A stretch of 37,883 nucleotides of DNA from a bacterium. Lineage in GTDB: Bacteria > Patescibacteriota > Dojkabacteria > JAKAPS01 > JAJZLI01. The stretch lies in assembly GCA_027459825.1 (NCBI GenBank), contig DAIDGT010000001.1:1-37883 (forward strand), given 5' to 3'. The notes beneath the pieces were generated by a model. That model had not been told where the DNA came from and searched no databases. It saw nothing but the letters and a program-made list of their open reading frames with translations. Of this stretch, positions 1 through 37,883 are shown piece after piece (position 1 is the first letter of the stretch; each line of letters opens with the position of its first letter). Both the position numbers and the translations under genes were made by a program.

Positions 1-579
1 TATATCATCAGCTTCTTCTGCTTTTTTACCTATCAGAACATATATAATAATAACATCGCTGTTCTGATTTGAAACGAGTTCTTTTAAAAATGTTGTCTTT
101 CCCGTCTTCATACCACCTAAAATAACTTCTCTTTGCCCATATGCCAAAGGAAATAAAGTGTCTACAAGAATAATACCCGTCTCTATTTGTTTAACAATAC
201 TATCTCGTTCAATAATAGGGTATGAAGGACGAAATATAGGAGATGAATATTCTGATTCAATCTTACCTTTTTGATCCACAGGATTTCCAAAAATATCAAT
301 CACCCTACCAAGAAATTTATCCCCAACAGGAATTTCTATATCATCTTTATATAAAAGAGCCGTCTCACCAGGCATAACTCCTAAGTTAGTAATTAATACA
401 ACAATGGAATGTTCTTCTGTTATTTTTTGTATAAAACCAATGGAATTAGACTCAAAAAGAATAATTGCACCAACTTTATGATGAGAAAGACCTGAGACTT
501 CGCATAAGAACTCGTTTGAAGAGATAACTTCTCCTATAATAGAATCTGTATGTATATTTTCTTTAAAGTCATATTTCAT
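1..579 (-). CDS. atpA: F-type ATP synthase subunit alpha, partial (N-terminal 193 residues)
   Basis: This frame is open from an ATG at 579 to the window edge and is missing from the ORF track because it has no stop. It encodes the N-terminal beta-barrel and start of the nucleotide-binding domain of an F1 alpha-like subunit. Visible landmarks are GRVIDIFGNPVD (about 91-102), QIETGIILVDTLFP (131-144) and a P-loop GGMKTGKT (155-162), where the usual alpha P-loop reads GDRQTGKT. The N-terminal tail that docks the delta subunit looks about 15-20 residues shorter than in E. coli. The start overlaps the end of the atpH-like gene by 11 bases, which fits the normal delta-alpha order. The catalytic half and C-terminus lie outside the window, so integrity cannot be judged. 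Alpha rather than beta is favoured by TGKT and by position. Confidence 0.85.
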   Translation of the reverse strand, partial: MKYDFKENIHTDSIIGEVISSNEFLCEVSGLSHHKVGAIILFESNSIGFIQKITEEHSIVVLITNLGVMPGETALLYKDDIEIPVGDKFLGRVIDIFGNPVDQKGKIESEYSSPIFRPSYPIIERDSIVKQIETGIILVDTLFPLAYGQREVILGGMKTGKTTFLKELVSNQNSDVIIIYVLIGKKAEEADDI

Positions 580-1054
580 ATTGTTTTATCAAAGAAGCTA
601 CATTATCTTCACTATTCTCAAGCATTTTGTAATACGAGAAATCAAAATAACGTGTTGGTGTTTTTAATACAATTCCTCCACCTATATCAGGGGAAACATT
701 AAATTTCATTAATCTATACTGAGAAATTGAATCAAAAAAGAATTTAGCCACCTTACGTCTCAGGTCATCATTAGGTGAATCTGAAAGTATCACCGTAAAG
801 ACTTTGGCATTCTTTTTTATATCTTCCAAAATATCTTTTAGCTTTTGAGCAGAAGAAATATCATCTAATTTTAAATCAACAGATTCTAGAAAATTATCTA
901 ATAAAGGATTTATACTTATATTACCTTCACTGATATTGAATTTAGATTTTCTTTTTTTATCTTCTAAAAGAGAAATATATTCCTTAAGATAAGAAAGAAT
1001 TTCTAAAAGATATTTATAATCAATAATTTTTTGAAGTATTTTTTTAGATTCCAT
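569..1054 (-). CDS. atpH: F-type ATP synthase subunit delta (divergent)
   Basis: This 161-residue protein sits exactly where delta belongs, between the b-like gene and alpha, with 11-base overlaps on both sides. The N-terminal half is helical and charged and does not look conserved. The C-terminal part keeps the delta signature: VSPDIGGGIVLKTPTRYFDFS (about 120-140) corresponds to the family pattern of a Gly-Gly turn followed by a beta strand and a basic residue. Delta is the stator piece that joins the top of F1 to subunit b. It is slightly shorter than the usual 175-180 residues. The gene ends in TGA, and the next in-frame stop follows almost at once, which is local evidence that TGA is a stop in this genome. 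Confidence 0.8.
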   Translation of the reverse strand: MESKKILQKIIDYKYLLEILSYLKEYISLLEDKKRKSKFNISEGNISINPLLDNFLESVDLKLDDISSAQKLKDILEDIKKNAKVFTVILSDSPNDDLRRKVAKFFFDSISQYRLMKFNVSPDIGGGIVLKTPTRYFDFSYYKMLENSEDNVASLIKQYEI

Positions 1055-1817
1055 TTTTAATATCTTCTATATGCTCTTCCAAAACAGACATTATATACTC
1101 TTCCTGATCAGCTAAGGATACGCTAAGATGTAGTACATCCTTTATTACCTGTGTCATAATTTTAGAAGAATTTTTTATTAAAACATCTTTTATTTTTGCC
1201 TGAATATTCTCTATATCTGAATTAAAAGAAGATGACAAATCTTCAAATTTTTTTAATTCATCACTCTCAATCTTATCCAGAATTTGTGACACCTTATTTT
1301 GGGTATCACTAAGAAGCTTGTCATAGATCTCAGTATTCATCTTTCCAAAATTTTGGATTGCAACATTTGCACTATCAGACATCTTCAAGGATATAGTCTT
1401 TAAGGAGGCACTCAATTCCTCAAAAGAGTGAACATATTCACCTCCATACTTCTCTATATCCTCAGAAATTTTATCTTGAATACCTTTAAGGTTAGATATT
1501 AATTCTCCCTTTTGCTCCTCTAAAATGGAATTATCAAATTGCAAATTTTTGATACTATCAATCTTAGACAGAATAGCATCTGAAGCGCTCTTTTTAAAAT
1601 TTTCTTCTATTTCTTTGTATATTGTCTCTAAATCGTGTGACTTAGTCATTGCATCATCAATCACTTCTTTTGCTTTTTTATTAGCATCTTCTAGTATTTT
1701 TTTTGCATTTCTTTCTACATTTATATACTTCGACGAAGTTTTTAAAAGAATTACAACAAAAAGAAGTATTAATAGAACAAATATTGTAACCGCAGAAATA
1801 ATAATTATAAGATACAT
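1044..1817 (-). CDS. atpF: F-type ATP synthase subunit b-like protein (long form)
   Basis: One N-terminal membrane helix (about residues 2-27) is followed by a long charged coiled coil to the C-terminus, the architecture of the peripheral-stalk b subunit. KKILEDANKKAKEVIDDA (about 39-56) resembles the b tether domain. At 257 residues it is about 100 longer than a typical b subunit. Identity rests mainly on topology and on its place directly before atpH. Subunits a and c, normally encoded upstream of b, are not present here: the next upstream feature is a terminator and map. A weak extended -10 (TGGTATAGAT, minus strand near 1845-1855) lies between that terminator and this gene, so it may begin its own transcript. 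An unrelated coiled-coil membrane protein is the alternative, but the context argues for AtpF. Confidence 0.7.
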   Translation of the reverse strand: MYLIIIISAVTIFVLLILLFVVILLKTSSKYINVERNAKKILEDANKKAKEVIDDAMTKSHDLETIYKEIEENFKKSASDAILSKIDSIKNLQFDNSILEEQKGELISNLKGIQDKISEDIEKYGGEYVHSFEELSASLKTISLKMSDSANVAIQNFGKMNTEIYDKLLSDTQNKVSQILDKIESDELKKFEDLSSSFNSDIENIQAKIKDVLIKNSSKIMTQVIKDVLHLSVSLADQEEYIMSVLEEHIEDIKNGI

Positions 1818-1863
1818 AAATTACATAGGCAGTTTTAATGTTATCTATACCAATATAACATTG

Positions 1864-1888
1864 AAAAAATCCTTTTACAATAAAAGGA
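1864..1888 (-). terminator. Intrinsic terminator downstream of map
   Basis: On the minus strand an 8-base-pair perfect stem (TCCTTTTA / TAAAAGGA) with a 3-base loop is followed directly by six T residues. It begins 5 bases after the map stop codon. This is a textbook Rho-independent shape, although the stem is AT-rich. It separates adk-map from the ATP synthase genes. Confidence 0.75.
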
Positions 1889-1893
1889 GTAAT

Positions 1894-2637
1894 TTATAGT
1901 TGAGTCAATATTCTAGGAGTATTTCCTGATACAAGGATTGTATGTTCAAAATGACAAGTTAAAGAACCATCTTTAGTATACAAATCCCATCCATTATCTT
2001 TTTCTGCAATTTCTGGAGATCCCATGCTAATCATACTCTCAATTGCCAAAGTCATTCCGTCAGTAATCTGCATACCTTTTTCAGAAATCGAGTATCCAGG
2101 AATAAAAGGTTTTTCATGTAGACGATAACCAATACCATGCCCAGTAAGTTCCCTTACGACAGAATACCCTCCCTTCAAAACAGGACTTTCCATAGAAGCA
2201 GCTATATCAGAAACATAAGCCCCAGCTACGGAAGCCTTAATACCTTCATCTCTGGAAATTTTCCCGGCATGGAGAAAAGATTCTACATTAGGATCACTTT
2301 TCCCTACTTGGAAAGATGTAGCACCATCAAGATATAACCCCTTATATATGATTCCAAAGTCAATAGAAACTAAATCTCCATCCTTAATTACATAATCAGA
2401 AGGAATACCATGCACAATAGTATTATTAATGCTAATACATGAAGAAGCAGGAAAACTATCATAACCTAAAAAAGCTGGCTTGACTAAATTTTCCTTACAA
2501 AGAGACAAGGCTATTTTATCAATACTCCTAGTTGAAACACCAATAACAGTAAACCTCTTTAATTTTAAAAGAATAGATGCAAGAATCTTCCCTCCCTTTG
2601 TCATATATTCAATTTCTACTTTACTCTTTGGCACCAT
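1894..2637 (-). CDS. map: Methionine aminopeptidase, type I
   Basis: Cobalt/manganese-type metallopeptidase that removes the initiator methionine from nascent proteins in the cytoplasm. All five metal ligands of the pita-bread fold are visible: D93 (SIDFG), D104 (LYLDGA), H167 (TGHGIG), E200 (LAIESM) and E231 (CHFEHT). The conserved active-site His of VHGIP is at 76. At 247 residues there is no N-terminal zinc-finger extension, so it is the short type I form. The gene overlaps adk by 17 bases, so the two are probably translationally coupled, and an intrinsic terminator follows. In most bacteria secY-adk-map-infA are contiguous. Here secY is separated from adk by the sensor-like gene block, and infA does not follow. 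Confidence 0.95.
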   Translation of the reverse strand: MVPKSKVEIEYMTKGGKILASILLKLKRFTVIGVSTRSIDKIALSLCKENLVKPAFLGYDSFPASSCISINNTIVHGIPSDYVIKDGDLVSIDFGIIYKGLYLDGATSFQVGKSDPNVESFLHAGKISRDEGIKASVAGAYVSDIAASMESPVLKGGYSVVRELTGHGIGYRLHEKPFIPGYSISEKGMQITDGMTLAIESMISMGSPEIAEKDNGWDLYTKDGSLTCHFEHTILVSGNTPRILTQL

Positions 2638-3190
2638 AAACTATACTCAAGATAGAATTATAAACACCTTCAACACTATCTTCCCCATTAATATTAAATA
2701 TCTTTCCTTTATAGAAATCACAGATATCATTAAAATTATTTCTGTAATTCTCTAAACGATTAGAGATAGCTTCATCAGAAACATCAAGCCTTTTCTCTTC
2801 TTTCTCTCTTCCTATAATTCTATCACGTGAAGTGTCATCTTCTAATACAAAGTTTATAACAAAGTTTAAATTTACTCCGTTATAAGATAAAAATTGATCT
2901 AAAATTATAGCTTGATTCTTAGTTCTTGGGTACGCGTCAAAGATTACATTCTCTGGAAAAGAATCTTTGTTAATTCTATCAAACAAAAGTTCTGAAACTA
3001 TATCATCAGGTACCCATTTTCCCGACTTCCAATACTTTTCAAATAAAGATATACCTAAATCCGTTTTTCTAAAAAATTCATCTCTTAATATATCTCCTGT
3101 TGAAAAAACTTTAAAATTCTTCCTTTGAGAAAAAAGGTTAGCCTGAGTACCTTTACCACACCCCGATGGACCAATAAATGACAATATCAT
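2621..3190 (-). CDS. adk: Adenylate kinase
   Basis: Catalyses ATP + AMP to 2 ADP. The P-loop GPSGCGKGT is at residues 7-15, the AMP-binding STGDILR at about 30-36 and the DAYPRT motif (family DGFPRT) at about 85-90. The arginines of the LID region (DRIIGREKEEKR) are present. The 189-residue length and the lack of a cysteine-bearing LID mark the short form without zinc. The ATG at 3190 is followed at once by the conserved beta strand, so the start is secure. A minus-strand TATCAT sits 7 bases before the ATG (3198-3203), preceded by TG one base upstream, which suggests a leaderless transcript running into map. It is divergent from the histidine-kinase-like pair across only 52 bases. Confidence 0.95.
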   Translation of the reverse strand: MILSFIGPSGCGKGTQANLFSQRKNFKVFSTGDILRDEFFRKTDLGISLFEKYWKSGKWVPDDIVSELLFDRINKDSFPENVIFDAYPRTKNQAIILDQFLSYNGVNLNFVINFVLEDDTSRDRIIGREKEEKRLDVSDEAISNRLENYRNNFNDICDFYKGKIFNINGEDSVEGVYNSILSIVYGAKE

Positions 3191-3242
3191 ACTCTAAATG
3201 ATACCATAGAATACCATATTGTTGTAATATAGATATTGAAAT

Positions 3243-4328
3243 ATGAAATCTTACATGGGATTCAAATTTGATATATTCGGTATAATAAATATATCCTTAA
3301 TTTCTATACTACTTTTTCAATTAGTAGAAGTAGCAAGAATAGAAAATAGAGGCATAAATATATCTATATTGGAAATATACTTCCTAGGAGTTACATTTAC
3401 AGTAGCATCCAGCTTTATATCTAACTTAATTAATAAACAATGGATTAGATATGCAAGCTGGATAGTACTACTTATAACAGTATCAAGTGTATACAATCCT
3501 ATTGCAGCACAAACACAAATTATTACACTAATAATCTTTATAATACTTTCAATTGCAATGACTTATGTTACAAAAAAATTATCGTATTTGATAACATTTT
3601 TTATACTAGAAGCACTTTCACTATTGTACATATATAAGGAATCTCCATTTATTATAATATTCGTAACAATTTTATATATGCTTACATTTATAAGACAACA
3701 ATTTGAAGCAAAATGGAGAAAAATAAACAAATTTAATGAAATGGTAAAAGGGGAGAAAAAGAGAGAAAAACTTCATAAGATGACAATAAGATATGATAAT
3801 ATATCAATAAGTGGAATAATAAATGAAATAATTAAAATATCAAACAATAAAGATATTACATACTCTTCATATAAAACACTAACACTTTTAAAAAACACAT
3901 TCATTCAAAGACAGTATGAATTGAAGAATGTAAGATTCCAACTTTCAATGACAGATATAGCAGAAGAGATAAAGGAAGGACAAAAATTACTTCAAATAGA
4001 AAATTTTCCAATAGAATATGAAATCAATACAAATGAGATAGCTCTTACTGATAAAGAAAATATTAAGTGGGTACTTATGGGATTGATTATTTTTGTAAAG
4101 GAAAACAACATTGAAAAGATTAAAATCAATATATCTCAAGTAGCACAATTTATAAAAGTAAAGTTTACATTTCCTAACAAAATAGTATCCTATCTTCAAA
4201 AAGGTACTATATCTGACACACACAAAAACTCCCTATGGATAGATACAGTACATATCTACCAAAAACTGACAGGTGGAGAATTCAGCCTAGAGGAGAATGA
4301 ACTGTCAATTTCATTCTTAAAAGTATAA
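3243..4328 (+). CDS. Membrane-bound pseudo-histidine kinase (degenerate GHKL ATPase)
   Basis: Unrecognised as a named family. The first 150 residues contain about five or six membrane helices, followed by a basic linker and a 190-residue soluble part. That part has the layout of a sensor kinase core that has lost its residues: IRYDNISIS (about 182-190) resembles the RHDxxN box of AgrC-type kinases with Tyr in place of His. The N-box region (ENIKWVLMGLIIFVKENN) lacks the Asn. The G2 glycines are replaced by NSLWI, yet the terminal GGEFSLEENELSISF still matches the last two strands of HATPase_c. It should therefore bind neither ATP nor phosphate. It is followed after 3 bases by a second protein of the same layout, and a heterodimeric pseudokinase/kinase pair is my inference. 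No SD is seen. A TATAGAT 8 bases before the ATG is a possible -10. Confidence 0.6.
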   Translation: MKSYMGFKFDIFGIINISLISILLFQLVEVARIENRGINISILEIYFLGVTFTVASSFISNLINKQWIRYASWIVLLITVSSVYNPIAAQTQIITLIIFIILSIAMTYVTKKLSYLITFFILEALSLLYIYKESPFIIIFVTILYMLTFIRQQFEAKWRKINKFNEMVKGEKKREKLHKMTIRYDNISISGIINEIIKISNNKDITYSSYKTLTLLKNTFIQRQYELKNVRFQLSMTDIAEEIKEGQKLLQIENFPIEYEINTNEIALTDKENIKWVLMGLIIFVKENNIEKIKINISQVAQFIKVKFTFPNKIVSYLQKGTISDTHKNSLWIDTVHIYQKLTGGEFSLEENELSISFLKV

Positions 4329-4331
4329 ATT

Positions 4332-5510
4332 ATGGATCAAGAAAACAGCCACATCAAAAACGGAACAATAATGTTTGCACAAACATCAACAATAGTATTT
4401 ATCCTACTGTCTATACTAAATGCATTAAACTTTTACTTTCTAAAAAATAATGGGATAAACCCTATTTCTTATGAAATTATAATCCTTCCTCTGATATTTA
4501 CCATCCCAATAAATTTGTTAGTTCAAAAAAAGGAAAGATCATATATATGGAGTATCATAGACATTAGTATCATATTTATTTCAGGAATATTTTTAATATT
4601 AACTACATATGGATTTTATATAGGAAGTATAAATCCGTACCTATTTATCTTCATATACCCCATTCTAATAAATTCAATCTATACACCAGAATATAGATAT
4701 ATATATGTCATAGCAATAGATATTTCATTAATTGCCCTGGATATTTTTCAAAAAGTAGGGATATCACCTTATGCTTTTATACTATTTAACATATCTATAA
4801 TAATAACATCAGAAATATATAGAGTTTTTGGAGAAGATAGAAATAACCAGGTTGAAGATTTTATAGAAAGACAAGGGCAAGTTGATATATATATAGATAA
4901 TCAAAGGCAACAGACAAATTTTCTATCTAATATAAAGAAAATAATGGGAGAGTATTTAGAAAATATATCAAATGTAGAAAATATTGAATTACTCAAAATG
5001 AAATTAAGGTTATTTTTGAATAGTGTTACAAACAGAATTTCAATATTGAATCAGGAACCAAATAATATAACAGTATTTAATTTTAATCAAATATTCACGG
5101 AAGTGTTTCAGGAACTATACCCATACGTAGCAATGAAAAATTTACAAATCAGTTATTTGCCATACACAAGAGAGACATTACAACTTAATAATGACAAAAA
5201 TAAGATAAAAACAATAATTTTTAACACTCTAGAAAATGCAATGAAGTATTCATCGAATTCAGCAATAATATCAGTTAAAACGCAAGAGGTTGGTAAGAGA
5301 GTCGAAATATATATACAAAACTATAATGAACAATTTGAAAATGTAGACTACTCATCTCCTATAATAAAATCTTCAAAAGAAGGGAAGGGAGAAGGCTTTG
5401 GACTTTATATTGCTAGTGAATACGCTAAAAGTACCAAAACTAATATGAGAGTATTTAAGGATTACGCAAACTTAGTAACCTCAGAAATTAAAATTCCTAT
5501 TGTTCTATAA
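4332..5510 (+). CDS. Membrane sensor protein with histidine-kinase-like ATPase domain, phosphoacceptor His not apparent
   Basis: About six membrane helices fill residues 15-165, followed by a coiled linker and a GHKL-type ATPase region. The N-box is recognisable (FNTLENAMKYSS, about 297-308, with both Asn residues), and a G2-like loop GKGEGFGLYIASEYA (351-365) is intact. The G1 Asp-Gly motif is missing, with YIQNYNEQF in its place. The helix that should hold the phosphoacceptor reads NFLSNIKKIMGEYL (196-209), aligning with the usual FLSxxSHELRTPL but with Lys instead of His. It lies 3 bases downstream of the pseudokinase gene and shares its layout, so the two form an operon. No response regulator lies nearby. 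Its stop is separated by 3 bases from the stop of the convergent seven-helix protein. The domain call is fair; function is unknown. Confidence 0.65.
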   Translation: MDQENSHIKNGTIMFAQTSTIVFILLSILNALNFYFLKNNGINPISYEIIILPLIFTIPINLLVQKKERSYIWSIIDISIIFISGIFLILTTYGFYIGSINPYLFIFIYPILINSIYTPEYRYIYVIAIDISLIALDIFQKVGISPYAFILFNISIIITSEIYRVFGEDRNNQVEDFIERQGQVDIYIDNQRQQTNFLSNIKKIMGEYLENISNVENIELLKMKLRLFLNSVTNRISILNQEPNNITVFNFNQIFTEVFQELYPYVAMKNLQISYLPYTRETLQLNNDKNKIKTIIFNTLENAMKYSSNSAIISVKTQEVGKRVEIYIQNYNEQFENVDYSSPIIKSSKEGKGEGFGLYIASEYAKSTKTNMRVFKDYANLVTSEIKIPIVL

Positions 5511-5513
5511 GGA

Positions 5514-6194
5514 TTAAGTAAAGTAACCTGCTCCAATACCAAGAGTAATATTTGCAATAGAACTTAATACAAATGCCACCAATGCGAGAGAAGGGGTAGA
5601 AACATTATCATTCATAGGACCAGCAATCATAAGTAGAAGTATACCAAGAGCAATAATTAATGAACGTTTCCTTGCAATACCAGATAACTTAAGTCCATAT
5701 CTAAAAAAAATAAATCCCGATAGTCCTAAGGATAGAATAGAAAAAATACCTATTAGGATACCTATGATTTGTGGAGGATTGAATACAACGATTCCCTGCA
5801 ACAAATCTAAATGAGCATTACCTTGATGTGTAAAATTTACAATAGATATAATAGTTCCAAAAATAAGACCTAAAATAAATATAATCCATTCATATTTTTT
5901 TAATATATTAAAGGTATCAACAACAAGTACAACTAGAAAAGAGAAACCAATATACAAAAATATATGAGCGATAGCATAGTAAAGATTCATATCCTGATTA
6001 AATGCGGGAATATTACCATGGTATAGAAAAAAGGGAGCTACAAAAAATATAAAAAATACTGTAAATGATAAGAAAAACATTAAAAAGTACATTGTAAAAT
6101 TTGATTTTCCCTTAGTAAAAAGATTGTAGATCAATTTTAAAGATATTAAAAAACAAACAAGAATATCAAGAAAAAAACCATATTCAGTAATCAT
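5514..6194 (-). CDS. Seven-transmembrane protein of unknown function
   Basis: The 226-residue protein is almost entirely hydrophobic and reads as seven helices (approximately 7-26, 33-58, 71-95, 101-121, 141-169, 177-197 and 203-225) with short loops. There is no soluble domain. The spacing and a late ARKRSLIIALG segment are reminiscent of the 7TM sensory modules found at the N-terminus of some histidine kinases and cyclases, but the family is not identified. It follows secY after 47 bases and has its own candidate -10 (TATTAT) 7 bases before the ATG, so it may be transcribed separately. It ends tail to tail with the sensor-like pair. A shared role with them is an inference from adjacency only. 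Confidence 0.6.
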   Translation of the reverse strand: MITEYGFFLDILVCFLISLKLIYNLFTKGKSNFTMYFLMFFLSFTVFFIFFVAPFFLYHGNIPAFNQDMNLYYAIAHIFLYIGFSFLVVLVVDTFNILKKYEWIIFILGLIFGTIISIVNFTHQGNAHLDLLQGIVVFNPPQIIGILIGIFSILSLGLSGFIFFRYGLKLSGIARKRSLIIALGILLLMIAGPMNDNVSTPSLALVAFVLSSIANITLGIGAGYFT

Positions 6195-6201
6195 GAATTA
6201 C

Positions 6202-6207
6202 ATAATA
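6202..6207 (-). promoter_or_regulatory. Candidate -10 box for the seven-helix membrane protein
   Basis: TATTAT on the minus strand ends 7 bases before the ATG at 6194, inside the secY intergenic gap. No convincing -35 is present. The spacing would give a leaderless or nearly leaderless mRNA. Confidence 0.35.
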
Positions 6208-6241
6208 GAAGAACTTTTATAAAAAGTAAAGATATTCTAAA

Positions 6242-7528
6242 TTACATATAACTGGTATATGACTTACTAATAAGATGGGATCTTATATTCCTAATCAGGG
6301 TAAGTATAACAGTAACAATAATCAGTATGCTAGTGCCACCAATGCTAATCGTAGTTATATTTGTATAAGCTTGTACAAAAAGAGGAATAACAGCTATGAT
6401 TGCCAAAAATATTGCCCCTACAAAAGTAAGTCTCATTAGGACTACATAAATATAATCTTCTGTTTGTCTTCCTGGGCGAAATCCAGGAATAAAACCACCC
6501 TGTTTCTGAATGTTTTTTGCAACATCCTCTGGTTTAAAGACAATAAATGTATAAAAGAATGTCATAAATACAATAAGAAGAGCATAAATTAATCCATAAT
6601 ATAACTGATTAGAGAGCGTGTTATATACGAATGTAGAAATGTTATGTACTATAAATATCTTTGATGATTCTAATATTTTAGATAACTCTTGAGGAATTAA
6701 AAGAATAGATAAAGCAAATATTATTGGCATAACTCCAGCAGTATTTATCTTCATAGGAATATACGATTTACTGCCACCAACAAGCTGCATACCTCTGGCC
6801 ATCCTAGTATAGTTTACAGGAATATTTCGGGTAGATTCATTAATAAGGATAATACCAACTATCATTAGTATAAAGAGGAGTATAAGAACGACAATTACTA
6901 TTCCGTTTAAATTTTGACTCTGTATAGTACCTATAATTGATTCAGGCATTGAGGCTAGAATACCCGCCATAATAAGAAAAGATATACCATCTCCAACACC
7001 ATATTCAGAAATAAGTTCCCCAAGCCACATTAAAAAAATTGATCCCGCAGTCATTGTCATAATGAATGTAATTAACCCTTCAATAGAAAGGGAAGAGACA
7101 ATAGGCTGTGCAGATACTGCGCCAAGAAATCTATAAATACCATATGATTGAAGCATAGCTATAGGAATTGTAAGAATTCTTGTATATTGTGTAATAATTT
7201 TTTGACCATGTTCACCTTGTTCAGACAAATCTTTAAAATGAGGAACAAGATAAACAAGAAATTGAAAAATAACAGTAGATGTAATAAAAGGTCCTAAACC
7301 AATACCAACAATAGCAGCAGTGCTTAATGTCCCTCCTGAAAAAATATTTAAGAAATTTAAGGCCTGGTTACTTTTAAAAATATAAGATAATACAGAAACA
7401 TTAATACCAGGAACAGGAATTGAAGCAAATACACGAAAAACTAATAAAAGAAGAGCTGTAAATATGATTTTCTTTCTAACATCAGGAGTATTGTAAATAT
7501 CTGATATTATCTTTAAAAATCTTTGCAT
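6242..7528 (-). CDS. secY: Preprotein translocase subunit SecY
   Basis: Channel subunit of the Sec translocon in the inner membrane. The 428-residue length, ten hydrophobic segments and family motifs are all normal: the plug region after FSGG (about 62-66), GLGPFITSTVIFQ (about 77-89), the basic cytoplasmic loop with YTRMARGMQ, and KPEDVAKNIQKQGGFIPGFRPG (near 330-350). It is the last gene of the ribosomal protein cluster and begins 4 bases after the rplO stop. Upstream AAAGGTAAG inside or just after rplO is one of the few SD-like sequences in the window. adk and map, which usually follow, lie beyond the inserted 2.9-kb block. Confidence 0.97.
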   Translation of the reverse strand: MQRFLKIISDIYNTPDVRKKIIFTALLLLVFRVFASIPVPGINVSVLSYIFKSNQALNFLNIFSGGTLSTAAIVGIGLGPFITSTVIFQFLVYLVPHFKDLSEQGEHGQKIITQYTRILTIPIAMLQSYGIYRFLGAVSAQPIVSSLSIEGLITFIMTMTAGSIFLMWLGELISEYGVGDGISFLIMAGILASMPESIIGTIQSQNLNGIVIVVLILLFILMIVGIILINESTRNIPVNYTRMARGMQLVGGSKSYIPMKINTAGVMPIIFALSILLIPQELSKILESSKIFIVHNISTFVYNTLSNQLYYGLIYALLIVFMTFFYTFIVFKPEDVAKNIQKQGGFIPGFRPGRQTEDYIYVVLMRLTFVGAIFLAIIAVIPLFVQAYTNITTISIGGTSILIIVTVILTLIRNIRSHLISKSYTSYM

Positions 7529-7532
7529 AACA

Positions 7533-7958
7533 TTATTCTTTCTTACCTTTAATCTTTTCTATTTCCTTAAAGGCAGAACTTGAAAATTTTATTTCATCTC
7601 CAAAAATAAAACTTTTTGAAATTTTTCCATTATTTAAAATCTTGACTTTATCAGATTTTATTAATTTTTTTTCTTTCAAAATAGCTAAATCTATTTTATC
7701 ACCATCATTAAAGTGTTTTTCAAGATCAGAAAATTTTAATATTGATATTGGACGCTTCTTTCTTTTAAAACCACGAAGATAAGGCATACTTTTTATAACA
7801 GGATTTTGTCCTCCTTCAAAGAAAGGAGATGGGTTATATCCTGTCCTACTACCTTGTCCTTTAGTTCCACGAGAAGCTGTATGACCTCCTTTACCAGAGC
7901 CATATCCACGACCGATAATTTTTTTTCTTTTTGTTACTATTTTTCCTCTTATAAGCAT
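7533..7958 (-). CDS. rplO: 50S ribosomal protein L15 (uL15)
   Basis: The glycine-rich GRGYGSGKGGHTASRGTKGQ segment (about 16-35) and FFEGGQNPVIKSMPYLRGF are diagnostic of uL15. At 141 residues it is normal, but the N-terminus is shortened: the usual MKLHDLKP opening is replaced by a brief basic stretch. Only 4 bases separate it from rpsE. In most bacteria rpmD (uL30) lies in that gap, so rpmD is absent here. Confidence 0.96.
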   Translation of the reverse strand: MLIRGKIVTKRKKIIGRGYGSGKGGHTASRGTKGQGSRTGYNPSPFFEGGQNPVIKSMPYLRGFKRKKRPISILKFSDLEKHFNDGDKIDLAILKEKKLIKSDKVKILNNGKISKSFIFGDEIKFSSSAFKEIEKIKGKKE

Positions 7959-7962
7959 AATA

Positions 7963-8490
7963 TTACCTTGGCTTCAAATTTTTAAGTGCAAGAATACAAC
8001 AGTATATATTTGATTTTTTATTAGAAGAACCTAATCTTTTAGATAGAATATCCCTTATTCCTGCAAGTTCCAAAATAGGTTTAATACTCTTTCCTGCAAT
8101 TATACCAGTACCAACAACAGCAGGTTTTAATATCAATTTAGCAGCTTTGAAATCTTGATTAATTTCATGAGTAATTGTATTTTCAGTAATATTAATCTTA
8201 ACCATAGATTCCTTAGCTTTCCTAATTGCTTTTTCTATAGCAAGTTTAGGTTCCGTACCAACTCCCTTACCAATACCTACCATACCATTTTTATTTCCCA
8301 TCACAACCATAGCAGAAAATCTAAACCTTTTTGCCCCCTTAGTTACTTTTGTAACTCTTTTAGTCTCAAGAACATAATGCTCATATTGGACCTCAGTAGG
8401 CTTATTAAGATCTGATTCTTCCGATAGAACTTCTCTCTTTACTTTTATCTCTTCGTCTTTTTTCTTAGTTTTTTCAACAACTTGAGCCAT
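7963..8490 (-). CDS. rpsE: 30S ribosomal protein S5 (uS5)
   Basis: The double-stranded RNA-binding domain shows KRFRFSAMVVMGNKNGMVGIGKG (about 54-76), followed by the C-terminal domain with LKPAVVGTGIIAGKSIKPILELAGI. Length is 175 residues. The first 35 residues are a charged extension compared with short homologues. It lies between rplR and rplO in the conserved spc order and is co-transcribed with both. Confidence 0.97.
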   Translation of the reverse strand: MAQVVEKTKKKDEEIKVKREVLSEESDLNKPTEVQYEHYVLETKRVTKVTKGAKRFRFSAMVVMGNKNGMVGIGKGVGTEPKLAIEKAIRKAKESMVKINITENTITHEINQDFKAAKLILKPAVVGTGIIAGKSIKPILELAGIRDILSKRLGSSNKKSNIYCCILALKNLKPR

Positions 8491-8502
8491 ATAATTCCTT
8501 TA

Positions 8503-8844
8503 TTAAAAAATTAAACCTGATTTTCTTGCGCCCTCTGCAAATGCCTTAACTCTACCATGAAATTTATATCCACCTCTATCAAAAACAACCTTTGTATATT
8601 TCTTTCCAACAGAAGCCTTTCCAAATTCAAGTCCGAGTTTATATGAAATATCTGTTTTCTTTCCATCTTCCTTTATTGCAGAAGAGCTCATGCCAATTAA
8701 AGTATTTCCGGCATCATCGTCAATAAGCTGGGCAAATAGACCCTTATTTGACCTAAAAACAGACAATCTTGGCACAATTTTAGTCCCAAAAATTTTTTTT
8801 CTTACAATTTTATGTCTCTTTATTCTACCTACTAATCTTTTCAT
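8503..8844 (-). CDS. rplR: 50S ribosomal protein L18 (uL18)
   Basis: 5S rRNA-binding protein of 113 residues. RLSVFRSNKGLFAQLIDDDAGNTL (about 26-49) and the terminal FDRGGYKFHGRVKAFAEGARKSGLIF are typical. It lies between rplF and rpsE as in the standard spc operon. The N-terminal basic stretch is short but complete. Confidence 0.97.
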   Translation of the reverse strand: MKRLVGRIKRHKIVRKKIFGTKIVPRLSVFRSNKGLFAQLIDDDAGNTLIGMSSSAIKEDGKKTDISYKLGLEFGKASVGKKYTKVVFDRGGYKFHGRVKAFAEGARKSGLIF

Positions 8845-8865
8845 AAAATTTTATATCTATAAATA

Positions 8866-9420
8866 TTAAGATGTACTCGCTGCTTTACCACTCTTTCCAG
8901 CCTTCCTTCTAATGATCTCACCTTTATACATTATACCTTTTCCTTTATATGGCTCTGCCTTTCTTACTTTTCTAATTTGCGCAGAAATTTCTCCCACTAA
9001 TTGCTTTGAAATCCCAGAAACTCTAATATTAACATTTTCTGAAACTTCAAAAGTAATCCCATCAGGTTTTTTTATTATAACAGGATGGGAATATCCAACA
9101 AACAAAACTAAATCTTTACTATTATTTATTTCTGCTCTATAACCAATACCCTTAATTTCTAACTCTTTTACAAAACCTACAGAAACCCCCTCAACCATAT
9201 TTTTTATTAAAGATCGATAAAGACCATGGAATGCCAAGTCTACTTTGCTATCAGATTTTCTATCAACATGAATCATATCATCAGATATCTTAATGGACAC
9301 TCTTGGTGATAACTCTAAATCAAGATGCCCTTTTACACCTTCAACCTGAATAAGGTTACCTTCAACATTAACCTTGACACCTTCTTCAATTTTAATTGGT
9401 ACTTTACCTATTCTTGACAT
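8866..9420 (-). CDS. rplF: 50S ribosomal protein L6 (uL6)
   Basis: Two tandem L6 repeats are visible, with the conserved C-terminal signature EPYKGKGIMYKGEIIRRKAGKSGK. I chose the ATG at 9420 (MSRIGKVPI), which is the family start, rather than the TTG at 9429 used by the ORF track. The ATG gives 184 residues and lies 2 bases after the rpsH stop. The TTG start would add only MVI and overlap rpsH. Confidence 0.96.
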   Translation of the reverse strand: MSRIGKVPIKIEEGVKVNVEGNLIQVEGVKGHLDLELSPRVSIKISDDMIHVDRKSDSKVDLAFHGLYRSLIKNMVEGVSVGFVKELEIKGIGYRAEINNSKDLVLFVGYSHPVIIKKPDGITFEVSENVNIRVSGISKQLVGEISAQIRKVRKAEPYKGKGIMYKGEIIRRKAGKSGKAASTS

Positions 9421-9422
9421 AA

Positions 9423-9797
9423 TTACCAAACTTTACAAATAATTTCTCCTCCAACTTTATTTTTCCTCGCCATATCTGTAGAAAATATTCCTTTTGGAGT
9501 GGAAAGAATACAAACACCTATTCCATTTAAAACTTTAGGAATATCTTTGTATGATGTATATACTCTCTGACTTGGTTTAGAAACCCTAACAATACCTGAT
9601 ATTCTACTTTTACTTTTAACATACTTAAGCTTAACAACAATTTCTCTATCTAATTCTTCATAATCCTTAATATATCCTTTTTCTTTTAAAGTTTTTATTA
9701 TTTCAAGCTTAATACGACTTCTTGGGACAGAAACAGTAACTTTCTCCCTCAGTATTGCATTATTTATTCTTGTTATAAAATCAGATATTGGATCCAT
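9423..9797 (-). CDS. rpsH: 30S ribosomal protein S8 (uS8)
   Basis: The N-terminal MDPISDFITRINNAI and the C-terminal RNA-binding signature LNGIGVCILSTPKGIFSTDMARKNKVGGEIICKVW identify uS8. It is a primary 16S rRNA binder, and in enterobacteria it is the translational repressor of the spc operon; whether it regulates here cannot be seen. Length is 124 residues, slightly short of the usual 130. Confidence 0.97.
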   Translation of the reverse strand: MDPISDFITRINNAILREKVTVSVPRSRIKLEIIKTLKEKGYIKDYEELDREIVVKLKYVKSKSRISGIVRVSKPSQRVYTSYKDIPKVLNGIGVCILSTPKGIFSTDMARKNKVGGEIICKVW

Positions 9798-9814
9798 AAT
9801 ATTTTATTAACTAA

Positions 9815-10009
9815 TTACCACGATGCTTTCCTGACTCCAGGTAATTTACCTTCAGCAACCAAATGCTTAAGGCAAATCCTACATATCCCAAAGTCTCTAA
9901 AATATGCTCTAGGTCTACCACAAAGAGAACATCTATTATATCTCCTTGAAGAAAACTTTACTTTTTTTATTCTTTCCTGTTGTTTATCAACTAATGCTTT
10001 TCTCGCCAT
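9815..10009 (-). CDS. rpsN: 30S ribosomal protein S14, zinc-binding type (uS14)
   Basis: The short C+ type S14 has [21 protein letters not shown], giving a Cys4 zinc site, and ends in [10 protein letters not shown] chose the internal ATG at 10009 (MARKALV), which gives 64 residues, close to the 61 of type Z homologues. The ORF-track start at 10039 would add ten residues inside rplE. The chosen start lies 1 base after the rplE stop. Confidence 0.96.
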
Positions 10010-10010
10010 A

Positions 10011-10556
10011 TTATTTAGACTTTTGTAAAGGCAAACCAAGGTGTCTTAATAACACCTCAGCTTCATGATTATCTTTCGCCGTTGTAACAATTGTAATCTG
10101 TAGTGATTTTACCCTATCAATATACTTTGTTGCAACCTCAGGGAAAACTGTATGGTCCTTAATTCCGATAGTATAGTTACCCTTTCCATCAAAAGAACCT
10201 AAAGATAAACCTCTAAAATCCCTAAATCTAGGAAATACGACAGAAACCATCTTTTCAAAAAAATCCCACATTCTTCTTCCCCTGAGAGTTACCATAAAAC
10301 CAATTTCCATACCTTCCCTAATATGAAAATTGGAAATACTCTCTCTTGCTTTTGTAACAACAGCTAATTGACCTGTAATAGATTGCAAAACATCACGAAG
10401 AGCATCCATATTCTCAGTATTAATAAAGTTTGATTTAACTCCTGAGTTAATAACAATCTTTAATAGTGTAGGAATTGAGTTAACATTACCTAGTTTAAGC
10501 TCTTTTCCAACTTCACTTTTTATTTTTTTTATATACTCTTCTTTTAATTTATTCAT
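10011..10556 (-). CDS. rplE: 50S ribosomal protein L5 (uL5)
   Basis: 5S rRNA-binding protein of 181 residues. [46 protein letters not shown] and [25 protein letters not shown] are family motifs. The start overlaps the preceding SpoU methyltransferase gene by 4 bases. That is unusual because rplX normally precedes rplE directly. The tight coupling suggests the methyltransferase is a settled member of the operon. Confidence 0.97.
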
Positions 10557-11278
10557 AAACTTTCTTGTCTAATTTTTTCAAAAATTACTATACTAACAGC
10601 ACTCGATACATTCAAAGAATTGACAAAACTTTGACTGGATTGAGGAATTGAAAGAATTTTATCACACCTTGCTATTAAAGGTTCAGATAAAGCTGCGTCC
10701 TCACCTCCGAAAAGAAATGCTACAGGACCTTTCAAATCTTCATCAAAATATCTTTTATCTCCCGAAACTTCTATTCCAAAAACCTTCACTCCATACTTTT
10801 TAAGCAAATCAATACTTTCAAAAATATTTGCACTAACAGTGTTAACATTAAAAGAAGCTCCTTCTGAAATTCTCGAAACTTCAGTAGAGCCTAACATATC
10901 TTGATTTTTCTTAGGTAAGATTATACTACCAACACCTGCAATATCACAAGATCTCATTATTGCACCTAAGTTTTGTTTATATAAAAGTTCTCTAAAAATT
11001 ACAAAGAATGGATTATCGAGAGCAACATCTTCAATGTTTTTAGGATCTGGTGCTACAAAAGATGCATCTACTCCCTGGTTTTCTTTACCCGTAAGTTTGA
11101 TACGTGAAACAAATTCTACTGCCACACCTCTAGTTTTACAAAGATCTACAATTTCTCTTATCTTTCCATCACTACTAGCATTTACATCAATTCTAACCTT
11201 AATAACTTTGCTTTTAGAATGAAGCAAAGATAAGACAGAATTTCTTCCAACTACAAAATTTAAATTACGCTCTTGCAT
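10553..11278 (-). CDS. SpoU/TrmH-family RNA 2'-O-methyltransferase (RlmB-like)
   Basis: SPOUT-class enzyme that would transfer a methyl group from SAM to a ribose 2'-OH in rRNA or tRNA. The N-terminal FVVGRNSVLSLLHSKSKV resembles the substrate-binding domain of RlmB (23S G2251). The catalytic domain has motif 1 KQNLGAIMRSCDIAG (about 121-135), motif 2 FLFGGEDAALSEPL (near 193-206) and motif 3 IPQSSQSFVNSLNVSSAVSI (near 216-235), forming the trefoil-knot SAM site. It is inserted between rplX (19-base overlap) and rplE (4-base overlap), not a usual place for this family. The target nucleotide cannot be told from sequence; RlmB is the closest layout, with TrmH-type tRNA Gm18 activity as an alternative. 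Confidence 0.88.
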   Translation of the reverse strand: MQERNLNFVVGRNSVLSLLHSKSKVIKVRIDVNASSDGKIREIVDLCKTRGVAVEFVSRIKLTGKENQGVDASFVAPDPKNIEDVALDNPFFVIFRELLYKQNLGAIMRSCDIAGVGSIILPKKNQDMLGSTEVSRISEGASFNVNTVSANIFESIDLLKKYGVKVFGIEVSGDKRYFDEDLKGPVAFLFGGEDAALSEPLIARCDKILSIPQSSQSFVNSLNVSSAVSIVIFEKIRQESL

Positions 11279-11550
11279 TTAGAACAAATTCTAACCTTAA
11301 AACCATTTTCATTAAAAGAGTATTTAACTCTAACGTTTTTATTGCATTTGGGACAAACTAAAGACAATATGTTTACCTTGATTCCTTTCTGAATATCTAC
11401 AACCCCATTCTGTTTCATTGCCCTCTTATACAACCCCAAACCTTCTACAAAAACTTTATTAGACTTATTAACAACTCTCAAAATCTTACCTTTTTTACCC
11501 TTATTGTTTCCGCTTCTTACGAAAACGGTATCTCCTGTTCTTAATTTCAT
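11260..11550 (-). CDS. rplX: 50S ribosomal protein L24 (uL24)
   Basis: A KOW motif (GDTVFVRSGNNKGKKGKILRV) occupies the N-terminus. The C-terminus carries a CPKC...CSKC pair that can form a zinc ribbon, a feature of many but not all uL24 proteins. Length is 96 residues. It ends 19 bases inside the downstream methyltransferase gene and begins 4 bases inside rplN. Confidence 0.96.
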   Translation of the reverse strand: MKLRTGDTVFVRSGNNKGKKGKILRVVNKSNKVFVEGLGLYKRAMKQNGVVDIQKGIKVNILSLVCPKCNKNVRVKYSFNENGFKVRICSKCKSVI

Positions 11551-11918
11551 ATTACTTCATCAGCTAAACTAACAAGCTTATTAAAACCTTTATCTCTAAT
11601 TTCTCTTGCAACTGGACCAAATACTGCACTTCCTATAGGATCCATGCTCTTACTATCAATTATAACTCCTGCATTATCATCAAACCTTATATAAGAACCA
11701 TCTTTCCTTCTACATTCCTTTTTAGTTCTTACTATAACAACAAAAACTTTGTCATGCATAGAAACATTTCCAGAAGGATTTGCTTTAGTTACAGAACAAC
11801 GAACAATGTCTCCTAAAGAAGAAAATCTTCTAAAAGAGTTTCCTATAGTACCTATTATCTTCAACTCCTTGGCACCAGTATTATCAATACATTTTAATTT
11901 AGATTCTCTCTGTAACAT
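11547..11918 (-). CDS. rplN: 50S ribosomal protein L14 (uL14)
   Basis: The opening MLQRESKLKCIDNTGAKELKII and the later GSAVFGPVAREIRDKGFNKLVSLADEVI are canonical uL14. At 123 residues the length is exactly as expected. It is placed between rpsQ and rplX in the normal order, overlapping rplX by 4 bases. Confidence 0.98.
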   Translation of the reverse strand: MLQRESKLKCIDNTGAKELKIIGTIGNSFRRFSSLGDIVRCSVTKANPSGNVSMHDKVFVVIVRTKKECRRKDGSYIRFDDNAGVIIDSKSMDPIGSAVFGPVAREIRDKGFNKLVSLADEVI

Positions 11919-11924
11919 AAAAAA

Positions 11925-12182
11925 TTAAACTTTATCTATAAATATATATCTTATTTTACGAGATAAAGGTCTAGATTCCCTAAACGATACTTTATCTCCT
12001 AAAACTAAATCCTTAGAATTATCACACCTTACTAAGAAATTTGTCTTCTGTCTCATAAATTTCTTATATTTAGGATGTTTTTTGTAAGATACAACCTCAA
12101 CCTTAACACATTTCTCTAAATTTAGTGACACAATCTTACCTATAAACTTTCTTAATTTTGATTTATTTTCTTGTTTCTTCAT
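11925..12182 (-). CDS. rpsQ: 30S ribosomal protein S17 (uS17)
   Basis: OB-fold 16S rRNA binder of 85 residues. GKIVSLNLEKCVKVEVVSYKKHPKYKKFMRQKTNFLVRCD and the terminal GDKVSFRESRPLSRKIRYIFI are typical. The start overlaps the end of rpmC by 20 bases, one of the longer overlaps in this operon. Confidence 0.96.
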   Translation of the reverse strand: MKKQENKSKLRKFIGKIVSLNLEKCVKVEVVSYKKHPKYKKFMRQKTNFLVRCDNSKDLVLGDKVSFRESRPLSRKIRYIFIDKV

Positions 12183-12432
12183 TTTTTATTTCTTCTTTTT
12201 TTTGATTAATTGCAAATAAAACCTTTTTTTCCTTGAGAATTGTATAAAACTTTGCAAGGTCTTTTTTCATTACTTTAATCTTCGAAACATTAATTCCTTC
12301 ACTACTCATCTTCTGTATAACTTGCATTTTTATACTCATCCTTTCAGAAAGAAGCTTCTCTTTGAGTTTCTTAATTTCAGATATAATATCAGATTCCTTC
12401 ATTTTTCTAATTTCATTAATATTCATCTTCAC
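12163..12432 (-). CDS. rpmC: 50S ribosomal protein L29 (uL29), extended C-terminus
   Basis: The two-helix core is recognisable from MNINEIRKMKESDIISEIKKLKEKLLSERM. It has 89 residues against the usual 60-70, because the second helix is followed by a lysine/glutamate-rich tail. The place between rplP and rpsQ is standard. The first codons overlap the rplP end by 17 bases. The ORF-track start adds two residues before MNINE and either ATG is possible. Confidence 0.9.
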   Translation of the reverse strand: MKMNINEIRKMKESDIISEIKKLKEKLLSERMSIKMQVIQKMSSEGINVSKIKVMKKDLAKFYTILKEKKVLFAINQKKEEIKNEETRK

Positions 12433-12835
12433 TATTTACAAATTTAGTTTTTACAGAAAGTTTGCATGAAGCTAACTTAAATGCCTGCTTTGCCATTTCA
12501 TTAGAAATACCAACAATCTCAAAAATCACACTACCAGCTCTAACAGGGGTAGAAAAACTCATAACATTTCCTTTTCCAGAACCCATTTTAACTCCAGCTG
12601 CCTTTGAAGTTTGAGGTAGATAAGGAAAGACTCTAATCCATACCTTCCCTCCTCTTTTAGTATAGTGAGCAATAGTTTTCCTTGCTGACTCAATTTCTCT
12701 AGCAGAAAGTAGACCACTTTCCACTGCTTTCAATCCATAATCTCCAAAAGATAACCCCATACCAACATTTGCAACTTTATCTAAGTCTCCTCTAAATGAT
12801 CTTCTATATTTTTGTCTTTTTGGTTGCATTAACAT
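12416..12835 (-). CDS. rplP: 50S ribosomal protein L16 (uL16)
   Basis: MLMQPKRQKYRRSFRG and the conserved GKVWIRVFPYLPQTSKAAGVKMGSGKG identify uL16. Length is 139 residues, as usual. It sits near the peptidyl transferase centre and 5S rRNA. The position between rpsC and rpmC is standard, and it is 5 bases from rpsC. Confidence 0.97.
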   Translation of the reverse strand: MLMQPKRQKYRRSFRGDLDKVANVGMGLSFGDYGLKAVESGLLSAREIESARKTIAHYTKRGGKVWIRVFPYLPQTSKAAGVKMGSGKGNVMSFSTPVRAGSVIFEIVGISNEMAKQAFKLASCKLSVKTKFVNSEDEY

Positions 12836-12840
12836 AAAAA

Positions 12841-13488
12841 TTATTCTTCCTCTTCTATAAATGTTTTATTACCCTTATAAATCCAGACCTTAACTCCTAA
12901 AATACCAAAACCAATAGTCTTTGCATAAGCATCATAATAATCAATATCTGCCTTAAGTGTATGTAAAGGAACTGTTCCAAATTTTTTCTTTTCAGTTCTA
13001 TGGATTTCAGAACCACCAACTCTTCCAGAAATCTCAATTTTAGCACCAAGTGCACCAGCTTCCCTAATTTTTTCTAATTCCTTGTCCATTAAAAATTTAT
13101 ACGATACCCTTTTTTGAATACCTTCAGCTATATTCTTTGCTACAAGTACAGCCGACAGTTCAGGTTTTTTTACATCTTTAACATTCAAATGAACAGAAGT
13201 GCCAAGCATTACATCTAATTTTTTCTTTAATTCTTCAAGACCTTTTCCTCCTCTACCAATTACTACACCAGGACGAGCAACAATTATATCGATAATTGCA
13301 TTATTTAAAGACCGTTTTATCACAATATCCTCAACTCCTGCAATACTAATAGCAGCTTTAAGGAATTTTCTTACCTTCAAATCCTCATGAAGCTGTTTTA
13401 CATATTGTTTTCCTTCAGCAAACCACAAAGATTTATAATTTTTATTTATTCCCAACCTTAAACTTGTTGGATGAACTTTTTGTCCCAT
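12841..13488 (-). CDS. rpsC: 30S ribosomal protein S3 (uS3)
   Basis: The N-terminal MGQKVHPTSLRLGI, the KH domain with IVARPGVVIGRGGKGLEELKKKL and the C-terminal domain with SGRVGGSEIHRTEKKKFGTVPLHTLKADIDY are all present. At 215 residues it is a normal bacterial length. It is part of the mRNA entry-channel helicase of the ribosome. Confidence 0.98.
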   Translation of the reverse strand: MGQKVHPTSLRLGINKNYKSLWFAEGKQYVKQLHEDLKVRKFLKAAISIAGVEDIVIKRSLNNAIIDIIVARPGVVIGRGGKGLEELKKKLDVMLGTSVHLNVKDVKKPELSAVLVAKNIAEGIQKRVSYKFLMDKELEKIREAGALGAKIEISGRVGGSEIHRTEKKKFGTVPLHTLKADIDYYDAYAKTIGFGILGVKVWIYKGNKTFIEEEE

Positions 13489-13492
13489 AATT

Positions 13493-13828
13493 TTATTTTG
13501 TACTAATTTTTACAGATATATTACAATAACCTTTATTTAGAATTTCAATATGCCCATGACTCTTAAACCTATATCTTCTAAGCGATCTCCCCTTACCAAC
13601 AGACACTTCAAATTTGTACGGTTTAGGAAGATTCTTAGCCTCTGCGTTATTTAAAGCATTTTTAAGTACTTTATACAATGTAGGTGCATTCCTATAATTT
13701 ACAAATTTTAAAATATCCAAAGCATCTTCAATCTCCATTCCTTTTATCATATCAGCCACAAGCTTAGCTTTTTGAGCTGAACCCTTAACATTCTTTATTT
13801 GTGCAACTGCAAATTCTTTATTTTCCAT
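13493..13828 (-). CDS. rplV: 50S ribosomal protein L22 (uL22)
   Basis: Exit-tunnel protein of 111 residues. The helical core is visible (KNVKGSAQKAKLVADMIKGMEIEDALDILKF), with the beta hairpin before SHGHIEILNKGYCNISVKIS. It is placed between rpsS and rpsC as usual, 2 bases from rpsS. The hairpin tip is short, but no key deletion is seen. Confidence 0.96.
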   Translation of the reverse strand: MENKEFAVAQIKNVKGSAQKAKLVADMIKGMEIEDALDILKFVNYRNAPTLYKVLKNALNNAEAKNLPKPYKFEVSVGKGRSLRRYRFKSHGHIEILNKGYCNISVKISTK

Positions 13829-13830
13829 AA

Positions 13831-14139
13831 TTAACTCTGTTCAACTCTACCAATACTACCTTGATTTTGAGCAATTTTACCTTGCCTACTATGGCCTCTA
13901 AATAATCTTGTTATAGAAAACTCACCAAGCCTATGACCTACCATTGATTCATTAATTAAAACAGGAATATGAGTTTTACCATTATGTACAGCAATAGTAA
14001 AACCTACCATCTCAGGAGAGATTGTGGAATTCCTTGCCCATGTTTTAATAGGCTTTCTATCCCCAGAAATCTTTTGCTTCTGTACTTTTATTAATAATTT
14101 TTCGTCCACATATGGACCTTTTTTTGATGATCTAGCCAT
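13831..14139 (-). CDS. rpsS: 30S ribosomal protein S19 (uS19)
   Basis: [16 protein letters not shown] and the later [43 protein letters not shown] are canonical. It has 102 residues, with a C-terminal tail about ten residues longer than in E. coli. It overlaps the end of rplB by 8 bases. It binds 16S rRNA in the 30S head with S13. Confidence 0.98.
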
Positions 14140-14992
14140 TTTTTCTATATCCTTTTTTACCTTTTCTTCTTGTAACTATATATTTATTTGTTCTTTTATT
14201 ATTTCTTGTTAGAGTTCCTCTTCTGTTTCCCCAAATATCTTTCCCAATTCTACCAACCTGACCTTTACCTTCTCCTCCTCCATGAGGATGCTGTTCTGCA
14301 TGCATTGCCATACCTCTAACAGAAGGTCGTATTCCTAAATATCTTGATCTACCTGCCTTTCCCAATTTTCTATTTGCCCATTCTGCGTTTCCAACTCTAC
14401 CAATAGTAGCATAATTTCCTGCTTCAACATAACGTACCTCCCCAGAAGGTAACTTAACTAAAGCAAGCTTACCATCAAGAGATTGTAATTTTGCAAGATT
14501 TCCTGCAGATCTCACTAGGGCACCACCTTTCCCCCTTGTAAGTTCAATATTGTAAATTTCACTTCCAACAGGGATACTTGATAGAGGCATAGAATTTCCA
14601 ACTCTAGCTTCCACATTATCTCCTGATATTACTGAATTTCCTACCAAAAGACCTTCAGGGCAGATTATATACCTTTTTTCGCCATCTGCATAGCTAATAA
14701 GTGCAATATTAGCACTCCTGTAAGGATCGTATTCTATTGAAACTACTTTAGCAGGCACATTATACTTATCCATTTTAAAATCAATTACCCTATACATTCT
14801 TTTCACACCACCACCTTGATGCCTAACAGTAATTACACCTCTTACATTCCTACCAGAGTGACTTTTAACCTTCTTTAGTAAAGATTTTAATGGCCTATTT
14901 TTTTTCATGCCAACTCTTGCTACAAGATGAGTGTGTCTCAAAGTTGGGGTAGTTGGATTATATGATTTTATACTATTATTTCTTGCTACCAT
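14132..14992 (-). CDS. rplB: 50S ribosomal protein L2 (uL2)
   Basis: A 286-residue protein with the OB and SH3 folds. The catalytic-centre loop near the C-terminus reads [20 protein letters not shown]; the usual text is [18 protein letters not shown], so Asn-Pro is replaced by His-Ala while the conserved His of HPHGGG is kept. The N-terminus ([11 protein letters not shown]) is normal. The start overlaps the end of rplW by 17 bases. Confidence 0.98.
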
Positions 14993-15395
14993 TTTCTTTC
15001 TCCTTACTCTTTAAAACATTTTTATTACTAGAGGATACTTTTACTGTTTTTTTCTTCCCCTTTTTTTTCTTCTCTTCTTTCTTATCTTCACCTAGTAAAT
15101 TAATAATCTGACCCTTTGCAAGCTTTACATAAGCCTTTTTACTATCAGGCCTCTTATTTTTAACAAGAGAAGTTTTTTTGTTAACATCTCTTACCTTTGA
15201 ACCTTTAGACGATAACATCCTAACCTTAATAACATCTACTCCAAAAGCCCTAGATACTGCCATTTTTATACCAAATTTATCAGAAGATTTTGCAACTTCA
15301 AAAGCGTACCATCCACCACTGCCTTCACTGGAAGATGAAAGCTTCAATATTTTTTCAGAAATTATTGGTTTTATTAAAACATCTGCTATCTTCAT
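14976..15395 (-). CDS. rplW: 50S ribosomal protein L23 (uL23) with basic C-terminal tail
   Basis: The core is the L23 fold: VLIKPIISEKILKL at the start, then YAFEVAKSSDKFGIKMAVSRAFGVDVIKVRML. The core ends near residue 100 and is followed by a 40-residue lysine-rich tail not found in short homologues. L23 flanks the tunnel exit and is the docking site for trigger factor and SRP. The tail could contact rRNA or membrane, but that is conjecture. Confidence 0.94.
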   Translation of the reverse strand: MKIADVLIKPIISEKILKLSSSSEGSGGWYAFEVAKSSDKFGIKMAVSRAFGVDVIKVRMLSSKGSKVRDVNKKTSLVKNKRPDSKKAYVKLAKGQIINLLGEDKKEEKKKKGKKKTVKVSSSNKNVLKSKEKENGSKK

Positions 15396-16027
15396 ACACT
15401 TTTATATCCAGGGATCATTTTTATTGCCCCCTCCGTAAAAATAACTCTATTATGATATTCAACCTCATAAGCATTTAAAAATTTTGATGATAAAATTCTT
15501 GCATTTTTAATATTAGAAAACGCTTTTTTTACATTATCATCAACATCTTCCATCAAAACTAATACTCTTTTATCTTTATCTAATTTTAAGTCTTTTAATA
15601 TGTCAGAAGCAGACTTAGTCATTCTTTTAGAATCAATGGAAATAGAATCAATAAACATGAGTTTATCATCTTTCATATATTCACTAAGAGCACTGTATAA
15701 GGCTGCCCTTCTCATTTTTTGAGGCATAGACAAATTTACATTTGAAGGTTGAGGTCCATGAGAAACTCCGCCATGCCTAAAAATATTAGATTTTAAATCT
15801 CCTGCTCTAGCTTTCTCGACCTTATTGTTAGCCCAAGGTTTTCTTCCAGTTCCCGAAACTTCAGACCTATCTTTAGCAGAATGAGTCCCCTGCTTACAAT
15901 TTGCAATATGAATATATATATACTGATCAATAAGGCTTATATTTACCTTAGATCCAAAAATTTCATCTGACACTTCTATTTTTTTTGTTTTTTTCTCACC
16001 TTTCTGAGAATATATATTCACTTTCAT
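15392..16027 (-). CDS. rplD: 50S ribosomal protein L4 (uL4)
   Basis: The extended tunnel-lining loop is visible as GTHSAKDRSEVSGTGRKPWANNKVEKARAGDLKSNIFRHGG (about 43-83). Its basic and glycine-rich character is typical, although it lacks the classic GTGRARQGS wording. Length is 211 residues. In enterobacteria L4 represses its own S10 operon by acting on the leader. The hairpin between rpsJ and rplC here could be a site for such control, which is inference only. Confidence 0.95.
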   Translation of the reverse strand: MKVNIYSQKGEKKTKKIEVSDEIFGSKVNISLIDQYIYIHIANCKQGTHSAKDRSEVSGTGRKPWANNKVEKARAGDLKSNIFRHGGVSHGPQPSNVNLSMPQKMRRAALYSALSEYMKDDKLMFIDSISIDSKRMTKSASDILKDLKLDKDKRVLVLMEDVDDNVKKAFSNIKNARILSSKFLNAYEVEYHNRVIFTEGAIKMIPGYKSV

Positions 16028-16033
16028 AAAATA

Positions 16034-16633
16034 TTATTCGCCTTTTACAACTACAGGAGTACCTGTAGCTCCAGGAACAGCGCCCTGTAGAACTAAAATA
16101 TTATCCTTTATATCAACAACTTCTAAATGAGTAATAGTCTTCATATCTCCTCCCATCCTACCTCCCATTTTCTTACCTTTCTTTACATTACCAGGAGTTG
16201 TTCTAGAACCAATAGATCCTGGATGTCTCCATTTTCCAGATTCTCCTCCATGAGTCTTTGGCCCCCCTTTAAAATGCCATCTTTTAACAACACCAGCAAA
16301 ACCCTTACCTTTAGTTTTTGAAGTAACACTAACCTTACTACCAACTTCAAAAGCTGAAGGCAAAATTTTCTCTCCTACAGAAACACCATCAATAACACCC
16401 ACTTCTTTAATATACCTAGGAACAGATACCCCTTTATATTTCCCAATCTCAGGTTTTGAAGGATGTTTCTTTACACCAAGACCAAGAACGGTACTATCAT
16501 AACCATCTTTTTCTTTATTCTTGACTCCACAAACAAAACAGTTTGCCACTTCAATTAAAGTTACAGGAGTAACCTTCCCGTTATCTTTAAAAACTTGAGT
16601 CATATTTTTCTTTATTCCAAGTAAAGCCTTCAT
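16034..16633 (-). CDS. rplC: 50S ribosomal protein L3 (uL3)
   Basis: GKGFAGVVKRWHFKGGPKTHG and SIGSRTTPGNVKKGKKMGGRMGGD are the family signature. I chose the ATG at 16633 (MKALLGIKKNMTQVF), which matches the usual start and gives 199 residues. The track start at 16645 is a TTG adding only four residues. No SD is visible. A 10-base-pair hairpin lies 17 bases upstream. Confidence 0.96.
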   Translation of the reverse strand: MKALLGIKKNMTQVFKDNGKVTPVTLIEVANCFVCGVKNKEKDGYDSTVLGLGVKKHPSKPEIGKYKGVSVPRYIKEVGVIDGVSVGEKILPSAFEVGSKVSVTSKTKGKGFAGVVKRWHFKGGPKTHGGESGKWRHPGSIGSRTTPGNVKKGKKMGGRMGGDMKTITHLEVVDIKDNILVLQGAVPGATGTPVVVKGE

Positions 16634-16650
16634 ATTTTTAATCAATAAAT

Positions 16651-16679
16651 AAAATAGAAGTTTTCTAAGCTTCTATTTT
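16651..16679 (-). terminator. Hairpin between rpsJ and rplC (possible attenuator/terminator)
   Basis: A perfect 10-base inverted repeat (AAAATAGAAG / CTTCTATTTT) with a 9-base loop lies in the 68-base gap between rpsJ and rplC. On the minus strand the descending arm ends in UUUU and is followed by AUUUAUUG, so it could work as a weak intrinsic terminator or as a regulatory hairpin. It is the only sizeable gap in the ribosomal cluster. Confidence 0.5.
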
Positions 16680-16701
16680 TAATATAACAATATATTTTGT
16701 A

Positions 16702-17001
16702 CTACTTAATCTCAATTCCTACACCAACAGGTAATTGTAGATGAGTTAGGGCATCAATAGTCTTACTTGTTGGAGAAAGAATATCTATAATTCTTTTATG
16801 AATCCTCATCTCAAAACTTTCCATAGCACGCTTATTTACATGAGGTGAAGTATTAATAGTGTATCTTTTTATCTTCGTTGGTAAGGGTATAGGACCTGAT
16901 GTCTTAGCACCCGAAGATACAGCAGATGATATTATCTGTTGAGCAGACTTATCAAGTACTTGAACATCAAATCCTTTTAGTTTAACCCTTATTCTATCCA
17001 T
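16702..17001 (-). CDS. rpsJ: 30S ribosomal protein S10 (uS10 / NusE)
   Basis: IRVKLKGFDVQVLDKSAQQI, SGPIPLPTKIKRYTINTSPHVNKRAMESFEMRIHKR and the terminal LPVGVGIEIK are canonical. Length is 99 residues. It follows tuf after 21 bases and is presumably co-transcribed with it. A hairpin follows before rplC. No SD is evident. Confidence 0.98.
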   Translation of the reverse strand: MDRIRVKLKGFDVQVLDKSAQQIISSAVSSGAKTSGPIPLPTKIKRYTINTSPHVNKRAMESFEMRIHKRIIDILSPTSKTIDALTHLQLPVGVGIEIK

Positions 17002-17022
17002 AATAAAAAGAGCAAATAAAAT

Positions 17023-18222
17023 TTATTTTAATATTTTACTAATTACTCCAGCACCCACAGTCCTTCCTCCTTCTCTAATAGCAAAATGCATTCCATCTTC
17101 TAAGGCTACAGGCATAATAAGCCTAATAATCATTTTTACATTATCTCCTGGAAGAGCCATTTCAGTACCTTCTGTAAGAGAAATTTCCCCTGTTACATCA
17201 GTTGTTCTTATATAGAATTGAGGTCTATATCCAGTAACAAAAGGAGTATGTCTTCCACCCTCTTCTTTAGTTAAAATATAAATTTCAGCCTCAAATTCTG
17301 TATGAGGAGTAATAGATCCTGTCTTTGCAATAACCTGACCTCTTTGAATCTCTTCTCTCTTAAATCCTCTAAGCAGTAAACCTACATTATCTCCTGCTCT
17401 TGCATCATCCAAAGACTTATTAAACATTTCAATACCCGTAACAACTGTTTTCTTAACCTTCTCTTCAAGTCCTACAATCTCAACTTCTTCATTTACCTTC
17501 AAAGTTCCTCTTTCAACCCTACCTGTTGCAACAGTACCTCTACCTTCAATAGAAAATACATCTTCAATAGGCATCAAGAATGGTTTATCAACTGCCCTTT
17601 CAGGAACAGGAATATAATCATCAACATTTTGCATAAGTTGCAAAATTGGACCACACCATTCACAATCAGTTTTTCCACATCCACATTCAAGAGCCTTTAG
17701 AGCACTACCCCTAATTATTGGAGTAGCATCTCCATCAAATTCATATTTTGAAAGTAATTCTCTAATTTCAACTTCTACTAACTCCGCAAGTTCAGGATCA
17801 TCAACCATATCAATCTTATTCAAGAAAACAACGATTTTAGGAACTCCAACCTGACGAGCAAGCAGAATATGCTCTCTTGTCTGAGGCATAGGACCGTCGG
17901 TTGCAGCAACAACAAGAATAGCTCCATCCATTTGAGCTGCTCCAGTAATCATGTTTTTCACATAATCAGCGTGTCCAGGACAATCTACATGAGCATAATG
18001 AAATTTCTCTGTTTCATATTCAGTATGAGCTGTAGCAATTGTAATTCCTCTTGCCTTCTCTTCAGGTGCAGCATCAAGAGAATTAACATCTTTTTTCTGA
18101 GCAGCAAAACCTGCAGAACCAAGAACTTTCAATATTGCAGCAGTAAGCGTAGTCTTTCCGTGGTCAACATGACCAATTGTTCCTACATTTTTATGTGGTT
18201 TAGATCTATCAAAAGCTACCAT
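17023..18222 (-). CDS. tuf: Elongation factor Tu, with a four-cysteine insertion
   Basis: GTPase that delivers aminoacyl-tRNA to the ribosome. G1 GHVDHGKT (17-24), effector [15 protein letters not shown]3 DCPGHADY (80-87) and G4 NKID (near 135-138) are intact, and domains 2 and 3 read normally to the C-terminus ([10 protein letters not shown]). Length is 399 residues. After SALKALE, where E. coli has GDAEWEAK, this protein has a loop with Cys180, Cys182, Cys187 and Cys190 (CxC-x4-CxxC) that could bind a metal. The gene is preceded by a strong promoter and heads the ribosomal cluster, in place of the usual rpsL-rpsG-fusA-tuf arrangement. The leader has no SD. Confidence 0.98.
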
Positions 18223-18254
18223 AAAATTATCTAACTAAAATAAAATAATAAGCA

Positions 18255-18283
18255 ATTATACAAGCAATTTTGTTGTATTGCAA
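18255..18283 (-). promoter_or_regulatory. Promoter of tuf and the ribosomal protein cluster
   Basis: On the minus strand TTGCAA (-35) and a perfect TATAAT (-10) are separated by 17 bases. The -10 ends 32 bases before the tuf ATG, giving a leader of about 25 bases with no recognisable SD. It is among the best sigma70-type promoters in the window. Confidence 0.75.
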
Positions 18284-18331
18284 CTCAGAATATACCATAT
18301 CAAATTTTATTTGTAAACTACAGATTAAAAT

Positions 18332-19282
18332 TTAATTAAAAGTTGTTTTCCAACCTTGAGAAGAAAATTGAGAAATATAGTCAGAAGATGAAGATGCAGA
18401 CACTTCTAATGTGTAATTTACTACCGAATAATTATTCTTCTGAGAAATACTTACTTCAACAGTTATACCCCCAAGACCATATTTCAAATAATATATAGCA
18501 TTATTGTCTATAATTGCGCCATAAACAGTAAATGGGTAATATCCCCAACTTTTGAACTGCGAAATATATTGATTTAATACATTAGTAACATAACCTTCAT
18601 CACTACTATCAATAATTCCAATCCCTTTTAAAACCTCAATAGGAGTATTGTCTGTAAAAGAGGATATTTTACTTAACCTAGAAGAATAAAATGTAAAACT
18701 AGTAGGAGTTATTGCATTCACACCTGAAAGAGACATAGAATCTAGAGCACTTACCATGCCAGCAAGAGAAAAGGGAGTACCCTCAGATGGGCCAATAGAA
18801 ATAGGTAAAAATGCAAGCACAGAGTCCAATTTAGCTTTACTTATACCATTTGTACTAATAATAAGTTGTACAAATATCCTACTGGAATAAAAAGTATAGG
18901 TAACAGAAATTGAGCCAATATTAAACGTAATAGAATTATTTCCAACATTATATGACCATCCTCGTGTAATATAGTAAGAAATAAGTTTATCTCTATCATG
19001 GGGGTAATTAGATCCAGATAAATTTATAGATAAACTTTCGTAAGTACCAGATTTTGCATCAGTAACAACATTGTAAGAACTATAACCTAATGGATTTATA
19101 CCTTCAGCAAAACTCATAAGTTGCAACTTAGTATATGGAGAGTAACTAGCAGAAGATACGATATTACCTTTATTGGCAGTATTATTAAATATCCCTTTTG
19201 CAAATAACTTTATAAATATCACAGACAAAATAATAAAATATAGTATGAAAAATATGAGAAATATAGATCTATGCGATTTCAT
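18332..19282 (-). CDS. Membrane-anchored extracytoplasmic protein of unknown function
   Basis: A single hydrophobic segment near the N-terminus (FLIFFILYFIILSVIFIKLF) is followed by a 270-residue serine-, tyrosine- and glycine-rich, probably beta-rich region with no cysteine, suggesting export with an uncleaved anchor. The region appears loosely duplicated: TFNIGSISVTYTFYSSR and a later PTSFTFYSSR share a motif. I chose the ATG at 19282 (MKSHRSIF, 316 residues) because a perfect TATAAT ends 7 bases before it; the track start at 19321 lies upstream of that box. No family is recognised. It is divergent from the 204-residue gene and is followed by the tuf promoter. Confidence 0.6.
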   Translation of the reverse strand: MKSHRSIFLIFFILYFIILSVIFIKLFAKGIFNNTANKGNIVSSASYSPYTKLQLMSFAEGINPLGYSSYNVVTDAKSGTYESLSINLSGSNYPHDRDKLISYYITRGWSYNVGNNSITFNIGSISVTYTFYSSRIFVQLIISTNGISKAKLDSVLAFLPISIGPSEGTPFSLAGMVSALDSMSLSGVNAITPTSFTFYSSRLSKISSFTDNTPIEVLKGIGIIDSSDEGYVTNVLNQYISQFKSWGYYPFTVYGAIIDNNAIYYLKYGLGGITVEVSISQKNNYSVVNYTLEVSASSSSDYISQFSSQGWKTTFN

Positions 19283-19289
19283 AAGGTTA

Positions 19290-19295
19290 ATTATA
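19290..19295 (-). promoter_or_regulatory. Candidate -10 box (TATAAT), leaderless arrangement
   Basis: A perfect TATAAT on the minus strand ends 7 bases before the ATG at 19282. The -35 position is AT-only and weak. The spacing argues that this ATG is the true start and that the mRNA is leaderless. Confidence 0.45.
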
Positions 19296-19348
19296 CTAAA
19301 CAAAACTTTAATTATATACAACTACATAGCCACACAAATCGTACCCCC

Positions 19349-19377
19349 TTAACAACCACTATAAGACATGATATAAT
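19349..19377 (+). promoter_or_regulatory. Promoter of the 204-residue orphan gene
   Basis: TTAACA (-35), 17 bases, perfect TATAAT (-10), then 8 bases to the ATG at 19386. A start of transcription about 7 bases after the -10 would fall on or next to the ATG, so the transcript should be leaderless. Confidence 0.65.
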
Positions 19378-19385
19378 ATCTATAT

Positions 19386-20000
19386 ATGAAAGAGGAAACA
19401 CTAAATTTAAAAGATAGTCGATTTTATCCATACAAATACGAAATAACTGGTGGGGACACAAATCACTTTTATACAGCTGAAGGGGATTACATAGGATTCG
19501 TAAGAAGAATATCTGGAGAAGATGTACTTCCAGGTATACCACCATCATCAAAAGAATTACGTTCCAAAGACTTTACTGACTACTCATACACACGAAAGGA
19601 TAGTCAAGGACTTATTCAACATGAACAGTGCTTTCATGATAAAGAAGGAGTTATTCATTGGAATATTGTCACTCTAGATATTCACTTAAACCCTACCTCA
19701 CAGGAAAGAACTTCTCGCAACCCACAAGGAAAAGGTGAGTATATATCAACAACCACAAGATACTCAGAAGAAGGAGTAATTCTAGAAAGAACATATATAA
19801 GGGATACCAATACAAAGGATACTGAAGGAGGAAGACAAATTAAAATCCATGAAGAATATGACCCACAAACAGGAAATTTATTAAGAAAAAAATTTCATAT
19901 TATATATAGAGAAACAGGGAAGAGACACGCAACAATATTGACTAGAAAAGGAAGAAATGGAACAGTATTTGAAAAATACCACCCTATACATACTCAATGA
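19386..20000 (+). CDS. Hypothetical protein, probably beta-rich
   Basis: This 204-residue protein has no signal peptide, no membrane helix and only one cysteine. It is rich in Thr, Tyr, Gly and charged residues, with recurring short strand-turn units such as TRYSEEGVILERTYI and HEEYDPQTGNLLRKKFHI. Those units recall the repeats of RHS/YD or MORN-like proteins but are too few to assign. It ends in TGA. It has a convincing promoter of its own and is followed by a tRNA-Ser gene. I do not recognise a family. A cytoplasmic or leaderless-secreted role cannot be separated from sequence. Confidence 0.55.
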   Translation: MKEETLNLKDSRFYPYKYEITGGDTNHFYTAEGDYIGFVRRISGEDVLPGIPPSSKELRSKDFTDYSYTRKDSQGLIQHEQCFHDKEGVIHWNIVTLDIHLNPTSQERTSRNPQGKGEYISTTTRYSEEGVILERTYIRDTNTKDTEGGRQIKIHEEYDPQTGNLLRKKFHIIYRETGKRHATILTRKGRNGTVFEKYHPIHTQ

Positions 20001-20068
20001 TCTAGCATCGAAACTAATTATATATATCACATTTTATTAAAATATATTAAATACAAACAATCACCTTT

Positions 20069-20092
20069 TATATCAAAATCAATTTTGATATA
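20069..20092. repeat. 10-base-pair palindrome upstream of tRNA-Ser(GCT)
   Basis: TATATCAAAA and TTTTGATATA form a perfect inverted repeat around a 4-base loop (TCAA), ending 12 bases before the tRNA. It overlaps a TATACT (20089-20094) that could be the tRNA -10 box, so an operator or a structured processing site is possible. No T-run follows, so it is unlikely to be a terminator. Confidence 0.5.
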
Positions 20093-20104
20093 CTCACCAA
20101 ATAA

Positions 20105-20196
20105 GGAGAGGTACCCAAGAGGCTGAAGGGGAGGGTTTGCTAAACCCTTAGGACTCCAAAAGGGTCGCGAGAGTTCGAATCTCTCCCTCTCCGCCA
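20105..20196 (+). tRNA. tRNA-Ser(GCT), CCA encoded
   Basis: Class II tRNA with acceptor GGAGAGG/CCTCTCC, anticodon stem AGGGT/ACCCT and loop TTGCTAA (anticodon GCT, codons AGY). It has a long variable arm and T arm GAGAG-TTCGAAT-CTCTC. Discriminator G is followed by an encoded CCA, unlike the other three tRNAs in the window. Confidence 0.95.
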
Positions 20197-20423
20197 ATTT
20201 TCACTTTTTTTGAAATCGCAAGGAATTGCCCCGCCGATTCCAAATTATTTTTCAGGATTTGCCTCAAAAAATATTCAAACATCAATCAAACACGACTACC
20301 ATGTTATCTTTCAATGTATAATATATCAAAACTACCAATGGGTTAAGGCTCAAAATGTAATAGCAGAGAAGTTAGTATCTAACATGAAAAATGTTTATAC
20401 TACATTTTTATAGTGTATAAAAT

Positions 20424-20453
20424 TTGCATATACTCATAGCATAAATGTATAAT
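20424..20453 (+). promoter_or_regulatory. Promoter of tRNA-Ser(TGA)
   Basis: TTGCAT (-35), 18 bases and a perfect TATAAT (-10) end 17 bases before the tRNA, giving a 5' precursor of about 10 bases. The 20197-20423 stretch between the two tRNAs otherwise holds only a doubtful 67-codon TTG-start frame. Confidence 0.6.
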
Positions 20454-20470
20454 TCTAAAAAATATATCAA

Positions 20471-20557
20471 GGAGAGGTGACCGAGCGGTTGATGGTAACA
20501 GTCTTGAAAACTGTCAAGGGAGAAATCTCTTCGTGAGTTCGAATCTCACCCTCTCCG
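20471..20557 (+). tRNA. tRNA-Ser(TGA)
   Basis: Acceptor GGAGAGG/CCTCTCC, anticodon stem ACAGT/ACTGT with loop CTTGAAA (anticodon TGA, codons UCN), variable arm GGGAGAAATCTCTT and T arm GTGAG-TTCGAAT-CTCAC. Discriminator G; no CCA encoded. The next coding frame begins 17 bases downstream. Confidence 0.95.
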
Positions 20558-20574
20558 AATAATACACAGAAATT

Positions 20575-21180
20575 GTGGCTGAAGAATACATACCTAAACC
20601 AAGAAAATTTAAAACCGTAGCAAGACCAGGGTACCTAGGAAGTAAAAGAGGACTAATGGAGGCAAGTTGGGATAACCAATATGGCCCAGGAATGTGGAGA
20701 ATAGCATGGGAAACTGCTAATGGATCTCCACTAACTTTTGAAGAAATATTTGAAGAATATATACAAGGGTACACTGCTCATTTCACTAAATTTCCACAAA
20801 TAGTAGAATACCTTACAACACACGCATCATTCGCTTACGACATTGATTCAAATATAACAAGAACACAAGCATTTGACCCAAATGCTTTAGTTGGAATTCC
20901 TGGAGTTCCTAACCAATTTCACCATGTAGCAATAAATATTGCAATAACAGAGAGGTTAGGACAAACATTTACGGGAATAACACCTATACGGATAAGAGGA
21001 TTAAAAAGAAGTATACCATTAGAAGAATGGCCTATTACATCAAGACTTCAACCAGGATTCATACAATGTACACACCCAGAACTTATAAGGCAACCAGAAA
21101 CACCTATATGGTGGATAAGACCAGATAGCGTTGAAGGGTTATACCAATACTGTAAAGTGCTACAGACACTAACAGATTAA
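20575..21180 (+). CDS. Hypothetical protein, cytoplasmic
   Basis: A 201-residue soluble protein with a GTG start 17 bases after the tRNA-Ser(TGA) end, so it may share the tRNA transcript. Tryptophan-rich stretches stand out: EASWDNQYGPGMWRIAWE (about 29-46) near the start, and PIWWIRPDSVEGLYQYCKVLQ at the end. The centre holds RLGQTFTGITPIRIRG. The overall text resembles a conserved family of short unassigned proteins that I believe occurs in CPR genomes, but I cannot name it. A later start at Met28 is possible, although the residues before it look coding. There are no catalytic motifs I can identify. Confidence 0.6.
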   Translation: MAEEYIPKPRKFKTVARPGYLGSKRGLMEASWDNQYGPGMWRIAWETANGSPLTFEEIFEEYIQGYTAHFTKFPQIVEYLTTHASFAYDIDSNITRTQAFDPNALVGIPGVPNQFHHVAINIAITERLGQTFTGITPIRIRGLKRSIPLEEWPITSRLQPGFIQCTHPELIRQPETPIWWIRPDSVEGLYQYCKVLQTLTD

Positions 21181-21198
21181 ATAATATTCAAAGAGATA

Positions 21199-21867
21199 TT
21201 AATCATATCCAGGAAACCAATCCTGTTTAATATTATCTTCACTAATCCCTAAACCTTTTAACTCCTCCCCAATACTATCAACCATACCTTCCGGTCCAGA
21301 GATATAAAAAATTCTATCCTTTATATCAGAAACATTATCTTTGATATGTTTTTCATCTACCTTACCTTCAATATATTTAACCTTGAGACTTGGATTAGAT
21401 ATATTATCAAGCTCATCCTTGAATACAAAGTTACTATCTCTATTAGAATACAGAAGAATAATATCAACATTATTACCTTTATTTTCAAGATCTTTTAATA
21501 TTGCCCTATATGGTGTAATCCCAATCCCCCCTGCAATAAATACATATTTTTCTTTCACATTCTCAAGTACAAAATCACCATCTAAGTCTGAAAATTCAAC
21601 AGTATCACCAACATTCAATCCTTCCAACTCCTTTTTAAAACTACTACCATTGTCCTTAGCAAATCTAGTTGTTAACATTACAAAGCCTTCATGAGGAGCA
21701 GATGATATAGTAAACCATCTGTCAGAACCTCTATCATCTGTAGGCTCATGATGCAAAACATAATGTAAATATTGACCAGCCTGCCACCCTATTTCACTAC
21801 CAGAAATGAAGACAAATGAAGTAACATCAGGAGTTTCTTGTTTTTTTTCTTTAAGAGTTAATTTCAT
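21199..21867 (-). CDS. FAD-binding ferredoxin/flavodoxin-NAD(P)H reductase family protein
   Basis: A two-domain FNR-type flavoprotein of 222 residues. The N-terminal barrel has the FAD motif RWFTISS (50-56, family RxYSxxS). The C-terminal domain has the NAD(P)H motif GGIGITPYRAI (113-123) and the late ISGPEGMVDSI (about 194-204), and the chain ends QDWFPGYD. No iron-sulfur or heme domain is fused, so it would pass electrons between NAD(P)H and a separate partner. It is not in the cyo operon but lies 0.7 kb from its 3' end. A minus-strand TATACT ends 8 bases before the ATG. The partner is unknown; flavodoxin, ferredoxin or a membrane quinone are all possible. Confidence 0.85.
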   Translation of the reverse strand: MKLTLKEKKQETPDVTSFVFISGSEIGWQAGQYLHYVLHHEPTDDRGSDRWFTISSAPHEGFVMLTTRFAKDNGSSFKKELEGLNVGDTVEFSDLDGDFVLENVKEKYVFIAGGIGITPYRAILKDLENKGNNVDIILLYSNRDSNFVFKDELDNISNPSLKVKYIEGKVDEKHIKDNVSDIKDRIFYISGPEGMVDSIGEELKGLGISEDNIKQDWFPGYD

Positions 21868-21875
21868 AACACTAT

Positions 21876-21881
21876 AGTATA
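21876..21881 (-). promoter_or_regulatory. Candidate -10 box of the FNR-like gene
   Basis: TATACT on the minus strand ends 8 bases before the ATG at 21867, again implying a leaderless mRNA. The overlapping plus-strand TATAAT (21878-21883) could serve the divergent 21919 gene. Confidence 0.45.
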
Positions 21882-21918
21882 ATAAATACTAAATAAATTT
21901 TAAACCTAGATAAAATAT

Positions 21919-22557
21919 ATGTGGTTGGAATGTTTACAAGTAAAAATAAGAAAGGTAAGAGATGAAGTTAAAAAAAATATAAATATTATTGATGAAAGGG
22001 ATTTTAGGTTATCTGTATTTAATAAAGTTATAAATACGTGTACTGCAATTCTTAAATTTGAATCTATGTATAATCATCTATATGAAGAGAATAACCTTTA
22101 TAAAAATTTAGAAAAACAAGGGCAACATGAACTAGCCCTGTTAGATAGATTTATAAAAATTGCATTTGTACTTGAAACATTTATGGCAATTGACCAATTT
22201 TTTAAGGAGATTTATAAGGTAATAAAAAATGATAAAAAAGAGGAAACAATAGTAGTTATAACTCAAATTATTAACGCTCTAGCGGAAGATGGACTAGTTG
22301 ATAAAACTAATGATAACTACAAAAAATTTAAAAGTTTCAAAAATGTCAGAAATGCCAGTCATAATAATTTCATTGGTGACAATGGAGAACTGATATATGA
22401 AGCTAAAGGAAAGGTGTTCCAAAGAATCACTCCCTTAATCGAAGGATCTCTCCAGCTTGTAAAACAAACAATTTTTAAATTTGAAGAAAAGTATTCAAAA
22501 GAAAGCCATAAACCCATACTGGACCCAGCAGCTAATTTAGAAAAACAGGTTATATAG
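21919..22557 (+). CDS. Helical hypothetical protein, possibly HEPN-like
   Basis: The 212-residue protein appears entirely alpha-helical and soluble. The motif FKNVRNASHNNF (about 142-153) recalls the Arg-Asn...His motif of HEPN-domain ribonucleases, but the spacing (R-x3-H) is shorter than the canonical R-x4-6-H. The HEPN idea is therefore weak, and no nucleotidyltransferase partner is adjacent. The stop lies inside the convergent cyoE stop region, with an 8-base overlap. Several starts are possible near the 5' end (MWLECLQ); no SD is seen. Function is unknown. Confidence 0.5.
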   Translation: MWLECLQVKIRKVRDEVKKNINIIDERDFRLSVFNKVINTCTAILKFESMYNHLYEENNLYKNLEKQGQHELALLDRFIKIAFVLETFMAIDQFFKEIYKVIKNDKKEETIVVITQIINALAEDGLVDKTNDNYKKFKSFKNVRNASHNNFIGDNGELIYEAKGKVFQRITPLIEGSLQLVKQTIFKFEEKYSKESHKPILDPAANLEKQVI

Positions 22558-23398
22558 CCATACCTACGCAAATAAAGAGTAGTACAAAAAGAGATATAAA
22601 AAACATCCTACGTGCCCACCATCTACTATCCTTTATAAAAAATCCCAAAATTCCAAAGAAAAACCATACAATACAGGATAATAAAGCAATCAATAAATAT
22701 ACATAACCAGTATATTTAAACGTAAATAGTGCCACTACAGATAATGAAAAAACAAGGATAAAAGAGATGATATGCCATTTTGTGTTTAATATTCCCATCT
22801 TAACTGGCCAGATTTTTAATTTTGAAGATTTATAATCCTTAAGACGGTAAATAGCAATTGAATAGAAATGTGGAATTTGCCACAAAACAAGAATGAAGAA
22901 AAGTATCAAAACCTCCCAATCAATTTTTCCAGAAACAGCAGTATATCCAGAAACAATAGGCATTGCTCCTGAAAAACTACCTGCAATAGTACTATATATA
23001 GTTGTGCGCTTTGCAATACTATATACAACAGTGTAGGCAACATAACCTGAAACACCTACTAGAAAAGTAGTAACATTTGTACCTACAGCTAAAAACAAAA
23101 ACCCTATTAACCCTAACACCAGAGCGTATTGCACTGCACTCTTTCCATTAATATTTCCAGATACTAAAGATCTACCCTTAGTTCTTTCCATTTGCGAGTC
23201 AATATCCCTGTCAATATAGTTATTAACAACACTTGCAGACGCTATCACAAATGACATTCCTAAAGCGACAAATATCAATGTAGTAAGATGAAAGCCGTAA
23301 ATCTTTGATGCTAGAAAAAATGAGGCCAGAATAGAAATCAAATTTCCATAAACCATTCCTGGTTTTGCCAAATTGTAGTATTTAGAAATGTTTTTCAC
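22550..23398 (-). CDS. cyoE: Protoheme IX farnesyltransferase (heme O synthase)
   Basis: UbiA-type prenyltransferase that adds the farnesyl tail to heme b, producing heme O for the bo3 oxidase. It has about eight or nine membrane helices. The first Asp-rich motif is NNYIDRDIDSQMERTKGRSL (about 59-78), and the second, YRLKDYKSSKLKIWPV, lies near 184-199. Length is 282 residues, close to E. coli CyoE. The start overlaps cyoD by 4 bases. It is the last gene of a full cyoABCDE operon. Heme b itself must come from elsewhere; no heme biosynthesis gene is in the window. Confidence 0.95.
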   Translation of the reverse strand: MKNISKYYNLAKPGMVYGNLISILASFFLASKIYGFHLTTLIFVALGMSFVIASASVVNNYIDRDIDSQMERTKGRSLVSGNINGKSAVQYALVLGLIGFLFLAVGTNVTTFLVGVSGYVAYTVVYSIAKRTTIYSTIAGSFSGAMPIVSGYTAVSGKIDWEVLILFFILVLWQIPHFYSIAIYRLKDYKSSKLKIWPVKMGILNTKWHIISFILVFSLSVVALFTFKYTGYVYLLIALLSCIVWFFFGILGFFIKDSRWWARRMFFISLFVLLFICVGMAI

Positions 23399-23790
23399 AA
23401 AGCTGCCCCCTGAGAATTCATATATTGAATCATTTGTTTTGTAGTAGGCATCATCTTAGAATTTAAATTAGTCATAATCCATAAGGATCCAATTACAAGA
23501 ATAGAGACAATCATAATCATAAAAAGGAAAATGTATAAATTCCATTTTGACTGTGCCTTACTCCCTATGTGGAAGAAAAAAATAAGTTGAACAAATAACT
23601 GAATTAAAGCTAAGAATATAAGTACTGCAACTATTTCCCACCCCGACAATATATGAGCAATTGTTATAACAAATGCAGTTAGAGTAAGCAGTATAGAAAG
23701 TGCAAACCCAACTATATAAACCTTAACTTCTGCTGCATGCTCTCTCCAGTCACTAATTATTTGAGGTGTCTCTATATCCATATTATGCAA
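23395..23790 (-). CDS. cyoD: Cytochrome bo3 quinol oxidase subunit IV
   Basis: A 131-residue protein with three membrane helices (about 23-47, 51-73 and 83-107), matching CyoD topology. VYIVGFALSILLTLTAFVITI and the later FFHIGSKAQSKWN are recognisable. Residues 108-131 form an extra soluble tail. Subunit IV assists assembly of the CuB centre. It overlaps cyoC by 8 bases and cyoE by 4. Confidence 0.9.
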   Translation of the reverse strand: MHNMDIETPQIISDWREHAAEVKVYIVGFALSILLTLTAFVITIAHILSGWEIVAVLIFLALIQLFVQLIFFFHIGSKAQSKWNLYIFLFMIMIVSILVIGSLWIMTNLNSKMMPTTKQMIQYMNSQGAAL

Positions 23791-24385
23791 TTCCCATCAT
23801 ATAAACGATAGTAAATATAAATATCCATATAATATCAAGAAAATGCCAAAAAAGGCTGAGTAAAGTTAAACGCCTGACAGAAGATTTTGTAAGTCCTTTG
23901 GTATAAATACGAATCATGAGTATAAGCATTCCAATAAGCCCAACAGTAACATGTAATCCATGAGTACCAACTAAGGTAAAATATGAAGATAAAAATGCAC
24001 TCCTCTTAAAAGAATTCCCTACATTTATAAGATGCGCAAATTCTACAATTTCCATAATTACAAAACTAACACCTAATAAAAATGTTACAGAAAACCAACC
24101 AATAACCCTATTTTTTTGCATGTTATAGGCACTAATAAGTCCAATTCCACAAGTAAAACTACTAGAGAGTAGGGCTAGTGTTTCTATCAATACATAGTGA
24201 GGAGAAAAAATTTGGGAACCAGATGGCCCCCCAAATGTATTATTGTGCAACACAGCATAAACAGCAAAAAGAGCTGCAAAGAGAACACAATCAGTCATAA
24301 GATAAATCCAAAAACCAAATACAATGGTATCATCAGTCTTATCATATTTAGGAGCTTCTTGTATTTGAGTATCTATATCTTCCAT
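23783..24385 (-). CDS. cyoC: Cytochrome bo3 quinol oxidase subunit III
   Basis: A 200-residue, five-helix COX3-family protein. FGFWIYLMTDCVLFAALFAVY (about 24-44), the glutamate-containing helix VIMEIVEFAHLI, THGLHVTVGLIGM and the terminal WHFLDIIWIFIFTIVYMMG match CyoC closely. It overlaps cyoB by 13 bases and cyoD by 8. Confidence 0.95.
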   Translation of the reverse strand: MEDIDTQIQEAPKYDKTDDTIVFGFWIYLMTDCVLFAALFAVYAVLHNNTFGGPSGSQIFSPHYVLIETLALLSSSFTCGIGLISAYNMQKNRVIGWFSVTFLLGVSFVIMEIVEFAHLINVGNSFKRSAFLSSYFTLVGTHGLHVTVGLIGMLILMIRIYTKGLTKSSVRRLTLLSLFWHFLDIIWIFIFTIVYMMGIA

Positions 24386-26340
24386 TGTACTTTTTTATCA
24401 ATTTCAGCAACTTTTGATGCAGTAAGTATATATTCAGTTTCCTCATCAGTTGTTCTTATCATAATAAACACAATAACTGCAATCAAAGACAGTATTAAAA
24501 GCCACCATATATGCCATACTGCAGAAAATCCAAAAAGACAAGCTGCTGAACCTATATACATAGCAATAGGAGTATTTTTTACAATCTCAATATCAGTGTA
24601 TTCCTTATTATTGCTATTCAAACCTCTTTGTTTTTTCTCCCAAAAATCGTCCCTATTACTAACCTCAGGTAATATAGCAAAATTGAAAAATGGAGGAGGA
24701 GAAGATGTCGACCATTCCAAGGTTCTGCCATCCCAAGGATCTCCTGTTATATCAATATTATCATTCCTCTTTCTATAAGAGACAATAAGCTGAATAAATT
24801 GAAATAGTACTGCCAAGGCAATAATAAATACACCCACCCCAGCAACAATAAATAATGGTTGCCAACCCGTATATGCAGGATAATGGTCAAGACGTCTTGT
24901 TGCCCCCATAAGACCTAGTATATATAAAGGTCCAAATGCAACAACAAAACCTATTATCCAAAGATATGCAGCAACTCTTCCATATACATCAATAAGCTTA
25001 AATCCAAAAATTTTAGGAAACCAATACATTACACCTATAAAATCCCCGAATAAAACACCTGAAACAATCATTGTATGGAAATGGGCAACAAGAAATAAAC
25101 TATTATGTAGCTGGTAATCTATTGCAGGTACTGCCATCATAACACCAGCAACACCACCCAAAGTGAATAAAAATATAAACCCTAAAAAGAATATCATTGA
25201 AGCATTAAATTTAATTCTTCCCCTAAACATTGTAAAAAGCCAATTAAATATTTTTACCCCCGTAGGAACGGCAATAATCATAGTCATCATTCCAAAAAAA
25301 GCATTTACATCAACCCCTGCCCCCATTGTAAAGAAATGATGAAGCCATACAATAAAAGATAAAAATACTATTGCCCAAATTGCTAAAACCATTGATCTAT
25401 AACCAAAAAGTCTTTTTCTGGAAAAAACAGATACCACCTCCGAAAAAATACCAAATGCAGGAAGTACCAATATGTATACTTCAGGATGTCCCCACGACCA
25501 AATGAGGTTCACATACATCATCATATTTCCACCACCGGAAGCAGTAAAAAAATGAGTTCCAATAGTTCTATCAAGATATAAAAGTGCAAGAGTAACAGTC
25601 AAAATAGGAAATGCTAAAATTACAAGAGACATGGTGCCAAAAACACTCCATGTAAAAAGAGGCATCTTCATTAAAGCCATTCCTTTGCACCTGAGCTTTA
25701 TTATAGTAACAAGAAAATTTATCCCTGAAAATAAACTGCCTAAACCTGCAATTTGTAACGACCAAATCCAATAATCAACACCTACACCAGGACTGTATTT
25801 AAGCTCTGACAGAGGAGGATATGAGAGCCATCCTGCATATGTAAAGTTCCCTATTATCAAAGATGCATTCATAAGAACCATACCTGCAGCAAACAACCAA
25901 AAGCTAGTGGCATTTAAAAAGGGAAAAGCAACATCCCTAGAACCAATCTGCAAAGGCAAAACAAGATTTACAATACCAAACAGAAACCCCATTGCAACAA
26001 AGAAAATCATAATGACACCATGAGCGGAAAAAATCTGCTGAAAGTGATTAGCAGAAACTATACCATGAGAAGCACCTACAGATGTAGCTTGCTGAGTTCT
26101 TAGAAGAACCACATCGGCAAAACCTCTAATCCCCATTATAATAGATACAAAGATATACATAACACCAATTTTCTTATGGTCAGTGGTAGTAATCCACTCT
26201 TTCCACAACCAACTCCACCTTTTCGTATATGTAACATAAAAAATACCAAATATTATAGCAACAATCATCATCATAGCACCGCCTAAGGTGACCATGTCAT
26301 GAGGAAGTGCATTTATAGAAAGTTTACCTAAGATATTCAT
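24373..26340 (-). CDS. cyoB: Cytochrome bo3 quinol oxidase subunit I
   Basis: Catalytic proton-pumping subunit with heme b, heme o3 and CuB in the membrane; it reduces oxygen with electrons from quinol. Similarity to E. coli CyoB is very high along the full 655 residues. The low-spin heme ligand region QQIFSAHGVIMIFF (His107), the CuB site WGHPEVYI with the later LHHFFTMGAG, and the high-spin heme region VAHFHTMIV are intact. The residues that form the quinol site in E. coli (R71, D75, H98, Q101) have counterparts at R72, D76, H99 and Q102. The K-channel segment and the GDPWDGRTLEWSTSSPPP motif are also present. It starts 2 bases after cyoA. Confidence 0.98.
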   Translation of the reverse strand: MNILGKLSINALPHDMVTLGGAMMMIVAIIFGIFYVTYTKRWSWLWKEWITTTDHKKIGVMYIFVSIIMGIRGFADVVLLRTQQATSVGASHGIVSANHFQQIFSAHGVIMIFFVAMGFLFGIVNLVLPLQIGSRDVAFPFLNATSFWLFAAGMVLMNASLIIGNFTYAGWLSYPPLSELKYSPGVGVDYWIWSLQIAGLGSLFSGINFLVTIIKLRCKGMALMKMPLFTWSVFGTMSLVILAFPILTVTLALLYLDRTIGTHFFTASGGGNMMMYVNLIWSWGHPEVYILVLPAFGIFSEVVSVFSRKRLFGYRSMVLAIWAIVFLSFIVWLHHFFTMGAGVDVNAFFGMMTMIIAVPTGVKIFNWLFTMFRGRIKFNASMIFFLGFIFLFTLGGVAGVMMAVPAIDYQLHNSLFLVAHFHTMIVSGVLFGDFIGVMYWFPKIFGFKLIDVYGRVAAYLWIIGFVVAFGPLYILGLMGATRRLDHYPAYTGWQPLFIVAGVGVFIIALAVLFQFIQLIVSYRKRNDNIDITGDPWDGRTLEWSTSSPPPFFNFAILPEVSNRDDFWEKKQRGLNSNNKEYTDIEIVKNTPIAMYIGSAACLFGFSAVWHIWWLLILSLIAVIVFIMIRTTDEETEYILTASKVAEIDKKVQWKI

Positions 26341-26342
26341 AA

Positions 26343-27242
26343 CTACCCCTTTGAATCTGTCAACATAATTGGACCACCAAATACAGGAACCATGTAATTT
26401 TCAACTATTGCATTAAACAACCCCGTATCCTTCAAAGAATATATTTTTTTATGGTTATATGAACTAGGTTTAGCTAATTTTTTATAACTTGTCATTGTAA
26501 GAATATTTGATGACCTATTAGCTGATTCTATCCATTTATTAAAATTTTTTAAAGAAGAAACTTGGACAGCAAATCTCATTCCTGCAAATCCTGAACCACT
26601 AATATTTGAAGACACACCATAATATGTACCTTTATTATATGCTAGAATATGTATCTTAGTTTCCATACCAGGCATCGTCATAATTTGCCCTGCAAGGTTT
26701 GGAATCCAAAATGCATTCATCACTGTATCAGAGGTTAATTCAAAATCTATTGGGGTATTTTGGGGAATCTCAATAAAATTTACTGATGCAACTTTCTCTT
26801 TTGGATAGATAAAAAGCCATTTCCAGTCAAGAGAAATAACTTGAATAGTAATTGGTGGCACTTTTGACTTTATGGGCTTATAGTAATTTAAAGTTGAGGA
26901 AGTGTGCCATACAATTAGAGATAAGACAAGAATTATTGCGGCAGGAATTGCCCACCATATAATCTCTAACAAAGGATCACTGTCCCACTCTGGAGAATAA
27001 TTAGCCCCATCATTCCCCTCTCTGTACTTATATGCAGTAAATATAGTTAAAAAAAATAAAGGAACAACAACAATAGAGATCAAAAGGCATACTGTAATTA
27101 TAAGACCTTTTTCTTTACTAGCAATAAGACCTTTTGGATTAAGCACAGCAATATTCTTCCCATGAAGTAGAAACATCGTACCAAAAACAGCAACACAAAG
27201 AAGAATTAAAGTAATAAATATAAACCTAAGAGTTTTTTTCAT
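26343..27242 (-). CDS. cyoA: Cytochrome bo3 quinol oxidase subunit II
   Basis: Two N-terminal membrane helices are followed by a periplasmic cupredoxin domain. SLDWKWLFIYP (about 138-148) and the C-terminal YYGVSSNISGSGFAGMRF replace the CuA-binding Cys motif of cytochrome c oxidases, so this is the quinol-oxidase type. I prefer the ATG at 27242 (MKKTLRFIF, 299 residues), which starts directly with the signal-like helix; the track start at 27281 and an ATG at 27272 would add 13 or 10 residues with no family support. E. coli CyoA is a lipoprotein, but here the helix end reads TMFLLHGKN without the lipobox Cys. The protein ends at MLTDSKG without the long His-rich tail of E. coli. Confidence 0.93.
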   Translation of the reverse strand: MKKTLRFIFITLILLCVAVFGTMFLLHGKNIAVLNPKGLIASKEKGLIITVCLLISIVVVPLFFLTIFTAYKYREGNDGANYSPEWDSDPLLEIIWWAIPAAIILVLSLIVWHTSSTLNYYKPIKSKVPPITIQVISLDWKWLFIYPKEKVASVNFIEIPQNTPIDFELTSDTVMNAFWIPNLAGQIMTMPGMETKIHILAYNKGTYYGVSSNISGSGFAGMRFAVQVSSLKNFNKWIESANRSSNILTMTSYKKLAKPSSYNHKKIYSLKDTGLFNAIVENYMVPVFGGPIMLTDSKG

Positions 27243-27312
27243 GATACAGTCTATGCAAAAGTATCCTAACATATTTACCACTAAAAAAGAACCTATTCAT
27301 GAGGAAGAAAAC

Positions 27313-27341
27313 TTGCAATTCATAAGTAATAAAAGTAATAT
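27313..27341 (+). promoter_or_regulatory. Promoter of the 196-residue membrane protein
   Basis: TTGCAA (-35), 17 bases, TAATAT (-10), then 9 bases to the ATG at 27351: a leaderless layout. TTGCAA is self-complementary, so the same box could also be read toward cyoA, though no good minus-strand -10 follows. Confidence 0.6.
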
Positions 27342-27350
27342 TGTCTCATT

Positions 27351-27941
27351 ATGCAAGAGAAAGAGAGAAAGGACAAAATAGCAGAACTTGAGAGTCAGTT
27401 AGAATCGCTAAAAAGCCAAATTACATCCGTCAAAGAAGAAAAATACGACAAAAAGACTAAACAAGAAGAAATAACAGTGCTATATAAATGGAAAGCGCCT
27501 GCAAGGGTATTTAAAAGATGGGATAACCAGAAGCTATACACTGTGTATTTATGGTTACTAGTATTCATAGTACTTCTTCTTTTCATTAAACAATATTTCA
27601 CAATACTGGTAATACTTGCATTAGGATTTGTAATTTATGCAATGACAAGATACCCACCTCAAGAAATTGAACATACAATTACCGACCATCATATTGTATG
27701 GTTTGATAGAGAATACTCATACAGTGACTTATCCTGTTACTGGTTTTCGCAAAGAGATAATCAATTGATATTAAACATTGACACACAGAAAAAAATTCCA
27801 GCAAGATTAATATATCTTGTTAATGAAAAACAAAAATCAGATATATCAAAAATATTGGGAGAATATCTTCCATATAAAGACTTAAAAACAAAACAGTCTA
27901 GATTTTCAAAGATGATAGACGGGGTATATATAGAAATTTAA
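27351..27941 (+). CDS. Conserved membrane protein with coiled coil (CPR-like family)
   Basis: The first 40 residues form a charged coiled coil. YKWKAPARVFKRWD leads into a hairpin of two membrane helices (about 63-97), and a soluble domain follows with PPQEIEHTITDHHIVWFDREYSYSDLSCYWFSQRDN and ARLIYLVNEKQKSDISKILGEYLPY. Both termini should be cytoplasmic. This architecture is one I associate with a widespread unassigned family in CPR genomes, but no function is known to me. It is divergent from cyoA and has a strong promoter of its own, so co-regulation with the oxidase is possible but unproven. Confidence 0.7.
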   Translation: MQEKERKDKIAELESQLESLKSQITSVKEEKYDKKTKQEEITVLYKWKAPARVFKRWDNQKLYTVYLWLLVFIVLLLFIKQYFTILVILALGFVIYAMTRYPPQEIEHTITDHHIVWFDREYSYSDLSCYWFSQRDNQLILNIDTQKKIPARLIYLVNEKQKSDISKILGEYLPYKDLKTKQSRFSKMIDGVYIEI

Positions 27942-27944
27942 TGT

Positions 27945-27973
27945 TTGACTAATAAAAGAGATATTTATATTAT
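27945..27973 (+). promoter_or_regulatory. Promoter of the secreted coiled-coil protein
   Basis: TTGACT (-35), 17 bases, TATTAT (-10), then 8 bases to the ATG at 27982. The -35 begins only 4 bases after the upstream stop codon. The expected transcript is leaderless. Confidence 0.65.
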
Positions 27974-27981
27974 ATAAAAGT

Positions 27982-28569
27982 ATGAAAAGAATAGAATTCC
28001 TTTCTATATTTATAACAGCACTTGTAATATTATTTACTTTAACTATTGGAAGCAATATCTTCATATTTGCCCAACAGGCAAATACTGATACAAATTCAAA
28101 CACAAACTCAGATACAAATAAATCAAGTAGTGCTCACACAAAAGAACAGGAATGCGCGGCAAGAGAAGATTCAATTAAAACCAGATCAGAACACCTTAAT
28201 GAGCTTGCACAAAATATAGAAACCAAATTTTCCAACATAGAACAAAAAGTAGAAGATTATTACACAACCAAAGTACTACCTTCAGGAAAAAGCGTATCCA
28301 ATTATGATGCTCTAATAGGAGAAGTTGATACAGAAAAGTCAGATGTAGGAACAAAATTAAGTGACGATACATCATCAATTGAATCTTTCACATGTACACA
28401 GAGCAATCCAAAAAGCCAATTACTTACATATAATACAAACATGAAAGATACTATTAGTGAGTTAAGAAACTACCGCACATCGATTAAGGACTTAATTGTT
28501 GCTGTTGCAACATCAAGCTCTCAAGGAAAATCTAGTTCAGGCACTAATAACAGTAATACAGGAAATTAA
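27982..28569 (+). CDS. Secreted or membrane-anchored helical protein
   Basis: An N-terminal hydrophobic segment (about 8-30), ending near FAQQANTD, reads as a signal peptide with a possible AQQ-type cleavage, followed by an Asn/Ser/Thr-rich linker. The mature part is helical. A cysteine near residue 58 (QECAARED) and one near 138 (SFTCTQSN) could form a disulfide. YYTTKVLPSGKSVSNYDALI stands at the centre and a Ser/Gly/Asn tail at the end. I believe similar proteins are common in CPR genomes, but the role is unknown. It is followed after 2 bases by a small single-helix protein, presumably a partner. Confidence 0.65.
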   Translation: MKRIEFLSIFITALVILFTLTIGSNIFIFAQQANTDTNSNTNSDTNKSSSAHTKEQECAAREDSIKTRSEHLNELAQNIETKFSNIEQKVEDYYTTKVLPSGKSVSNYDALIGEVDTEKSDVGTKLSDDTSSIESFTCTQSNPKSQLLTYNTNMKDTISELRNYRTSIKDLIVAVATSSSQGKSSSGTNNSNTGN

Positions 28570-28571
28570 TT

Positions 28572-28880
28572 ATGGAACAGACAAATAATACATTACAAGA
28601 AAAAAGGATAGTAAAGAGATTAATATGGATTTGCATCATACTTGGGGTATTATTTATAGTATCTTTGATTTTTAATATATTACAAATGATAAGTAATTCA
28701 CAATGGAAAGGAGCACTGGCAAATAATACTATTACCATAAATAAAAATTCAACTTATGTACCTACAATACAAAATAATTCACAACTACAATCTGCGCAAT
28801 CTCTACTTAATTCAATAAGTATAGGAGGCACTCTACAGGGAGGAATCTCTCAGAATGCATCTGCAGCATCCACTTTTTAA
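28572..28880 (+). CDS. Small single-pass membrane protein
   Basis: 102 residues: a short charged N-terminus, one membrane helix (about 18-41) and a 60-residue Asn/Ser/Gln-rich extracytoplasmic tail without cysteines. It starts 2 bases after the preceding stop, so the two are co-translated. There is no SD apart from the preceding coding end. No family is recognised. The low-complexity tail resembles surface-exposed spacer sequences. Confidence 0.55.
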   Translation: MEQTNNTLQEKRIVKRLIWICIILGVLFIVSLIFNILQMISNSQWKGALANNTITINKNSTYVPTIQNNSQLQSAQSLLNSISIGGTLQGGISQNASAASTF

Positions 28881-28891
28881 TAACCAAATAG

Positions 28892-28921
28892 TTATGTATA
28901 AAAAAGGTAGTAATGTATAAT
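28892..28921 (+). promoter_or_regulatory. Promoter of the tRNA-Arg/tRNA-Ser pair
   Basis: A perfect TATAAT (28916-28921) ends 8 bases before the tRNA-Arg 5' end. TTATGT 18 bases upstream is a weak -35. Transcription would start at or within a base or two of the mature tRNA. Confidence 0.5.
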
Positions 28922-28929
28922 TGCTATAT

Positions 28930-29002
28930 GCTTCCGTAGCTTAATGGATAAAGCACCAGATTGCGGATCTGGCGAGTATAGGTTCGACTCCTATCGGGAG
29001 CA
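28930..29002 (+). tRNA. tRNA-Arg(GCG)
   Basis: Acceptor GCTTCCG/CGGGAGC (one T-G pair), D stem GCTT/AAGC, anticodon stem CCAGA/TCTGG with loop TTGCGGA, and T arm ATAGG-TTCGACT-CCTAT; discriminator A, no CCA encoded. The anticodon reads GCG, whereas bacteria normally use ACG edited to ICG for this codon box. Confidence 0.93.
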
Positions 29003-29020
29003 TATTCAAAACCATAATGA

Positions 29021-29110
29021 GGAGAGGTGCTGGAGAGGTTGATCAGGCTGTTCTCGAAAAACAGTGTTCCAACAAAATTGGAATCGTGAGTTCGAATCTC
29101 ACCCTCTCCG
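29021..29110 (+). tRNA. tRNA-Ser(CGA)
   Basis: Class II tRNA with acceptor GGAGAGG/CCTCTCC, anticodon stem CTGTT/AACAG and loop CTCGAAA (anticodon CGA, codon UCG). It has a long variable arm containing GTTCCAAC...TTGGAAT and T arm GTGAG-TTCGAAT-CTCAC. It lies 18 bases after tRNA-Arg and is presumably co-transcribed. Discriminator G; no CCA encoded. Confidence 0.95.
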
Positions 29111-29130
29111 AATAGAAATTCAATACTTAC

Positions 29131-29514
29131 CTACAAACTATTATTAAGTACCCCTAAGATAAGAAAGGATAAGGAGAAGAAGAAATGAATAAAGATACTC
29201 CCCCAAATAAGACTACTCAAACCATTCCATATCGCAAAAATACCAATAATACCTGTTGTAAGATGAAAAACAAAAAATGTAATGGAAATCCCCTTGATAG
29301 AACTCTTATCTAATAAGTATGCAGCATAAAATGAAAGAATAGATAAACTTACAGAAGTTGCCCCAAGAAGATATACTATAAAATTAGTACCTAAAGTTAA
29401 TTGTATACCAGAAACTCCAAAGATTAATGAGGGCATAAAAAAAAGAATAATGCTACCTATTAAAGTAAAAATACCATTTACAAGAAATAAAACAGAAAGC
29501 CTAGATATTTTCAT
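29131..29514 (-). CDS. Small four-helix membrane protein
   Basis: 127 residues that read as four membrane helices (about 7-28, 40-65, 73-95 and 99-122) with very short loops. No charged active-site residues stand out in the helices. It is convergent with the tRNA pair and divergent from the DUF1653 gene. A minus-strand TATAAT lies 12 bases before its ATG. I do not recognise the family; the topology resembles the four-helix DoxX/DUF4345 type only in general shape. Confidence 0.55.
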   Translation of the reverse strand: MKISRLSVLFLVNGIFTLIGSIILFFMPSLIFGVSGIQLTLGTNFIVYLLGATSVSLSILSFYAAYLLDKSSIKGISITFFVFHLTTGIIGIFAIWNGLSSLIWGSIFIHFFFSLSFLILGVLNNSL

Positions 29515-29545
29515 AATATATAAGTTATTATAAGAATAAAATATT

Positions 29546-29824
29546 GTGAAATCAAATAAAGTAGATCGTAAAACAAAAAGTTTAAGCCAAAAGATTACTG
29601 ATATTCTAAAACAAGTACATATAGGAGAGAGGTGGGTACATTACAAAAATCCTAATAATACATATATTATCCTAGAGGTTGGTATCATAGAAAAAACAGA
29701 AGAAGTATCTATCATATATAAATCTGAATATGGAGATAGACTTATATGGATAAGACCATATCAGGAATTTCTTGGAAAAGTAAAGGTTAATGGTAACCTT
29801 ATAAACAGGTTCACGAGGGTATAA
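29546..29824 (+). CDS. DUF1653-like protein
   Basis: A 92-residue protein with a GTG start. The conserved text GERWVHYKNPNNTYIILEVGIIEKTEEVSIIYKSEYGDRLIWIRPYQEFLGKV follows the DUF1653 pattern (G.Y.HyKg..Y.vl.va.H..t.e..vvY...yg....WvRP...F). DUF1653 proteins are short SH3-like folds whose role I do not know. The first 25 residues are a basic helix not always present in the family. The stop codon abuts the stop of the convergent methyltransferase gene with no base between. Confidence 0.75.
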   Translation: MKSNKVDRKTKSLSQKITDILKQVHIGERWVHYKNPNNTYIILEVGIIEKTEEVSIIYKSEYGDRLIWIRPYQEFLGKVKVNGNLINRFTRV

Positions 29825-30613
29825 TCATTTTTTTATAACATAAACTAACTCTGATCTAAAAACCAATCTACTAATTTTCCATTTCTGAGTATTAATAATA
29901 CTTTCTATCATATGAGAATAATTACTCTCCATTCCTACATTTTTTCCAGACAAACTTCTAGTAGGAAAAGATATAATAATAAAATTACACTCAAGATTAG
30001 ATAAAATATTAACTACCTCCCCTTTATCTTGTAAATATAAAAGAGGGAGTAGCTTTAACATAAAAACTATATCACAATAAGGAAAAGAATCTATAAATAT
30101 ATCCCCAGTAAATGACTTAAATCTATTATTTTGACCTAATATAGAAAATATATCGTTTAAAAATTCAACTTCAAATATATCTATATCATAAGATAAATAC
30201 TTACAATCTGAAGCAAGGCTCATCCACGGAAACATTAAAGGGTTAAGACCACACGCAATATCCACAATTGAAGAAGGACTGCCAGTAATTTCAAAAATCT
30301 TTTTATAAAAATCAATTGAGATAGGTATTCTTTCTGCAGTTGAGGAATGAATTTTTAGAATAGGAAGGATAGTCTCCTTTATATCATTACTGTCTTGAAG
30401 ATTTTTTTTTAAATTATCAGTTAATTTTTCAAAATCTGGATAATGCGTATAATATGATCCCCAAATTTGATGAAGTAAATTTTTAGAATTTTTCTCAACA
30501 TCCTTAGAGACACAACGCCTAGAAGTTTCTCTAACAATCCGTTCTACTGTTTTTGGATATATACCCTTATATTTTTTAGAAGATACAATACTATCAACAA
30601 TATTATCTATCAT
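29825..30613 (-). CDS. 16S rRNA (guanine1405-N7)-methyltransferase family protein (ArmA/RmtB/FmrO-like)
   Basis: SAM-dependent methyltransferase that, by homology, would modify G1405 in the 16S rRNA A site. Block-by-block similarity to ArmA as I remember it is strong: HQIWGSYY (48-55), LKIHSSTAER (86-95), the SAM-site strand VDIACGLNPL (117-126), SYDID (141-145), FMLKLLPLLYLQD (184-196), SFPTRSLSGKNVGME (215-229) and SELVYV near the end. The 262-residue length matches the family. In actinomycete producers and in resistant pathogens such enzymes confer aminoglycoside resistance; the role here is unknown. The gene overlaps tgt by 11 bases, so both RNA-modification genes are translated together. 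It does not look transferred by base use, and no mobile element is adjacent. Confidence 0.88.
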   Translation of the reverse strand: MIDNIVDSIVSSKKYKGIYPKTVERIVRETSRRCVSKDVEKNSKNLLHQIWGSYYTHYPDFEKLTDNLKKNLQDSNDIKETILPILKIHSSTAERIPISIDFYKKIFEITGSPSSIVDIACGLNPLMFPWMSLASDCKYLSYDIDIFEVEFLNDIFSILGQNNRFKSFTGDIFIDSFPYCDIVFMLKLLPLLYLQDKGEVVNILSNLECNFIIISFPTRSLSGKNVGMESNYSHMIESIINTQKWKISRLVFRSELVYVIKK

Positions 30614-31691
30614 ATTTTCTTAACAAATCCATAAGTAAAGTATAAGTTCGTAAATTATGAATTGTTGAAAGTCTTGAAGCAAGAGAATCACCTATAGAAA
30701 ATAGATGAGAAATGTACTCTCTTGAATAATTTTTGCAAGAGTAACAGTCACAATATTCACTAAGAGGTCGGCTATCTCTTACATACTTTTCATCGACAAT
30801 ATATATGTATCCAATAATATTTTTATCCAAAGTAAAGTTAATATCTGCAGGATTTTTATTAAAAACATATAACCTTTTATGCCTTGCATCTCTTGTAGGT
30901 AGAACACAATCAAATATATCATACCCCATTAAAGTACAATCAATAATGGATTGAGGGCTACCGACACCTAATGCATACTTTGGCAAATTATCTGGCATCA
31001 ATGAGGCAGTATATGAAAGAATATCTAAATTGGGCTTACCTTCAGTATCAAGAGGCCAACCCCCAAATCCAAAACCATCAAAACCTATATTCCTAAGCTC
31101 AAAAGCACACCGTTCTCTTTCTCCCTTATCATCTCCTCCTTGTATAACTGCAAATAATAATGGACGAGAAATATCTGATAATTTTCTCTGTTCCAACTGT
31201 TTTAAATATTCATTTTTACATCTCCTTGCCCAATCAATGGTTCTTGATACACTAAGTTTATTGGTATTATTATCAGATCCAGCAGCAGGACAATCATCCA
31301 AACATATCATAATGTCTGAACCAATAGCAAACTGAGTCTGGATACATTTTTCTGGGCCAAAAAGTACTTTATTTCCTTTACGATAGAAAATAACACCTTC
31401 ATGGGAAACTTTTCCAAAAGAACTATCCTTATAAATCATTGATAAAAGTTGAAAACCTCCTGAATCAGAAATAACACAACCTTTCCAGTTCATGAAATTT
31501 TTTATTCCACCTACATCTTTAATAACACCAGCCCCGGGATGAGACATTAAATGATATGTATTTACAATAACACCCTCGATATCTGCCATTTTTAAATCTT
31601 CCGAATCAACTCCACGTATAACACCCCTTGTAGCATCTGGAAAAAAAACAGGAGAGGATAGTTGAACTCCATTAACTCTGAACTTTTTCAT
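30603..31691 (-). CDS. tgt: tRNA-guanine transglycosylase family protein (atypical)
   Basis: Tgt exchanges guanine 34 of certain tRNAs for a 7-deazaguanine base. SDSGGFQ (75-81, general base D76), LDDCP (131-135), nucleophile FDCVLPTR (D261) and the zinc ligands C314, C316, C319 and H345 are intact, so it should be active. The base-recognition loop, usually GGLAVGEP, reads GGWPLDTEGKP (210-220), which may alter the substrate. At 362 residues it is slightly short at the C-terminus. The gene overlaps the ArmA-like methyltransferase gene by 11 bases. No queuosine or preQ1 synthesis gene is seen in the window. A 264-base upstream region holds a hairpin that might control it. Confidence 0.9.
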   Translation of the reverse strand: MKKFRVNGVQLSSPVFFPDATRGVIRGVDSEDLKMADIEGVIVNTYHLMSHPGAGVIKDVGGIKNFMNWKGCVISDSGGFQLLSMIYKDSSFGKVSHEGVIFYRKGNKVLFGPEKCIQTQFAIGSDIMICLDDCPAAGSDNNTNKLSVSRTIDWARRCKNEYLKQLEQRKLSDISRPLLFAVIQGGDDKGERERCAFELRNIGFDGFGFGGWPLDTEGKPNLDILSYTASLMPDNLPKYALGVGSPQSIIDCTLMGYDIFDCVLPTRDARHKRLYVFNKNPADINFTLDKNIIGYIYIVDEKYVRDSRPLSEYCDCYSCKNYSREYISHLFSIGDSLASRLSTIHNLRTYTLLMDLLRKYDR

Positions 31692-31955
31692 TACGAATAA
31701 AAAATAAAATAGATATGTAATTCATATTTGATATTATAAGTATAATGTATATATTCAATAAAATAAAAGAAAAAATATAATAACATTGGACCTAACTTAC
31801 AAAAACAATCATATATTATAGACCTTAGTGAAAATATATTTGCACCAGGGGCACATACCCACTAGTATGCAACCCATAAGACAAAGTAGTAACCTACAAT
31901 TTTATAAATCCATTACACATTGGTATATAAAGTATAAAATTAATCGTTGGGAAAT
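31692..31955 (-). promoter_or_regulatory. 264-base intergenic region upstream of tgt
   Basis: The region between the P-type ATPase stop and tgt contains no credible ORF. From the ATPase side it holds a GC-richer segment with a bulged hairpin (31840-31872), a minus-strand TATAAT (31815-31820) and, closer to tgt, a T-rich tract and another TATAAT (31733-31738). A tgt promoter within it is likely. No match to the preQ1-I riboswitch consensus was found by eye. Confidence 0.4.
31840..31872 (-). ncRNA. Candidate structured RNA element upstream of tgt
   Basis: On the minus strand TTGC-AT-ACTAG-T-GGG / CCC-CTGGT-GCAA can pair around the loop TATGTG: 12 base pairs with an internal AT bulge and a single T bulge. 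It is notably GC-rich against its surroundings. It could be the ATPase terminator region, a riboswitch-like leader of tgt or a small RNA. No T-run follows directly, which argues against a simple terminator. The class is unknown. Confidence 0.35.
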
Positions 31956-34484
31956 TTAGGAAGAATAAATTAAATTTTTTTCAAAAGTTTTATAGTACCA
32001 AACCTTAAGGATATCCAATAAAAATAGGTATATTAGGACCATAATAATAATAAATGAAAGTTCAGACATTGGTAAAGCTATAAAATGAAATAGATTCTTT
32101 GTAAATGATATATAAGGAATAATTACACTGATAATAGAAACCACAAGCATTGCTCCAACAAGAGGATATGAAGGGTCTTTTGCCTTCCAAAAATGAAGTT
32201 TACTTCGTATTGAAAATATAACAACAAGCTGAAGTAGTGTTATTGCTATGTAAATACTGGTTTGAGAAAAAGCAGGAGAATAGTTTTTTAGGGTAGTGAA
32301 AAATATTAATTCAAAAACTGTTGTGAGCATTCCTAAAATAATAGATATAAACATCAAGGAATGCACATCATATTTTTCAGGCACAGAAATTTCCCTACTA
32401 TCTACATTATCAGTAGATATTGTAACAAGAGGTATATCGGTAATAAGGCTACTTAAAAGAAGCTGTACTGCGAGTAGTGGTAAAGCAGTATTAAACAGAT
32501 ATAAAAATGACAGGGCAAAAAGATTGCCCCAATTACCCACCATTGTATATTTAATGTATTTGTTAATATTTACAAAAATAGATCTACCATATTCTATTCC
32601 ACTAATAACAGTACTCAAACTCTTCTGAAGTAAAATTATATCTGCACTATCTTTAGCAACATCTGTCGCACCCTCAACTGCAATAGCAACATCTGCAAGC
32701 TTTAAAGAAGGGGCATCATTAATACCATCACCCTGATATCCCACAATATTATCTTCTTTTAATATTTGAATAATTGAATATTTTTGTTCAGGAGAAACTT
32801 TAGCAAATACTTTTCCTGAGCTCACAGCAACTTTTAACTCCGACGGTGTCATCTTAGAAAGATCTTCACCTGAGTATACTCTCTCACCTTTACTAATAAG
32901 ACCAACCTCTATTGCAACATACTCAGAGACATCCTTACTGTCACCTGTTAAAATTTTAATTCCAACACCAAGCTGTTCAGCAAGTTTAATTGTAGAAGAT
33001 GAATCTTTCCTAAGGGGATCAGATAATGAGACATAACCTAAAAGTATTAAATTTGTTTCATTCTTAATGATATCAAAATCATCTTTATATACTATCTCCT
33101 TATAAGCTATAGCAAAATGCCTAAGCCCCAATTTCCCTTCTTTTTCAAAGTCCTTCAAATAAGAAGACTTCCTCTCAGATGAAGAGATACCCGTCAATGT
33201 TTCCAAATCTCCAAAAACCACAAGATAGTATTTCTTATCAGAATTACTTTCGAAAACTATACGTCTCCTCCTTGCAACAGGATCAAAAGGGAGCTCTTTA
33301 ATTATATGAAAAGATTTAGATTGCTGTTTTATATCAGAAGATACAAATTCAGAAAACGCAAGATCATATGAACTTAAAAATTTTCTATTATGATGCGTGC
33401 CAGATTCAATTTCAGCATATGCAAATTTTTGAAATAAAGTATCATTTTCTGATACAAGTTTTTCTATCTTCATTTTGTTTTCAGTTAAGGTTCCAGTTTT
33501 ATCAGTACATAAGACATTGATATTTCCAAAATCTTCAAGAGAAGATAACCTTTTCACAATAACATGCTTCTTAGAAAGACGTAGAGCCCCATATGACATA
33601 GTAACAGTAGCAATTACAGGTAAAGCTTCAGGAACGACAGAAATTGCTAGAGCCACAATAAATATAAAAAGCCCAGAGATATCAGAAAAAGACCCTGTTA
33701 TTAAAATTTTTGACACAAAGACGATAAGTAGGGTAAAAAGAGTAACCGTAATTAAAAATGTGCTGAAACTTTGAAGATTTTTTTGATATTGAGTTATCTT
33801 AACAGTTTCCGAAGAGAGCTTTGCAATATTACCTAATGAAGTTGAGTTTGCAGTAGCATAAACAATACCAACACCTTCACCTTTATCAATTGTACTGCCA
33901 GCAAATACTAAAGAATTTTTTGTAATAGAGGCAGAGTCATTAGAAGGGGAGGACTTTAATATAGAATTACTCTCTCCACTCAATTGAGATTCATTTACTT
34001 CAAAATCATCAGAGGAAATAAGACAAATATCTGCGGGAACAATATTACCTTCCTGTAAAATAACTATATCTCCAGGAACAATATGTGACTGAGGAACACT
34101 TATCTTGTCACCATTTCTTTTAACAGTAACATTCATCTCAATCAATTTAGATAGTTTCTCAACAGCTTTTTCTGACCTATATTCTTGTAGAAAACTTATT
34201 AAAGAGTTAAAAAATACAATAACTCCAATAACAATTGCATCAGACAATTGTCCCAGAACTATTGAAATAATAAGAGCAACAATAAGAAGAATAATTAAAG
34301 CATTTTTAAATTGAGACAAAAACATTGAAAAAACAGTATTTTTGTTTTTTTTAAAAGTATTAAATCCATAAATAGCTATATGTTTTCTTACATCAGAATC
34401 TTTTAAACCAGTTGAAGAGGATTGAAACTTTTCTAAAAGTTGTTTTGTAGAGAGGTCTAATATATTAAAATTGGGACTATCCAT
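31956..34484 (-). CDS. P-type cation-transporting ATPase, MgtA-like (P3)
   Basis: An 842-residue membrane pump. N-terminal cation-ATPase domain, actuator loop with QLSGES (167-172), transmembrane motif VVPEALP (283-289), phosphorylation site CTDKTGTLT (Asp328), LTGDSKD and hinge GDGINDAP (near 590-600) are present, with about ten membrane helices in total. VIVKRLSSLEDFGNINVLCTDKTGTLT and the C-terminal ISTDNVD resemble Mg2+-type (MgtA/MgtB) enzymes more than Ca2+-type ones; the specificity is inferred. It has its own promoter with the -10 box 7 bases before the ATG. No MgtC or other accessory gene is adjacent. Confidence 0.9.
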   Translation of the reverse strand: MDSPNFNILDLSTKQLLEKFQSSSTGLKDSDVRKHIAIYGFNTFKKNKNTVFSMFLSQFKNALIILLIVALIISIVLGQLSDAIVIGVIVFFNSLISFLQEYRSEKAVEKLSKLIEMNVTVKRNGDKISVPQSHIVPGDIVILQEGNIVPADICLISSDDFEVNESQLSGESNSILKSSPSNDSASITKNSLVFAGSTIDKGEGVGIVYATANSTSLGNIAKLSSETVKITQYQKNLQSFSTFLITVTLFTLLIVFVSKILITGSFSDISGLFIFIVALAISVVPEALPVIATVTMSYGALRLSKKHVIVKRLSSLEDFGNINVLCTDKTGTLTENKMKIEKLVSENDTLFQKFAYAEIESGTHHNRKFLSSYDLAFSEFVSSDIKQQSKSFHIIKELPFDPVARRRRIVFESNSDKKYYLVVFGDLETLTGISSSERKSSYLKDFEKEGKLGLRHFAIAYKEIVYKDDFDIIKNETNLILLGYVSLSDPLRKDSSSTIKLAEQLGVGIKILTGDSKDVSEYVAIEVGLISKGERVYSGEDLSKMTPSELKVAVSSGKVFAKVSPEQKYSIIQILKEDNIVGYQGDGINDAPSLKLADVAIAVEGATDVAKDSADIILLQKSLSTVISGIEYGRSIFVNINKYIKYTMVGNWGNLFALSFLYLFNTALPLLAVQLLLSSLITDIPLVTISTDNVDSREISVPEKYDVHSLMFISIILGMLTTVFELIFFTTLKNYSPAFSQTSIYIAITLLQLVVIFSIRSKLHFWKAKDPSYPLVGAMLVVSIISVIIPYISFTKNLFHFIALPMSELSFIIIMVLIYLFLLDILKVWYYKTFEKNLIYSS

Positions 34485-34491
34485 AAAAAAT

Positions 34492-34520
34492 AGTATAGGA
34501 ACTTTTTATAGATATAACAA
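34492..34520 (-). promoter_or_regulatory. Promoter of the P-type ATPase gene
   Basis: On the minus strand TTGTTA (-35), 17 bases, TATACT (-10), then 7 bases to the ATG at 34484. The expected mRNA is leaderless. It lies wholly within the 50-base gap after the peroxiredoxin gene. Confidence 0.6.
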
Positions 34521-34534
34521 CCAATTGCAAAACT

Positions 34535-35008
34535 TTATTTTATAACTGAATGTAAGTAATCAAAAACTTCTTGAGTATGAACTTTAACATTAACTTTTTT
34601 CCAAATTTTAGAAATTTTTCCTTCTGGATCAATAATAAATGTAGTTCTATTAGTTCCTTCAAAAACCTTTCCATATAATGACTTACTACCCCATACCCCA
34701 TATAAATTCACAACTTCTCTCCCTTCATCAGACAGAATAGGAAAAGGAAGGGCATATTTTTCACAAAAATTTTTATGTGAGGTGACACTATCAACACTAA
34801 TACCAATAACATTCACTCCCATATCAACAAATTCTTTATAACTATCTCTAAAAGACTTTGCTTCAATAGTACATCCTGGAGTGTCATCTTTGGGGTAAAA
34901 GTATAAAACAGTATATTTTCCTTTGAGAGATGACAAAGAAATATTATTACCGTGATAATCTTTTAATGTAAATTCAGGAGCCTGATCTCCTATATTAAGT
35001 TTCACCAT
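34535..35008 (-). CDS. bcp: Peroxiredoxin, Bcp/PrxQ family
   Basis: Thiol peroxidase that reduces hydrogen peroxide and organic peroxides. FYPKDDTPGCTIEA holds the peroxidatic Cys46 in its PxxxTxxC context, and the arginine of the later NRTTFIIDPEG is typical. The usual resolving cysteine five residues later (CTxEACxFRD) is Lys51 here. A second cysteine at 82 (KNFCEKY) might resolve the intermediate; otherwise it is a 1-Cys enzyme. Length is 157 residues. A minus-strand TATAAT ends 10 bases before the ATG. It may protect the cell from oxidants, and the genome has a terminal oxidase, but a link is inference. Confidence 0.95.
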   Translation of the reverse strand: MVKLNIGDQAPEFTLKDYHGNNISLSSLKGKYTVLYFYPKDDTPGCTIEAKSFRDSYKEFVDMGVNVIGISVDSVTSHKNFCEKYALPFPILSDEGREVVNLYGVWGSKSLYGKVFEGTNRTTFIIDPEGKISKIWKKVNVKVHTQEVFDYLHSVIK

Positions 35009-35044
35009 AATTTTTTAGATTATATAAGATATATTAACACAAAA

Positions 35045-35707
35045 TTAAAATTTTTCTACATATATTCTATCAGGGGAAATATGAAAATTGGACTTAACAA
35101 AACTCCTAATATCATTAACTATTAGAGGATCTCCGCATATATAAAAAGAAGTATTGCTATTAAAATCTAGTTTTTTCATAAAATCCTGTACATGACCTAC
35201 ATTGTCAAATGGACCATCTGGAGAAGAAACTATGGGAGTAAACTTAATAGGGTATAAGGAAAAGTCAAAAATAAATCCTTTTTCTTTTCTTACTCCCCAA
35301 AACAAATATATAACTCCACTAAAAGAGTTTTTAATTAAAGTGTCTATAATGCCTTTAATAGGAGCAATACCAATTCCTGTTGCAATAAAGACAAGGGTAT
35401 TCGATCCATCATCAACATATGTAAACTTTCCTAATGGACCTAAAATATCAATATTAGACCCTAATTTAAGGCTTGAAACTGCAGAAAAACCTTCACCATC
35501 ATCCACCTTTATAGCAAATGAGATGGTACTATCTGAATCAGTAGAAACAATAGAGTAAGACCTCCTTAGTTTTTCTGAAAAAATAAATGAAAAATATTGT
35601 CCTGCTTTATATTCAATAGGCATATGAGCAGATAGATTCAACAGAACAGCTTCATTATTAACAATTTTTTTACTGACTACTGTTGCTCGTATATTTTGAA
35701 TTTCCAT
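35045..35707 (-). CDS. FAD/NAD(P)-binding oxidoreductase, FNR family (second copy)
   Basis: 220 residues with the two FNR domains. The FAD site RRSYSIVS is at 48-55 after YKAGQYFSF. The NAD(P)H site ATGIGIAPIKGI lies near 109-120, and FYICGDPLIVNDI near 190-202. There is no fused ferredoxin domain. It resembles the reductase parts of multicomponent oxygenases and differs clearly from the 21199-21867 homologue, so the two are paralogues of old divergence. The first 38 bases overlap the end of the RNase J gene, so the genes are co-transcribed. The electron acceptor is unknown. Confidence 0.85.
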   Translation of the reverse strand: MEIQNIRATVVSKKIVNNEAVLLNLSAHMPIEYKAGQYFSFIFSEKLRRSYSIVSTDSDSTISFAIKVDDGEGFSAVSSLKLGSNIDILGPLGKFTYVDDGSNTLVFIATGIGIAPIKGIIDTLIKNSFSGVIYLFWGVRKEKGFIFDFSLYPIKFTPIVSSPDGPFDNVGHVQDFMKKLDFNSNTSFYICGDPLIVNDIRSFVKSNFHISPDRIYVEKF

Positions 35708-37364
35708 TTATATTGACAATAACTAATATGAGAGGATCTTTACCATATTTTTCGAATAGGAAAGATTGTAATCTTTTAGAAATATATTCCTTTACATCAG
35801 AAGTTTCGAACTCTTTACCTTCAAAATGAGATTCAAACAAAGATTGCGCTTTTTTCTCCAAAATATCTATTAATTGAAAACTTTTTTTGGAGAATACAAA
35901 CCCTCTTGAGATAACGTGTACAGGTAATATAAGCTTATGATCAGAATTTATATTAAAAAGAACAGTAACAAGCCCTTGACCAGAAAGTTGTTCCCTTTCT
36001 TTCATCACTCGATTACCTAAATCTCCTATTGTATTTCCCGAAATTCTCACAGGAGCATGTTTAATTCTTTCCTTCTTGATAAAACCTCTAGATTCCTCAT
36101 ATTCGAAAACAAGACCATTACGAGGAAAAAGAATACTATCTTCTTTCATGCCAACAGATTTAGCTGTTTGTATGTGTGTATCAAGGAAAGATTGATACCC
36201 TTCAATAGGCATAAAGTATTTTGGTTTAATAAGATTCAAAAGAAGCTTATGATCCTCTTGATGTGCATGACCTCCAGCGTGAACATCCATAATACTCTGA
36301 TGAATAACATGTGCTCCTGAGCCAACAAGAAAATCTAATAATTTTTGTACCAAAAATGCGTTAGTAGGTATAACAGAAGATGAAAGCAATATTGTATCTT
36401 CTTTTTTTATATTAATTGAAGTATGCTCTCCCATAATCATTTTCATCAAGCCTGCATTTTCCTCACCCTGAGCTCCAGTAGTAATAATCAATACCTCATT
36501 TTCAGGATACTTCGGAACATCTTCTATCTTTATAAATAAGTCCTTAGGAACCTTTAAATACCCCAAAGATTTTGCAATACTAACAGTACTAATCATGGAA
36601 GATCCAGAAATTGCAACCTTTCTTCCATGTTTATATGCAAGAGATATAAGCTGATTTACTCGAGTTAGTAAGGATGAAAAAGTTGCAGCAATAACCCTTC
36701 CTTTTGCATTAACAATAATTCCTTCAAGAACAGGAGTAATGCTACTTTCAGAAACAGACATACCTGTTTTAGTAGCATTAGTACTATCAGATAGAAGCAG
36801 AAGAACACCCTCCATTCCTACTTTTGCAATTTTTCCATACTCCGTTACGGGTTCTTCAAAAGGAGTATTATCAAATTTAAAATCCCCAGTATGTACAATA
36901 TTTCCATATTTAGTACCAATAACAATACCAACAGAGTCAGGAATATTATGATTAACCCTAAAAAATGACAAATTAAATGACCCTAACTTAAATGTATCAT
37001 CAGGTGAAAATTCAATAACACGGGAATCTTTTAATTTTTTAGTATCTTTTAACTTATCCCTAATAATGGAAGCCGTCATTTTAGTACCATATACAGGAGG
37101 ATTTCCTATTTGATCTAATACATAAGGAAGACCTCCAATATGATCAAGATGACCATGAGTAATAACAATACCTCTAATTTTGGATTTATTCTGTTTTAAA
37201 TATTCGAAATTTGGAATAATGAAGTCAATACCGTAGACATCATCCTCTGAAAAACCAAGTCCAAAATCTACAACAATAATGTCCTCTTTATTTTCAAAAA
37301 TTGTACTATTTATACCGACTTCTTCGGTTCCTCCTAACGGGATAACACGCAGATTATCTGACAT
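35670..37364 (-). CDS. rnj: Ribonuclease J
   Basis: Metallo-beta-lactamase/beta-CASP ribonuclease used in mRNA turnover and rRNA maturation in bacteria without RNase E. The zinc motif HGHLDHIGG begins at His70 (H70, H72, D74, H75), with HTGDFKFD near 154 and the beta-CASP motifs later (LSSSVIPTNAF and the terminal HAGGHAHQED). Length is 564 residues, typical of RNase J without long extensions. It starts at an ATG with a TATATA 10 bases upstream. It is divergent from rpsO across a 302-base region. Confidence 0.95.
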   Translation of the reverse strand: MSDNLRVIPLGGTEEVGINSTIFENKEDIIVVDFGLGFSEDDVYGIDFIIPNFEYLKQNKSKIRGIVITHGHLDHIGGLPYVLDQIGNPPVYGTKMTASIIRDKLKDTKKLKDSRVIEFSPDDTFKLGSFNLSFFRVNHNIPDSVGIVIGTKYGNIVHTGDFKFDNTPFEEPVTEYGKIAKVGMEGVLLLLSDSTNATKTGMSVSESSITPVLEGIIVNAKGRVIAATFSSLLTRVNQLISLAYKHGRKVAISGSSMISTVSIAKSLGYLKVPKDLFIKIEDVPKYPENEVLIITTGAQGEENAGLMKMIMGEHTSINIKKEDTILLSSSVIPTNAFLVQKLLDFLVGSGAHVIHQSIMDVHAGGHAHQEDHKLLLNLIKPKYFMPIEGYQSFLDTHIQTAKSVGMKEDSILFPRNGLVFEYEESRGFIKKERIKHAPVRISGNTIGDLGNRVMKEREQLSGQGLVTVLFNINSDHKLILPVHVISRGFVFSKKSFQLIDILEKKAQSLFESHFEGKEFETSDVKEYISKRLQSFLFEKYGKDPLILVIVNINGNSKYTSNSSQ

Positions 37365-37423
37365 ACTTGAAACTTATATAACAAACGATAAATATTCTAT
37401 ATATTAATTTATTAAGTTTATGA

Positions 37424-37450
37424 GTATATCACTAAACACTCATGATATAC
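37424..37450. repeat. Dyad GTATATCA/TGATATAC
   Basis: A perfect 8-base inverted repeat around an 11-base spacer in the rnj-rpsO divergent region, centred about 70 bases upstream of rnj. The shape suits a dimeric repressor operator, but no regulator gene is near. It could be chance in AT-rich sequence. Confidence 0.35.
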
Positions 37451-37550
37451 AACAAACTGACAAAATCATTACATATATACAATATAAAACAACTAAATAA
37501 AGAGATATAAATAATATTGTTATACATACAAAAAATATTTTCAATAAACT

Positions 37551-37556
37551 TTGACA
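37551..37556 (+). promoter_or_regulatory. -35 element of the probable rpsO promoter
   Basis: A perfect TTGACA. The -10 is unclear: GATAAC at 37572-37577 gives a short 15-base spacer, and TAACCT gives 17 bases with poor identity. The leader to the rpsO ATG would be about 80 bases. Confidence 0.45.
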
Positions 37557-37626
37557 TTTAAGACTTTTTCTGATAACCTTAAGTCTAAGCTTCTTTTACC
37601 AATTAACTCAAAAGTTATTATATTAG

Positions 37627-37654
37627 AACAAAACTCTAGTTATGGGGTTTTGTT
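37627..37654 (+). promoter_or_regulatory. rpsO leader hairpin, candidate S15 autoregulatory site
   Basis: AACAAAACUCUA and UGGGGUUUUGUU pair as a continuous 12-base-pair stem closed by the loop GUUA, ending 12 bases before the rpsO ATG. Near the loop the stem holds consecutive U-G, C-G and U-G pairs. This resembles the GU/GC motif that S15 recognises in 16S rRNA and in several known rpsO leaders. Confidence 0.5.
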
Positions 37655-37666
37655 ATTTTGTTCAAA

Positions 37667-37883
37667 ATGGCAAAAAAAATAGAAAAAAAGACAAAAGTTG
37701 CAACTGCTAAAAAAAAGACAGTTTCTAAAACAAAGGCAACTGTATCAAAAACAAAAATAAAAAAGGTAGAAGCTACTAAGGTAAAAACGGAAGAAATTGA
37801 TATTTCAAAACTTTCAAGAGACAAGTTAATATCTAAATTTGAAACACACGAAGGGGACACAGGATCTCCAGAGGTTCAAATAG
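37667..37883 (+). CDS. rpsO: 30S ribosomal protein S15 (uS15), partial, with lysine-rich N-terminal extension
   Basis: The frame opens with an ATG at 37667 and runs off the window; the track lists only an antisense frame here. The last residues, RDKLISKFETHEGDTGSPEVQI (51-72), match the S15 core, where DTGSxEVQ is diagnostic. Ahead of the core lies a 45-residue Lys/Thr/Val/Ala extension (MAKKIEKKTKVATAKKKTV...) absent from typical 89-residue S15. The extension starts with MAKK and keeps the frame, so I take it as real. No SD is seen; a hairpin lies directly upstream. About the last 60 residues are outside the window. Confidence 0.88.
   Translation, partial: MAKKIEKKTKVATAKKKTVSKTKATVSKTKIKKVEATKVKTEEIDISKLSRDKLISKFETHEGDTGSPEVQI

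Follow-up and report, generated by a model that had tools for sequence, protein, structure and literature searches.

Two membrane pseudokinase genes between adk and secY

Two genes lie in tandem on the forward strand of the window (the whole stretch of DNA analysed, 37,883 nucleotides), which comes from a 764 kb genome in 32 contigs with a completeness of 89.75%. The first, P1 (3243..4328), encodes a six-helix membrane pseudo-histidine-kinase of 361 amino acids devoid of H, N, G1 and G2 boxes; the second, P2 (4332..5510), encodes a six-helix membrane pseudo-histidine-kinase of 392 amino acids that has lost the acceptor His and partly kept its ATP site. Both assignments combine the open reading frame with alignment, structural model and Foldseek, to which Pfam is added for P2. 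The two genes are separated by 3 nt and run antisense to the ribosomal-protein operon, at a site between secY and adk/map. On the P1 side the constant neighbour is the adenylate kinase gene adk (2621..3190, reverse strand), with map beyond it (1894-2637, reverse strand); on the P2 side it is secY (6242..7528, reverse strand), adk and secY being assigned from gene calls and synteny. The adk and P1 genes diverge from a 52-bp intergenic segment (3191..3242). A scan for promoter and terminator signals, in which this segment was searched for promoters, returned none above chance.

Several other features of the window are worth recording. A 226-aa multi-helix membrane protein without a Pfam family match is encoded between secY and P2 (5514-6194, reverse strand) in genomes G000 and G001 and is absent from this site in the other genomes of the family. 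Within the ribosomal operon, rplO directly follows rpsE, with no rpmD (L30) between them, and a SpoU-family rRNA methyltransferase gene (10553-11278, reverse strand) sits beside the L24/L5 genes, a place that it also occupies in several genomes of the family and not in G005. The rpsE-rplO arrangement and the small size of the genome suggest a lineage within Patescibacteria/CPR. Farther along lies a terminal oxidase cluster (22550-27281, reverse strand) comprising COX1, COX2 with COX_ARM, COX3, COX4_pro and UbiA, notable for so small a genome.

Fold and domain architecture

According to structural models and hydropathy, each protein begins with about six hydrophobic helices, continues with a long helical hairpin of DHp type and ends in an alpha/beta domain, whose elements follow the GHKL order in the models of both. 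This bears out the first-pass annotation, which had described five or six N-terminal helices and a GHKL-like C-terminus and had proposed structure prediction of each chain and comparison with HATPase_c as checks. Each single chain indeed folds in silico into a histidine-kinase layout. In the P1 model (pLDDT 77) the six N-terminal helices are followed by a long helix (residues 136-199), a helix at 203-226 completing the DHp and the elements of the GHKL domain; the P2 model is good for the cytoplasmic half and of low quality for the membrane half (pLDDT below 50). Foldseek searches of the PDB with P1 returned histidine-kinase cytoplasmic regions (best E 3.2e-7, probability 1.00), among them ZraS and RetS and also DivL and DesK, with RetS structures among the best matches. 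The same kind of region was returned for P2 (BceS, ZraS, GacS, ThkA; best E 2.9e-12). At the level of sequence, P2 matches Pfam HATPase_c (E 1.3e-5) and exceeds the cut-off of HATPase_c_5. No Pfam family matched P1 and a sequence search of the PDB with P1 gave nothing meaningful; its relation to HATPase_c comes from Foldseek and from alignment of its profile with that of P2 (hhalign 85%, 95% in global mode). A GHKL CA fold after a DHp hairpin is thus supported for both proteins by models and Foldseek, and for P2 by Pfam as well.

Conservation and selection

A search of relatives found P1 and P2 at the same site in all eight sampled genomes of the bacterial family of the source genome (here f1). 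The two genes are adjacent, in the same order and flanked by adk and secY in seven; in the eighth (G007) a contig gap splits the pair, so that one contig end carries P1 with the beginning of P2 and another carries the remainder of P2, next to secY. Chance and an assembly artefact are both rejected on the strength of the identical site in eight genomes. Identity between homologues is 19-31% across genera and 86-88% inside a genus. Profile searches of 86 genomes of the class and 380 of the phylum detected no full-length P1 relative outside f1, the three partial matches all being DHp/CA stretches of long kinases. In the 22 loci read from relatives outside f1, what comes immediately after secY is usually adk and/or map or the operon genes next in line, and in no case P1/P2; therefore the pair was most likely inserted at the secY/adk site in the f1 line. 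Nothing specific on this pseudokinase family in Patescibacteria/CPR was found in the literature.

The pair is under constraint. Between G000 and G001, dN/dS is 0.117 for P1 and 0.084 for P2, to be set beside 0.127 for adk, 0.112 for map, 0.039 for secY and 0.086-0.111 for intact kinases; all are approximate values from a single species pair with a dS of 0.6-0.7. P1 and P2 thus combine a kinase fold lacking catalytic residues with purifying selection, as expected of pseudo-histidine-kinases.

Loss of catalytic residues

P1 has none of the H, N, G1 and G2 boxes in any of its eight homologues, going beyond the absence of His, N-box and G2 already noticed on first reading. Its invariant residues include Asp270 (4050..4052), in the linker or first CA helix, Trp332 (4236..4238), within the stretch that replaces G2, and Gly344. 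A single alignment column (327) shows His in at least three rows, and it is not conserved.

The decay of P2 is partial. Alignment with intact paralogues places the remnant of the H-box at residues 196-209 (NFLSNIKKIMGEYL; 4917..4958), where Lys203 stands at the acceptor position; the eight genomes carry K, K, F, R, L, L, S and F there. In P2 no column reaches three rows with His, and the G001 orthologue contains no histidine at all. The N-box (FNTLENAMKYS, residues 297-307; 5220..5252) has an invariant Glu301-Asn302. Its first Asn varies between N, E and Y, being Glu or Tyr in 6/8, and the second is kept family-wide. In the G1 equivalent (residues 326-335; 5307..5336) DxGxG is lost and the glycines are absent from all eight homologues; an invariant Asn330 occupies the Asp position, as does, by alignment, an Asn in ThkA, a kinase solved with ADP and Mg (3a0t). 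The G2 box (GEGFGLYIA, residues 353-361; 5388..5414) is kept, Gly355, Gly357 and Leu358 being invariant. Among columns with a residue in every one of the eight rows, the invariants of P2 are F249, P264, E301, N302, N330, G355, G357 and L358. Six of these eight fall inside the segments taken as N, G1 and G2, for which the hypergeometric P is 3e-5; the motif limits were of our own choosing. Together, the residues of the alignment make nucleotide binding by P2 probable and, because the first N-box Asn and the G1 glycines are lost, no more than that.

The initial description of P2 as keeping N-box and G2 while lacking G1 and the acceptor His therefore stands for G2, G1 and His; of the N-box only the second Asn is retained. 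The suggestion that the two proteins are similarly degraded does not hold, P1 being far more degraded than P2. On the other hand, the proposal that signalling does not proceed by phosphotransfer agrees with the alignments, in which neither the eight P1 nor the eight P2 homologues have a conserved phospho-acceptor His of their own.

Related kinase pairs and the origin of P1/P2

The f1 genomes contain two more tandem pairs (A and B) of six-helix kinases, about 410-420 aa long and likewise asymmetrically decayed. Pair A adjoins a gene for a class-V aminotransferase (cysteine-desulfurase-like). Its first member has no acceptor His in any f1 genome and has intact N, G1 and G2; its second member has the motif SHELR[ST]P, with G2 weakened in genus g2. 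In genus g1, pair A is present twice, with an opposite-strand gene between the copies (L099 2743-8734). Pair B occurs in 7/8 f1 genomes and is then followed by a receiver-only regulator; its first member is intact and its second has degenerate N, G1 and G2 boxes and, in g1, no His. The sister family f2 has a six-helix homologue of pair B's second member that is fully degenerate (L124 3108-4340, L125 3386-4588); it adjoins a receiver gene and has no intact kinase as a neighbour.

P2 aligns over its full length with the kinases of pairs A and B (hmmsearch E 1e-15 to 1e-19) and with both members of pair A at 99.9% in hhalign, which identifies it, on sequence grounds, as their full-length paralogue. 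P1 is closest to P2 (hhalign 95%) and then to the first member of pair A, which has no acceptor His (92.5%). These profile scores, along with a gene order matching that of pair A, suggest that P1/P2 arose by duplication of pair A, which sits at a different locus. This derivation is no more than likely, because the maximum-likelihood tree leaves P1 and P2 on long branches; it places P2 outside the other kinases and does not settle the branching points. Origin of P1 from the degenerate member of pair B is unsupported, P1 being nearer to P2 and pair A. Pair B is also unlikely to be an obligate partner: one genome (G004) lacks its specific member and retains P1/P2.

The genome has five response-regulator matches. 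Two of these are receiver-only genes that have no adjoining kinase in the stretches read (L104 3921-4298 and L102 3291-3674); there are also H-bearing kinases to which no regulator is linked. The first of these receiver genes lies near genes that, judged by sequence, resemble pilM/pilN/pilO, and receivers of similar size occur in all f1 genomes. Hence the statement that the pair has no response regulator is right for the locus, where the neighbours in f1 genomes are secY and adk; for the genome as a whole it is not.

Possible mode of action

The presence in the same genomes of other tandem pairs with complementary decay strengthens the reading of P1/P2 as a paired sensor: within a set of paired sensors they are probably the most degenerate, and they probably form a heterodimer. 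Our preferred reading, to which we give a probability of about one half, is that they constitute a pseudokinase complex modulating intact sister kinases. The two genes would be co-transcribed, and their products would join through the membrane and DHp helices, with nucleotide bound by P2 and not by P1. The signal may be sensed within the membrane, since an extracellular domain is absent. As with RocA and CovS, the output would be a change of shape by which an intact sister kinase becomes more or less active; the first candidate is the H-bearing member of pair A. Through this kinase the effect would reach a response regulator that is not linked to the pair. Five regulator matches, including the two receivers with no kinase alongside, mean that possible targets exist.

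Other modes of action fit parts of the data. We consider it possible, with the odds well against it, that the two co-inherited pseudo-histidine-kinases form a receptor working by nucleotide-dependent shape change only, with neither a phosphorylated His nor a response regulator. The same doubtful standing applies to a stand-alone version free of phosphotransfer, in which nucleotide or ligand binding would reshape the P1/P2 dimer and the dimer would directly affect some target other than a kinase, such as a protein of the membrane or of nucleotide metabolism, no two-component partner being involved. The lack of an acceptor in either protein and of a linked regulator would suit such a receptor, as would the constant secY/adk placement, divergent from adk; yet placement need not mean function, and the known cases of such degenerate kinases considered here (FasB/FasC, RocA, RetS) act on sister kinases.

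It is unlikely that P2 is an active kinase that, within mixed dimers, phosphorylates a sister kinase on its acceptor His, as proposed for FasB and FasC (PMC12675982). Invariance of Asn302, at the Mg-binding N-box position, and of the G2 glycines, together with the ThkA parallel at G1, would be compatible with catalysis, but the substitutions at the first N-box Asn and the universal loss of the G1 glycines count against it, and the neighbour P1 has no acceptor to offer. Slightly less probable still is a dominant-negative brake, with P1/P2 merely sequestering or competing for membrane and DHp surfaces and nucleotide being irrelevant. P1, with no nucleotide site whatsoever, could act in this way, and an overexpressed RocA truncated of its CA domain is reported to complement a rocA mutant (PMC7028121); such a brake leaves the clustered invariance at the P2 nucleotide site unexplained. 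Finally, that the genes are decaying remnants of a former sensor kinase pair, as missing catalytic residues might suggest, is highly improbable and is refuted by open frames with identical losses in 8/8 genomes, none of which has the intact boxes in sister genomes that would have marked the pair as pseudogenes, and by dN/dS values of about 0.1, similar to those of adk and the intact kinases.

With a size of about 0.6-0.9 Mb, these genomes retain as many as three kinds of tandem six-helix sensor pairs, each dividing the catalytic residues differently between its partners. Ordered from complementary kinases to a pair fully devoid of acceptors, the pairs form a natural series, which makes the transition from kinase to pseudokinase partner directly testable.

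Comparison with known systems

Heteromeric sensor kinases have been described as rare (PMC12675982). In group A Streptococcus, FasB and FasC are six-helix, sensor-kinase-like products of adjacent genes that form a heterodimer by two-hybrid; FasC is a proposed pseudokinase that nevertheless keeps its acceptor His (H246), and the cognate regulator FasA is encoded in the operon (PMC12675982). Compared by description and not by sequence, P1/P2 resemble this system as two adjacent six-helix sensor-kinase-like genes, and they are kept as a unit in 8/8 genomes, a point that the first-pass annotation had proposed as a check. Unlike FasB/FasC, neither partner supplies an acceptor His and no regulator is present in the locus. 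RocA is described as a six-helix membrane pseudokinase with a DHp, a degenerate CA domain and a dispensable His, which interacts with CovS and modulates it (PMC7028121). P1/P2 share this architecture and differ in being a pair, where RocA is a single gene. RetS, whose structures are among the best matches of the P1 model, has a degenerate HATPase without G boxes and modulates GacS; it retains an H-box and receiver domains (PMC5992135), and P1/P2 have neither. Nearer at hand, pairs A and B are likewise tandem, six-helix and asymmetrically decayed; unlike in P1/P2, an acceptor His remains in each of them and one ATP site or more is intact. Since heteromeric and pseudokinase sensors are already known, P1/P2 are better called a new variant than the new sensory system envisaged at the outset. 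The parts have precedents in FasB/FasC, RocA and RetS; a conserved pair with an acceptor in neither partner is new as a variant.
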